Assembly: GCA_944390575.1 (NCBI GenBank)
Contig: CALXQJ010000014.1
Location: 1 to 54,679 of the forward strand
Length of the DNA: 54,679 nt
Reading direction: 5' to 3'
Source of the DNA: an uncultured Spirochaetota bacterium
GTDB lineage: Bacteria; Spirochaetota; Brachyspiria; Brachyspirales; Brachyspiraceae
Positions 1 to 54,679 of this stretch are shown here, in pieces (positions within the stretch are counted from its first letter, which is position 1; each line of letters starts with the position of its first letter). Made by a program: the position numbers and the translations under genes. The notes under the pieces were generated by a model. It had not been told where the DNA came from. It saw nothing but the letters and a program-made list of their open reading frames with translations, and did no database searches.

Positions 1-108
1 GCTTTGTGCTTTGTGCTTTGTGCTTTGTGCTTTGTGCTTTGTGCTTTGTGCTTTGTGCTTTGTGCTTTGTGCTTTGTGCTTTGTGCTTTGTGCTTTGTGC
101 TTTGTGCT
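1..108. repeat. Heptanucleotide tandem repeat (GCTTTGT)n
   Basis: Fifteen perfect copies of the 7-bp unit GCTTTGT plus three bases, starting at the window edge, so the true tract is longer. It lies 66 bp beyond the stop codon of the lipoprotein at 174-767. A 7-bp unit is not a multiple of three, so copy changes would shift any reading frame crossing it. The + strand reads through it as a repeated Met/Leu/Cys/Ala/Phe pattern, which I do not regard as a protein. Whether it belongs to a gene to the left cannot be seen. Confidence 0.97.
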
Positions 109-173
109 ATAATAATCATAACAGTATATATTCTACTATAAAATATATAATTTGTCAAACTATTAAAAATATA

Positions 174-767
174 TTACTCTACTATTTCATAAGTTTGATT
201 AAAAATATCAGCTTTAACAGGCCATAACTCAGTATTAATACCTTGAACTATATAATCTCCATTAGTAGCTTTAGAATTACCTTCTAATGTTTTTATTATA
301 AGCTCATTCTCATTATAACTTTCTATAAATGTATTTGTAGAATTTAATTTTTTTATAGCACTAATACTTTTTTTACTACCATCAAACAATACAGCACGAA
401 CATTAACAGTATTTCTAACAAATTTATTTATTATAGATGAATTATTATCAAATGGACTATAAGTATTAGAAAATATATCAGGCTTTACAGGATAAAGTTC
501 GCCAGATATACCCTTAACTATAAAATCATTCTTAGAACCTACAAGATCCCCATGTAAACCTCTAAGTATTATTTCACTAGAATTAAAAGAAACTACTTTA
601 GTATTTGTAGAATTAAGAGAAATAATAGCATCAACACATTCTACACTACCATCAAATATAACAGCAATAACCTTAATAGGCACCTTAACATAGGTATGAA
701 TAAGATTTTTATCATTATTGCAACTTAAAATAAAAAATACTAAAAAAATAAAATATATTCTTTTCAT
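174..767 (-). CDS. Lipoprotein with two copies of a phage-type small domain
   Basis: A 197-residue protein with a short lipoprotein signal (residues 1-16, lipobox ILSC, Cys16), so it is probably anchored to a membrane. The rest is two similar copies of about 80 residues. Each has the order V-AV-FDGS...AI..LNSTNT, a short strand pair ending in L.G, then a conserved end (GELYPVKPDIF in copy 1, TELWPVKADIF in copy 2). From memory, this ending resembles small phage proteins with the pattern GDYIIKGV.GE.YPCKPDIF..TYE, which also begin with V.AV.F.G. Function is unknown. It is downstream of pgk on the same strand but separated by the hairpin at 800-833, so it probably has its own promoter. The lipoprotein call is firm; the phage-domain link is pattern recognition. 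Confidence 0.8.
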   Translation of the reverse strand: MKRIYFIFLVFFILSCNNDKNLIHTYVKVPIKVIAVIFDGSVECVDAIISLNSTNTKVVSFNSSEIILRGLHGDLVGSKNDFIVKGISGELYPVKPDIFSNTYSPFDNNSSIINKFVRNTVNVRAVLFDGSKKSISAIKKLNSTNTFIESYNENELIIKTLEGNSKATNGDYIVQGINTELWPVKADIFNQTYEIVE

Positions 768-799
768 ATAAATAAACTACTACATATAAAAAATATTAT

Positions 800-833
800 A
801 AGCACTATATATTATAAAACATATATAGTGCTT
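800..833 (-). terminator. Hairpin terminator after pgk
   Basis: Perfect 12-bp inverted repeat AAGCACTATATA / TATATAGTGCTT with a 10-base loop, located just past the pgk stop codon on the minus strand. No long U-run follows, but the flank is AT-only. Confidence 0.65.
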
Positions 834-864
834 AAACAACTTAATATTATAAAGTAATAATATA

Positions 865-2064
865 TTACTTATCTTCTAAAACCTTAATACCAGGAAGCTC
901 AATACCCTCTAAGAATTCTAAAGAAGCACCACCACCAGTAGAAACATGGCTCATCTTATCAGCAACTCCAGACTTATTAACAGCAGACACACTATCACCA
1001 CCACCAATAATAGAAATAGCACCACTATTAGCAATCATCTTAGCAACCTCAAATGTACCCTTAGAGAAATTAGACATCTCAAATACACCTAAAGGACCAT
1101 TCCATATAACAGTCTTAGCATTTTTAAGTATACCCTCAAGCTCGGCAATAGTCTTCTCACCAACATCCATACCCATCCAACCATCAGGTATCTCATTCCA
1201 AGAAACTGTTTTTCTATTAGCCTCATTATCAAATTTATCTGCCACAACATTATCAATAGGTAAGAATAAAGTTTTACCAAGCTCCTTAGCCTTATCCATA
1301 ATCTTTTGAGCAGTAGCAACATAATCATCTTCACATAAAGAAGTACCAACAGATACACCTTTAGCCTTAAAGAAAGTATAAGCCATACCACCGACAACTA
1401 TTAAAGTATCAACTTTAGTAATAAGATTCTCTAAAACAGAAATCTTAGAAGAAACCTTAGCACCACCAATAATAGCAACAAAAGGACGCTCGGGATTAGC
1501 AACAGCCTCACCTAAATACTTAATTTCCTTTTCCATTAAGAAACCAGCAACAGCAGGCATACCAGTTTTAGCAGAAACTATACCAGCAGTAGAAGCATGT
1601 GCACGATGAGCAGTACCAAAAGCATCATTAACATAAACATCAGCTAAAGAAGCAAGCTCCTTACAGAAGTTAGGATCATTTTTCTCCTCTTCAGCATGAT
1701 AACGAAGATTTTCTAAAAGTAATACGTCTCCAGCATTTAAAGAAGAAGCCATAGATTTTACAGTATCCCCTATACAATCAGGAGCAAATTCTACTTTATT
1801 ATTAGGTAATTTAGTCTTTAAATACTCATAAACAGGCTTTAAAGAATACTTAGGATTAGGAGTACCATCTGGACGACCTAAGTGACTCATAAGTATTAAA
1901 CTAGCACCTTGAGATAGTATATAATTAATAGTATCCATAGCAGCATCTACTCTTGTAGTGTCTGTTATTTTAGTATTAGTTTCTTTATCAAGTGGTACAT
2001 TAAAGTCCACACGCATTATCACTTTTTTACCTTTAATATCAATATCTTTAACACTCTTTTTCAT
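865..2064 (-). CDS. pgk: Phosphoglycerate kinase
   Basis: Transfers phosphate from 1,3-bisphosphoglycerate to ADP in cytoplasmic glycolysis. About 399 residues, the normal length. Family marks are RVDFNVPLD near the N-terminus, LMSHLGRP, the LLENLRYH segment, the GGAKVSSKI hinge region and the C-terminal GGGDSVSAVNK nucleotide loop with STGGGASLE. I start at the Met of MKKSVKDIDIKGKK (2064) because AAGGAATT lies a few bases upstream; the longer frame beginning at 2112 runs through the hairpin behind gap and looks non-coding. It follows gap on the same strand with about 100 bp between, the usual glycolytic pairing. Confidence 0.97.
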   Translation of the reverse strand: MKKSVKDIDIKGKKVIMRVDFNVPLDKETNTKITDTTRVDAAMDTINYILSQGASLILMSHLGRPDGTPNPKYSLKPVYEYLKTKLPNNKVEFAPDCIGDTVKSMASSLNAGDVLLLENLRYHAEEEKNDPNFCKELASLADVYVNDAFGTAHRAHASTAGIVSAKTGMPAVAGFLMEKEIKYLGEAVANPERPFVAIIGGAKVSSKISVLENLITKVDTLIVVGGMAYTFFKAKGVSVGTSLCEDDYVATAQKIMDKAKELGKTLFLPIDNVVADKFDNEANRKTVSWNEIPDGWMGMDVGEKTIAELEGILKNAKTVIWNGPLGVFEMSNFSKGTFEVAKMIANSGAISIIGGGDSVSAVNKSGVADKMSHVSTGGGASLEFLEGIELPGIKVLEDK

Positions 2065-2100
2065 AAAAAATTCCTTAAATATATAAAATTTAATATTAAT

Positions 2101-2139
2101 AAAAGGGTGCATATAAATAAAATTATATAAACACCCTTT
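2101..2139 (-). terminator. Hairpin between gap and pgk
   Basis: Inverted repeat AAAGGGTG / CACCCTTT with a loop of about 22 bases, followed on the minus strand by TTTTATTAAT. It lies 26 bp after the gap stop, so it may partly terminate gap transcripts before pgk. Confidence 0.6.
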
Positions 2140-2165
2140 AATACTTTTCTAATTGATCATTATTA

Positions 2166-3221
<1,056 letters not shown>

Positions 3222-3328
3222 TTAATATAATATACCATTTTTGTACATAAAAAAATTCTATACATTGATACTAACATATATACATATTTATGTCAACAAT
3301 TATTAATATACTAATAAAATTTATATAT

Positions 3329-4237
3329 TCATAAAATACTATCTAAAGAACGGAGCATATTACCATTTTTTATATGATGATAAGCTTTATCTTTTTTATT
3401 TAATCTTGATAATAAATCAGATTTTATAAATTCAATAAATTTAAGATCATTATCATTTAATAAAATTTCTTCTCTTGACTTTTTTATAGGGGTATAATTA
3501 TAACTATCACGTATAGGTGCTAAATCTAATATAGAATTAATACCAGATGTACTGCTTATAGAATACATTCTAACTCCAGATAATGAATTTAAGTACTTAA
3601 GTAAATCAATATTAGCTTTAAAGTTATGAACACCTTCACGATTTTTAACTTCTTCCTTATCATAGAAATACTCCCATTTATCAGATAATTCTATACCTAC
3701 AATATAAATATCTTTATACCCATATTCTAATGCTCTAATAATAGCTAGATGTCCAGCATTTGGTTCAAAAAAACCATTATAAATACGATAAATTTTTATA
3801 TAATTACTAATACTTCTAGATATATCAATATCTATATTAATAGGTTTATAAAAGTCTATATAATGAGCAAAGTATTTTCTAATAATACTATTAAAATCTA
3901 AATAATGGTCTATGTTATAAATATTTTTGATAGATAGACATAAAACAAGAGGTAAATAACTAAGTATACCTGTATTACCTATAGCTGCAAAATAAGTTAC
4001 CTTCCTACCAAAATAAAAATAGTCTTCCTTATAAAAGTGATTTACTCTCATAATATCAAAGTCTTCTGGTAACCTTCTATAATCTACATTTTTTACTGAT
4101 GGTCCAGAACCTACAATTAATATAGGTTTTCTTTTCAAAAAACTATGCTGACTATAAAAATAACGATCTCCAAGTTCTGTATCAAAAAAATTTTCTTTAC
4201 TATTAGAAATATTCTCATTAAAAAATCTAGTAATCAT
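3329..4237 (-). CDS. GT42-family sialyltransferase (CstII-like)
   Basis: Predicted to transfer sialic acid from CMP-sialate to a surface glycan. The N-terminal half follows the Campylobacter CstI/CstII pattern: ILIVGSGPSVKNVDYRRLP, then DIMRVNHFY..D.YYFGRKV (nucleotide-binding fold), PNAGHLAIIRALEYGYKDIYIVGIEL and EGVHNFKANIDLLKYL, where His204 matches the catalytic histidine position of CstII as I recall it. 302 residues, close to CstII; the tail (residues 250-302) is basic and Lys/Asn rich. It is the last gene of a minus-strand sialylation cluster, 131 bp after neuA. No clear Shine-Dalgarno site is visible. A related DUF115-type glycosyltransferase is the main alternative. Confidence 0.82.
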   Translation of the reverse strand: MITRFFNENISNSKENFFDTELGDRYFYSQHSFLKRKPILIVGSGPSVKNVDYRRLPEDFDIMRVNHFYKEDYFYFGRKVTYFAAIGNTGILSYLPLVLCLSIKNIYNIDHYLDFNSIIRKYFAHYIDFYKPINIDIDISRSISNYIKIYRIYNGFFEPNAGHLAIIRALEYGYKDIYIVGIELSDKWEYFYDKEEVKNREGVHNFKANIDLLKYLNSLSGVRMYSISSTSGINSILDLAPIRDSYNYTPIKKSREEILLNDNDLKFIEFIKSDLLSRLNKKDKAYHHIKNGNMLRSLDSIL

Positions 4238-4368
4238 AAAAAGTGATTATAATATAAAAAATAAAAAATTAATACATGTTATATGTAATAAAATATAAAA
4301 ATATTTTATTGACTAATTTTAAATTTTTATTTAGTATAAAGATGATTAAATGAACAAGGAGATAACTT

Positions 4369-5115
4369 TTATCTCTTCTCTTCTCTTCTCTTCTCTTCTC
4401 TTCTCTTCTCTTCTCTTCTCTTCTCTTCTCTTCTCTTCTCTTCTCTTAAAAATTTATATTTTTCTATTAACTTTTCAATTATATAATAATCATGCTCTTC
4501 ATCTAACTCTATAGATGTATATTCAGGCATCTCATAAATAGATATAGGCTCTGACAAGAGATTTTTATCATTTTTGATATTATAAACAGAATTAATATAA
4601 CAAGCTCCATTTTCAAGCATACATCCTTCAAAATCTTGTCTTCTTGGACGCTCTCTATAATCATAATTAAGTGAAACACCATCTTTGCTCCAAAAAAATC
4701 TTTTAAACTCTACACAAGATAATGAAGAATTAGCTTTATCTTTTACCATTTTTTCATACATTTCATCTATATGATAAGGTTCTAAAAGAGGAGAAGTTGC
4801 TTGAATTAAAAACAAATTATCTTCATCAGAAATATTAGAATTATTAATATACTCTAATATAACATCCATAGTAGGAGAAGTATCTTGTGCATTTTTAGGA
4901 TCTCTATCATAAATTTCTACCTTATTAAAATTAAAAGATAAAACAGTCTTTTTTATATCAATATGATCAGTAGCAACAACAACTTTATCTATAACACTAC
5001 TATTATTTGAAGCTTCTAAAACCCAATATACTAATGGCTTCCCACAAATATTTTTTATATTCTTCAATTTTATAGATTTACTACCACCTCTAACAGGAAT
5101 AAAGGCTATATTCAT
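4369..5115 (-). CDS. neuA: CMP-N-acylneuraminate cytidylyltransferase with repeat-encoded tail
   Basis: Activates sialic acid (or a related nonulosonic acid) with CTP to CMP-sialate, the donor for the neighbouring sialyltransferases. The N-terminus IAFIPVRGGSKSIKLKNIK is the cytidylyltransferase signature; VVATD, LIQATSPLL and the ENGACYI segment follow. The normal fold ends near residue 225 (IEKLIEKYKFL). The remaining residues are the (GAGAA)n tract read as REEKR units, ending at a TAA directly after the repeat. Because the unit is 5 bp, slippage would swap the last residues for one of two other tails. The start overlaps the stop of the upstream GT29 gene (ATGA). No neuB or neuC is in the window, so the sugar is made elsewhere or scavenged; a pseudaminic or legionaminic acid substrate cannot be excluded. 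Confidence 0.9.
   Translation of the reverse strand: MNIAFIPVRGGSKSIKLKNIKNICGKPLVYWVLEASNNSSVIDKVVVATDHIDIKKTVLSFNFNKVEIYDRDPKNAQDTSPTMDVILEYINNSNISDEDNLFLIQATSPLLEPYHIDEMYEKMVKDKANSSLSCVEFKRFFWSKDGVSLNYDYRERPRRQDFEGCMLENGACYINSVYNIKNDKNLLSEPISIYEMPEYTSIELDEEHDYYIIEKLIEKYKFLREEKRREEKRREEKRREEKRREEKR
4372..4447. repeat. Pentanucleotide tract inside the 3' end of neuA
   Basis: 76 bp of perfect 5-bp periodicity (TCTCT on +, GAGAA-type on the coding strand), about 15 copies. It encodes the REEKR-rich C-terminal tail of NeuA. Gain or loss of one unit changes the reading frame past the tract: the current frame stops at once (TAA 4369-4371), one alternative adds about eight residues, the other adds a 35-codon hydrophobic tail before stopping. 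Confidence 0.97.
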
Positions 5116-6281
5116 ATTTTAATATCCTTATCTAAAGCAAATAACTTTCTAAAAAACTTAATCTCCAAGTCAATATTATGCCAATTTTTAAATGAATCAG
5201 CATTGACTAATAAATTATCTTTATAAAAATGATATATACTAATATCAAAATCATTATTTAAAAATGAAAAACCATATATATCATTATAAGTAAATAATTC
5301 ATTATATTTTTTCTTAATTTGATATATATAATTAATCATAAGCCCACCAGAAGTTAAGTAATGAACATCTATTTCTTTTTTATGAGAAACTCTTATTTTA
5401 GTAGTTAAAAATGACACGGGTAAATTAGAATAAAATATATCTTCATATAAATTATTAAGTACATGATCTTCAAATAAAATATAATGTTCTACATCTGCCA
5501 ACCAAAATATCATATTATTAACAATTCTTTTTTCACCATTTAAATGTATATTACCATTTTTGCACCACACATCTGTTTTACTTCCATAGTCTTCTTCAAA
5601 CCCATCTAAATTAAAATTATTAAAACGAACTATTATATCATAAGAATCTATTTCTTTACCTCTACCTTTACCAATTTCCTGCGGACCATTACCTACAATT
5701 GCAACTCTTTTACCTTTTATAAAATCTTCAAATTCATTCTTACCTCTACTATCATTTATAGCATCCAAAATTAAAGAAGACTTTATAATGTCATCATTAC
5801 TAATATACATCTCTACTGCTAATTTAGAAACAAATAAAACCCTATGTATATCTAAATATTGAAATTTATCAAAATAATTAATTAAAATATTTTTAGCTTT
5901 ATCTAAATAATTATTTTCATATAAAACTGCTATATAAATAAGCCAAAATCTATTATTAATTTTATACCAAATATTTGGAATTCTTTCGAAAAACTCAAAA
6001 TACCTTATCAATAACTTATTATCATAATGTTTAAACCATAAACTATGTATAACTCTAAATATAGAATTATAATCATTATTAATTAAAAAAGATATAAAAT
6101 TATTTAAAGTATTATCATTATTATTTAATATAAATAACTCATATAAAGTTTGGTTAATAGTATTACATTCATCTTTTATAGAAAATACTTTATCAAATAT
6201 AAAATTAATATTACTGATGTTATTAGAAAACAACAAATGCTCTTTAATTATATTTCTTAAACTTTTAATAGGTCCAACCAA
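5112..6281 (-). CDS. GT29-type sialyltransferase, copy 2
   Basis: 389 residues. The C-terminal half carries the sialyl motifs: a large motif at about residues 190-228 (VAIVGNGPQEIGKGRGKEID then IIVRFNNF), a small-motif-like stretch LTSGGLMINYIYQ...DIYGFSF, and an HxxxxE motif (WHNIDLE, motif VS) near the end. It would use CMP-sialate on a surface acceptor. The N-terminal half is helical and has no clear match; it has no signal peptide. It is a tandem paralogue of the gene at 6287-7474, 5 bp downstream of it, and overlaps neuA by 4 bp, so the three are one transcript. The frame begins with TTG at 6281 and has no good ribosome site, so the start is uncertain and translation may be coupled. Confidence 0.8.
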   Translation of the reverse strand: MVGPIKSLRNIIKEHLLFSNNISNINFIFDKVFSIKDECNTINQTLYELFILNNNDNTLNNFISFLINNDYNSIFRVIHSLWFKHYDNKLLIRYFEFFERIPNIWYKINNRFWLIYIAVLYENNYLDKAKNILINYFDKFQYLDIHRVLFVSKLAVEMYISNDDIIKSSLILDAINDSRGKNEFEDFIKGKRVAIVGNGPQEIGKGRGKEIDSYDIIVRFNNFNLDGFEEDYGSKTDVWCKNGNIHLNGEKRIVNNMIFWLADVEHYILFEDHVLNNLYEDIFYSNLPVSFLTTKIRVSHKKEIDVHYLTSGGLMINYIYQIKKKYNELFTYNDIYGFSFLNNDFDISIYHFYKDNLLVNADSFKNWHNIDLEIKFFRKLFALDKDIKI

Positions 6282-6286
6282 AAATA

Positions 6287-7474
6287 CTATAAATTAAATA
6301 GTTTTCTTAAAAATATTATTTCATTATCTATACTATGCCAGTTGTTTAAAGAGTATATAACATCTCTTTCTGGTATATTATCATTATAATAATGATAATT
6401 AGAATATGATAAATTATTATCTAAAAATGAAAAACCATATATATTATTAATATTAAATTTTTCATTGTTATTTTTCTTAATAAAGTATATATAGAATAAC
6501 AATAGACCACCTGTTGTTAAATAATTAACATTTGTAACATTCTTTACAACTATATGCATATCAATATTAAAGCAATATATATTTTTATGTTTATAAGCAA
6601 AATATAAATTGCTTAAAATAAAATCACTTAATATAGCTCTATAAAGATAAGCTTCTATACAATATAAAGTAGAATAATTTCTAGGAATATTATTATAATA
6701 TGAATCTACATTAACTCCACTGGCCCAAATATCTGTTTTAATCCCATAATCCTCTTCAAATCCTTCTAAATTAAAATTATTAAAACGTATTACTATATCA
6801 TGAGAATCTATTTCTTTACCTCTACCTTTACCTATCTCCTGTGGACCGTTACCTACAACTGCAACTGACTTACCTTTTATTAAATTTTCAAAAATATTAT
6901 TTTCAATACTTTCATCTAATTTATTAGCTATAAGTAAAGACTTATTAATATTATCATTTTCTATAGATAAAGATTTTGCTAATTTGGATACAAATAAAAA
7001 TCTATGTATATCTAAAACTCCAAATTTATTATAATAATCTTTCAGTAAAGATTCTGCTTTATCAAAAATATGATTTTCATATAAAATAGATATATAAATA
7101 AGCCAAAACTTATTATCAATAAGACTCCATATATTAGGAAATCTTTCTACAAGTTCAAAACTATTACTTAATTGATTATAGGAATAATGTTTGAACCATA
7201 AATCACGTAATTCAGAAAAAATACTAGGAAAGTCTTTTTTCTGTAATAAAATTATTATATCTAAAAATATTTTATCATTAGAGTTTAAAATTAAAACTTC
7301 ATTTAATAAAAACTTATTTATACTAAAATCTGATGATATATTTATAATTCTTTTGTTAAGATAATCTAAATTTTCATTTATAGAAATAATACTAAAAAAA
7401 TAATCACGAATAAAATTTCTTAATTTCTTAAATGGTATCCACCACACTATTTCATCTATTTCTTTTCTAGTCAT
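6287..7474 (-). CDS. GT29-type sialyltransferase, copy 1
   Basis: About 395 residues from the Met of MTRKEIDEI (7474), chosen because AAAGGT lies 5-6 bases upstream; a longer frame reaches 7492. Same plan as its neighbour: helical N-terminal region (LWFKHYS...FWLIYISILYENH), sialyl motif L at about residues 205-240 (VAVVGNGPQEIGKGRGKEID, IVIRFNNF), motif-S-like LTTGGLLLFYIY...NIYGFSF and a terminal HxxxxE (WHSIDNE). The two copies match closely in the motif region and less in the N-terminal part and between motifs, which suggests tandem duplication followed by change of acceptor specificity. It is the first gene of the sialylation operon. Confidence 0.8.
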   Translation of the reverse strand: MTRKEIDEIVWWIPFKKLRNFIRDYFFSIISINENLDYLNKRIINISSDFSINKFLLNEVLILNSNDKIFLDIIILLQKKDFPSIFSELRDLWFKHYSYNQLSNSFELVERFPNIWSLIDNKFWLIYISILYENHIFDKAESLLKDYYNKFGVLDIHRFLFVSKLAKSLSIENDNINKSLLIANKLDESIENNIFENLIKGKSVAVVGNGPQEIGKGRGKEIDSHDIVIRFNNFNLEGFEEDYGIKTDIWASGVNVDSYYNNIPRNYSTLYCIEAYLYRAILSDFILSNLYFAYKHKNIYCFNIDMHIVVKNVTNVNYLTTGGLLLFYIYFIKKNNNEKFNINNIYGFSFLDNNLSYSNYHYYNDNIPERDVIYSLNNWHSIDNEIIFLRKLFNL

Positions 7475-7544
7475 TAAATTACCTTTTATCAAAAACTATT
7501 ATAATTTAAAAAATAATAATATGCAAGTAAAGAAATATAATTTT

Positions 7545-7572
7545 TTGACAAACATCTTTTTTTAAGTATAAT
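7545..7572 (+). promoter_or_regulatory. Sigma-70 promoter for the 2-oxoacid oxidoreductase operon
   Basis: Perfect TTGACA (7545-7550), 16-bp spacer and perfect TATAAT (7567-7572), 60 bp upstream of the ferredoxin start. The GGAGG ribosome site follows at about 7620-7624. Confidence 0.85.
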
Positions 7573-7631
7573 ATTTATATATACAATATAATAATATTTT
7601 TATAAAGTTTATTTATTATGGAGGTAAAATT

Positions 7632-7874
7632 ATGGCTAAAGGTCGTGTTTTTATAGATAAAGAAACTTGTAAAGGTTGCTCTAACTGTGTATCAGTATGC
7701 CCAACAAAAATACTATATCTAAATCGTGACGATATGAACTCTTGGGGATACTATCCTGCAGATGTTACTGATATGGATAAGTGTATAGGATGTTCTAATT
7801 GTGCTATGATGTGCCCTGATCTATGTATTACAGTAGAAAGATTAGATTTAGAAGAAAAAAAGGAGAGTAAATAA
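7632..7874 (+). CDS. vorD: 2-oxoacid:ferredoxin oxidoreductase, delta (ferredoxin) subunit
   Basis: 80-residue electron-transfer subunit with two [4Fe-4S] motifs, CKGCSNCVSVCP and CIGCSNCAMMCP. It passes electrons from the thiamine-diphosphate subunit to ferredoxin during oxidative decarboxylation of a 2-oxo acid to an acyl-CoA. First gene of a four-gene operon with a strong promoter (7545-7572) and GGAGG ribosome site. The gene order (delta, alpha, beta, gamma) fits the Vor/Kor type; the true substrate, branched-chain 2-oxo acid or 2-oxoglutarate, cannot be told from sequence alone. Confidence 0.9.
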   Translation: MAKGRVFIDKETCKGCSNCVSVCPTKILYLNRDDMNSWGYYPADVTDMDKCIGCSNCAMMCPDLCITVERLDLEEKKESK

Positions 7875-7876
7875 GT

Positions 7877-8932
7877 ATGGCTAAAACTTTAATGAAAGGA
7901 AATGAAGCTATGGCTACAGCAGCTATTATGGCCGGATGTAAATGCTTCTTTGGATATCCTATTACTCCACAAAATGAAATACCTGAGTTTATGTCTAAAG
8001 CTATGTATGAAAATGGTGGGGCTTTTGTACAGGCAGAATCTGAGGTTGCTGCTATTAATATGGTTTATGGTGCTGGCGGTGCTGGGGTAAGAACTATGAC
8101 TTCATCATCTTCTCCTGGTATAGCATTAAAACAAGAAGGAGTGTCATACTTAGCAGGTGCTGAGGTTCCTTCTGTAATACTTAATGTTATGCGTGGTGGT
8201 CCTGGTCTTGGGGGGATACAACCTGCACAATCTGATTATAATATGATGGTTAAGGGTGGTGGAGATGGAGATTATAATTGTCCAGTATTGGCACCTGCAT
8301 CATTACAAGAAGCTGCTGATATGATAATGGAAGCTTTTGATATTGCTGATTATTATAGAACTCCTGTTTATGTTGCGGCTGATGGTTTTATAGGGCAAAT
8401 GATGGAGCCTGTAGAGCTTATTTACAAACCTAAATATGATTTAAAAGAAAAAACTTGGGCTGCTTGTGGGCATCAAAATAAAAGAGAGAAAAATGTTATA
8501 AACTCATTATTTTTATCTCCTGAAGAATTATATGAACATAATGTACACTTACAAGAAAAGTATAATGTAATAAAAGAAAAAGAGGCTCGTGCTGAAAAGT
8601 ATATGGCTGATGATGCTGATGTATTATTAGTATCTTATGGTACTATGTCTCGTGTTTGTAGGGGAGTTGTTGATACTTTAAGAGCTCAAGGAAAAAAAGT
8701 GGGATTGATTCGTCCACAAACTTTATGGCCTTTTCCTGTTAAGGCTTTTGACAATCCAAATTGTAAAATGTATATTAGTATTGAAATGAGTATGGGGCAA
8801 ATGGTTGATGATGTTCGTCTTGCTTGTGAATGTAAGGTGCCTGTTAAGTTTTTTGGTAAGGCTGGGGGTGTTGTGCCTACTTCTCAAGAAATAATAGAAC
8901 ATATTAATGAGTATGCTGGAGGAATTTTATGA
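7877..8932 (+). CDS. vorB: 2-oxoacid:ferredoxin oxidoreductase, alpha subunit
   Basis: 351 residues. N-terminal pyrimidine-binding type domain: GNEAMATAAIMAGCKCFFGY then PITPQNEIPEF, the AESEVAAINMVYGAGGAGVR region and MTSSSSPGIALKQEG. A C-terminal transketolase-like domain follows with DVLLVSYGTMSRV. This half binds thiamine diphosphate together with the beta subunit. It begins two bases after the ferredoxin gene and overlaps the beta gene by 4 bp, as expected for a fixed-ratio complex. It resembles VorB-type annotated subunits most closely in my recollection. Confidence 0.9.
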   Translation: MAKTLMKGNEAMATAAIMAGCKCFFGYPITPQNEIPEFMSKAMYENGGAFVQAESEVAAINMVYGAGGAGVRTMTSSSSPGIALKQEGVSYLAGAEVPSVILNVMRGGPGLGGIQPAQSDYNMMVKGGGDGDYNCPVLAPASLQEAADMIMEAFDIADYYRTPVYVAADGFIGQMMEPVELIYKPKYDLKEKTWAACGHQNKREKNVINSLFLSPEELYEHNVHLQEKYNVIKEKEARAEKYMADDADVLLVSYGTMSRVCRGVVDTLRAQGKKVGLIRPQTLWPFPVKAFDNPNCKMYISIEMSMGQMVDDVRLACECKVPVKFFGKAGGVVPTSQEIIEHINEYAGGIL

Positions 8933-9663
8933 TAGTATTTGAAAAAACAAAAGGTTTAACTGATGATAAAACACATTATTGTCCTGGATGTATGCATGGT
9001 ACTGCTCAGAGACTTATTGCTGAAAGCTTAGAAGAGTTAGGGGTATTGGGTAGAGCTGTTGGAATTGCTTCTGTTGGTTGTACAGTTCTTGCTTATAAAT
9101 ATTTCTCTTGTGATATGCAACAAGCAGCTCATGGTAGAGCACCTGCTGTAGCTACTGGTGTTAAAAGAGCTTTACCTGATAGTGTAGTATTTACACTTCA
9201 AGGTGATGGAGATTTAGCTGCTATTGGAACTGCTGAAATTATACATGCTGCTGCTCGTGGTGAAAATATGACTGTTATATTCTTAAATAATGCTATTTAT
9301 GGTATGACAGGTGGGCAAATGGCTCCTACTACATTAATAGAACAAAAATCTACTACTACTCAAGCAGGAAGAGATTTTCACAGAGCTGGTAAGCCTATTA
9401 GAGTATGTGAAATGCTTGCCACATTAGATGGGGCTACTTTTGTAGAAAGGGTTGCTCTTGATTCTCCTGCTAATGTGAGAAAGGCTAAAATTGCTACTAA
9501 AAAAGCATTTGAACATCAAATTGCTGGACGTGGTTTTTCTATAGTAGAGATGGTTACAAGTTGTAATACTAATTGGGGTGTTTCTCCTATAGATGCTCAT
9601 AAGTGGGTTAAGGATAATTTGATTCCTTATTATCCTCTTGGAAACTTTAGAGATGATAGATAA
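8929..9663 (+). CDS. vorA: 2-oxoacid:ferredoxin oxidoreductase, beta (TPP) subunit
   Basis: 244 residues. HYCPGCMHGTAQRL at the N-terminus and the thiamine-diphosphate/Mg motif GDGDLAAIGTAEIIHAA followed by NNAIYGMTGGQMAPTT identify the catalytic TPP-binding subunit. It overlaps the alpha gene by 4 bp (ATGA). The GMTGGQ.APTT segment is conserved in the 2-oxoglutarate and 2-oxoisovalerate enzymes, so these are the likeliest substrates. Confidence 0.9.
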   Translation: MIVFEKTKGLTDDKTHYCPGCMHGTAQRLIAESLEELGVLGRAVGIASVGCTVLAYKYFSCDMQQAAHGRAPAVATGVKRALPDSVVFTLQGDGDLAAIGTAEIIHAAARGENMTVIFLNNAIYGMTGGQMAPTTLIEQKSTTTQAGRDFHRAGKPIRVCEMLATLDGATFVERVALDSPANVRKAKIATKKAFEHQIAGRGFSIVEMVTSCNTNWGVSPIDAHKWVKDNLIPYYPLGNFRDDR

Positions 9664-9699
9664 TTAAATATAATAATACTTATATAGGAGTTGTAAATT

Positions 9700-10254
9700 A
9701 TGGCTATAGATAAAGTTATTTTTGCAGGATTTGGGGGACAGGGTGTTATGTCTATGGGACAGCTACTTACTTATGCTGGTATGCTTCAAAATAAGCAAGT
9801 AACTTGGTGTCCTTCTTATGGTGCTGAAATGCGTGGTGGTACTGCAAACTGTTCTGTTATAGTGTCTGATGAGCTTATAGGTTCTCCATTAATTTCTCAC
9901 GATGCTACTTGTGCTGTTGTTATGAATTTACCTTCTCTAACTAAATTTGAAAAAGATGTTTTACCTGATGGTATACTATTAATAAATTCATCTCTAATAG
10001 AAAAAAAATCTACAAGAGATGATATTAAAGTAGCATATATAGAAGCTAATAAAATAGCTGCCGATATTGGAAACCCTAAGGCTACTAATATGGTAATGCT
10101 TGGAGCTTTAGTTACTATGAAAAATATTGTTACAATAGATAGTATTCAACAGGCATTTTTAAAGGTATTTGGAGAGAGAAAAAAAGAATTCCTACCTGCA
10201 AATGAAAAAGCTTTACTTGCTGGAGCTAATGCTGTAAAACAGTATATTTCTTAA
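9700..10254 (+). CDS. vorC: 2-oxoacid:ferredoxin oxidoreductase, gamma subunit
   Basis: 184 residues, the usual size of the separate gamma subunit, with FAGFGGQGVMSMGQLL at the N-terminus and PSYGAEMRGGTANCSV, both hallmarks of this CoA-binding subunit. It lies 36 bp after the beta gene with its own AGGAG site. The operon ends at the long hairpin at 10276-10315. Confidence 0.92.
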   Translation: MAIDKVIFAGFGGQGVMSMGQLLTYAGMLQNKQVTWCPSYGAEMRGGTANCSVIVSDELIGSPLISHDATCAVVMNLPSLTKFEKDVLPDGILLINSSLIEKKSTRDDIKVAYIEANKIAADIGNPKATNMVMLGALVTMKNIVTIDSIQQAFLKVFGERKKEFLPANEKALLAGANAVKQYIS

Positions 10255-10275
10255 AATTAAATATTATTTATATAT

Positions 10276-10315
10276 AAAAAAGGCTTTTAGATTATAATAA
10301 ATCTAAAGGCCTTTT
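10276..10315. terminator. Bidirectional terminator between vorC and ade
   Basis: About 17-bp stem (AAAAAGGCTTTTAGATT with AATCTAAAGGCCTTTTT, one G-T wobble), six-base AT loop, and a T-run on both strands. It sits between two convergent genes and serves both. Confidence 0.92.
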
Positions 10316-10340
10316 TAATATTCTAAAGTCTTAAAAAATT

Positions 10341-12080
10341 TTATAAAGAAACTTCTAAAAATTTATTTTGTAAAACATCAAATAAACCCTTAGTTGTAAG
10401 CTTTAACTCCGGTATTACAGATAGTGCCATAAATGATAATGTCATAAATGGGTCTATGTTTCTATTTATATTAAGCTCATCGTATGCAAGAGAGTGCAAT
10501 TTATGAATAGAGTCTATTATATAATCAGAACTTGAATCTGTAATAATACCTGATATATTAAGCTTTAAGCTATGAAGCACTTTACCATTTTTTATAGCCG
10601 TTATACCACCACCATTTCTTTCTATTTCTTTAATAGCAAGAACTATATCATCATCATTATCTCCACAAGCTATAATATTATGTGCATCATGAGATATACT
10701 CGTAGCTACAGCACCATTTTTTAATTTATAATTTTCTATTAACCCCAAACCTATATGACCTGTAGCCTTATGACGTTCTACTGCCACAACTTTTAATATA
10801 TCCTTAGAGCTATCATACTCAAAATTGCCAAAACTATTAACTGAAACTTCTCTAACAACCTTTTTAGTAACCAAGTCTCCATCTACAATACTAATAATAT
10901 TAGCCTTATTAGATTTCATTTTTATTTGTAAATCATCAGTAGTAATATTTGGTATGTTAATACTATTTGATACTTTATCTAAACCAGTATCTATATTATC
11001 TTTATTTTTATATATGTGAATACTATCTCTAACTACAACCTCACCATTAACTAAAACTGTATTAGCATTAAAGTCTTTTAAACTATCCCAAAGTACAATA
11101 TCAGCTTTATATCCAGGAGCAACAAGTCCAATATCTTTTAATCCATAACACTCAGCAGTATTTATAGTAGCCATAGCTATAGCACAAAACTCATCAAAAC
11201 CACTCTCTACAGCTATCTTTATATTATGAGAAATATGACCATACTTAATAATATCATCTAAATGCTTATCATCAGTACACATACAACATCTACGATAATT
11301 ACGTAAATTAACAGCAGGAAGTAGATTTTTCAAGTTTTGTGCAGCAGAACCATTTCTTAAAAGTACATACATACCACAATGTACTCTCTCTATTAAATCT
11401 TCTTTTGTAGTACATTCATGATCTGTAGTGACACCAGAAGCCTTATATGCATTTAATGATTTTCCTCTAAGTGTTACACCATGTCCATCTATAACCTTAT
11501 TTGCATTAATAGAATGCACAAGCTTTAATAGTACATCTTCATCCAAATTAAGAAGACCATGAAAATTCATCATCTCTGCAAGTCCAAAAATATTATCATC
11601 TGTAATAAGTTTTTGAACCTCTTTAGAATCTAATATATATCCAGACTCCTCATTTTCTGTAGCAGGTACACAAGAAGATAACATAAATAAACATTTTAAT
11701 GCTGTTTGTTTTGATGAATTAATCATAAAATTAAGTCCATCAATACCTGATACATTAACTATCTCGTGCGGATCTGTAATTATCATAGTAGTACCTGTTG
11801 GTAATACTATTTCTCCAAAAGTCTTTGGGGTACAAAGTGAAGATTCTATATGTACATGTGCATCTATAAGACCGGATGTGGCATAATAGCCTTTACCATC
11901 TATTTCTTCTACGCCTGAGTATTCACCAACACCAACTATATAGTCTTCTACTATTGCTATATCTCCTTCTACAATAGTTGCTGATATTGGGTTTACTACT
12001 TTTACGTTTTTGATTACTTTATCTGATTTTATTTTGCCTTGAGCAGATTCTATTATTTTTGAAAGCTTATGTATATCCAT
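10341..12080 (-). CDS. ade: Adenine deaminase
   Basis: Amidohydrolase-fold enzyme deaminating adenine to hypoxanthine in purine salvage. 579 residues, normal for the Ade family. The metal site motif HVHIESS follows GLIDA; later landmarks are IITDPHEIVNV, GLAEMMNF, DGHGVTLRGK, TTDHECT, CTDDKH and, in the C-terminal domain, SHDAHNIIACG with RNGGGI. It is convergent with the vor operon and divergent from the CHAT gene, so it is a single-gene unit. Confidence 0.96.
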   Translation of the reverse strand: MDIHKLSKIIESAQGKIKSDKVIKNVKVVNPISATIVEGDIAIVEDYIVGVGEYSGVEEIDGKGYYATSGLIDAHVHIESSLCTPKTFGEIVLPTGTTMIITDPHEIVNVSGIDGLNFMINSSKQTALKCLFMLSSCVPATENEESGYILDSKEVQKLITDDNIFGLAEMMNFHGLLNLDEDVLLKLVHSINANKVIDGHGVTLRGKSLNAYKASGVTTDHECTTKEDLIERVHCGMYVLLRNGSAAQNLKNLLPAVNLRNYRRCCMCTDDKHLDDIIKYGHISHNIKIAVESGFDEFCAIAMATINTAECYGLKDIGLVAPGYKADIVLWDSLKDFNANTVLVNGEVVVRDSIHIYKNKDNIDTGLDKVSNSINIPNITTDDLQIKMKSNKANIISIVDGDLVTKKVVREVSVNSFGNFEYDSSKDILKVVAVERHKATGHIGLGLIENYKLKNGAVATSISHDAHNIIACGDNDDDIVLAIKEIERNGGGITAIKNGKVLHSLKLNISGIITDSSSDYIIDSIHKLHSLAYDELNINRNIDPFMTLSFMALSVIPELKLTTKGLFDVLQNKFLEVSL

Positions 12081-12131
12081 AATATATACTAATATAATAT
12101 AAATATTTATGCAACTATTTTTTATAAATTA

Positions 12132-12159
12132 TTGATAATAATAATAAATACTATATAAT
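12132..12159 (+). promoter_or_regulatory. Promoter of the CHAT/amidase pair
   Basis: TTGATA (12132-12137), 16-bp spacer, TATAAT (12154-12159). The predicted transcript would begin only about 25 bases before the ATG at 12190, and no Shine-Dalgarno sequence is visible in that leader. Confidence 0.6.
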
Positions 12160-12189
12160 AAAATTAAAATCTATATATATAAATATATA

Positions 12190-13479
12190 ATGAGTAAAAA
12201 ACCATACATAGTAGTTCAAGATAATAATTATTCTAAAAATAATGATTTTTTTATCATAAAAGAAAGCTCTTATAAAAAATTAAATAAAAAAAATAATATT
12301 ATAAATATATTCATATACGATTTTCAAGAAAATAAAATATATGGATATTATGAAATAGATATTCTAAATGATGTTCTAAAAAAAGAAAATGAATTAATAT
12401 ATATCTCTATTAATAATAAAAATAAAAGAAGAAGAGGAATATATTATAAGATTGAAAATAAATATTCAAAATACTCAATCTTAGAAATAGAAAATGAAGA
12501 ATTTAATAAATTAGATAGAAAATTAAAAATAATAAATACAACTATATCTCAAACCTTTCTAAAATGCTCTATAGAAAATGAGTGTATAAAATATAATGCT
12601 ATAGAAACATATCCTTTTCTATATGTGAGTGAATATTCAAAGACATTTTCTATGCAGGCTTATGACAGTATATATAAAGAATACTTAAGATTATTAAAAA
12701 ACTCTAATAGTGAAAATAATAATATAGATAAATATTTAGAACTTGGTAGCTATTTAATGAATATGCTTTTTTCTGAAAAAGATTTTGTAGAGCATTTATT
12801 AAAAGATTTTAGAATAGTATATTTATATTTAGACAATATAACAAAAACTATACCTTGGAATATATTAGCATATAATAATAAATTTATATCAGAAAAAATA
12901 CTATTCTCATATACAAATACTATAAACACAAATAATAAAATGCCACATATAAACAATCATCATACAAAAATGGCTATTATATCAATACCTGATGAATATA
13001 TACAAAAAGATGATGAGGAAATAGAAATATTAAAAGAAATAAAAGAAATAGATTTATATAAAAAAGAACTTAATTATTTGGAATTTATTAAAATTTTAGA
13101 AAGCTATGATATAGTACATATTATAACACATGGATATGATAATGGAATTAAACTTGCTAATGACTATATTATAAATGGAATTAGTAAATTAGAAAATCCT
13201 CCATACTTAGTATTTATTAATAGCTGTAATAATGAAGAGCTTGATAATAAGTTAGTTGAATCATTACTTAATGCTGGTATTAACACTGTTATATCGGGTA
13301 TTGGATCTATTGCTGATGGATATTATAAACAGTTTATAGAATTTTTTTACCAATACTTATTACATAAAAATACGAGAATTAATACAGCTCAGGCTTATTA
13401 TTTTGCTTCTATACAAGTTCAAAATTTATATAATTGTTTTATTAGATATAGATTTAATGGGGTTGCTAGTTATGTTTAA
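12190..13479 (+). CDS. CHAT-domain (caspase-like) protease candidate
   Basis: 429 residues without signal peptide or membrane segment. The C-terminal third has the CHAT pattern: IVHIITHG (His314) followed by LVFINSC (Cys346), which fit the catalytic His-Cys dyad, then the glycine-rich VISGIGSIADG and a final segment that in CHAT proteins reads F...L..G....A. The N-terminal two thirds are Lys/Asn rich and match nothing I know; there are no obvious TPR repeats. It overlaps the lipoprotein amidase by 8 bp, so the two are translated together. A peptidase acting on an unknown partner is the likely role. It is AT-rich like its neighbours, with no sign of recent transfer. Confidence 0.72.
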   Translation: MSKKPYIVVQDNNYSKNNDFFIIKESSYKKLNKKNNIINIFIYDFQENKIYGYYEIDILNDVLKKENELIYISINNKNKRRRGIYYKIENKYSKYSILEIENEEFNKLDRKLKIINTTISQTFLKCSIENECIKYNAIETYPFLYVSEYSKTFSMQAYDSIYKEYLRLLKNSNSENNNIDKYLELGSYLMNMLFSEKDFVEHLLKDFRIVYLYLDNITKTIPWNILAYNNKFISEKILFSYTNTINTNNKMPHINNHHTKMAIISIPDEYIQKDDEEIEILKEIKEIDLYKKELNYLEFIKILESYDIVHIITHGYDNGIKLANDYIINGISKLENPPYLVFINSCNNEELDNKLVESLLNAGINTVISGIGSIADGYYKQFIEFFYQYLLHKNTRINTAQAYYFASIQVQNLYNCFIRYRFNGVASYV

Positions 13480-14521
13480 ATTAATAAATATAATATTCTT
13501 ATTATTAATAACTTTAATTTCTTGTAATGAAAATAAAGTTAATCATACTCCTATAAGACAAAAAAAAGTAGCTCCAAGAATATCTACTCTATATAAATCA
13601 CCTTCTTATAATTTGAGGGTAAAATATATTATATTACACTATACAGCATTGAATGATGATCTTTCATTAAAAGTATTAACAGGTCCTGGTGTATCTTCTC
13701 ACTATTTAATTACAACAAGGGAAGATGATCCTATATTAAAATTGATAGATGATGACTTTAGAGCTTGGCATGCTGGTGTTACAGATTTTGACAATAGACA
13801 TAGTATCAATGATAGCTCTATAGGTATAGAAATAGTAAATTTAGGATTTATAGAAAGAAAAACATACACAAGAAGACAACTTAGAAGAATGTCAAAAACT
13901 CAAATAGAGAATTTATTTTTTACTCCATATGAAGACTATATTGAATTTGAAGATTCACAAATAGAAAAGGTTGCATATTTATTAAAAAGATTAATCAAAA
14001 AATATAATATAAAACCATATGATATATTAGGTCATTCTGATGTAGCACCTTTTAGAAAAAAAGATCCAGGACCTAAATTTCCTTGGAAAAGATTATACGA
14101 TGAATATAATATAGGTATGTGGTATGATTATGATGATTATACAAACTTTTTAAATGATAATAAGTTTAAAAGAGCATCTATAAAAGATATAAAAGAAGAA
14201 TTTATTAAATATGGATATACAAGTATGCCAACAAATAATATATGGGATTATGAATCAAGAAAAGTATTATATGCTTTTCAATCGCATTTCAGACAAGATA
14301 AAGTAAATGGAAATATAGACAATGATAGCTATGCTGTAATAAGAGCTTTAAATGAAAAAGTAAGAAGATTAAACGAAGAAGAACAAAGAGCATTAGAAAA
14401 CAATTTCCTTACAAATACATTCTATACAAATATATTCCTAAGTAATTATATAGTCAGTAGTAATTGGATGGATATACATACAAGAACTAATGTTAAGGTT
14501 ACAAATACAGTAATAGAATAG
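13472..14521 (+). CDS. Lipoprotein N-acetylmuramoyl-L-alanine amidase (AmiD-like)
   Basis: 349 residues from the ATG at 13472, which gives a lipoprotein signal (lipobox TLISC); the longer frame from 13403 lacks sense inside the CHAT gene. The Amidase_2 domain covers about residues 50-220: zinc and catalytic marks are ILHYTAL, SSHYLI, the RAWHAG, IGIEIVN and GHSDVAPFRKKDPGPKFPW segments. A C-terminal peptidoglycan-binding-like helical region follows (LYAFQSHF...). It would cleave cell-wall stem peptides from MurNAc, in wall recycling or remodelling at the outer membrane. Start overlaps the CHAT gene by 8 bp. Confidence 0.92.
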   Translation: MFKLINIIFLLLITLISCNENKVNHTPIRQKKVAPRISTLYKSPSYNLRVKYIILHYTALNDDLSLKVLTGPGVSSHYLITTREDDPILKLIDDDFRAWHAGVTDFDNRHSINDSSIGIEIVNLGFIERKTYTRRQLRRMSKTQIENLFFTPYEDYIEFEDSQIEKVAYLLKRLIKKYNIKPYDILGHSDVAPFRKKDPGPKFPWKRLYDEYNIGMWYDYDDYTNFLNDNKFKRASIKDIKEEFIKYGYTSMPTNNIWDYESRKVLYAFQSHFRQDKVNGNIDNDSYAVIRALNEKVRRLNEEEQRALENNFLTNTFYTNIFLSNYIVSSNWMDIHTRTNVKVTNTVIE

Positions 14522-14565
14522 ATATAAAATAAGATATATAAGAAAAATAAAATTAATATAATAAA

Positions 14566-14600
14566 AAAGAGTAAGTCATTTTTATATGAGCTTACTCTTT
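14566..14600. terminator. Bidirectional terminator between amidase and ankyrin genes
   Basis: Stem AAAGAGTAAG / CTTACTCTTT, extended by TCAT/ATGA with one bulged G, with A- and T-runs on both sides. It separates convergent genes. Confidence 0.88.
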
Positions 14601-14613
14601 AATTTATATCTTA

Positions 14614-16368
14614 TTAATTATTTACCCACCATTTTTTAGATAGGTCTTGCTTACTTCTATACTCTAAAAGACTACTTCTTATACTATTTATATCAAAACC
14701 TCTATTTATATTTTTAAAAGATACAGGAGAAGATGATGATGAATCATAGCTATTTAAAAGAGCTATAATTTCTGTATTTCCATTAGAAACAGCAATATCC
14801 ATAGGTGTTTTACCTTTTTTATTCTTAATAGTAAGTAATGTATTATCTTTATCTATTAAGTATTTAATTAATTTAGAATCAGCATTTGCATTAATAGCAT
14901 GATGAAGAGGAGTATTTCCTATTGTATTTTTTGCCTTTAAATCAGACTTATACTCTGTAAGTAATACAACTGTAGAATATAAATTATTAGAAGCAGCCCA
15001 ATGTAATGGTGTTTCAAGTCCAAAAGTAGTTCTATCATCATCACGAACATTTACTAATCTTTTATCTCTATTCAAAAGAACTCGAACAACATCATCTCTA
15101 CCATTTGCAGAAGCAATATGAATAGCCTCAGCACCATCTACAGAGTCTTTAGCATATAAATTAGCACCAGAATCTATAAGAATCTCAACAGCCTCAACAT
15201 TACCAATAAGAGATGCTAAAAGTAAAGGAGTATACTCTCCAACAAACCAATTATAATCAACTAAATAAGCATCCTTATTTAATTTGATTTCTTTATCTAT
15301 ATTCTTTTGCTCTAATAACATCTTTAGAATATCTATATTATCATTTAATACAGCCAAATGTAGAGGAGAGTATCCTTCTTCATATTTAAAATTTGCACTA
15401 ATACCTTCTCTTAGTAAATTATTAACTGCTATTATATCATTATTACTAATAGCAACTAAAAGTTCTAATTGCTTATCTGTCAAATTTACTTCATCATCTG
15501 ATGATGTATTTTTATCATCTATTTGAGTATTAGATAAAGTAATAGTATTTTCATCTATAACTTCTGTAATATTTTCATTAGTAGTAGTGCTTAAACTATC
15601 TAAAGCTAAAACATTCATAATCTCTTCATTTTTTGCATAATAAGCAGGGGTACTATCATCTTTTGTTTTAGCCTCTTTATTAGCACCAGAATCTAATAAA
15701 GCATTAACAGAGTCTAATGAGGCAAAAGCAGATGCATAATGTAAAGCAGTCCAATTATCAACATCAACAGCTTCTATATCAGCTCCATTTGCAATTAAAA
15801 GCTTAATAGTTTCTGTTTTATCTTTCATAGCAGCCCAATGTAAAGGTGTATTTCCCTTATCATCTTTTAAGTTAATAAGAGTAGGATCTTTTTTTAATAA
15901 TGAAGCTATAACATCATTTCTACCATTGGCAGAAGCTAAATGTATAGACATTCCTCCATCAATAGAATCTTTAGCTTTTACATCTGCATTATTTTCAATT
16001 AGAATATTAACAATTTTATCATTACCTAAAAATGATGAAAGTATTAAAGGAGTAGCACCACCTAAATACCATCCATTAACATTAACTTTCATATCTAATT
16101 TAGAGTCTACATTTATATTTGTATATTTTAATAATTCTAAAACAGTATTTACATCCTCATTATAAACTGCTCTATGAAGTGGAGTATAGCCTTCATCATC
16201 TAATACATTAATATTAATATTTGTTGAGTTTTTTAATAGAGATGATACATTTTGAGAATCTTTATTTTCTATTGATATAAATAAAGATTTTTCATCATCT
16301 GTTAATGCAAATAAGTTTAGTGTTGTAAAAAAAATTGATTGTAATAATATATACTTAATATATTTCAC
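14614..16368 (-). CDS. Secreted ankyrin-repeat protein, internally duplicated
   Basis: 584 residues with an N-terminal signal peptide (residues 1-21, ending near LFA) and no lipobox, so it is probably periplasmic or exported. Ankyrin repeats of the type G.TPLH.A...N....V..LL..GA fill residues about 55-245 and again 325-545. The two halves match unit by unit: each has a YTPLL/ATPLI repeat after a long insert, then KDS.DG....HLASANGR.DV, then a PLHWAA repeat. The linker (about 250-320) is acidic and Thr/Asn rich. This shows duplication of a whole ankyrin block. Partner and function are unknown. Monocistronic. Confidence 0.93.
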   Translation of the reverse strand: MKYIKYILLQSIFFTTLNLFALTDDEKSLFISIENKDSQNVSSLLKNSTNININVLDDEGYTPLHRAVYNEDVNTVLELLKYTNINVDSKLDMKVNVNGWYLGGATPLILSSFLGNDKIVNILIENNADVKAKDSIDGGMSIHLASANGRNDVIASLLKKDPTLINLKDDKGNTPLHWAAMKDKTETIKLLIANGADIEAVDVDNWTALHYASAFASLDSVNALLDSGANKEAKTKDDSTPAYYAKNEEIMNVLALDSLSTTTNENITEVIDENTITLSNTQIDDKNTSSDDEVNLTDKQLELLVAISNNDIIAVNNLLREGISANFKYEEGYSPLHLAVLNDNIDILKMLLEQKNIDKEIKLNKDAYLVDYNWFVGEYTPLLLASLIGNVEAVEILIDSGANLYAKDSVDGAEAIHIASANGRDDVVRVLLNRDKRLVNVRDDDRTTFGLETPLHWAASNNLYSTVVLLTEYKSDLKAKNTIGNTPLHHAINANADSKLIKYLIDKDNTLLTIKNKKGKTPMDIAVSNGNTEIIALLNSYDSSSSSPVSFKNINRGFDINSIRSSLLEYRSKQDLSKKWWVNN

Positions 16369-16472
16369 CTTAATACTCCAAATAATTATCTAAAGTATAG
16401 TATATTAGATAATAAATAAATATCAAGCATAAAAATAAATTCGTATTTTATAATCTATTCTTTACAAATAAA

Positions 16473-17474
16473 TTATGAAAATAAATAATTATAAACATTA
16501 TCAGAAATAGCTATACCATTTTTTTCATAATCTATTCTACAAGCCTCTTTTCTATCGCCAGGTACAGTAATTGGAATATTATCATACAAAGAAGGTTCAT
16601 TTCTAAGATCATCTATAAATGACTGAGTAGTGTCTAAAAAAGTATCTATATTATTAAATATATCAGATTCTATAACAAGTATAAAAGTTGATAAATTTCT
16701 CATTTTATCCAAATCATTATACATTTTTACTAAGTTATTACAATAAACATTTCCAATCAATATTCCACTAAAAGCCTCTATCATAGTTTGAAGCATATAC
16801 CCCTTAGCACCACCAAATGGTATAAGTGCTTTTACTTTATTAGGATCAGTAGTAGACTCTCCATTTTCATCAACACCCCAATTAGGAGGTATAGACTTTC
16901 CATTATTAGAATAATTAAATATTCTACCCAATGAAACCTCACTTGTTGCCATATCACCAAGTATAAAGTCTCTTCTAGCAGGAAAACCAAAACTAATAGG
17001 ATTAGTACCAAAAAATGATCTCTTACCATTAAAAGGTATAACACAAGGATCTGTATTTGCCATAATTAGTGAAATCTTTTGTCTGTCTATAGCCATTTTA
17101 TTATAATATGATAATGCACCTATATGACTATTGTTTTTTATCCCTATTAAAAATAGTCCATTTTCTTTAGAATTATCAATAGCATAGTCCATTGCTTTTT
17201 TTACTGCAACATGCCCAAAACCTCCATCAGCATCCATTATAGCTATAGATTGTTTTCTTTTTGTAATATTAAAATTAGAAGATAAATTTATACCTCCTGA
17301 AGATACTCTGTTCACATAATGCTCAACTCTTAAAACTCCATGTGAATGAATACCTCTCAAATCTGCATAAAGCAAAATATCTGTTATTATATTAACAGAT
17401 TCTTCATCTATACCTGCTGATAATAGCTTTTTTGTAGTTTTTTCTCTCAAATCTTCTAATTTTACTCTTTTCAT
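16473..17474 (-). CDS. Malate/L-lactate dehydrogenase family oxidoreductase (Ldh2/AllD type)
   Basis: 333 residues, the usual length for this NAD(P)-dependent 2-hydroxyacid dehydrogenase family that lacks a Rossmann fold. Family signatures: ADLRGIHSHGVLRVEHY near residue 40, NNSHIGALSYY, FGTNPISFGFPA, MATSEVSLGRI and PFGGAKGYMLQTMIEAFSGIL. Substrate could be malate, lactate, ureidoglycolate or a sugar acid; no neighbour narrows it down. It is transcribed away from the 488-bp gap at 17475-17962. Confidence 0.9.
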   Translation of the reverse strand: MKRVKLEDLREKTTKKLLSAGIDEESVNIITDILLYADLRGIHSHGVLRVEHYVNRVSSGGINLSSNFNITKRKQSIAIMDADGGFGHVAVKKAMDYAIDNSKENGLFLIGIKNNSHIGALSYYNKMAIDRQKISLIMANTDPCVIPFNGKRSFFGTNPISFGFPARRDFILGDMATSEVSLGRIFNYSNNGKSIPPNWGVDENGESTTDPNKVKALIPFGGAKGYMLQTMIEAFSGILIGNVYCNNLVKMYNDLDKMRNLSTFILVIESDIFNNIDTFLDTTQSFIDDLRNEPSLYDNIPITVPGDRKEACRIDYEKNGIAISDNVYNYLFS

Positions 17475-17962
17475 AATTATAATATCCTAATAATGTTGAT
17501 ATATTGTTTATAAGTATATTATTTTTATTAACATTATAAACAAATTTTAATAATTAAAAAAAATTGAATTTATTAATTAAATTTATAGAATTTTATAATT
17601 CTATATTTAGTTGATATAAAATAAATTATAAACATATTATCAATATAAAAATTTCATTTTCTTCTTATATGGAAATTATTATCAACATATCAACAGATTA
17701 ATAATAATATAAATTTTTTAAAATTTAAATAATAAAATTTATTATTTAATAAACTCATAATTTGGTATTATAAAAAATTGAAGTTTATATTATAAATTCA
17801 TTTTATAATTATAATGTTGATAACTTGTTTATAATGTTGATAACTTTTAATATATGTTTATATTTTAAATTTCTTTTATAAATTTAAAATATAAATTCAA
17901 AATTTGAATTCTAAAAAATAGATTTTTTAATAAAAATATGATATATTGTTAACATAATAATT
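17475..17962. other. Gene-free AT-rich gap with DnaA-box-like repeats (candidate oriC)
   Basis: 488 bp between divergent genes, nearly all A/T. Three exact copies of TTATCAACA occur: + strand at 17679-17687, minus strand at 17815-17823 and 17835-17843 (the last two exactly 20 bp apart). One-mismatch copies lie at 17494-17502 and 17687-17695. A second motif, TTGTTTATAA or its reverse, occurs at 17504-17513, 17534-17543 and 17825-17834. TTATCAACA differs from the E. coli DnaA box TTATCCACA at one base. With the parS-like sites 3 kb away and gene orientation biased outwards, this could be the replication origin. No dnaA or dnaN is in the window. I see no coding frame here. Confidence 0.5.
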
Positions 17963-18724
17963 ATGAAAAAAGAATTCTATATAAATGAAAAAACAAATGA
18001 TTTAATATCAAATCTAATATATGATATTCAAAATTATAATATAACAATAAGCTCATATATAAAAAATATTGAAAAACTTATAGAAGAAAAATTAGATAAT
18101 AAAAATATAAAAGAAAGTAAAGAATATATTAATTCTATAATAAGACAATCATTTCTAATAGAAAAAACTGTAAAATCTTTTAATGAATTTTCAAATATAA
18201 ACTCTTCAGGTTTAGTTCTAAATAAAATATTAGATAATATAAATGATATAATTAATGATGTTATTAATGATTTTAAACCTCTTTTATTATCTAAAAAAAT
18301 AAAAATTTTAAAAGAACAAGATGATGAGATACTCTCTTTAATAGATAAAATAAAAATAAAAAATGCTATTTCTAATATATTTGTTTTTATATTTAATTAT
18401 TTAAAAGTAAATAGTATTTTAGATATTAAATATAGTATAATTAATTACAGTGAGGAAGAGTTTATATTTAGTGTAGGTTCTGAGAGAAGTAATTTAATTA
18501 ATAAATATGTATCTATTAGTATAAGTTTTTTATCTAATAATATTCCAGAAGAACTTAGAAAAAAACTCCTTAAAAAGGCTATTATATATTGTAGTGATAT
18601 TAATTTTAATAATTTATATTTATATTCATCATATAATATAATAAAGAAACATTTAGGAGATATGTGGATTGATAAGGTTGGGAGTAAAAATAGAATAACA
18701 GTACTTCTTCCTATTGAAAAGTAA
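17963..18724 (+). CDS. Histidine-kinase-like protein lacking clear catalytic boxes
   Basis: 253 residues, no membrane segment. Residues about 10-85 form a helical pair like a dimerisation domain (SFLIEKTVKSFNEFSNIN), and residues about 110-250 resemble a kinase ATPase fold, ending in YSSYNIIKKHLGDMWID...NRITVLLPI, which is the usual end of that domain. I cannot find an HExxN phospho-acceptor, or DxGxG and GTG loops; these positions are degenerate. It may be a scaffold or a highly diverged kinase. It shares a strand with the LuxR-type regulator 12 bp downstream, so the two may form one signalling unit. Confidence 0.6.
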   Translation: MKKEFYINEKTNDLISNLIYDIQNYNITISSYIKNIEKLIEEKLDNKNIKESKEYINSIIRQSFLIEKTVKSFNEFSNINSSGLVLNKILDNINDIINDVINDFKPLLLSKKIKILKEQDDEILSLIDKIKIKNAISNIFVFIFNYLKVNSILDIKYSIINYSEEEFIFSVGSERSNLINKYVSISISFLSNNIPEELRKKLLKKAIIYCSDINFNNLYLYSSYNIIKKHLGDMWIDKVGSKNRITVLLPIEK

Positions 18725-18736
18725 AATTATATTTTT

Positions 18737-19675
18737 ATGAATCAGATATTTGGGATTTTTTTATTATTATCATATCTATTTGCTTTTATAATAGGTTTCT
18801 CTTCTATACTTTATAGTATTATTTATTATTTTTTGGAGAGAGTAATTTGGCTTAAGTATTATATAGTTTTTTTATTTACTTTTGGAATTTTACTTATTAT
18901 TAGATCATTAAGACTTTTTAGTTTCTTTATTTTGCCTAATTTTATAGATAGTATAGTATTTGATACACTTTACTATTTTACATTTAGTATTTCTATGTCT
19001 ATTTTATTTTATTTTATACCTTCTTTTTTATATAGATTTTTATCTATAAATTGGACTACTGTTCATAATATCATTTATTTATTATTATCTGTAATATTCT
19101 TTATTATTAGTATATTTGGTATACTTTTTAATTTTAATTTTTATATATTTGCTAATTTTTTATTTTTCTTAGGTATTATTTATTTCTTTACTATTACAGT
19201 ATTAAATTATAATAATATAGAAGATAATACTATTAAGATAATAGTAAGAATACTTGGTATTGCTACTATTATTATACTTCCTGTATTAATTTATTATATA
19301 ATTAGATTTAGAGGTAATATTTCAGATATAGTATCTATGGATATAATATTGCTATTATATTATATTTGGTGGAACTTGATAATACTTTCATATTTTGTTT
19401 GGTATTTTATAAGTATAATAAAGTCAAGAAATATATTTTATTCTACAGATTCTAATATTACGAATTCTGATTCTTTAGGTTCTAATAATAAAGAAAGTTT
19501 TAACTTAACTAAAAGAGAAAATGAGATATTGTCTTATTTACTTTCAGGTAAAACAAACAAAGAAATATCTCTAATATTGGATATATCATTAAATACAGTT
19601 AATAATCATGTAGCTAATATTTATGATAAATCTGGTGTTAAGAATAGGGTAGAGTTGGTAAATAAGTTTAAGTGA
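18737..19675 (+). CDS. Membrane-anchored LuxR-type transcription regulator
   Basis: 312 residues. The first 235 or so are hydrophobic with about seven membrane segments, and the last 60 are a LuxR-type helix-turn-helix: LTKRENEILSYLLSGKTNKE then ISLILDISLNTVNNHVANIY and KSGVKNRVELV. This fits a membrane protein that senses a signal and holds its DNA-binding domain at the membrane. It follows the kinase-like gene by 12 bp. Target genes are unknown. Confidence 0.85.
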   Translation: MNQIFGIFLLLSYLFAFIIGFSSILYSIIYYFLERVIWLKYYIVFLFTFGILLIIRSLRLFSFFILPNFIDSIVFDTLYYFTFSISMSILFYFIPSFLYRFLSINWTTVHNIIYLLLSVIFFIISIFGILFNFNFYIFANFLFFLGIIYFFTITVLNYNNIEDNTIKIIVRILGIATIIILPVLIYYIIRFRGNISDIVSMDIILLLYYIWWNLIILSYFVWYFISIIKSRNIFYSTDSNITNSDSLGSNNKESFNLTKRENEILSYLLSGKTNKEISLILDISLNTVNNHVANIYDKSGVKNRVELVNKFK

Positions 19676-19794
19676 GTTAATATAATAAAGTTAAAATAAC
19701 TTATTCTATTATTACTTGTTTATGATAACTTGTTATTTAAAAATAGTAAGCAAATATATTCTTACTATTTTCGCTTTTTTTCGAATTATAATGA

Positions 19795-20091
19795 TTATTC
19801 TTCAGTAGGAATAGAATCAATAATTGAATTAGCTAAAGAGTTTAGAACCTCTTCTCTTAGAGCACCATCTTTCATATATAGCTCTAATCTTTGCTTAGCC
19901 TCAGCAACCTTATCTTCACGAATATCAGGTGCATTTTTGATAATAGATATTAGTTTTTCATTTTGTAAAGCAGTCATAGACTCATTAGATATTTCTATTC
20001 TGTCAGAACCTACTTTAGACGCTTTATCATTATATCTAATATTTGATTTTGGCTGTATATTAGATGTGCCGCCTATTTTATCGATTGTCAT
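19795..20091 (-). CDS. flgM: Anti-sigma-28 factor FlgM
   Basis: 98 residues. MTIDKIGG near the N-terminus, then a disordered stretch with the DRIEISNES segment, and a helical C-terminal half (RLELYMKDGALREEVLNSLA) that binds the flagellar sigma factor FliA, as in other FlgM proteins. It would hold back late flagellar genes until the hook is finished. Its start overlaps the stop of rsmI by 4 bp (ATGA), so the two are translationally coupled. Confidence 0.9.
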   Translation of the reverse strand: MTIDKIGGTSNIQPKSNIRYNDKASKVGSDRIEISNESMTALQNEKLISIIKNAPDIREDKVAEAKQRLELYMKDGALREEVLNSLANSIIDSIPTEE

Positions 20092-20882
20092 AGTATGACT
20101 CCTTGCTTAAATACATTTTCGGCATTGGTTTTGCATACTTTAGATACTCTATTATCAATAATTATGCAATATTCTCCTTTTAGAATTATATTATTATTTT
20201 GAAAAAAATCAAGAATATTTTTAGCATTATTTCTTATAATTTGTTCAAATTTCTTAGTTAATTCTCGTCCTAGTATGATTTGAGTATTTTCACCAAATAT
20301 TTCATTTATATCTTCTATACAATTTACTATTCTATGAACTGATTCATATAATACTATAATATTTTTTTCATTTTCTTTTAGACTGCTTAATTGATTTTTT
20401 CTTTTTTGTTTTTTATTAGATAGAAATCCTACAAATAGAGTGTCGCCAGATATACCTGAGGCAGATAGTAGAGTAGTGAAAGCTGATATACCTCCTATTG
20501 GTATAACTTTTATATTATTTTCTATAGCCTTTTTTATTATTCCAACACCTGGGTCACTAATGCAAGGAGTACCTGCGTCAGACACTAAAGCTACAGATTT
20601 TCCGCTTATTATTTGTTTTATATATTCATTTGTTTTACTTTCTGAAGAATGGCTATGGTATGAATATATTTGTTTTTTTATGTTGTAGTGATTTAATAAT
20701 TTTATTGTTACTCTTGTATCTTCTGCTAATATGAAATCTACAGAGTTTAGAATTTTTATAGCTCTTATTGTTATATCTTCCAAATTTCCAATAGGTGTTG
20801 CTATTACATATATAGCATTATTTTCTATTTTTTCTTCTTTTGTGATTATATTTTGAATAGAGTTTATATAGCTTTCTGACAT
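20088..20882 (-). CDS. rsmI: 16S rRNA 2'-O-methyltransferase RsmI
   Basis: 264 residues. Methylates C1402 of 16S rRNA with S-adenosylmethionine. Family marks: YVIATPIGNLEDITIRAI near residue 25, AEDTRVTIKLLNHY, SYHSHSS, the LVSDAGTPCISDPG SAM loop, and FLSNKKQKRKNQL. The two parS-like sites lie directly upstream of its start. Confidence 0.96.
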   Translation of the reverse strand: MSESYINSIQNIITKEEKIENNAIYVIATPIGNLEDITIRAIKILNSVDFILAEDTRVTIKLLNHYNIKKQIYSYHSHSSESKTNEYIKQIISGKSVALVSDAGTPCISDPGVGIIKKAIENNIKVIPIGGISAFTTLLSASGISGDTLFVGFLSNKKQKRKNQLSSLKENEKNIIVLYESVHRIVNCIEDINEIFGENTQIILGRELTKKFEQIIRNNAKNILDFFQNNNIILKGEYCIIIDNRVSKVCKTNAENVFKQGVIL

Positions 20883-20908
20883 AATAAATATATATACCTT
20901 TTATTTGA

Positions 20909-20924
20909 TGTTTCACGTGAAAAC
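20909..20924. promoter_or_regulatory. parS-like site 1
   Basis: TGTTTCACGTGAAAAC, 14 of 16 bases equal to the bacterial parS consensus TGTTTCACGTGAAACA; the 12-bp core TTTCACGTGAAA is a perfect palindrome. parS sites bind ParB and usually cluster near oriC. Confidence 0.75.
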
Positions 20925-20992
20925 TTTTTTAATTATAATATATAAATTTTTATTTTACAAATAGCCTTATTAATGGATTATAATAAATAGTA

Positions 20993-21008
20993 TGTTTCAC
21001 GTGAAAAC
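20993..21008. promoter_or_regulatory. parS-like site 2
   Basis: Same 16-mer as site 1, 84 bp further on, and the identity extends to 20 bp (ATGTTTCACGTGAAAACTTT). Both sites are in the 221-bp gap between divergent rsmI and the lipoprotein gene at 21104. A shared operator for these two genes is the alternative. Confidence 0.75.
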
Positions 21009-21103
21009 TTTGAATTATCTTTTATTTTAAAAATATTATGTTGACCTGTTGTTATATATCGATAGTTGTATTATAATTAAAACATTATATAAAAAGGAAT
21101 ATT

Positions 21104-21502
21104 ATGATAGTAAGTAAAATAACTCTTTTAACTTTGTTTATGTTTTTTGTTGTAGCTTGTAGCTCCGACTCATCTTATGGGCTTTCTCCAGCAACTCCTT
21201 CTAATATAGCATATTATAAAGGTAGTTATAATATAACTTTAGATACAACAAAAAATGTTTATAGTATGTATATAAAATATTATGGTGCAGTTCAGTATAA
21301 ATTAAGTACAGATGCTGATTATAAAAATATATCAAAAAGTAGTGTGAAGTATGATAGCACAAATAATTTATTCTTGTTGCCTTTTAATGATGGTAATGGC
21401 AATATGTTTGAAATTATGTTTAGCGATAAAGACAATATGAAAGTAAGAATATTAGATAAAGATAATAAAGTATCAGATACTGGTGTGGGTAAAAAAGCAT
21501 AG
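21104..21502 (+). CDS. Small lipoprotein
   Basis: 132 residues; signal peptide with lipobox VVAC (Cys19), then a Ser-rich linker and a domain with alternating strands (YNITLDTTKNVYSMYIKYYG). No family recognised. It has an AAAAGGA ribosome site and is the first gene of a plus-strand run with a TonB-like protein and a sensor kinase; its last base overlaps the longest form of the next frame. Confidence 0.8.
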   Translation: MIVSKITLLTLFMFFVVACSSDSSYGLSPATPSNIAYYKGSYNITLDTTKNVYSMYIKYYGAVQYKLSTDADYKNISKSSVKYDSTNNLFLLPFNDGNGNMFEIMFSDKDNMKVRILDKDNKVSDTGVGKKA

Positions 21503-21507
21503 TGCTT

Positions 21508-22398
21508 ATGAAAAATGTTAAAGATATAAAAAATCTCTTTTTTGAAAAGAAAGATACTATATTTGCATTAATAGTTTCTCTTATAATGCATATATTTGCT
21601 TTTAGTTTTATTAATACTTCATTGCTTCAATTAGATATGAATGAAGAAAAAAATAAACTTTTAGAAGAAACTAAAAAAGATGACTATATATTTCTTGTAG
21701 AAACTCCAAATGTTCCAGAAGAAGAAAATAAAGAAGATACTCCATTTGCTTCTGATAAGGCTTTGAAATCAAAGGGTGATATAAATGCAAGACCTACAAG
21801 AGTATTTTCAGACACATCTGTATTTTCTTTTTTAGGAGATGGAGAAAATAGCTATATTATAAAAAATAATAATAATAAAATACCTAATAATAAAGTTGAT
21901 AGATTAGATGATAAAGGAAGTAGTGCTTCAAAAGTAGAAACATATACCCCAAGTCAAAGAGGAATTAAAGGAGATACTAAAATACCTGCCTCTTTTGATG
22001 AAGGTGCAGATAGGGCTGTTGTGTTTTCTAGTGAGACTGGTGGAATACAGTTGGGTACTAAAGCTCAAGAATATTTTTGGTACTTTTATTCTCTTGTTAA
22101 TTCTATAAGAGATTCTTGGTATCTTACTATACCAAATCAAGCTCATTTCTTAGGGCTTCTTAGGACAGATGAAGTTGAAGTTTTACTTTCTATAGATGAA
22201 AATGGTAATATAGCTTTTGAAAAGTTTTTAAAACAATCTTCTTATGGTCAAAATAGTTTAGATAATTCTTGTTCTAAAGCTGTAGAATATGCTGAGAAAT
22301 TAAAACCGCCTCCTTCTGGTCTTTTAAGAGATTATGGAGAAAATGGCAAAATATATATACCGTTTAGATTTATATATCAAAATTTTAGTAGAGATTAA
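21508..22398 (+). CDS. TonB/TolA-like energy-transducer protein
   Basis: About 296 residues from the ATG at 21508; a GTG six bases earlier also fits. One N-terminal membrane segment (IFALIVSLIMHIFAFSFI), then an acidic, Asn/Lys-rich periplasmic stretch, and a C-terminal domain with the TonB pattern: VEVLLSIDENGNIAFEKFLK, then A.EYAEKLKPPPSGL and IYIPFRFIYQ. It could couple inner-membrane energy to an outer-membrane receptor, but no ExbB/ExbD or receptor is nearby. Spacing to the next gene is 2 bp. Confidence 0.75.
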   Translation: MKNVKDIKNLFFEKKDTIFALIVSLIMHIFAFSFINTSLLQLDMNEEKNKLLEETKKDDYIFLVETPNVPEEENKEDTPFASDKALKSKGDINARPTRVFSDTSVFSFLGDGENSYIIKNNNNKIPNNKVDRLDDKGSSASKVETYTPSQRGIKGDTKIPASFDEGADRAVVFSSETGGIQLGTKAQEYFWYFYSLVNSIRDSWYLTIPNQAHFLGLLRTDEVEVLLSIDENGNIAFEKFLKQSSYGQNSLDNSCSKAVEYAEKLKPPPSGLLRDYGENGKIYIPFRFIYQNFSRD

Positions 22399-22400
22399 AT

Positions 22401-24176
22401 ATGCATATTTTTAATATAAAGAAAATTTTTACTAATATTCATGATCTATCTTTTAAAACTATTATAATATTATTAATACTATTAGATTTAGCTTTATCTA
22501 TTTTTATAACATTATTTATATATGAACCAAATACAGACTATAGACTATACTTATTTTTTATAATATTTATACCTTCTGTTAGTATGATTATAGCAACATC
22601 TTTTATTATAAAATTTATAATAGATGCTTTTCATAAAAAAGAAGGTTCTCATTTGAAGTTATTAATTATTGTTATTATGACTATAATAACTCTACTACCA
22701 AGCATAATAATAAGTTCTATTTCTACATATATTATAAAATATAATTTAGACTTATTTCTTAATAATAAAATATATAACTCTCTTTCTTATTTTGTTAATT
22801 CTTCTAATAATGATATAATAGAAAAACAAAACTCTATGGTAAATTATTTAAAGAGATTTAACTCTAATTTTTTTAATAATTTGTATAGAAGAATAGATTT
22901 TGATAATATATCAAATAATGTAAATACAATAGAGTTTTTAAAAGAAAATGATTTTGAAAACCTTGTTATATTATCAAATTCTTATTATGGATCAAGCACT
23001 GTATTATTTAATACTCAAAACTTTTTACCTATAGATATAAATTATAAAATAAAAGCTACAAATATAACTTTTGCAAATAGTGAATATAATGGACTTTTTT
23101 ATATTAATGCTATAATACCATTAAGAGAAACTAATAATTATATTATATGGTCTAAACCTATGACTTCTAACTTTATAGAAATAAGAAATAATTCTTTAGA
23201 GTCTTTTAGACTTTATAATTCTATTAATATGTTCACAAATGAATTTTCTGCAATACTAAAAATATTATATATATTAATACTTGGAATATCTGTATTTTTT
23301 TCTATATTGCTTGGTATATTTTTATCAAGAATAATAACAAAACCTATAGGATTAATACTATCTGCTACAGAATCTATTATGAACTTTAATTTTGATATTA
23401 ATATGAAGCTTGTAGTTGTACATGATTTAAGAAATTTAATAAATAGATTTAACTTAATGGCAAGATCATTAAAATATCATAGAGATAGAGAAAAAAGAGC
23501 AGCACGCCTTGAAACTTGGAGAGAGGCTACACTTAAAGTAGCTCATGAAATAAAAAATCCTCTTATGCCTATTATTTTAAATGCTGAACTTATCAAATTA
23601 AAGTTAAAAAATAATATGACGGATGAGGAGATAGATAAGTTAAGAAATTCTATTAATATTATTATAAAAAACTCTAATACTATTTCTAATTTAACAAAGT
23701 CTTTTTCTGAATATTCTTTTAGTGTTAAGCTTTCTGATAATGATTATTCTATTAATGATATTATTAATGAAGTTGTGGATTCTTTTAAGGGGCTTGAGAC
23801 TATTGAGTTTTTCCTGTCATTATCTTCATACGATCATTTTATGCGTGTAGATAGAGAGAAATTAATTATAGCATTTAGAAACTTAATAAAAAATTCTATA
23901 GAAGCTTTAGAAAATAGTGTAAATAAGTATATTTATATTTCTTCATATCATGAACTTATAAATAATAATATAGTTTATACAATAAGTATTACTGATACAG
24001 GTTTAGGAATAGAAGAAAAGAATTTAGCTAAAATATTTGAGCCATACTATACATCAAAAGATAATGGTACAGGTATAGGTCTTGCAACTGTAGAAAAAAT
24101 TATAGTAGAGCATAATGGAACTATAGAGGTTCATTCTATACCAAATGAAGGTACTACATTTTTAATACACTTTTAA
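22401..24176 (+). CDS. NtrY-like membrane sensor histidine kinase
   Basis: 591 residues. Three membrane segments in the first 111 residues, an extracytoplasmic region of about 175 residues, a fourth membrane segment near 288-315, a HAMP-like linker, then a complete kinase: VAHEIKNPLMPI with His382, FRNLIKNSIEAL (N box), DTGLGIEE, FEPYYTSK and GTGIGLATVEKII. The H-box (EIKNPLMPI) and layout are like NtrY. No matching DNA-binding response regulator is adjacent; the convergent receiver-like gene at 24179 has lost its phospho-acceptor. Probably co-transcribed with the TonB-like gene. Confidence 0.9.
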   Translation: MHIFNIKKIFTNIHDLSFKTIIILLILLDLALSIFITLFIYEPNTDYRLYLFFIIFIPSVSMIIATSFIIKFIIDAFHKKEGSHLKLLIIVIMTIITLLPSIIISSISTYIIKYNLDLFLNNKIYNSLSYFVNSSNNDIIEKQNSMVNYLKRFNSNFFNNLYRRIDFDNISNNVNTIEFLKENDFENLVILSNSYYGSSTVLFNTQNFLPIDINYKIKATNITFANSEYNGLFYINAIIPLRETNNYIIWSKPMTSNFIEIRNNSLESFRLYNSINMFTNEFSAILKILYILILGISVFFSILLGIFLSRIITKPIGLILSATESIMNFNFDINMKLVVVHDLRNLINRFNLMARSLKYHRDREKRAARLETWREATLKVAHEIKNPLMPIILNAELIKLKLKNNMTDEEIDKLRNSINIIIKNSNTISNLTKSFSEYSFSVKLSDNDYSINDIINEVVDSFKGLETIEFFLSLSSYDHFMRVDREKLIIAFRNLIKNSIEALENSVNKYIYISSYHELINNNIVYTISITDTGLGIEEKNLAKIFEPYYTSKDNGTGIGLATVEKIIVEHNGTIEVHSIPNEGTTFLIHF

Positions 24177-24178
24177 TT

Positions 24179-24526
24179 TTATAAATAGTTTATAATATTT
24201 TGTATGTCGTTTGGATATACTATTGGGATAATATTGATTTTTTTTATTTTTTCAAAAGCTTCTTTATCTATATTATCATATAGAAAAAATACTGTATAAA
24301 TATTTTCTGTATATTTTTTCTGTAGTTCTAATACAAAATCTACTGAGTTTATCCAGCTTAAGTTAGGATTAAAAATAAGTTTTGTTACATTATATTTATA
24401 TATTTTACTTATAAGATCGTATAGGTTATCAGATTTAAGTATATAAATAGAATCTTTTTCTAAAGTAGCTTTTACTTTATTTAATCTATGACTATCATCA
24501 TCTACTATTATGACATAATTATTCAT
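24179..24526 (-). CDS. Degenerate receiver-domain protein
   Basis: 115 residues, the size of a single CheY-like domain. The N-terminal acidic triad is present (VIIVDDD), but the strand-3 position that should hold the phosphorylated Asp reads LIFNPNLSW, with no Asp, and the conserved Lys near the end is not clear (IIPIVYPNDIQ). It may be a pseudo-receiver that binds partners without phosphorylation. It converges on the NtrY-like kinase gene with 2 bp between the stop codons. Confidence 0.6.
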   Translation of the reverse strand: MNNYVIIVDDDSHRLNKVKATLEKDSIYILKSDNLYDLISKIYKYNVTKLIFNPNLSWINSVDFVLELQKKYTENIYTVFFLYDNIDKEAFEKIKKINIIPIVYPNDIQNIINYL

Positions 24527-24553
24527 TTTTTATTAATCAGACTTTCAAATTAT

Positions 24554-24637
24554 TACCGAGAGAGGGAATCGAACCCTCACTGAGTTGCCCCAATCAGATT
24601 TTGAGTCTGACGCGTCTACCAATTCCGCCATCTCGGC
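24554..24637 (-). tRNA. tRNA-Leu (CAA)
   Basis: 84-nt class II tRNA. Acceptor stem GCCGAGA / TCTCGGT (first pair G-U), discriminator A, D-arm with GGTAGACGC, anticodon stem TCAGA/TCTGA around loop CTCAAAA giving anticodon CAA, a long variable arm, and the T-loop GGTTCGATTCC. The 3' CCA is not encoded. Confidence 0.95.
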
Positions 24638-24778
24638 TTTTAGTAAAAAATACTTTGTAGATTATAATCTTATAAAAAATAAAATGCAAGCAATAACTTA
24701 ATAATAATATGTACTTTTTCTTTTTTTCTGTTATGATGTTTTATAATATTATAAACTAATATATTTTAGAAGGTATTT

Positions 24779-25792
24779 ATGAAGATTACACTTGATATGT
24801 CTATTTCTCAGTTATTAGAGGAATTTGATAGAGAATTTGGACTATCATTATCTATATATAGAGGTGCTACTAAATCGGACGATATAAGTTTGTATGAAAT
24901 AGCTGATATTCGTAAAGATTTGGATTCTTTTATTATTGTTGATAAGGATACAAGTGTTGAGACTTTGGAATCTATGTTTAGACAAAACTTTGGAATTAAA
25001 GTTTTGGTTAAAGATAAAGATGGTAATACTCTAAATCAAAATAGAACATTAAGTGGAAGTAGAGTGTTAATAGATGATGATGATGTTCAAAAAACAGAAG
25101 AAGATATCACTATAAAAAAAACTTCTAAAATAAAGCAAAAAAAAGAAAAGAATGATACTACTAATAAAAAGAATACTCCTCAAAAAGGATATTATCTAAA
25201 ACCAGACTTACAAAAACATTCAGTTGAAGATAAGATAAAAGAGATAGATAGGTATTATTTAATTTTTCAGAGAAGTGAAAGATATAAACCTATGATTAAT
25301 TTAATTAGTTGTATTGAAGAGGCATATTTATTATATCCTCATTCTAGTGAAATTATAAATCATATTGAGGATATTAAATTAAAGTCTGTTAATGTCTCTA
25401 ATTTGAGCATAAGAAAGAGAAGATTTGCTGTATTACTACTTATAATATTAACTTCTATATTTAGTATAATTGGTATTGGAGTTTGGGGATATGATTTTTA
25501 TAAATCTATTCAGAGAGAAAGACTTGTTGATAGTATAGTTAAAGAAATAGATAATTTAAGATTACAAAAGGGTGCTTTGGTTGAGAGTGGTAGTTTAGCG
25601 GAGGCTAATGCTATAGATGAGAATATAAACTCTAAGTCTATTCAACTTAATAATCTAAAGAATACAAAAGGTCATATTATAGTATATTATTCTATATTAT
25701 TAGCATTTATTATGCTTGTAATACTTTTTATATTTTTAAATAGATTAAATAGATATAATGTAACTTCTTATAGGTTTTATAAAAACAATTAA
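24779..25792 (+). CDS. Conserved membrane protein of unknown function
   Basis: 337 residues. Residues 1-85 form a compact domain of alternating helix and strand (LEEFDREFGLSLSIYRG...); its layout recalls small N-terminal modules of uncharacterised bacterial proteins. A Lys/Asp/Asn-rich linker follows (about 100-145), then a helical domain, and two C-terminal membrane segments (about 220-245 and 302-323) with a coiled-coil loop between. It is not phage-like despite preceding block A. Confidence 0.7.
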   Translation: MKITLDMSISQLLEEFDREFGLSLSIYRGATKSDDISLYEIADIRKDLDSFIIVDKDTSVETLESMFRQNFGIKVLVKDKDGNTLNQNRTLSGSRVLIDDDDVQKTEEDITIKKTSKIKQKKEKNDTTNKKNTPQKGYYLKPDLQKHSVEDKIKEIDRYYLIFQRSERYKPMINLISCIEEAYLLYPHSSEIINHIEDIKLKSVNVSNLSIRKRRFAVLLLIILTSIFSIIGIGVWGYDFYKSIQRERLVDSIVKEIDNLRLQKGALVESGSLAEANAIDENINSKSIQLNNLKNTKGHIIVYYSILLAFIMLVILFIFLNRLNRYNVTSYRFYKNN

Positions 25793-25858
25793 TATAATTT
25801 CATAATACTCTTATAAATACTTATTATTTATATAATATTTAAGAGGTGAATATTATAT

Positions 25859-26308
25859 ATGAAGTATAGTAAAGAGTTAGAAGATAAAATATATAATTTT
25901 ATAAAAAAAGAAAATCCAACATTTGATGAATTATGCAAGCATATTGGTATTGACTATGATGATTTAAAGGATATGCTTTATAAAAGTAGTAAGAAATATA
26001 AAAGAAATTTGCTAAAAAAAATAAATAAAGCAAGAAGTGAATTTTTAAGAGACAAAAAAATAAAAATAGAAAATGAGCTTATTAAAAAGGCATCTGGTTT
26101 TTATAGTAAAGATATAGTAAAAGAGATAAAGACTGATAAGGATGGTAATGAGAGCAGTAGTATAAAATATAATTATAAATATAATAGTCCAAGTGAAAAA
26201 GCTATTATAGTATTTTTTGAAATTTTAAGAAGAAGAAAAGAATCTATTCTAAGTAAAAAAAAATTAAAAGATAATGGCTTAAATATAAATATAGGCTTTA
26301 ATAAATAG
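25859..26308 (+). CDS. Terminase small subunit candidate (block A)
   Basis: 149 residues, basic and helical. Residues 5-45 could be a helix-turn-helix (PTFDELCKHIGIDYDDLKDM), and a central oligomerisation-like helix and a strand pair follow, ending in NSPSEKAIIVFFEILRRRKE. Position directly before the large terminase (20 bp), with matching size, is the main evidence. It would bind the DNA to be packaged; in a gene transfer agent this sequence specificity is expected to be lost or relaxed. A GAGGTG ribosome site precedes the ATG. Confidence 0.7.
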   Translation: MKYSKELEDKIYNFIKKENPTFDELCKHIGIDYDDLKDMLYKSSKKYKRNLLKKINKARSEFLRDKKIKIENELIKKASGFYSKDIVKEIKTDKDGNESSSIKYNYKYNSPSEKAIIVFFEILRRRKESILSKKKLKDNGLNINIGFNK

Positions 26309-26328
26309 TTATTTACAAGGACTTTTTT

Positions 26329-27681
26329 ATGAATATAGATATTAGTATATTAAAGCCTTTTGAAAAGTGGTTTCATATTAATAAAAGACTAAAAATAGCT
26401 TATGGTGGACGTGGTGGAGGTAAAAGTGAGTCTATAGCAAGACTTCTTATAGCAAAGAGTTTTTATATAGATGGAATTATACTTTGTGCTAGAGAGGTTC
26501 AAAAGTCTATTGCACATTCTACATATCCACTTTTAATTAGTATAATAAAAGAATTAGATCTTGAGAAATATTTTATTATAAAGAAAACTGAAATTATAAA
26601 TACTATAACAAATTGTAAATTTTTATTTTTAGGTATTAGAGAATGCTTTATTAATGAGATAAAATCTATTTATAATATAAAAATTTGTTTTATAGAAGAA
26701 GCACAAACTATGACACAGTATAGTTATGAAATATTAGAGCCTTCTATTCGTGCTGATAGTAGTGAGATTTGGTTTGCATTTAATCCAAGATATGAGACTG
26801 ATTTTTTGTATAGCTTAGTTAGTAAGTTTGAATTAAAAGATATGACTTACTATGATAAACAAAATAAAGAGTATTATTATAAAGAGTATGAAGATAATAA
26901 TATATTAATAACATTCATTAATTTTGATGGGAATTATTATTTTAGTGATATATTAAATAAATCAAGACTTTCAACACAAGATCTTATTCCAAAGATGTAT
27001 AATCATATATGGCTTGGAGAAATAAAAAAGTCTGTAGGTAAGGTTTTTATTTATTCTAAGCTAAAGTTTTATAATAGTATAATTGATTTATCTAATTTAA
27101 AGGCTATTGTAGACCCCGCGTTTGGAGAACACAATTGTTTTACTTCTGTTATAGTTTATAAGCAAATTAATGAGAAAGTATATTTGCTTGACGCGGGGCT
27201 TATACGCAATGATTGTAATAGCACAACAGATGAAAGTATTACTAATTTTTTAATTGAATTTAATATTAATGAAATTTACTGTGAAGGTAATTTTGTTCAA
27301 AAAGAACTTATAAAGAGACTTGAGCGTAATTTTACAGTTAATACTTTTTATGTTTATAAGAATAAATATGAGCGTATATATAATGCAAGTTATGAGATAT
27401 ATGATAGAGTATATTTTCCTATTAGTTGGACTAAGATACCTAGTGGAAATAATATTGATGATTGGCTTAAAACTACTGATGGTAGAGGATATATAGCTTT
27501 AAGACAGCTTTTAAATTTTTCAGATATTTCTGATAATCATAATAATAGAAATGATGTATTTAGCTATTTAGATTTTCCTGATGCTTTATCAAGTTTAATT
27601 TATTTTGGATTAAATGATAGTAGTTTAGATAATACTAACAATAAAGAACTTAATTTTTATGATGCTTTATTTGGCGATTGA
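26329..27681 (+). CDS. terL: Phage-type terminase large subunit (block A)
   Basis: 450 residues, full length for the PBSX/Terminase_3 type. Walker A GGRGGGKS (residues 26-33), Walker B ICFIEEA (about 121-127), coupling motif WFAFNP, then an RNase-H-like nuclease domain: IVDPAFG (about 259), YCEGNF (about 317) and a C-terminal DFPDALSSL (about 415), so the three acidic nuclease positions are kept. It powers DNA packaging into a capsid and cuts the DNA. All key residues look intact. It stands without portal or capsid genes, which is unusual. Confidence 0.95.
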   Translation: MNIDISILKPFEKWFHINKRLKIAYGGRGGGKSESIARLLIAKSFYIDGIILCAREVQKSIAHSTYPLLISIIKELDLEKYFIIKKTEIINTITNCKFLFLGIRECFINEIKSIYNIKICFIEEAQTMTQYSYEILEPSIRADSSEIWFAFNPRYETDFLYSLVSKFELKDMTYYDKQNKEYYYKEYEDNNILITFINFDGNYYFSDILNKSRLSTQDLIPKMYNHIWLGEIKKSVGKVFIYSKLKFYNSIIDLSNLKAIVDPAFGEHNCFTSVIVYKQINEKVYLLDAGLIRNDCNSTTDESITNFLIEFNINEIYCEGNFVQKELIKRLERNFTVNTFYVYKNKYERIYNASYEIYDRVYFPISWTKIPSGNNIDDWLKTTDGRGYIALRQLLNFSDISDNHNNRNDVFSYLDFPDALSSLIYFGLNDSSLDNTNNKELNFYDALFGD

Positions 27682-27708
27682 TTTTTTTATAAACGGAGAT
27701 AATTATAT

Positions 27709-28905
27709 ATGAATACAATAAAGATAGATTTTGATAATAGGGACTTACTTTCATCTTTTGATGATATAAATAAAGAAGTTGTAAAATTAGAAAAAGAAAT
27801 TAATAATTTAGATTCTACTATAAATAATTTAGTATTTTTTAATGATTCTAATAAAATATTTGAATCTATAGAGAGTGGTAGTTCTATTGCTATTTCTTCT
27901 ATAGATAATATAAATAATTCTATTGATAGTCTTGATTATAGTATTAGCAGTATAGATTTTAATAAATTTTCATCAGATATAAATAATATTTTTTCTGGAG
28001 TTGATAAACTTTATAGTAGTGTTAGTTCTTCTTTTAATAGTTTTTTTTCTTATGACTTAAGTTCTTATAATGATGCTATAGAAGATGCTAAGAAAAAACT
28101 AAAAGAGTTTGATGATTTTCAAAATAGTTTAAATAAGGCAAAAAAAGAAAAAGAAAATGAATATTATGATGAATACATATCAAAACTTGATGAAGAACTT
28201 GAATATGCAATAAATAATAATGATATAATGACTTCTGAAGCTATTAAATTAAAAAAAGAAGAATTAAAAGCTCAAAAAGAAAAAGAAAAAGAAGAACTAC
28301 TACTATCTAAAGAAGTATCCAGGCAAAGAGAGGAGTTAGAGAAAAATGTTGCACAAGCTGAATATAAAAAGGCGTATAGTGAATGGGAAAATCAGGTAAA
28401 GCTTGCCGAAATAGAAAAGAATATGGCTATAGCAGATTCTGTTGTGATACCTGCTCTTGCTATTGCACAGTCTGCACTTGGTGTTTCATCTTCTTTTGCA
28501 CAGGGTGGTCCTGCTGGATTTGCTGCTGGTCTTGTTATATCTGCTACTACTATAGCTTCTGCTGTATCTGCGGCATCATCTATAGTGTCGGCTTCTAATA
28601 CTTTGGATACTGTAAAGTCTAATCCTCCATTAGCTCCACAGTTTGCATTTGGTACAACAGGATATAATATTCCTGATGGTGGATATGCTATAGTTGGTGA
28701 AATGGGTGCTGAGGTTGTTCGTAATGTTGGTGGTAAAATATCTGTAGAGAGTAATGCACAATTTATGGAGAGTAAATCTAATTATAAAGATGGTATTTAT
28801 ATAGAAAACCTTATATTTAATATAGAAAAAGCTCTTAATCCTGAAGAAGTTTATGAGATTATTAATAATTATAAAATTAGACATTCTCAGAGATATTCAA
28901 GATAA
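27709..28905 (+). CDS. Short tail tape-measure protein (block A)
   Basis: 398 residues. Residues 1-110 are Asn/Ser/Ile-rich with heptad-like repeats, 120-235 a long charged coiled coil (KKEKENEYYDEYISKLDEEL), 240-305 a hydrophobic Ala/Ser segment like those of tape-measure proteins, and a C-terminal GYNIPDGGYAIVGEMGAEVV that matches the usual tape-measure end (G-P..G...VGE.GPE). At about 1.5 angstrom per residue it would span about 60 nm. Its tail-tip partners are 8.4 kb away in block B. Confidence 0.8.
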   Translation: MNTIKIDFDNRDLLSSFDDINKEVVKLEKEINNLDSTINNLVFFNDSNKIFESIESGSSIAISSIDNINNSIDSLDYSISSIDFNKFSSDINNIFSGVDKLYSSVSSSFNSFFSYDLSSYNDAIEDAKKKLKEFDDFQNSLNKAKKEKENEYYDEYISKLDEELEYAINNNDIMTSEAIKLKKEELKAQKEKEKEELLLSKEVSRQREELEKNVAQAEYKKAYSEWENQVKLAEIEKNMAIADSVVIPALAIAQSALGVSSSFAQGGPAGFAAGLVISATTIASAVSAASSIVSASNTLDTVKSNPPLAPQFAFGTTGYNIPDGGYAIVGEMGAEVVRNVGGKISVESNAQFMESKSNYKDGIYIENLIFNIEKALNPEEVYEIINNYKIRHSQRYSR

Positions 28906-28982
28906 AATATGTATATATATTTTACATTTTTTTATTAGTTCTGTTATTATTAGAGAATAATTTTATATAAAGGATTATATTT

Positions 28983-29507
28983 ATGAAAATATTAGTAAAA
29001 ACAGCTTTTATTTCTTTAGTTCTTTCTGCTTTTTTATTTGCTCAGTCTAAATCAGCTACTACTGATATTTTAGAGCTTAATGAAAAAGGAGTTGGTAAAA
29101 AAATAGGAACATTAACAGTAAAAGAAACTAAATATGGTATAGAAATTACTGTTAAAGCTTCAGGATTAAAATCTGGTAAAGTAGGATTTCACTTACATGA
29201 AAAAAATGATCCTAAGCCTACAAAAAATCCTGATGGTAGTTTATTAATAGGTGGTGGTTTAGGTGGACACTGGGATCCTGATAAAACAGGTGTTCATGCT
29301 GGTCCTAATGGAAATGGTCATAGAGGAGATTTAGAAGAATTAATAGTTAAAAAAGATGGTACTATTTCTCAAACTGTTAAGAGTTCAAGAATTAAGTTTT
29401 CAGATATTAAAGGTAAAGGCTTTGTAATACATGCTAACCCTGACAATTATATGAATGAACCTGTTAATGGTGGAACTGGTGCAAGAGTTTATACTGCTTT
29501 ATTTTAA
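28983..29507 (+). CDS. sodC: Cu/Zn superoxide dismutase, exported, cysteine-free
   Basis: 174 residues with a cleavable signal peptide (about residues 1-20). Converts superoxide to peroxide and oxygen outside the cytoplasm. Metal ligands are present: His70 and His72 (GFHLHE), His96 (GGHWDP), His105 (VHAG), His113 and Asp116 (GHRGDL), His150 (VIHANP), and the active-site Arg168 (GARVYTALF). The two cysteines that normally form the intrasubunit disulfide are absent; there is no Cys anywhere. It has an AAAGGA ribosome site and its own terminator, and it directly follows block A. Confidence 0.92.
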   Translation: MKILVKTAFISLVLSAFLFAQSKSATTDILELNEKGVGKKIGTLTVKETKYGIEITVKASGLKSGKVGFHLHEKNDPKPTKNPDGSLLIGGGLGGHWDPDKTGVHAGPNGNGHRGDLEELIVKKDGTISQTVKSSRIKFSDIKGKGFVIHANPDNYMNEPVNGGTGARVYTALF

Positions 29508-29524
29508 TATTTATTAATTATTTA

Positions 29525-29561
29525 AAAAAGCTAAATATATATTTTTATATATTTAGCTTTT
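29525..29561 (+). terminator. Terminator after sodC
   Basis: Inverted repeat AAAGCTAAATATA / TATATTTAGCTTT followed by TTGTTTT. Confidence 0.85.
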
Positions 29562-29575
29562 GTTTTAAAACAAAA

Positions 29576-29605
29576 AATCTACCTCTAAATTAGTAGAGGT
29601 AGATT
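29576..29605. terminator. Terminator of the lipoprotein gene at 29616
   Basis: Perfect 12-bp stem AATCTACCTCTA / TAGAGGTAGATT with a six-base loop. On the minus strand it is followed by a T-run, so it fits the gene to its right; it can work both ways. Confidence 0.85.
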
Positions 29606-29615
29606 ATTTTTTAAA

Positions 29616-30140
29616 TTATTTAGATGTTATAGATATATAGAAAGTTTTTTCTATATTTTCTCTTGTTGAATCTTCTTTTATAGCGATAATTTTTAATATA
29701 CATTTTACTTTTATAGATTTACTGTTATTATCTAATAATGTTGTTAAATCATCTTTTTTTATACTATATGCTACAGGTACTTGTTTACTTCCTATTTTAA
29801 TATTATTATCTACTTTGAATTTATCTGTAATATTTTCAGTATCTGTTACTAAATAGAAAGAACCTGTATATAATACAGTTTTTAGATCTTCTATTATATC
29901 TTGAGGTGTATGTCCTTCTGCAAATACAATTTCTCTTTGTACATATGTATCAGTATAAGAAGAAGAATCAAATACGAATGCATCTTCATCTGCAGATGTT
30001 CCTGTAGTGAATCCAAATTGTATTCCATTAGTCTCTTCTGTAGAAGAATCTCCTGAATTTTTTCTTGGATTATTTGGCATTGTACAAGATAATGCAAATA
30101 TTAATGACATTAATAATAGTATATAATTTTTATATTTCAT
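29616..30140 (-). CDS. Lipoprotein of unknown function
   Basis: 174 residues; signal peptide with lipobox ALSC (Cys19), a Pro/Asn/Ser/Glu-rich linker, then a mostly strand-forming domain with paired acidic and aromatic residues. No family recognised. It has its own terminator and AAGGAG site, so it is monocistronic. Confidence 0.8.
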   Translation of the reverse strand: MKYKNYILLLMSLIFALSCTMPNNPRKNSGDSSTEETNGIQFGFTTGTSADEDAFVFDSSSYTDTYVQREIVFAEGHTPQDIIEDLKTVLYTGSFYLVTDTENITDKFKVDNNIKIGSKQVPVAYSIKKDDLTTLLDNNSKSIKVKCILKIIAIKEDSTRENIEKTFYISITSK

Positions 30141-30248
30141 ATATTTCTCCTTAAAATATTACAATATAATATTATTATAGTATATAATAATAAGTAAGAA
30201 AGTAAATATATTTTACTACTAATTTTTATAAATAAATTTTTTTTATAA

Positions 30249-31022
30249 TTAAACTATAATACCATTTTGTTTATTATTATTTATAAAGTCTATATTTAGG
30301 AAATATAATGATATAATAATTTTAAAATAAGTATCAAATATATGTAATAATATCATAGATAAAGCATAGTATAATACTCCATCTCTTGTATCTATAGGAG
30401 CTGATGGGAATGATATTATAAACATATTTTCAAATAGAAAAATAAACATTATTATAAAAAGAGATTTAAAAAACTTTTTTCTAACTAAAGAAGTAGAATA
30501 TCTAAGAGCATTAATACCCCAAGTATGTCTTAACATACATATATTATTTACAAACATAAAAAATACTATAAGAATAATGCCTGGTATTATAAAAGCAATA
30601 AGTCCAATAAAAACAAATATACTATATATTATAGAAGTTATAATAACAGGAATGAGAACTCTAAAGCTTTTAGAAATAGCCCAAGAGGCAGAACGTATTC
30701 TATTATAAACAATAGCCTCTACTAATATAGATATAGCAAGAGTTGATATAGTATTAAAAAACCAAGAAGCTATAGAGTTAATATAAAAGCCTTTACCTAT
30801 TTGTTGCTTAAGCCATTCTATAACTTGAGATATAGTTTGAATTTCTTCTGGGTTAAAAATAGAAGGAGGAAAATATATAGACAATATTATTATAGGCATA
30901 GCACATAATAAAGCTATTAATAAAAAGTTCTTAAAATTAATTTTAAATATAGAAAAAGATATAGTAAATAAGTCTAATATTTCTAATTCTTGTTTTTCTA
31001 ACTTTCTTCTAAACTGTAGCAT
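30249..31022 (-). CDS. Polytopic membrane protein
   Basis: 257 residues with about six membrane segments and a short cytoplasmic N-terminus. The layout, with a FIIPGIILIVFFMFVNNICM segment and a following positively charged loop, resembles the membrane-domain proteins annotated as DUF975 or glycerophosphodiesterase membrane domain. No catalytic residues are visible. It lies 76 bp beyond the hairpin that ends the epimerase gene. Confidence 0.65.
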   Translation of the reverse strand: MLQFRRKLEKQELEILDLFTISFSIFKINFKNFLLIALLCAMPIIILSIYFPPSIFNPEEIQTISQVIEWLKQQIGKGFYINSIASWFFNTISTLAISILVEAIVYNRIRSASWAISKSFRVLIPVIITSIIYSIFVFIGLIAFIIPGIILIVFFMFVNNICMLRHTWGINALRYSTSLVRKKFFKSLFIIMFIFLFENMFIISFPSAPIDTRDGVLYYALSMILLHIFDTYFKIIISLYFLNIDFINNNKQNGIIV

Positions 31023-31097
31023 TAATATTCCTTATTAAAATAGTATAGCTATTATAGATTTTTCAATTTTAATATATTTTAATATAAACTACAAATA

Positions 31098-31133
31098 AAA
31101 AGAGTAACTATTTTTGTTTGTAGTTACTCTTTT
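31098..31133 (-). terminator. Terminator after the 2-epimerase gene
   Basis: Stem AAAAGAGTAACTA / TAGTTACTCTTTT with a 10-base loop; T-run follows on the minus strand. Confidence 0.88.
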
Positions 31134-31151
31134 ATATATTTTATGCTATTT

Positions 31152-32330
31152 TTACTTTTTTATTAAATCTATAATTTCTATACAACGCATATACATTCTT
31201 GGAATATGAAAAGGTCCTTTATACATATTTCCTTTTAAAGTAGTAGATACACTGCCATCTCTATGTAAATATCCAAACCATTCTGGATACTTATCATCTA
31301 TAAACTTTTTTGTGTACTCATCTACCATATAAAATTTTTCTAAATATTTTTCATCATTAGAAAAATAATAAGAATATAAAGCAGCAATAGCAGCTTCATT
31401 TTGTGGCCACCAGAATTTCATATCATGCCAATAATCAGTTTTAGGTTTGCCAAGCACATCCATAAACTGAATAATACCACCATATTCTTTATCCCAGCCC
31501 CATTCCCACATCCAGTCAAATATTTTAAGACCAAGCTGTTTTAAAGTTTCATCATTATTTCTTTCTTTAGCCTCAGCAAGTATAAACCAAGAAGCTTCAA
31601 GAGCATGACCAGGATTTAATAATCTTCCCTCAAAGTGATCTTGTAATGAGCCATCAGGATTAGCCTGTTCTAATACTGCTTTTTTCTCTTCATACATAAA
31701 CATCTTAACTTGAGAGATTAACTTATCTATATATTCATCATAATATTTTTTATTTTCTATATCTGCCTTTCTTAATTCTTGAATTGTGGCAAGCATTATC
31801 ATAGGTGGACCAAATCCTATAGTAGGGCGTACAGAAGGTTCTACTTTTGGAATTAGAATATCAGAAGTTTGATATTTTTCTATATTCTTTAATATTTCTT
31901 TTGCTTTTTCTATATAAGTTTTATCACCACTTGCTCTTGAATATGCTGCAAATGCTATTAAACAAAATGTTTCTGAGTAGTAGTATCTTAATCTCTTTAT
32001 AACACATTTTCCATCTTCTGTTACTCTAAAAAACATTCTACCATCACCATTTTTATCAAAGCAGTATTTTTCTAAAAAATCTATTCCAAGTTTAGCAGCT
32101 TTTAAATACTCTTCATTTTTTTCAAAATCTGCGTATAGAGTAGATAATACCCAAGCAAATCTACCTTGAAACCATACAGACTTATCTGTTTCTATAATAT
32201 TTCCTTCTCTATCTAATGCGGTATAATACCCTCCATTTTTTCTATCAACAGCATTCTTTAGCCAAAATGGTATAATGTTTTCTTTTAACATTTTTTTATA
32301 TTTTTCTTGTACTTCTAATAACTTCTCCAT
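31152..32330 (-). CDS. N-acylglucosamine 2-epimerase family protein
   Basis: 392 residues forming an (alpha/alpha)6 barrel of the AGE/RenBP family. Family marks: NGGYYTALDREG, VWFQGRFAWVLSTLY, LLNPGHALEASWF with the conserved His, WGWDKEYGGI, KFWWPQNEAA and the late GPFHIPRMYMRC. The family interconverts N-acetylglucosamine and N-acetylmannosamine, or epimerises other sugars such as cellobiose. ManNAc feeds sialic acid, so it may link to the neuA cluster 24 kb away, but that is inference. Confidence 0.9.
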   Translation of the reverse strand: MEKLLEVQEKYKKMLKENIIPFWLKNAVDRKNGGYYTALDREGNIIETDKSVWFQGRFAWVLSTLYADFEKNEEYLKAAKLGIDFLEKYCFDKNGDGRMFFRVTEDGKCVIKRLRYYYSETFCLIAFAAYSRASGDKTYIEKAKEILKNIEKYQTSDILIPKVEPSVRPTIGFGPPMIMLATIQELRKADIENKKYYDEYIDKLISQVKMFMYEEKKAVLEQANPDGSLQDHFEGRLLNPGHALEASWFILAEAKERNNDETLKQLGLKIFDWMWEWGWDKEYGGIIQFMDVLGKPKTDYWHDMKFWWPQNEAAIAALYSYYFSNDEKYLEKFYMVDEYTKKFIDDKYPEWFGYLHRDGSVSTTLKGNMYKGPFHIPRMYMRCIEIIDLIKK

Positions 32331-32410
32331 AGTTTTATTATATCCTTAAATTTAGTAATATATAATAATTATTATATAAATATAATATAAATAGTCAAAA
32401 TAAATATTGT

Positions 32411-34714
32411 TTAAAAAATCTTATATTCCATCATTTTATTTTTTATTATTATGTCTATATCGTTTTTATTTAACTTAATTGTTTTATTATTCTTATTATA
32501 TATATTTAATAGTATTTGTGAGAGTGATGATATTTCTGATTTTGTCAGATTTGTAAAAGCATATCTTAAGTGTGGCAATATTTTTAGAAACTTATCTTCA
32601 TCTATATTTTTTATTATTTTGTCTATACTATTTATTATTTCATTATTTATAAATATTATATCTTTTGATATTAATAGTATACCACTAATAAAGTATGATA
32701 TATCTTCTAAAGTTTGAAGGAAGTTTAATATTGTATTTGTAAATTGTTCTATTGTTATAATTTTTTCTTTATATTGTATTGACAGACATATTGCATATAT
32801 ATGTGATGATCCGAATGTATTTTTTGTAATTTCATTTATTTTTTTTAAAAATAGTTTTTTATATTCTATATACTCAGAATTTGATAATATATTTTGATAT
32901 ATATCTTTTATGTTATGAGATATTTTTGATATACTCTCTTCATCTATATGTTTTGTCTTTTCTATATTATCAATTATATTTTTTATAGCTATCTCTATTA
33001 TATTATTTATTATTTTTAATGAGTTTTGATTATTACTTTCATATTCTAAGTTAAATTCTATTATATTTTTTGCATATATTAAATTATTTATACAGTTAAA
33101 TATACTTTCAAAGTTATTATCATTTATAATAATATTTTCTATTTTTTTATATTCTATATCTGTGAATATATTATATGAAATATTCATCAAGAGAATTTCT
33201 ATTATAAGAATTGATATTTCATTAGATATTTTAATATTATTAATTTTTTCTTTTATTATAGCTATAACAATATCATCTATAGATATACCATAAATAGATT
33301 TTTCTATAAGAAGAGCTTCCACATTTGTACTATACTCATACTGCCAAATTTCTCTTGCTAAATTTCTATTTTCTTTTTTTATATAATTGGTGGCACTTAT
33401 AATATTGCAGAATTTTATATTTATAAATTTTATTTTATGAAAAAAAATACTTTTATAATAATGATTTTTATCTTTTAATATTTCTAATATAGTTTCTATT
33501 TTTTCTTTTTTATTAGTTTTAATTTTAAATTTTTTACATAGCTCTCTAAATTCTATTAAAACAGGAGGTACTATACTTGTAGATGATATACTACCAGTTT
33601 TTATTCCTGAGAGTATTTTGTATATACCATAATTAATTTCTAAGCCTTTTACAAATGAGTTTTTTATTGAATCTATAAGCTCATATACACCTATAGATTT
33701 TTTACCTCTAATTTTTGATAAACTATCAGCCATATAATATGCATTAACAGAGTCTACTATATTTATATTATAATGCTCTTTATAAAGATGAGATATTTTT
33801 ATTATGAAGTCTTTTACAGTATCATTATATACATTTTTATTATTTTTGCTTTTCTCTAATTTCTTCCAAACCTCATCATAAAAATATGGAAACTCTATAC
33901 CAGATTGATAACCACTTCTTTGATCTGCATCTTTAAATGAATATGGTATTAAATAGTGTGATATATTTTTTTTATCATAATTGTTTTCTAAGATATTATT
34001 AGTTTTTTTTATAATTTCTATTTTTTCTATTATACCATCTATATGAAAACTTCCAGCTATAACTAATACTTTATTATATTTTTCTTTAGCTTTTAGTATA
34101 TAGTGTGCCATAGTATATTCTCTATATGAGTTTTCTTTATCCTCTTTTTCTATCAAACGCATATAGTGTCCTAATGTGTACACACTTTCCATAAATTTAC
34201 GAGAGTCTTTGTATATACCATTAATCTCAAAATCTCTCTCCCAAAATTCATTAAAACTTCTAAGAGATGTTTTTTTTATAATAGATTTTATATATTCATT
34301 TATATTAAATTTATAATCATCACTATCATATAAAGAGTATATTTCTCTTTCTTTATTATTTTCTAAATCTATTAATTTTGAAAAAGGAGTATCTATAAAT
34401 AGTATGTCTATATTATTTTCTAATCCTATTTTTATAGCTTGATATTCTGGAGAATAACTTAAAAAAGGATAATAGCTTCTATATATTATATTATTCTTTT
34501 TATAGCTTGAGTATATACAAAAAGGGGGCTTTGTATCTTTTTCTATAAAATACTTAATTATATTATTACAATCGCTTGGCCCTTCTATGAGAATACAGTT
34601 AGGCTTAAAAGTTTCTATAATACTTTTTAAATGATATGAGCAAGCAGGTGAATGATGCCTTATTGGAAATAGTATAATATCATCTTTTATAAGTTCTTTT
34701 ACATTATTAAACAT
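32411..34714 (-). CDS. DUF5682 family protein
   Basis: 767 residues. The N-terminus has the family signature FPIRHHSPACSYHLKSIIE, followed by CILIEGPSDCN and, further on, YSPEYQAIKIGLENNIDILF then IDTP, VLVIAGSFHIDGI and a long helical C-terminal half. In the clusters I know, such proteins accompany a MoxR-type ATPase and a VWA-domain protein; none is near here. Role unknown; the N-terminal fold recalls TraB/ChaN-like domains. It is AT-extreme, with Ile, Asn and Lys making up much of the protein. Confidence 0.8.
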   Translation of the reverse strand: MFNNVKELIKDDIILFPIRHHSPACSYHLKSIIETFKPNCILIEGPSDCNNIIKYFIEKDTKPPFCIYSSYKKNNIIYRSYYPFLSYSPEYQAIKIGLENNIDILFIDTPFSKLIDLENNKEREIYSLYDSDDYKFNINEYIKSIIKKTSLRSFNEFWERDFEINGIYKDSRKFMESVYTLGHYMRLIEKEDKENSYREYTMAHYILKAKEKYNKVLVIAGSFHIDGIIEKIEIIKKTNNILENNYDKKNISHYLIPYSFKDADQRSGYQSGIEFPYFYDEVWKKLEKSKNNKNVYNDTVKDFIIKISHLYKEHYNINIVDSVNAYYMADSLSKIRGKKSIGVYELIDSIKNSFVKGLEINYGIYKILSGIKTGSISSTSIVPPVLIEFRELCKKFKIKTNKKEKIETILEILKDKNHYYKSIFFHKIKFINIKFCNIISATNYIKKENRNLAREIWQYEYSTNVEALLIEKSIYGISIDDIVIAIIKEKINNIKISNEISILIIEILLMNISYNIFTDIEYKKIENIIINDNNFESIFNCINNLIYAKNIIEFNLEYESNNQNSLKIINNIIEIAIKNIIDNIEKTKHIDEESISKISHNIKDIYQNILSNSEYIEYKKLFLKKINEITKNTFGSSHIYAICLSIQYKEKIITIEQFTNTILNFLQTLEDISYFISGILLISKDIIFINNEIINSIDKIIKNIDEDKFLKILPHLRYAFTNLTKSEISSLSQILLNIYNKNNKTIKLNKNDIDIIIKNKMMEYKIF

Positions 34715-34781
34715 ATATTATTATAAAACTATATTATAAGTACCCAAAAGTCAAATATTATATATATTTTTGTAAAAAAGT

Positions 34782-34809
34782 TTGACTTATTTAAAAAAGA
34801 TTGTACTAT
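34782..34809 (+). promoter_or_regulatory. Promoter of the 34833 gene
   Basis: TTGACT (34782-34787), 16-bp spacer, TACTAT (34804-34809), 23 bases before the ATG at 34833. This also argues against the longer frame that would start at the TTG of the -35 box. Confidence 0.65.
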
Positions 34810-34832
34810 ATAAAATAAGGGTTAATTTTATA

Positions 34833-35222
34833 ATGGCTAAATATATCTCTGTAGAAGAAGAATTAATAAGAGCATCATACTTCATAAGTAATTTCTTTAT
34901 AAGAGAAGGTTATCATGTTGATTTTACTTTAAGTAGTTTTATAGAAATAGATAGCTTTATCAATGAGAAATTATATCTTTTACTTGATAATGATAATTCA
35001 AAAAATTATATATTTTCTTTAAGTGCATATATTGGTGAGGTTCTTAGATTATCATTCAAAGGCAAGTGGAATGTTATTAATAGTTTAGACTTTAATAATC
35101 AGGCAACAGTTTCTTTTAAAGATGGATCTTTTATAAACCCTTTTGAAATAACATTTGATGTTTTACAGAAAAAATATACACTTCAAAGCTTTTTAAGTAG
35201 TAGGTTTGCTATTACAAATTAA
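34833..35222 (+). CDS. Small conserved hypothetical protein
   Basis: 129 residues from the ATG at 34833. No signal or membrane segment. Pattern: EEELIRASYFISNFF helix, a strand pair, then LSAYIGEVLRLSFKGKW and a strand-rich end (SFINPFEITFDVLQK). The Y-GEVL...G-W spacing looks like small immunity-type or DUF3806-like domains, but I cannot name it. First of a plus-strand run with the EIIA-like gene and kdsB. Confidence 0.7.
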   Translation: MAKYISVEEELIRASYFISNFFIREGYHVDFTLSSFIEIDSFINEKLYLLLDNDNSKNYIFSLSAYIGEVLRLSFKGKWNVINSLDFNNQATVSFKDGSFINPFEITFDVLQKKYTLQSFLSSRFAITN

Positions 35223-35247
35223 TTTTGTTATAGGGTATTTTGTTATT

Positions 35248-35739
35248 ATGATTTCTGTTAATGATTTATCTGTATTATTAGATAATTCTTACATTATTGT
35301 TGATTTAAAATCAAAGTCTAAAGATGGTGCTATTAATGAAATGCTTAATTATGCTATATCAAATGGTCTTGATATTAATATAGAAAATGTTATTTCAATA
35401 ATTAATAAAAAAGAAACTATAGGTAATAGTGGTCTTGGTTATGGAATTGCATTTCCTCATATTAGAACAAAAGATTTAGAGCAAAATAAAATTATTTTTG
35501 CTATTTCTAGAGAGGGTGTAGATTATGGCTCTAGAGATAATAAGCCTGTTCATTTTATTATTTTATTTTTAACATCATTAAAGCCATCTGAGAATAATAA
35601 ATATTTATCATTTTTATCTCTTATTACAAGAATGTCGAGATTAATAATGTATACAGTTTTACTTATAGAGTCTAAGACTAAAGATGAGTTTAGAAATAAG
35701 TTTTTTAATATAGGTAAAAATATTTTAGAGGATAAATAA
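35248..35739 (+). CDS. PTS EIIA (PtsN/fructose type) protein
   Basis: 163 residues from the ATG at 35248. A complete EIIA type 2 domain: KDGAINEMLNYA, TIGNSGLGYGIAFPHIRTK with the phosphorylated His, VDYGSRDNKPVHFIILFLTS and a final helix. PtsN-type proteins regulate through phosphate state, and this one has no attached EIIB/EIIC. It overlaps kdsB by one base. Confidence 0.85.
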   Translation: MISVNDLSVLLDNSYIIVDLKSKSKDGAINEMLNYAISNGLDINIENVISIINKKETIGNSGLGYGIAFPHIRTKDLEQNKIIFAISREGVDYGSRDNKPVHFIILFLTSLKPSENNKYLSFLSLITRMSRLIMYTVLLIESKTKDEFRNKFFNIGKNILEDK

Positions 35740-36476
35740 TGCAAAAAAAAGTTGTTGCCATTATTCCAGCACGTTATAATTCTACAAGATTTCCACATAA
35801 ACTTCTAAAAAAAATATTAAATACACCTATAATTATTTCAGTATATAATAATGTAAAACAAACAAAAGAAATAGAAGATGTTATAGTTGCTACAGATTCA
35901 AAAGAAATATTTGATATTTGTAGAGAGTATAATGCTAAAGTTGTAATGACTTCAGAACATCATACATCAGGAACTTCAAGAATTATAGAGGTGGCAAAAG
36001 ATATAGATTGTGATATTGTTATTAATGTTCAGGGTGATGAGCCTTTAATTAACTCTGATATTCTTTCTTCTATAATAAAGTCTTTTGATGATGATAAGGT
36101 TGATATTGCCACTTTAAAAAAGAAAATAGAAAAAGATAGTGTTTTGATAAATGATGAGAATACGGTTAAGGTTGTTTGTGATATTAATGACTATGCTATG
36201 TATTTTTCTCGTGCTACTATACCTCATAGAAGAAGTGATAATTCTATTTTAGTTGACTATTATAAACATATAGGTGTATATGCTTTTAGACATGATGTTT
36301 TACTTAATATAGAAAAGCTTAAAGATTCTGAGTACGAAAAAATAGAGAGTTTAGAGCAATTAAAGTGGCTTTATAATGGACTAAAAATAAAAGTTTTAGA
36401 GACTGATTCTTTTATACATGGTGTAGATACAGAAGAAGACCTTAATATAGTAGAACAATATATAAAAAATCTATAA
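35739..36476 (+). CDS. kdsB: 3-deoxy-manno-octulosonate cytidylyltransferase
   Basis: 245 residues. Activates Kdo with CTP for the inner core of lipooligosaccharide. Marks: IIPARYNSTRFPHKLL, VATDSKEIFD, TSEHHTSGTSRI, NVQGDEPLI, FSRATIPHRR, and HIGVYAFRHDVL. The ATG overlaps the EIIA gene's stop codon by one base. This supports an outer membrane with Kdo-containing lipooligosaccharide. Confidence 0.96.
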   Translation: MQKKVVAIIPARYNSTRFPHKLLKKILNTPIIISVYNNVKQTKEIEDVIVATDSKEIFDICREYNAKVVMTSEHHTSGTSRIIEVAKDIDCDIVINVQGDEPLINSDILSSIIKSFDDDKVDIATLKKKIEKDSVLINDENTVKVVCDINDYAMYFSRATIPHRRSDNSILVDYYKHIGVYAFRHDVLLNIEKLKDSEYEKIESLEQLKWLYNGLKIKVLETDSFIHGVDTEEDLNIVEQYIKNL

Positions 36477-36482
36477 TTTATT

Positions 36483-36510
36483 TTGACATTATTATAATAT
36501 TTTTTATAAT
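36483..36510 (+). promoter_or_regulatory. Sigma-70 promoter of satP
   Basis: Perfect TTGACA (36483-36488), 16-bp spacer, perfect TATAAT (36505-36510), 61 bp upstream of the ATG, which has AGGAG before it. Confidence 0.85.
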
Positions 36511-36571
36511 TATCATTTCAAAAATACTTAAAAATAGTATCTTAATAATATAAAAAACAGGAGATTTTACT

Positions 36572-37183
36572 ATGGGCGAAACTAAAGAAGTAAAGATTAT
36601 GGTTGCAGATCCTTCACCACTTGGACTATTTGGTCTTGCAATGGTTACTTTAGTAGCATCATCACAAAAATTAGGGCTTACTACAGGTTTAAGCTTAGTT
36701 ATTCCTTGGGCTATATTTTTGGGTGGACTTGTTCAAATAATAGCAAGTTTATTTGATTTTAAACATAACAATATATTTGGAGCTACAGCTTTTGGAGCTT
36801 TTGGATTTTTCTGGCTTGCTATTGCTATGACTTGGATGACTTCTATGGGTGTATTTGGGGAGGTTTTACAAGAGGCTTCTGATAATAATCAGTTAGCTAT
36901 TGCTTTTATTGGTTATTTAATTTTTTCACTATATATGACTATTGGTGCTATGGAAACTACTAAACTATTATTTTGGATATTTGTAGCTATTGATTTTTTA
37001 TTTATAGGGCTTGTATTTAGCACTTTTCACATTGCATATAATTTTACAAAAATATTAGGTGGTGTTGCTGAGCTTGTTATTGCTATACTATCTTTTTATG
37101 GAAGTGCTGCTGGTGTACTTAATAAGCATTTTGGAAAAGTTGTACTACCTGTTGGAAAGCCTTTTGGTATTTTTAAGAAATAA
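36572..37183 (+). CDS. satP: Acetate/succinate transporter, GPR1/FUN34/YaaH family
   Basis: 203 residues with six membrane segments. The N-terminal signature ADPSPLGLFGLAMVTL matches the NP(A/S)PLGLxxFG motif, and the fold has the expected short loops and the conserved NNIFGATAFGAFGFFWL. It would move acetate or succinate across the inner membrane with protons, sensible for a fermenter. Own promoter and terminator. Confidence 0.93.
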   Translation: MGETKEVKIMVADPSPLGLFGLAMVTLVASSQKLGLTTGLSLVIPWAIFLGGLVQIIASLFDFKHNNIFGATAFGAFGFFWLAIAMTWMTSMGVFGEVLQEASDNNQLAIAFIGYLIFSLYMTIGAMETTKLLFWIFVAIDFLFIGLVFSTFHIAYNFTKILGGVAELVIAILSFYGSAAGVLNKHFGKVVLPVGKPFGIFKK

Positions 37184-37209
37184 TTATTTAACTTTATTAT
37201 TTTATATAT

Positions 37210-37243
37210 AAGGTGATAGATTTTTATTTATCTATCGCCTTTT
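37210..37243 (+). terminator. Terminator after satP
   Basis: Stem AAGGTGATAGAT / ATCTATCGCCTT (one G-T pair), followed by TT on the plus strand. It insulates block B from satP. Confidence 0.85.
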
Positions 37244-37336
37244 ATATTGCCTTTTTATTTTATCATAATTTTTTATATTAAGCTTCTTCTTATAATTTCT
37301 TATAAAAATTATTTATATATGTTAGGAGTTTGATAT

Positions 37337-38131
37337 ATGTCTTATAACTGTAAATTAGTAGTTCGAGATAGATATAGTGAAGATATTTTTGATTTAGTTT
37401 CTTTATCTAATCAAATAAAAATGTCTGATATAAAAACAGATTCTAAAGTTATAGAGGGCAATAGATTTTCTGGTTTTTCTACTGGGCTTGGTATAATATC
37501 TGTTGGTAGAAAAATAGATTTTGGTATACCTATATTAGAGTATAAAGATGAGTTAAATAGATGGGTTAAAATAGAGCATCAATATACAAAGTATAGTAGT
37601 ATAATTTTATCAAATACTGCTAAAAGATTTTTTATTAGAATAGAATATGATAATGAAATATATGAGGCAGAGCATATTATGACTTCTGTAAGTGGTTATA
37701 ATATTAAGTATATTAATAATTTAGGTATTATAACTATTTCATTAGAAGCTATAGATAAAGTATTTTTAAGACAAAAAGAAGAAAGTTATAAATTAAATAT
37801 ATCAGAAGATTTAAGACAAGATATAAAATATAGTTCACTAAGCTTAGTACCAGTTCCATTAACATTTTCTCTTTTATTTGATGTTGTAGGAAGCGAGCTT
37901 AATTTTACTTTTGCAAATAGAGATAATTTTGGTATACAATTTTTTTCAGAGGTTCAAAATGGTTATAATAGAATATATTTTGATGGTTATAATCTTACTC
38001 TTAATGGTATTAATTATGATTATAAGGGTTTACAGCCAGAATTAAATGTTGGGGAAAATATTTTATATTTAGATTCTAATCAAGTTTGTAAAGAGGCTAT
38101 AATTTATTATAAGAGAGGTATTTTGTTATGA
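37337..38131 (+). CDS. Distal tail (Dit-like) protein candidate (block B)
   Basis: 264 residues. Strand-rich, with a first half of about 150 residues (SYNCKLVVRDRYSEDIFDLV...) and a lectin-like second half (YNRIYFDGYNLTLNG). Such a protein before the Tal-like gene, overlapping it by 4 bp, fits the hub that joins tail tube to tip. Gene position carries most of the evidence. Good AGGAG site. First gene of block B. Confidence 0.6.
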   Translation: MSYNCKLVVRDRYSEDIFDLVSLSNQIKMSDIKTDSKVIEGNRFSGFSTGLGIISVGRKIDFGIPILEYKDELNRWVKIEHQYTKYSSIILSNTAKRFFIRIEYDNEIYEAEHIMTSVSGYNIKYINNLGIITISLEAIDKVFLRQKEESYKLNISEDLRQDIKYSSLSLVPVPLTFSLLFDVVGSELNFTFANRDNFGIQFFSEVQNGYNRIYFDGYNLTLNGINYDYKGLQPELNVGENILYLDSNQVCKEAIIYYKRGILL

Positions 38132-39723
38132 AAATACCTTATAATTTTTTAAGAAGTAAAATATATAAATTAGCTCCATCTCCTTATATATCATTTGAGG
38201 ATAGTGGTAGTTATATAAAAATAATAGATAGTAAAAATATTCGTCCATATTCTATATATCATTCTAATTATTATTATTTTAATTTTAAAGTTAATAAGAG
38301 AGGTGGAGAGAGTGGTATTATTAAGTTTAATATTCCAGTTAACTATGTAGATATTAATGATAGAGTTGAATATTATTTAAATGGTAAAAAGAAATTTACG
38401 GGCTATATTGAGAGTATAGACAGTTCTGGCAGAGTAATTAATATAATAGCAAGCTGGGGCAAATTAGTTTATCAATATATACAGGGAGATTTGATTTTAG
38501 AATCTACTCTTGGAGCTTTTGATATTGTTTTATCTCTTAGAAGTAAAATAGAAGAGATTGGAATTAATTTTGATATTAATAATATAACATTAAATAATGA
38601 TAAAAAGATTACTATGTCTTTTTCGGGTAGAAATATTTCTGATATACTTGATGAGGTTGAGAGTAATTTATCTTCTACATTTTGTTGGGGAGTTGATTTA
38701 GATAATAATTTTTATTTTAAAGAGTTTAGCGATATACCTATAAAAAAAGTTGTTTGGCATAATAATCATTTTTCTAATAGTGAGTATGAGGAGGATAGTG
38801 ATTCTTTAGTTAGTAGATATATAGTAAAGATGAAAGATAGTATTATAAATAGTGATGGTAATAAAGAAGATCATTATAGAATACTACCAAAAATAGTTGG
38901 TGCTGATACAGACTATCCTCCTATACCATTAGAAAAAGAAATAGGAATAAAAACAGAAATTTTTGATATAGATTATAAATTAGAAAATTATGACTTGGCA
39001 TATAACTTTGCATATAATTTTTTAACATCTCAAACAAAAAAAGAAAAGGTTTCATTAAAAAGTATTAACTATAATAATATAGATTTAAATATTAATGAAT
39101 GTGTAGAGTGTATATTAAAGCCTACAAATAATTATTATAAAGTTATAGACTTTAATGATTTTACTATCAATAATAGCAGAATAAATAATTTATATTCGAG
39201 TGATATTTTAGATATTGATGATGCTATAGAGTTTAGAAAATATCCAAACTATAAACAACAACAAAGTGTATTACTTACAGATATAGATAAGTATTATAAA
39301 GAAGTTTGTAATTATTCTTATAATCTTACAAAGATAGTAATATTTTTTTCTGATGGCAAAGATTTTTTTAAAGATTCTTCTAATAAGATAAGCACTATAA
39401 TTCAAGTTGAAGATAAAAATAATTCTCAGAGAAAGTATTGTAAAAATGGCTTTGGTATATTTGATGTTCGAGGATATGATAAGAGAGATATTATTATAAC
39501 ATCAGAGCGTTCTAATATTTTATATGATAAGTTTATTTGTTTTTTTGATTTAGGTTCAAAAGTTGTATCTATGAATGTTAGAACTATTAATTATACTTAT
39601 GAGAATAATTCTCTAAATATAGATGCTGAACTTTCTAAAATGAATACTAAACTTACAAATTATTTATATGAGCAAGAAGAAAAAAGAAAAAATTTAGAAA
39701 AGCTATTAACTTATAAATACTAA
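38128..39723 (+). CDS. Tail-associated baseplate hub protein (Tal/gp27-like) (block B)
   Basis: 531 residues. The order of elements (EDSGSYIKIID, INVPVNYVDINDRVEYYLNG-like strand region, a GYIESIDSSGRVINI segment, ISDILDEVESNLSSTFCWGV, then YRILPKIVG) is that of phage hub proteins of the gp27/Tal type, with an OB-like first domain (KFTGYIESI) and a swivel domain. It would form the tail tip under the tape measure. It overlaps the previous gene by 4 bp. Confidence 0.65.
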   Translation: MKIPYNFLRSKIYKLAPSPYISFEDSGSYIKIIDSKNIRPYSIYHSNYYYFNFKVNKRGGESGIIKFNIPVNYVDINDRVEYYLNGKKKFTGYIESIDSSGRVINIIASWGKLVYQYIQGDLILESTLGAFDIVLSLRSKIEEIGINFDINNITLNNDKKITMSFSGRNISDILDEVESNLSSTFCWGVDLDNNFYFKEFSDIPIKKVVWHNNHFSNSEYEEDSDSLVSRYIVKMKDSIINSDGNKEDHYRILPKIVGADTDYPPIPLEKEIGIKTEIFDIDYKLENYDLAYNFAYNFLTSQTKKEKVSLKSINYNNIDLNINECVECILKPTNNYYKVIDFNDFTINNSRINNLYSSDILDIDDAIEFRKYPNYKQQQSVLLTDIDKYYKEVCNYSYNLTKIVIFFSDGKDFFKDSSNKISTIIQVEDKNNSQRKYCKNGFGIFDVRGYDKRDIIITSERSNILYDKFICFFDLGSKVVSMNVRTINYTYENNSLNIDAELSKMNTKLTNYLYEQEEKRKNLEKLLTYKY

Positions 39724-39749
39724 TAAAATATATATAAGGATTTATATTT

Positions 39750-40651
39750 ATGAATAATAATAATGGTACAATATTAAATTATTTTGGACTTGCTAATACT
39801 TATAATCCATTTACAGATGAAAATTCATTTAGTGTTGTAGAAAATATAGATTTTAAAATTCCCTTAAAAGAACCATTTATAAATTCTAATTATGTAGCAG
39901 TAAGTACAGGTCTTCTTACAACTTCATTATCATTTTTAAATGACTGTGTATTTCAGATATTAGATCCTTTAAATGGTAATGTTATTTCAGAGCTTAAAAA
40001 TATAATAGGAGAACTTGGTAATGATAGATATATGCCAAATGAAAATGAAATATTTTGGTTTAATAAAGATTCTTTAAGAGGAACATTTTTTTACATAAAA
40101 ATTATGCTTCTAAAATATTAAGAATTGTAAGTGGAAGATTTATAACAACTGCAATAACTTCATCTGTACTTAATGATATATTTGAAAGAACAATAGGGGT
40201 TCCATCATATATAGAAAATATTAATAGTAGGTTGAAAGATATAGAAGATAATTCAACTTTTATTATAACAGAAAATATTACAAAAACATCATCTGGAACA
40301 AATACTTGGAGGCTTAATATTAGAGATGACTTAGACTATTTACAAGTTTGTGCAACAGTAAATTATTCTGGTAATTTTAATCAAAAAGGAAATTGGACTA
40401 TAGGTTTGTTTCAAAAAAGCTCTGATATAAATACTTTATTTAAAGCTCCTTTTATAGGTTGGCAAATAACTCCAAATCAAAATTATTATTTTGGAGGAAG
40501 ATTTGAAACTAACTTTACTTATAAAGCAGACTTAGCAAATCTTACTTGGTATCCTTTTATAGATACTACTGTATTTGCTATGAATGTAGGTTCTAATTCT
40601 ATTACAGCTTCAGCTACTATATATTATTTGGTAAAAAAGAAAGTTAATTAA
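39750..40651 (+). CDS. Tail protein, reading frame broken at a T7 tract (block B)
   Basis: Two partial frames of 123 and 139+ residues join into one protein of about 300 residues if the frame shifts by -1 at the T7 run 40086-40092: the first frame reads SLRGTFF and the second continues LHKNYASKILRIVSGRFI. In the given frame translation ends at 40119-40121. The second frame is open from well upstream of its first possible start. A single missing T, a sequencing error, or programmed slippage would each explain it. The C-terminal part (NSGTNTWRLNIRDD-like strands and IYYLVKKKVN) is a strand-rich fibre-type domain. Family not recognised. Confidence 0.7.
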
Positions 40652-40677
40652 TTAAACTATTTCTATGGAGTATTTTA

Positions 40678-43041
40678 ATGAATAATCTTAATGAACATAA
40701 TTTACAGGCCCCTTTTATGTATAAACCGTCTGAGAATACATTTCATTTAGAAAAAGTTTCTGGTGAGATTTTTTTAAATAGTGATTCTTATAATGTTAGT
40801 ATTATTGATGGAGAAGATTTATTTTGTGCTTGTATTGGCTATAGTATTGATGGTAGTTTAGAGGATATGGAGTTTTTTATTGATAATATCAAAGTATATC
40901 CTAAATATGTTAATGATATTCAAAATTTAAGAGATATAGAATCTATTAAAGAAAATGAAATTTATTTGATAGAAAATAATATAGATTTTAAGAGTATAAT
41001 TTATTTTCCAATTCATTTTATAAATAAAAAATTTAATTTTAATATAACTACTTATAATAGTGTATTTACTTCTTATATGTTTGATAATATTTCAAAAAAG
41101 CTAAATACATTAGATATTAATTATCCTATTTTAAACTTTAAAAAAGATACTTTATATAGAGTAAATGATATTATAAAAAATAATGGTTATTTGTATAAAG
41201 TAAATAAAGAATTTCTTAGTGACTCTACTGACTATCATCTTAATATTAATGCTTCTTTACTCACACCATTTAAAAGACTTGAAAATGGTATTTATTATAA
41301 AGTTGGAGATATTATAGAGTATAGAAATAGTTTTTATGTAGTTCAAGTTTCATTTACTTATGAAGATACTAAGGATAGTATTACTAATTTATCAAATTTA
41401 ATAAAACCACTTATTAGTATTCTAAATTGGGATGATAATTTAGATAAAATATATAAAAATCAAATTATTATAAAGGATGGTTTATCATATATAGTTGTAG
41501 AAGATGTTATAAGACCTGTATGGATTAATTTAATTTCAAATAAAAAAATAGAAAGACTTAATACTGCGAAGAATACATTTTTTGATGATATAAATACAAA
41601 CTTAGATGTAGATAATATTCAGGATGCTATAGAAAAATTAAATAAAAAAATTAATAATAGCTCATCTACTTCTGGAGCATCTTCTAATGAGGCATTTAGT
41701 ATATATTTTGATAATTCTAAAACAAATTTAGAGTATCCTACAGATGAGTATATATTTCCAAAATTTAAGATTCAAGAAAATAGTATTATAAATATAACTC
41801 TTATAGATGATAAAGAAGTACAATATCCTGCAACTATAGTAAAAAATTCAGAAGATAAATATACTTTTTCTTTTGAAATAAATAATTGTAGTGGTATAGG
41901 AGCTTTATTAAAAATACATAGCATTGATGATCTTACAAATAGTTTTAAAATATTTTCTAAGCTTTCACAATTTTTTGAGTTTAATACTGTATTTAGACTA
42001 TCTTCTAATGAAGCACTAATAAATGGTGTAGAAGTAAATATGAATATGTATATAGATTATAATAGTATGAGTATTATTATAGGCTTGGATGAATACAGTA
42101 ATGATAATTTAGTTTTAGAAGATAACTTTACATTAACAGCTAATATTTCTAATAGGCATTTGAAAAAAGAAGATAGAAATATTTTTTATTTATGTTCAGA
42201 TGGTAAATCTGTTTCTAATTTTGAGCTTTTAGAAGATAATGGTATAGTACGTTTAAAAGGTTATTATAAAGCCAATATATCTAATGATATAGATGGTTTT
42301 TATTTTTATAGCCCTATTATAGAAAATTATTTTAATTTAATAGATAGTATTAATAATTTAAATTCAACATTAGAAATTGTATCTAATAAATCAAAACAAG
42401 TTCAGTATGGAATTTCTGATTTGTTTCTTGCAGATGAAGAGAAGACAAAAATATATTTATTTTATTTTTCTTATGTAGATAACTCTAAAGTAGAAATTGG
42501 AGATGAGTTTACATTTAATTTAACAGTTGAGAAAAATTATAAATTAGAGAATATAAAAAAGAATGTTGATAATATACAAGAGCTTGGTGAAGTATTAAGT
42601 AGTAGAGTAATGATTCCTCCTTATTATATTCAATTTGCAAAAGAAGATGGTAGTTTTGATGTTAATGAGGATCCAACTACTTGGTATAAAAACATGTATA
42701 GCATTAATACCACTTGGCAATTAGTATTTAATACAGAAAGTATTTATTTTAGAACAGAAGGTTCTTTATCTAGCTCTGGTAGAAGTAATGGTTTTCAAGG
42801 TGATGCTATAAGAGATATAAGTGGTTCTTTTAGTATATATCATGTTCCAGCTGTATCTAATGCTTCTAATGGAGCTTTTAGAAATAAGAATGGTTCAAAT
42901 AGTTCTTGGACAAATGTAGGTCAGATGCAGAGAGCTCAAGCAGCATTCGATTTTTATGCATCTCGTCAAGTTCCTACTGCTGGAGAAAATAGAGTAAGAA
43001 ACAGACTGATAAGAGTTTATAAACTATTATCAATTAATTAA
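40678..43041 (+). CDS. Tail fibre / receptor-binding protein (block B)
   Basis: 787 residues. N-terminal half: repeated short modules (GIYYKVGDIIEYRNSFYVV, TLYRVNDIIKNNGYLYKV) like baseplate-attached carbohydrate-binding-type modules. The C-terminal about 110 residues carry the phage-fibre tip pattern: YFRTEGSLSSSGRSNGFQGD then AIRDISGSF, and the end ENRVRNRLIRVYK. It most likely recognises the recipient cell surface. It ends 8 bp before the next gene. Confidence 0.75.
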   Translation: MNNLNEHNLQAPFMYKPSENTFHLEKVSGEIFLNSDSYNVSIIDGEDLFCACIGYSIDGSLEDMEFFIDNIKVYPKYVNDIQNLRDIESIKENEIYLIENNIDFKSIIYFPIHFINKKFNFNITTYNSVFTSYMFDNISKKLNTLDINYPILNFKKDTLYRVNDIIKNNGYLYKVNKEFLSDSTDYHLNINASLLTPFKRLENGIYYKVGDIIEYRNSFYVVQVSFTYEDTKDSITNLSNLIKPLISILNWDDNLDKIYKNQIIIKDGLSYIVVEDVIRPVWINLISNKKIERLNTAKNTFFDDINTNLDVDNIQDAIEKLNKKINNSSSTSGASSNEAFSIYFDNSKTNLEYPTDEYIFPKFKIQENSIINITLIDDKEVQYPATIVKNSEDKYTFSFEINNCSGIGALLKIHSIDDLTNSFKIFSKLSQFFEFNTVFRLSSNEALINGVEVNMNMYIDYNSMSIIIGLDEYSNDNLVLEDNFTLTANISNRHLKKEDRNIFYLCSDGKSVSNFELLEDNGIVRLKGYYKANISNDIDGFYFYSPIIENYFNLIDSINNLNSTLEIVSNKSKQVQYGISDLFLADEEKTKIYLFYFSYVDNSKVEIGDEFTFNLTVEKNYKLENIKKNVDNIQELGEVLSSRVMIPPYYIQFAKEDGSFDVNEDPTTWYKNMYSINTTWQLVFNTESIYFRTEGSLSSSGRSNGFQGDAIRDISGSFSIYHVPAVSNASNGAFRNKNGSNSSWTNVGQMQRAQAAFDFYASRQVPTAGENRVRNRLIRVYKLLSIN

Positions 43042-43049
43042 GGATTATA

Positions 43050-43649
43050 ATGATGTTTTATATTAAATATAATAAAAATAGCTATAAAATACTTGGTTAT
43101 TATACTAATGATATAGGAGTAGATGTTACTCAAAATGAAGATATAAAAAAGATTGATACTAATGATATATCTCAAACTGATATTAGAGCTTATAATGAAG
43201 ATGGAAGTATTAAAAGTTTAGGAGAACAGATAAAAGAAAAAATAATTATATTAAAAAATAATGAGGTTGTAAAAGATGGTGTAATAGTAGAACTTAACTC
43301 TTCTTATGAGGATGATTATATAAGATTAGTTCAAAGAAATATATTAAATTTGGATTCTAATTATAAGATAGAATACGATAGAGATAGTAAAAAATATCAT
43401 ATTATAGAAAAAACTATAGAAGAAAAATTTCAAGATAAGGTTATAAGTCTTGATGATTATAATAAATATATTATAGAAAGTAGATATAATGCTTATTCAT
43501 TAGAGCTTGATTCTAAACGTTCTGAATTATTAGATAGTATATTAAAACGTCTTGGTGATGAAAACATACTATTAGATAGGGAAAAAGAGTTACTATTTGA
43601 GATATTTAAAATTAGAGAGGATATAAAGTCTAAATATAAAAAAATATAG
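43050..43649 (+). CDS. Hypothetical phage protein, possibly fibre assembly (block B)
   Basis: 199 residues. Tandem ATGs at 43050 and 43053; the second has the better spacing from AAGGA. N-terminal YKILGYYTNDIGVDVT, a linker, and a long helical C-terminus (SRYNAYSLELDSKRSELL). Small proteins of this type follow fibre genes as assembly chaperones, but this is position-based inference. Confidence 0.5.
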   Translation: MMFYIKYNKNSYKILGYYTNDIGVDVTQNEDIKKIDTNDISQTDIRAYNEDGSIKSLGEQIKEKIIILKNNEVVKDGVIVELNSSYEDDYIRLVQRNILNLDSNYKIEYDRDSKKYHIIEKTIEEKFQDKVISLDDYNKYIIESRYNAYSLELDSKRSELLDSILKRLGDENILLDREKELLFEIFKIREDIKSKYKKI

Positions 43650-43667
43650 TTTTAGGAGTTTTTTATT

Positions 43668-44207
43668 ATGGCCAGTTTTGAAAAGGCATTTAATATTTTA
43701 GAAAAATGGGAGGGTGGTTATAGTAATCATTTTTTGGATACTGGAGGTGAAACTTATAAGGGTATAACAAGAAAAAATTATCCTAATATGAGTTTTTGGA
43801 GTATTATAGATGAGCTTAAAAAAGAGCGTAGAAGTAAGAATGATATTGATATTATTTTATTAGATAATGTTGATATACAAAATGAAATTAAGAATTTTTA
43901 TAAGAAATATTATTGGGATATTATTAATTGTGATGAAATAGAAAATGAAGACTTTGCTACTAATTTATTATTACTTTCAGTTAATGCTGGTATAAAGCGT
44001 GCTATTAAGGTTGGTCAGGAGGCTTGTAAGATAGTTGTTGATGGTATATATGGTATAAAAACACGTGAGGCTTTTAGGGTTGCTGATTATATTTCTGTTG
44101 AGCTTTTTAATTTGATAGAGATTAAATTTTATAATAGTTTAGTAGAGAAGCGTCCAGCAAACAGAGTCTTTTTAAATGGGTGGATTAATAGAAGCAATGC
44201 TATTTAG
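43668..44207 (+). CDS. Endolysin, GH108-type muramidase (block B)
   Basis: 179 residues. The N-terminal GH108 signature is complete: EKWEGGYSNHFLDTGGETYK then GITRKNYP, with catalytic Glu15 in EGGY. The C-terminal part (SVNAGIKRAIKVGQEAC, VDGIYGIKTREAF) is the peptidoglycan-binding type 3 domain that follows in this family. No signal peptide, so it needs a holin to reach the wall. First gene of a lysis cassette: endolysin, two small membrane proteins, spanin pair. Confidence 0.93.
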   Translation: MASFEKAFNILEKWEGGYSNHFLDTGGETYKGITRKNYPNMSFWSIIDELKKERRSKNDIDIILLDNVDIQNEIKNFYKKYYWDIINCDEIENEDFATNLLLLSVNAGIKRAIKVGQEACKIVVDGIYGIKTREAFRVADYISVELFNLIEIKFYNSLVEKRPANRVFLNGWINRSNAI

Positions 44208-44219
44208 GGAGTATTTTTT

Positions 44220-44579
44220 ATGGAGAATCTTGAAGAACAATTATTTATTATTCAAAATAAAGTAGGGCTTAATAAAAATGGAATTCCAAATGGGAATGGT
44301 TTAATAGGGAAGGTTAGAGATATTGAGCTTTATATAGAAAAAAATAAATTTTCTTCTATAGAGCTTGATATACGTATTAAGAATATTGAAAAGAGTATTT
44401 TAGATATTCAAGACTCTATAAAGTGTATTAGAGATAACCTTAAAGATAATATTACTTTTAGAAGTTTTGGGGTATTAAAAAATGTTATCATTGGTTTTTC
44501 TGCTGTTACTATTGCACTTGGAAGCATAGGTGCTTTTTTATTTAGAATTTTAAGTTATTTTTATACTGGAGATAATTAA
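44220..44579 (+). CDS. XhlA-like coiled-coil membrane protein (block B)
   Basis: 119 residues: about 85 residues of helical, coiled-coil-prone sequence (DIRIKNIEKSILDIQDSIK) and one C-terminal membrane segment (IIGFSAVTIALGSIGAFLFRIL). The layout matches phage XhlA-type lysis proteins and some holin partners. Position just after the endolysin supports a lysis role. Confidence 0.6.
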   Translation: MENLEEQLFIIQNKVGLNKNGIPNGNGLIGKVRDIELYIEKNKFSSIELDIRIKNIEKSILDIQDSIKCIRDNLKDNITFRSFGVLKNVIIGFSAVTIALGSIGAFLFRILSYFYTGDN

Positions 44580-44584
44580 TTATT

Positions 44585-44833
44585 ATGAGATGTAAGGCTA
44601 AAAATATTAGTAATATTATAAAGTTGTTTATAGTTATTTTTGTATTTTTTGAATATCATTATCAGAGTTTTGTATCTTCTACTGCTTTATCATCTGATGC
44701 TTGTAAGGGGCTTTTACTTATTGCTTTATCTTGCTTTTGTATATTATTTCCTATAGATGCTTCTATTTTTATTAAAAATTTTTATAGTGCCAAAAGTATT
44801 AAAGAAAATATTAATAAGGATATGCTTAAGTAA
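44585..44833 (+). CDS. Holin candidate (block B)
   Basis: 82 residues with two membrane segments (about 12-30 and 43-66) and a charged C-terminal tail (KSIKENINKD). Size and topology are those of a class II holin. It starts 5 bp after the previous gene and overlaps the next by one base. Confidence 0.6.
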   Translation: MRCKAKNISNIIKLFIVIFVFFEYHYQSFVSSTALSSDACKGLLLIALSCFCILFPIDASIFIKNFYSAKSIKENINKDMLK

Positions 44834-45168
44834 TGATAGGAAGTTTATTTATTTTTATAAAGTTATTTAAAAATATATATTTTTATATTATTTTATTTAT
44901 TATTTGTATGATATTTAATACTTGTTTATATAAAAAAAGTATTAATAGCTTAAAAGAAGCTAATAATAAATTAGAGTTAGAAAATAGTATTTTATATAAA
45001 GAAAATGAGTTTACTAAATCACAAGTTAATATATTACTACATTATAGTAACTCAAGTATATTAATAGATAAAATAAAAATAAATAATTTAAATAAGGAAA
45101 ATATAGATGCGATTAATGCTATTAGTAATGAGTTTTATAGTTTTTTTGATGATAGGGTGCAAAAGTGA
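44833..45168 (+). CDS. Inner-membrane spanin (Rz-like) candidate (block B)
   Basis: 111 residues: an N-terminal membrane anchor (about 15-32) followed by a periplasmic coiled coil (INSLKEANNKLELENSILYK). This is the layout of an i-spanin. The last 62 bp overlap the next, lipoprotein-coding frame in another reading frame, the arrangement of lambda Rz/Rz1. Confidence 0.75.
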   Translation: MIGSLFIFIKLFKNIYFYIILFIICMIFNTCLYKKSINSLKEANNKLELENSILYKENEFTKSQVNILLHYSNSSILIDKIKINNLNKENIDAINAISNEFYSFFDDRVQK

Positions 45169-45346
45169 TGACTTATTATTAGTATCTACTCTTACAACCC
45201 CACCAAAGAAGTATGAAATACCAAATATAAAAACAGATAAAGATTTAATTAAAGCTTATAAGTCATCTGTAATAAAAATTACAGAGTGGCAAAAATGGTA
45301 TAATATTCAAGTTTCATCAAATTACTTTTTTTATACCAATAATTAA
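45107..45346 (+). CDS. Outer-membrane spanin (Rz1-like) lipoprotein (block B)
   Basis: 79 residues with a lipoprotein signal (lipobox LMIGC, Cys18) and a short mature part with a Pro pair (TTPPKKYEIP). Starts inside the i-spanin gene in the +1 frame, with AAGGAAAA before the ATG. With its partner it would fuse inner and outer membrane in the last lysis step. It ends overlapping rex by 4 bp, convergently. End of block B. Confidence 0.75.
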   Translation: MRLMLLVMSFIVFLMIGCKSDDLLLVSTLTTPPKKYEIPNIKTDKDLIKAYKSSVIKITEWQKWYNIQVSSNYFFYTNN

Positions 45347-46005
45347 TTTTTATCTTCTTTTTTTTCTTTGCTCTTTTTACCTTTATTAGTATATTTAACA
45401 TCATTAATAAAATAGAATAGTGACTCTATTTCATTTGCAATATTAACATCATTTATAATACAATTTGGTTTTTCTAATAATTGTATAGGAGCAAAGTTTA
45501 ATACCCCTTTAATTCCAGCATTACATATAATATCAAACATTTTTTGAGCTTCTATATCTGGAACAGATAGTATAGCTATTTCTATATTATTTTTTTCTAT
45601 AAAGTCTTTAATCTCTTCTACAGGATATACAGGAATTTTAGCATCTCTATCTACTTCTTCTGGATTACTATCAAATGCAGCAACTATTCTAATACCTTCA
45701 TTTTCAAATCCCCTATAGTTTACTAGTGCTTTTCCTATTTTTCCATTTCCGACTAAAATAATATTATGTGATATTTGTTTTCCTAAAATTTCATCAATTT
45801 GTTCTAAAAGATCGTCTATATTATATCCACCTTTCTTATTACCTGTGATATTAAAAAGTGAAAAGTCTTTTCTAATTTGTACTGATGTGATACCTATAGC
45901 ATCTCCTAAGTTATTGGAATATGCTTTGATAAATCCAAAACTTTTCATTCTTCTTAATGCATTTTTGTATTTTAGTAGTCTCATTATTTGTGTTCTATTA
46001 ATCAT
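45343..46005 (-). CDS. rex: Redox-sensing transcriptional repressor Rex
   Basis: 220 residues. Winged-helix N-terminus with LGDAIGITSVQIRKDFSLF, then a Rossmann domain with ILVGNGKIGKALVNY and VAAFDSNPEEV, and GVLNFAPIQL. It senses NADH/NAD and represses fermentation genes. The C-terminal tail is a Lys/Glu cluster. Convergent with, and overlapping by 4 bp, the o-spanin gene. No clear Rex operator (TTGTGAA..TTCACAA) was spotted in this window. Confidence 0.95.
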   Translation of the reverse strand: MINRTQIMRLLKYKNALRRMKSFGFIKAYSNNLGDAIGITSVQIRKDFSLFNITGNKKGGYNIDDLLEQIDEILGKQISHNIILVGNGKIGKALVNYRGFENEGIRIVAAFDSNPEEVDRDAKIPVYPVEEIKDFIEKNNIEIAILSVPDIEAQKMFDIICNAGIKGVLNFAPIQLLEKPNCIINDVNIANEIESLFYFINDVKYTNKGKKSKEKKEDKN

Positions 46006-46214
46006 TTTGTCATCCTTTTTTATTTTAGCAATCTATTATAATACAAAATTTTTATTTGTCAATATTATATTATAATAAGTATACATATAATATAGTAAAA
46101 TTACTTATTTTATTATAAAAATAATAATAAAATGTACTTAAAATATTAAATAATTTTTTAATCTATTGACTTGTATGTAAATAAAAATGATAATGTGTGT
46201 AAAATAAAGAAAAG

Positions 46215-46237
46215 GCAGGGTCATATAAAAACCCTGC
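46215..46237 (-). terminator. Terminator of the lipoprotein gene pair
   Basis: Stem GCAGGGT / ACCCTGC, loop nine bases; on the minus strand it is followed by TTTTCTTTATTTT. Confidence 0.88.
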
Positions 46238-46263
46238 TAAATAGTTTACTTAGTTATATTATT

Positions 46264-46863
46264 TTATCTTCTTTTTACATATAGTATAAGGTCTAATCTA
46301 CCAGGCTTATATCCAGTATTATCTTCTATGCCTTTAGTATCTTGAAAGAATAAACTAACCTTTATTTTTGCACTTTGTCCAGAAGAGTTTAATGCTGCTG
46401 CCATAGCATAGTCTACATATAGGAAATACTGAGCTTTATGTTGGAAAGGTCCAAGTTTTAGATATACATTTTTTAGTATCTCTTCAGAAGATTTAGTACC
46501 TTCAGTTCTTTCTAAAAGAGTGTATTGATACTCAACTTTTGCTCTTTTTATAAAGTCTGCTATATTTTGATCTCCTGAGCTTCTTATTAGTATATTAAAG
46601 TTTTTAGTAGAACCTGATACTACAGTCTCTATATAACTTCTATCAAGCCATATAGAAGGGAATTCTTGTCTTTTGTCCTGTGGTTCTACAACAGGTTCTC
46701 CAGTATCTGGATCTACAGGAATAGGTGGGTTATCAGGAACAGAAGTTTTTCCATCCTCAATAACATCAAAAGTAGAACTTAATGTTTGTTGAGCATTCTT
46801 ACAACCTATACCAATAACCATTAATATAGATAATAATAAAACTAATTTTTTAAAGTTTCTCAT
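46264..46863 (-). CDS. Lipoprotein, paralogue 1
   Basis: 199 residues; lipobox IGIGC (Cys21), then STFDVIEDGKTSV, a Pro/Asp-rich linker and a strand-rich domain ending in LDLILYVKRR. Shares the start pattern (S-FDVI-D--TSV) and the end with the proteins at 46850-47152 and 47349-47987, so all three are a family. A strong AAAGGAGGT ribosome site lies inside the end of the preceding gene. Confidence 0.85.
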   Translation of the reverse strand: MRNFKKLVLLLSILMVIGIGCKNAQQTLSSTFDVIEDGKTSVPDNPPIPVDPDTGEPVVEPQDKRQEFPSIWLDRSYIETVVSGSTKNFNILIRSSGDQNIADFIKRAKVEYQYTLLERTEGTKSSEEILKNVYLKLGPFQHKAQYFLYVDYAMAAALNSSGQSAKIKVSLFFQDTKGIEDNTGYKPGRLDLILYVKRR

Positions 46864-47152
46864 AGTTAACCTCCTTTTTTATTCCTTTTTGTATATCAAC
46901 AGTAAAAGTAGTACCCCAGTTTCCTTGACTGATATCTGTTTTAGAATATTCAGTTGGTGTTATAGTAAAATCATCTGGTAATGGATCTAGTTCAGGACCT
47001 TCTACTATAGTAGGTGGGTTATCATGTACAGAAGTTGTATCATCTGTGATAACATCGAAAGTAGAATTTAAAGCAGCTTGTGAACCACCACAACTTATAA
47101 CAAAAACTGTTATAATAGAAAGCAATAAAGCTATTTTCTTTAAGTTTTTCAT
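46850..47152 (-). CDS. Lipoprotein, truncated paralogue 2
   Basis: 100 residues; lipobox VISC (Cys21) and STFDVITDDTTSVHDNPP like paralogue 1, then a short stretch resembling the start of its strand domain, and an abrupt end (VNYEKL) that overlaps the start of paralogue 1 by 14 bp. About half of the domain is missing. It looks like a copy shortened by deletion, or a gene whose end has been rewritten to give the neighbour its ribosome site. Function unknown. Confidence 0.75.
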   Translation of the reverse strand: MKNLKKIALLLSIITVFVISCGGSQAALNSTFDVITDDTTSVHDNPPTIVEGPELDPLPDDFTITPTEYSKTDISQGNWGTTFTVDIQKGIKKEVNYEKL

Positions 47153-47285
47153 CGTTTTCTCCTTTATTTATAAATTTAAAATATTATTATATATAATAGT
47201 ATAATAACTTTTTTGAATTAATCAAGCACTTTATTTGAAAATATATAAATATAAGTTTTTATATACTGAAAATTTTATATACAAA

Positions 47286-47317
47286 AAAGAACAGAGCTAC
47301 TAAAAACCTTGTTCTTT
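47286..47317 (-). terminator. Terminator after the lipoprotein at 47349
   Basis: Stem AAAGAACA / TGTTCTTT with a 16-base loop and TTTTTT on the minus strand. Confidence 0.75.
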
Positions 47318-47348
47318 CTTTGTGTATAAAAATACTTATATATATATA

Positions 47349-47987
47349 TTAAATTCTCTTTAATATTAGAGTCACTTTTCTAGTTGTTACAGAAAATCTT
47401 CTACCTGTAGATTTTGTATCTTGAATATATATTTCTACTTCTACTTTTGCATAAGAACCTACAGTAGGAAGTACAGTAGATAAATTGCCACCTAAAGTTA
47501 TAACTCTTGTTTGAAATGTAGCTTCTACATAAGAATCACTATATGATATATTATCTATAACATCTTTAGCATTTACATTTTCAGTACGCTCTGTTACAGT
47601 GATTTTAGCTGTTGTTTTTACATCTTTATCTTTTAAATAATTTACTTGAGTACCATAGAAGTTTAAATATACAGGAGTAGGTGCATTATTTCCACTAATA
47701 GTTTGATTAAAATACTTTACTCTTAAGTCTAATTCTCCTTCTGTAAGTTCTGGTTTTCCTGTAGGTGTAGTAGTTTCACCACCAGAACCGCTACCTGATC
47801 CAGATCCACTACCAGACCCACTGCTACCTTGATCGCCATCAGTTGTTGGTTCATCTACAGGTTTTTCTACACCATTGCTTGTATTATCTTCTACAACAGC
47901 AAATTCTGATGTTACTCTATTTTGCTCTTGACAGCTAATGAAAAATACAAACATAGCAAGCATTAAGATACTATTTCTTATTTTCAT
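47349..47987 (-). CDS. Lipoprotein, paralogue 3, with Ser-Gly repeat linker
   Basis: 212 residues; lipobox FISC (Cys19), SEFAVVEDNTSNG like its paralogues, then a Gly-Ser alternating linker of about 17 residues, and a strand-rich domain with LDLRVKYFNQTISG and a terminal VTLILKRI. The linker is encoded by a degenerate short repeat (about 47779-47830), a possible length-variable site. Monocistronic, ahead of paralogue 2 with its own terminator. Confidence 0.85.
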   Translation of the reverse strand: MKIRNSILMLAMFVFFISCQEQNRVTSEFAVVEDNTSNGVEKPVDEPTTDGDQGSSGSGSGSGSGSGSGGETTTPTGKPELTEGELDLRVKYFNQTISGNNAPTPVYLNFYGTQVNYLKDKDVKTTAKITVTERTENVNAKDVIDNISYSDSYVEATFQTRVITLGGNLSTVLPTVGSYAKVEVEIYIQDTKSTGRRFSVTTRKVTLILKRI

Positions 47988-48119
47988 AATATATTATCCT
48001 TATATTTTATTATTTATAGACATATTATAATAAATTTATATTATAAAATCAAGAAACAGTATATAAATATTTTTTATTTTACTAAATATAGTACATATAT
48101 ATGATTATTATTATAAATA

Positions 48120-49148
48120 TTAGTTATTTATAATATCTCTAACAATACTAGCTCTAACTTCATCTATATCTACAATATTTTTATTCTTTCTAAAAATATC
48201 TTTTATATGATTTTTTTTAGTAATAAAAATGATGTAGTAAAGTTTATTTAAATCAATATTTTCTATTAAGTTATAATAAAGTCCAACTCTAAGCCATAAA
48301 CTATATTTAAGAAGTTCTTTATACTTTAAATATCTACAGTTAGATAGTATACCCATACTTCTAAATATTTTATCTTCTATAGTATACTTGCTAAGTCTTT
48401 TAAGCCTTTCTCTTAATTTTCTCTCTCGCTCAGATATGCTACTAACAATTTCAATCATTTGTTTTAATAAGTCAGTTTCACTAATACCAAGCATAATTCT
48501 ATTTGTAATATTAAGTATAGGAACTCTACTATCTTCTATATATAAGTCAAATCCAAGTTTTGAGTATTTATTAATAAAAAAATCCATATTATCAGGAGTT
48601 TTCCACATAATAGTAGGTATAGCCATAGATACTGTCATATTCATAGCAACACCAAGTTTTTCTGTAGAGCTTGTTAGAAAACCAAATTTTTTATCATAAG
48701 AGAAATTCACTTTTTTATCTAAACTATTTTCTATACTATAAGCATTATTAAAACAGCTTTCAAGTTCTAATCCCCTTGCTATAGATTGTACCTCTAAATG
48801 ATCATCAGAGTTTATAAGTATAGATATATTACCAGAATTATTCATATATAAAGTAGAGTTTAATATATTTCTCTTTTCAGGTAGTATTAGGTTTTCTCTT
48901 AAGATTTTTATATTAAGAGGTCTACTTTCTATAAACTTTAATGATATAAGATTAAGGTTTAGATCTTTTATAGATGGGTTTAATATTGAATTAACTTTTT
49001 CTGTATCAAATTTATCCATATAATTATAAAATCTGATACCATCAATATTTCTGTATATAGAAACTTTAGAGTAAAGAACAATATTATCATCATGCCCTTT
49101 GTCATATATCCAATGAGCAATATTTTCAATTGGCATCTTTTCTTTCAC
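48120..49148 (-). CDS. mcsB: McsB-like protein, predicted pseudokinase
   Basis: 342 residues, the length of the phosphagen-kinase fold. Similarity to the protein-arginine kinase McsB is clear in LILPEKRNILNST, INSDDHLEVQSIARGLELE, FSYDKKFGFLTSSTEKLG and SERERKLRERL. The catalytic marks are changed: the SSRIRLARN loop reads YSKVSIYRN, NEEDH reads NSDDH, and the CPTN cysteine loop reads SSTEK. It may be an inactive partner of McsA. It overlaps mcsA by 23 bp. Confidence 0.85.
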   Translation of the reverse strand: MKEKMPIENIAHWIYDKGHDDNIVLYSKVSIYRNIDGIRFYNYMDKFDTEKVNSILNPSIKDLNLNLISLKFIESRPLNIKILRENLILPEKRNILNSTLYMNNSGNISILINSDDHLEVQSIARGLELESCFNNAYSIENSLDKKVNFSYDKKFGFLTSSTEKLGVAMNMTVSMAIPTIMWKTPDNMDFFINKYSKLGFDLYIEDSRVPILNITNRIMLGISETDLLKQMIEIVSSISERERKLRERLKRLSKYTIEDKIFRSMGILSNCRYLKYKELLKYSLWLRVGLYYNLIENIDLNKLYYIIFITKKNHIKDIFRKNKNIVDIDEVRASIVRDIINN

Positions 49149-49677
49149 TTATATTTTTTTTACCAGTTAAAATGTTTTGAAGCTCTATAACTTTATTTTT
49201 TAGAATTAATGCTTCTTCATAGCTTTCATTTTCTACAAGAAGTTCTATAGCATTATTATATTTATATATTTCTAATTCTATATCTTTAGTTTTGATATTA
49301 TTATTTGCTATTTTTCCAATATGTTTTGATGATTTATGTATTTTTTTGATATTTTTATTTATATAGCTTTTAAAAGCTTCATAACATTTAGGACAAGAGA
49401 GAGTATTTGTTTCTAAGAATTCACTTAAAGCATATCCACAATACTCGCAATTTTTTTCTTCATATTCTTTACTACTATTCTTTTTTATTTTAATAGGAGT
49501 ATGTTTATAATGTTCTAATATATTTGATAAATTATGAGCTTCAAGTTCTAAACATTTTTCTATAATATTTTTTTCTACTTCACACTTTCTACATATATTA
49601 ATTTCATACTGTTCACCGTCTATAATTTCTTTAATATGTAAAACAGCCTCATCACATCCACAAAAATGACACTTCAA
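49126..49677 (-). CDS. mcsA: McsA-like UVR-domain zinc protein
   Basis: 183 residues. Zinc-binding CxxC pairs: CHFCGC, CRKC, CEYCGY and CPKCYEAF; a C-terminal UVR motif (YNNAIELLVENESYEEALIL then KNKVIEL). McsA activates McsB and helps ClpC in protein quality control in Firmicutes. Upstream of mcsB with a 23-bp overlap. Confidence 0.9.
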   Translation of the reverse strand: MKCHFCGCDEAVLHIKEIIDGEQYEINICRKCEVEKNIIEKCLELEAHNLSNILEHYKHTPIKIKKNSSKEYEEKNCEYCGYALSEFLETNTLSCPKCYEAFKSYINKNIKKIHKSSKHIGKIANNNIKTKDIELEIYKYNNAIELLVENESYEEALILKNKVIELQNILTGKKNISERKDAN

Positions 49678-49742
49678 ACTATCTACCCCTACAAAAAACT
49701 AAAAAAAATTCTATCACTTAATATAAAAAATTGCAAATATAT

Positions 49743-51035
<1,293 letters not shown>

Positions 51036-51099
51036 TTATCTCCTAAAATAAGTTTTATAAAAAGCACAGCATTAAAGTATAATTATTTTATTTATATTT

Positions 51100-51624
51100 T
51101 CAAGTTATGGAGATGAATTTATTATTATTTTGTAGATATTTATATATATGTTCAAATGCATTTTCTATACTACTATACCAAATATTACTTTTAAATATGA
51201 TATCAGCACTTTCTTTATATAATTTATATCTTTGATTATGTAATTCTATTAACTTACTTTTATTTTTTAATAATGGTCTACTGTCTGTATTAATATTATT
51301 TAATATACTCTCTACATCTCTATCTATAAATATGCTAATACCACTTTTTTTTATAATATCTCTATTTTCTTTTTTTAATATAATACCACCCCCAGTAGAT
51401 ATTATACATTTATTTTTTAGAGATATTTCTTTTAAAACTTTAGTTTCTATATTTCTAAAGTATTCTTCTCCATATATATTAAATATTTCTGTAATATTTT
51501 TATTTTCTCTTTCTTCTATTATCTCGTCTAAATCATAAACTTCTAAGTTGATTTTTTTAGCAAGCATTTTTGAAATAGAAGTTTTTCCACATCCAGGTAG
51601 ACCTATTATAAATATATTATTCAT
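51100..51624 (-). CDS. aroK: Shikimate kinase
   Basis: 174 residues. P-loop IGLPGCGKTSISKMLA, the DLDEIIEE segment, EEYFRNIE, the Walker B/shikimate-binding STGGGIILKK, and the lid arginine region SRPLL. Phosphorylates shikimate in aromatic amino-acid synthesis. It starts 3 bp after aroQ. Confidence 0.95.
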   Translation of the reverse strand: MNNIFIIGLPGCGKTSISKMLAKKINLEVYDLDEIIEERENKNITEIFNIYGEEYFRNIETKVLKEISLKNKCIISTGGGIILKKENRDIIKKSGISIFIDRDVESILNNINTDSRPLLKNKSKLIELHNQRYKLYKESADIIFKSNIWYSSIENAFEHIYKYLQNNNKFISIT

Positions 51625-51627
51625 AAT

Positions 51628-51885
51628 TTATTTTTGAATATCTTTAGATTTATTCATAATGATATTATATATATCAATAATCATACTTGAAAGATCTTTA
51701 TTTTCTAATAGTTCTTTTTTTCTATCTAATACTTCTTTTTCTCTTTTTTCATCAAAAATAGGTATATTATTTTCTTTTTTATATTGTCCAATTTCATAAC
51801 TAATTTTCATTCTTTTTTCTATTAGTTTTACTATATCTTTATCTATATTATCTATTTCATTTCTTAAGTTTTGAAGTTTATTCAT
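51628..51885 (-). CDS. aroQ: Chorismate mutase, AroQ type
   Basis: 85-residue single helical domain: LRNEIDNIDKDIVKLIEKRM, YEIGQYKKENNIPIFDEKRE. The Arg/Lys and Glu positions of the AroQ active site are kept. Converts chorismate to prephenate. First gene of an aroQ-aroK pair. Confidence 0.9.
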   Translation of the reverse strand: MNKLQNLRNEIDNIDKDIVKLIEKRMKISYEIGQYKKENNIPIFDEKREKEVLDRKKELLENKDLSSMIIDIYNIIMNKSKDIQK

Positions 51886-51982
51886 TTTTTAATTTTCTAT
51901 TTTTATTATTTTAGTATTTGACATACATATAATAGTTGCTATTATATATTTTATACTATATTAATTCAAATGATTACAAAAA

Positions 51983-52300
51983 ATGAAAAATAAATTAATA
52001 ATTTTGTCTTTTATCCTTATTATATTTTTATTTGGAATATTTGTGAACTTAATTAATAAGAATACGAATTTCGATAATAGATACATAAAAGTCACTCTAA
52101 AAGGTGGAGTGCGTAAAACGGGTACATATTTTTGTAAGTATGGAACATCTATTTCTGAGGTGTTATTAATGGTTGGTGGTATTAAGGATACTGGATATTT
52201 ACCTGAAAATTTGGATTATAATACTCCAATAACTGAGGATATTATAATAAATATACCTAATAAATATTCTACTATTAAAAAAAGTTTTGAAGAGAATTAG
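51983..52300 (+). CDS. Small SLBB-like membrane-anchored protein
   Basis: 105 residues: an N-terminal membrane segment (about 5-25) and one compact domain (YIKVTLKGGVRKTGTYFCKY, then TSISEVLLMVGGI and LPENLDYNTPI), the pattern of an SLBB domain as in ComEA N-termini. It would sit outside the membrane and may bind a glycan. No ComEA helix-hairpin-helix. It lies 3 bp before the large acidic protein. Confidence 0.75.
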   Translation: MKNKLIILSFILIIFLFGIFVNLINKNTNFDNRYIKVTLKGGVRKTGTYFCKYGTSISEVLLMVGGIKDTGYLPENLDYNTPITEDIIINIPNKYSTIKKSFEEN

Positions 52301-52303
52301 ATA

Positions 52304-54679
52304 GTGAGACAAGAGTTAAATAGTGTTTTTGAGAAAATTGAGGAAGTATCTTTAGATGAGTATGATATAGATTTGCTTCTTAATAAGGATATTAGTATAT
52401 CTGAAAAAGATTTTCCTACTATTTATGTTGATAATGTTATTAGGAAATTTAATAATAATATTAATATTGTTAGTACTATAGTAGACTCTACTAAAGGTTT
52501 AGAAGAAGATACTTATGAAACTACTAATTCTATAGAAGATAATGTAGTTGCAAATAGATATACAGAAGAAGAAGATAGAAGTTATACTGAGGCTAAAGAA
52601 ACTACAGCTCTAACTGAAGAAGATTTACTTTCTATAGATATTATAGATGATGATGAGTTTGATTTATCTAATGCTGATTTATTTAATAAGGCTAATGATA
52701 GTATTGAAGAGACTTATGATAATAAAGAAATAAAGAATAATGAAGCATTAGATGATAATTATATTATATCATCTTTATATACTAATGAAGAAGAAAATAT
52801 ATATAACACTGTAAAATCTGAAATTAGTATATCTGATGATGATATATTTAGTTCTTCTATAGTTGATGATTTTGACTTATCTACATTAATAGCTCAAAAT
52901 GAGGATAGTCCTCAGAAGCTTGAAATTGCTACTTCTATTGATGATGTTAAAGATACTAATAAGTTAGAAAGTAAAGTTGTAGAAAAAGAATCTAAAAATA
53001 TTGAAGAGACTAAAACTACTAATATAGTAGAAAGTATTAATAATGTGGCATTAGATGATAAAGTTACTTCATCTAATGAAGAGAAGTTTATAATAGATAC
53101 TATATATGATGATATTAAGAGAAGAGATAATGTATATTCTGACTTTAAAGTTTCTAATGATTATATTAATACTATTGAAGAGGTTGATGATTTTAATTTA
53201 GAAAATGCATTATTTAATAATAAGTCTGATAGTGTTGTTGAGTTAGAAAATGTAGAATCTCTAAATATAAATAATGATAATACAGTAATATCAGAAGATA
53301 ATATTATTAAAAATGATATTATACATTCTGATGATGCAACTACTATAGATAATAGTAATATAAGTGAAACAAATAATAGTATAATAATAGAAGAAGATAT
53401 TTCACCTGACTTTAATATAGCAGTAGAAGAATCTCAAAATATAGTAGAAAATCATACTCCTATAGTAGAAGAGATTGCAGATAAAGTTGATGATATAATA
53501 TCTGAAGATAGTATTTTAGACTCTAATGAAGAAAATATAGTAAATAATGATAATATGGTAAATGATGATATATCTTCTGTGGATTCTAATAATATAGTTG
53601 AAGCTAAGAAGGATATAGATGATGATAGTCTTTATGAAGAAGAGATAGTAGAAGAGACTATTTATGAAGAGAAAGAAGAAGAGTATGAAGATTATGAGGA
53701 AGTAGAATATTTTGAGGAAGTAGAAGAAGAAGTTCAATCTAATAGTCAAGATAATATGCAAGCATCTGATTATGATCAAGATTTACTTGATGCTCTTATG
53801 CAATTAGATAAGGCTCATAGTATGAATAAACTATCTACTGATGATATGTCTATTGTACCAGAAATTAGTAATTTTAATTTTTCTTCTCAGCCTGCAAAGA
53901 AAAAAGTAAAGGTTCCTAAGAAAAGGCTTGAAAAAGTTATAAAAACAAGAACTATAACAGTGCCTAAGGTTATTAGAAAGAAGATTAGGAAATTAAAAGA
54001 ACCTATTAATGAGGCCTTATATAGTAAAGATTTAGTAAATAATATTTCTACTAATGATATTTCTACTATAGAAAATAATACTCCTGTTTCAGAATTAGTT
54101 AATTTAGTTAGTGAAAATAGTGTTGATTCTATTAATAATAGTTTATTATCTACTTCTGATGATATTTTAGAGGGTGTGGAGCTTGATGATATTCATATTG
54201 AAGATGATCTTATTAATGATATTGCTAATGATAATATAGTTAATGATGATATTATAACAGATGATAATGTTATGGAGTTATCTGCTTCTTCTTTAGATAT
54301 TATATTGAATGATGATATTTCTGATAATTTGAATGAAATATCAGATTTAGTTGGTATAGATAATAAAGAAATAGATAATAAAGAAATAGATAATAAAGAA
54401 ATAGATAATAAAGAAATAGATAATAAAGAAATAGATAATAAAGAAATAGATAATAAAGAAATAGATAATAAAGAAACAGATAATAAAGAAATAGATAATA
54501 AAGAAACAGATAATAAAGAAACAGATAATAAAGAAACAGATAATAAAGAAACAGATAATAAAGAAATAGATAATAAAGAAACAGATAATAAAGAAACAGA
54601 TAATAAAGAAACAGATAATAAAGAAACAGATAATAAAGAAACAGATAATAAAGAAACAGATAATAAAGAAACAGATAAT
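52304..54679 (+). CDS. Very large acidic repeat protein, 3' end beyond window
   Basis: Open frame of 792 codons from the GTG at 52304 (GAAGAG upstream) to the window end, without a stop; the gene continues. No signal peptide or membrane segment. Composition is extreme in Asp, Glu, Asn, Ile and Ser; there is one basic patch (about residues 530-565, KKKVKVPKKRLEKV and KVIRKKIRKLKEP). From residue 686 on it is the DNKEI/DNKET repeat. Likely mostly disordered or coiled. Family not recognised; a cytoplasmic scaffold and a surface-linked protein are both open. It is probably co-transcribed with the SLBB-like gene. Confidence 0.85.
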   Translation, partial: MRQELNSVFEKIEEVSLDEYDIDLLLNKDISISEKDFPTIYVDNVIRKFNNNINIVSTIVDSTKGLEEDTYETTNSIEDNVVANRYTEEEDRSYTEAKETTALTEEDLLSIDIIDDDEFDLSNADLFNKANDSIEETYDNKEIKNNEALDDNYIISSLYTNEEENIYNTVKSEISISDDDIFSSSIVDDFDLSTLIAQNEDSPQKLEIATSIDDVKDTNKLESKVVEKESKNIEETKTTNIVESINNVALDDKVTSSNEEKFIIDTIYDDIKRRDNVYSDFKVSNDYINTIEEVDDFNLENALFNNKSDSVVELENVESLNINNDNTVISEDNIIKNDIIHSDDATTIDNSNISETNNSIIIEEDISPDFNIAVEESQNIVENHTPIVEEIADKVDDIISEDSILDSNEENIVNNDNMVNDDISSVDSNNIVEAKKDIDDDSLYEEEIVEETIYEEKEEEYEDYEEVEYFEEVEEEVQSNSQDNMQASDYDQDLLDALMQLDKAHSMNKLSTDDMSIVPEISNFNFSSQPAKKKVKVPKKRLEKVIKTRTITVPKVIRKKIRKLKEPINEALYSKDLVNNISTNDISTIENNTPVSELVNLVSENSVDSINNSLLSTSDDILEGVELDDIHIEDDLINDIANDNIVNDDIITDDNVMELSASSLDIILNDDISDNLNEISDLVGIDNKEIDNKEIDNKEIDNKEIDNKEIDNKEIDNKEIDNKETDNKEIDNKETDNKETDNKETDNKETDNKEIDNKETDNKETDNKETDNKETDNKETDNKETDNKETDN
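54359..54679 (+). repeat. 15-bp in-frame tandem repeat (DNKEI/DNKET)
   Basis: At least 21 full copies of GATAATAAAGAA(ATA/ACA) plus six bases, cut by the window end. Each unit codes for five residues, Asp-Asn-Lys-Glu-Ile or -Thr, so copy-number changes keep the frame. The ATA copies are mostly at the left and ACA copies at the right, with isolated exceptions at units 9 and 14, showing unequal exchange. Confidence 0.97.

What the first reader, a model, noticed from the sequence alone, without database searches (positions are those of the whole stretch)
17475..17962. Candidate chromosome origin: DnaA-box-like cluster in a 488-bp gene-free AT-rich gap
Three exact and two near TTATCAACA copies, two of them exactly 20 bp apart, plus a second repeated motif (TTGTTTATAA), between divergent genes. 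Left of it, about 11 kb of coding sequence is on the minus strand against 5 kb on plus; to the right about 22 kb is on plus against 12 kb on minus, so genes tend to point away. Small samples agree: 32701-32760 has 9 G to 3 C on the top strand in a minus-strand gene, and 12541-12600 has 9 C to 6 G in a plus-strand gene. dnaA is not adjacent.
Basis: partly seen in the sequence, partly recalled or inferred. Interest (0 to 1): 0.7.

Follow-up and report, generated by a model that had tools for sequence, protein, structure and literature searches.

The report
Brachyspira chromosome replication origin, unlinked from dnaA
The 488-bp gap is almost certainly the place where this gut spirochaete (a Brachyspira relative) starts copying its chromosome: it carries an ordered set of initiator-binding sites and a strand-opening repeat that nearly every checked relative keeps at the same place, far from the initiator gene dnaA where early genome papers had put the origin.

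Summary
The gap 17475-17962 (9.8% G+C) holds seven TTATMAACA DnaA boxes; 5000 dinucleotide shuffles of the gap never exceed three. The "second motif" TTGTTTATAA is the same box with one base changed. The array is conserved across the genus and in a sister genus. Its core, a DnaA-box pair, a 3-bp spacer and TAATAATAA facing an AT-rich stretch, has the layout of the known basal unwinding system. The core occurs exactly once per genome in 20 of 26 genus genomes, and in three more with 1-2 mismatches. In two complete relatives the sampled whole-chromosome GC-skew minimum falls at this locus, not at dnaA. That Brachyspira origins are unlinked to dnaA was already published (PMC3163572). Not found in the papers searched: the base-level anatomy; the lock to a conserved right-hand block (pseudo-histidine-kinase, LuxR-type regulator) while left neighbours vary; and all-adenine DnaA-trios together with changed trio-contact residues in DnaA (N187 to D, R202 to K, B. 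subtilis numbering). No experiment has been done.

The parts
17475..17962 (.). oriC: gene-free region, 9.8% G+C, whole array
   Evidence: aligned across 17 genus genomes and a sister genus
17494..17502 (-). near DnaA box TGTTGATAT (1 mismatch), left array
17505..17513 (-). DnaA box TGTTTATAA (TTATAAACA), left array
   Evidence: conserved position
17525..17533 (+). near DnaA box TTATTAACA, left array
   Evidence: aligned in relatives as TATTAACA
17534..17542 (+). DnaA box TTATAAACA, left array
17626..17634 (+). DnaA box TTATAAACA (TTATCAACA in most relatives), 53 bp upstream of the core box
   Evidence: 97th percentile of conservation
17637..17645 (+). near DnaA box TTATCAATA (1 mismatch), not kept in relatives
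17658..17670 (+). TTTCTTCTTATAT, conserved 13-mer of unknown role between boxes
   Evidence: near-identical in sister genus; single copy in window
17679..17687 (+). core DnaA box TTATCAACA (identical in all 17 aligned genomes)
17687..17695 (+). second core DnaA box ATATCAACA, overlapping the first by one base
17699..17713 (+). DnaA-trio-like repeat TAA TAA TAA TAT AAA; TAATAATAA identical in all 17 aligned genomes
   Evidence: fits the published BUS pattern (.A.){3,} with spacer 0-16 bp
17699..17814 (.). AT-rich stretch that includes and follows the trios, inferred unwinding element
   Evidence: sequence; position inferred, not the least stable stretch of the window
17815..17823 (-). DnaA box TGTTGATAA, right three-box array
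17826..17834 (-). DnaA box TGTTTATAA, right three-box array
17835..17843 (-). DnaA box TGTTGATAA, right three-box array; steps of 11 and 9 bp kept in genus and sister genus
   Evidence: the TGTTGATAA pair is unique in the 2.0-Mb genome
17894..17910 (.). palindrome AATTCAAAATTTGAATT; TGAATT words are enriched in relatives' origins
17963..18724 (+). conserved right neighbour: histidine-kinase-like protein without the catalytic motifs (pseudo-kinase)
18737..19675 (+). LuxR/GerE-type regulator, conserved second gene to the right

Best explanation
This is the chromosomal replication origin (oriC) of a Brachyspira-related bacterium. DnaA binds the left and right box arrays and the core pair TTATCAACA/ATATCAACA. 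From the core pair it extends as a filament onto the trinucleotide repeat TAATAATAA on the same strand, opens the AT-rich DNA between the core and the right array, and so lets the helicase load for two-way replication. Shown here: presence, single copy, conservation and order of the elements, and the skew minimum at the locus in two complete relatives. Inferred: DnaA binding, filament growth, where melting starts, and two-way forks in this organism.
For: Box cluster far above chance. Same order and spacing in the genus upstream of the same gene and in two sister-genus genomes. Core pattern exactly one per genome in 20 of 26 genus genomes, no reversed-pattern control hits, three more genomes with 1-2 mismatches. 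Sampled whole-chromosome GC-skew minimum at the locus in G007 (the 1866-1886-kb step against the gap at about 1886.1-1886.6 kb; maximum about half a genome away) and in G016 (about 1.60 Mb against the gap at about 1596.3-1597.2 kb). B. intermedia was published with base 1 set at its skew origin (PMC3163572); G012, whose length fits that chromosome, has its core at 11.3 kb. Core layout fits the published BUS definition (PMC8287927). The 18 kb around this genome's own dnaA hold a single box.
Against: No wet-lab evidence. This genome is in 19 contigs, so its own skew cannot be drawn. Local skew is noisy: in the window a near tie at 7.5 kb, in G012 a local minimum about 42 kb away that ties closely with the one at the core, in G007 the exact local minimum 9.7 kb away. 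G006 and G035 (the latter 99% complete) gave no match to core or neighbour gene. The AT-rich stretch is not the least stable in the window.
Confidence: 0.95

Rival explanations
1. A regulatory promoter region: the boxes are operator sites (for DnaA as a transcription factor, or for the LuxR-type regulator next door) controlling the divergent genes.
For: The gap lies between divergent genes, and a TATGTTATAAT-like promoter is conserved just before the right-hand gene.
Against: The left-hand gene differs between species while the array stays. The core is single-copy and matches an unwinding module with trinucleotides. Two complete relatives have the whole-chromosome skew minimum here. Regulation may coexist with origin function.
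Confidence: 0.03
2. The origin is at dnaA, as the first Brachyspira genome papers assumed, and this gap is a secondary DnaA-binding locus (titration or datA-like).
For: PMC2897892 and PMC2650404 placed oriC by dnaA.
Against: dnaA is not at the skew minimum in G007 or G016. One box in 18 kb around dnaA in this genome and 0-1 near dnaA in seven relatives. PMC3163572 and PMC3532143 reject the dnaA location.
Confidence: 0.015
3. A chance cluster in very AT-rich DNA.
For: The gap is 90% A+T.
Against: 0 of 5000 composition-matched shuffles reach the count, and the array is conserved across two genera.
Confidence: 0.003

Closest known systems
Brachyspira oriC predicted by GC skew and Ori-Finder (B. 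intermedia PMC3163572; B. pilosicoli B2904 PMC3532143)
   Same: Chromosomal origin not linked to dnaA; neighbouring genes differ between species.
   Different: Those papers give an approximate position. Here the element is placed to the base, its array is described, and the right-hand neighbours are found constant, so only the left side varies.
Basal unwinding system (BUS) of Bacillus subtilis incC and many bacterial origins (PMC6669920, PMC8287927, PMC10721633)
   Same: Tandem DnaA boxes, the first closer to consensus, short spacer, then at least three NAN trinucleotides on the same strand.
   Different: Box is TTATCAACA rather than TTATCCACA; spacer is A+T-rich; trios are all 5'-TAA-3' (3'-AAT-5') instead of mostly 3'-GAT-5'; DnaA trio-contact residues differ; dnaA is not adjacent.
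Borrelia burgdorferi oriC (between dnaA and dnaN, PMC9879097)
   Same: Spirochaete DnaA-dependent origin.
   Different: Borrelia's lies at dnaA-dnaN with two hypothesised boxes; this one is unlinked and has an extended ordered array.

Membership tests
bacterial oriC | cluster of DnaA boxes in a non-coding region | tested here: met
   7 TTATMAACA boxes in 488 bp, 0 of 5000 shuffles
bacterial oriC | minimum of cumulative GC skew | tested here: met
   met in relatives G007 and G016 from sampled sequence; not computable in this 19-contig genome
bacterial oriC | single copy and conserved within the genus | tested here: met
   two genus genomes without a match (G006, G035)
bacterial oriC | next to dnaA/dnaN (common, not required) | tested here: not met
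   dnaA on contig C7; unlinked in relatives too
bacterial oriC | replication starts there in growing cells | not testable with these tools
   needs marker-frequency data
basal unwinding system (BUS) | DnaA box with at most 2 mismatches to TTATCCACA (second box at most 4) | tested here: met
   TTATCAACA has 1 mismatch, ATATCAACA 2
basal unwinding system (BUS) | spacer of 0-16 bp to the first trio | tested here: met
   11 bp from the first box, 3 bp from the second
basal unwinding system (BUS) | three or more NAN trinucleotides | tested here: met
   TAA TAA TAA TAT AAA; TAATAATAA identical in all 17 aligned genomes
basal unwinding system (BUS) | preferred 3'-GAT-5' trio with DnaA residues N187 and R202 (a preference, not part of the definition) | tested here: not met
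   trios are 3'-AAT-5'; residues are D and K in this genome's and its genus's DnaA
basal unwinding system (BUS) | DnaA-dependent strand separation | not testable with these tools
   needs purified DnaA

The most novel reading that the evidence does not exclude
In Brachyspira and its sister genus the origin's unwinding module and DnaA have diverged together. The trios are all adenine (3'-AAT-5'), a form that impairs initiation when put into B. subtilis, while the DnaA residues that read the trios in B. subtilis (E183, N187, N196, R202) are S or G, D, K and K. The origin also stays locked to a pseudo-histidine-kinase and LuxR-type regulator pair that may regulate initiation.
Probability: 0.35. 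Interest if true: 0.6.

Novelty: new member of a known kind. Interest (0 to 1): 0.42.

Why it matters
It turns an approximate skew-based origin into a base-level map for the genus of gut spirochaetes that includes the agents of swine dysentery and intestinal spirochaetosis, and shows that the array and its right-hand neighbours have stayed together across two genera while the left side was rearranged. It offers a direct test of how DnaA reads DnaA-trios, because trio sequence and reading residues differ together from B. subtilis. It also adds sequence-level support against the dnaA-based origin of the first Brachyspira genome papers.

Tried and rejected
A single-protein scan of genome contigs found nothing; the alignment scan gave ten named loci. 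Duplex stability did not single out the gap and is not used as evidence. The structure of the neighbour protein is of low confidence (pLDDT 50), so its fold matches to histidine kinases are only supportive. The idea that TTGTTTATAA is an independent motif was rejected. Local skew alone was rejected as proof because gene orientation dominates it. A looser core pattern searched across the order gave one weak match in a third genus of the family that looks like chance.

Full report
Window 17475-17962 is a 488-bp non-coding gap of 9.8% G+C between divergent genes. It holds exact TTATCAACA copies at 17679(+), 17815(-) and 17835(-). The TTGTTTATAA motif contains TTATAAACA on the other strand, one base away from TTATCAACA, so both are one family. 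With TTATMAACA there are seven boxes; within one mismatch of TTATCAACA there are eleven. Dinucleotide shuffles of the gap average 0.12 TTATMAACA and never exceed three in 5000 trials. No 488-bp stretch of the window clear of the gap holds more than two. The tandem TGTTGATAA pair 20 bp apart occurs once in the 2.0-Mb genome.

Where it is. The window is a whole 54,679-bp contig of a 2.0-Mb, 19-contig assembly whose closest relatives are Brachyspira. dnaA is on another contig (C7), and the 18 kb around it hold a single box.

Conservation. Using the right-hand gene as anchor, it was found in 17 other genus genomes; the gaps of 17 genomes, this one included, were long enough to align. Boxes largely keep orientation and spacing: two plus-strand boxes 51-53 bp apart, then three minus-strand boxes in steps of 11 and 9 bp (one genome, L017, lacks the right part). 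The most conserved stretches are TTTCTTCTTATAT, TTATCAACATAT and TAATAATAA. The core pattern TTATCAACATATNAAC-N(0-6)-TAATAATAA occurs exactly once in 20 of 26 genus genomes, with no hits of the reversed control. Three more have it with 1-2 mismatches, and the regions I read keep the array and the gene. G037 has the gene with the three-box array at a contig end. G006 and G035 gave neither. In a sister genus (G038, G039) the orthologous gene has the same array, trios and 13-mer upstream.

Skew. G007 (2,555,556 bp, one contig) was sampled at about half its length. The cumulative GC-skew minimum falls at the 1866-1886-kb step; the core is at 1,886,373-1,886,401, and the maximum near 556-598 kb is about half a chromosome away. 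In G016 (3,241,804 bp) the sampled minimum is at about 1.60 Mb with the core at 1,596,623-1,596,651. dnaA is near base 1 in both and is not at the minimum. In G012 the core is 11.3 kb from base 1, and G009's record is opened within 2 bp of the core. The length of G012 fits B. intermedia, whose record was permuted to its skew origin (PMC3163572); that identification is mine, from memory of the length. Local skew is noisier.

Mechanism. The core meets the published definition of the basal unwinding system: a box with at most two mismatches, a second box, a spacer of 0-16 bp and three or more NAN trinucleotides (PMC8287927). In the window these are TTATCAACA, ATATCAACA, GAT, then TAA TAA TAA TAT AAA, running into AT-rich DNA that ends at the right three-box array. 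By analogy DnaA loads on the boxes, extends on the trio strand and opens the AT-rich DNA; that is inferred. The published B. subtilis structure has Asn187 and Glu183 contacting the middle adenine and Arg202 and Glu228 contacting the guanine, and all-3'-AA-5' trios impair initiation there (PMC10721633). Here the trios are 3'-AAT-5', and the DnaA residues aligned to 183/187/196/202 are S/D/K/K in nine genus genomes and G/D/K/K in the sister genus. Three more distant spirochaetes keep E183 and N187. Other members of the order and, by the alignment, Aquifex also differ at 187, so this is a correlation in one lineage, not proof.

Neighbourhood. To the right, the pseudo-kinase, a LuxR/GerE regulator, a FlgM-like ORF (just under Pfam's cut-off) and rsmI recur in the genus. 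To the left the genes differ: a malate/L-lactate dehydrogenase family gene here, argS, an EamA transporter or unrelated genes elsewhere. This agrees with published origin-centred rearrangements and refines the statement that oriC genes vary extensively between species (PMC3532143).

Known or new. That Brachyspira oriC is not at dnaA is published, against earlier dnaA-based placements. Searches for Brachyspira with DnaA box, oriC or replication origin found no base-level description, but databases such as DoriC could not be consulted and may list the same interval. I therefore file it as a new member of a known kind.

Noticed in passing
window 17963-18724 (+): Genus-wide histidine-kinase-like protein next to the origin whose conserved residues lack the phospho-acceptor histidine and the glycine-rich ATP motifs (relatives read NIIYDIQNYN, DNIPDDIKRKLF, NNLYLY): a likely pseudo-kinase. 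The predicted fold is of low confidence but matches histidine kinases.
   Followed up: partly
window 17658-17670: TTTCTTCTTATAT, nearly as conserved as the core DnaA box in genus and sister genus, with no known role.
   Followed up: partly
window 17894-17910 and relatives' gaps: TGAATT/AATTCA words are strongly enriched in most relatives' origins (up to 12 against about 1.7 expected), weaker in this window (4 against 1.4); may be sites of a second protein.
   Followed up: partly
window 19795-20091 (-): FlgM-like anti-sigma-28 ORF (24.4 bits against a cut-off of 25), antisense to the listed ORF 19730-20098, which is probably not a gene.
   Followed up: partly
window 14614-16368 (-): Ankyrin-repeat protein of 584 aa two genes left of the origin.
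   Followed up: no
window 12190-13479 (+): CHAT-domain (caspase-like) protein followed by an overlapping N-acetylmuramoyl-L-alanine amidase ORF.
   Followed up: no
L026 11131-12504: DnaA of this genome has DHSS where B. subtilis DnaA has DHTT in the DNA-binding domain, and changed trio-contact residues.
   Followed up: partly
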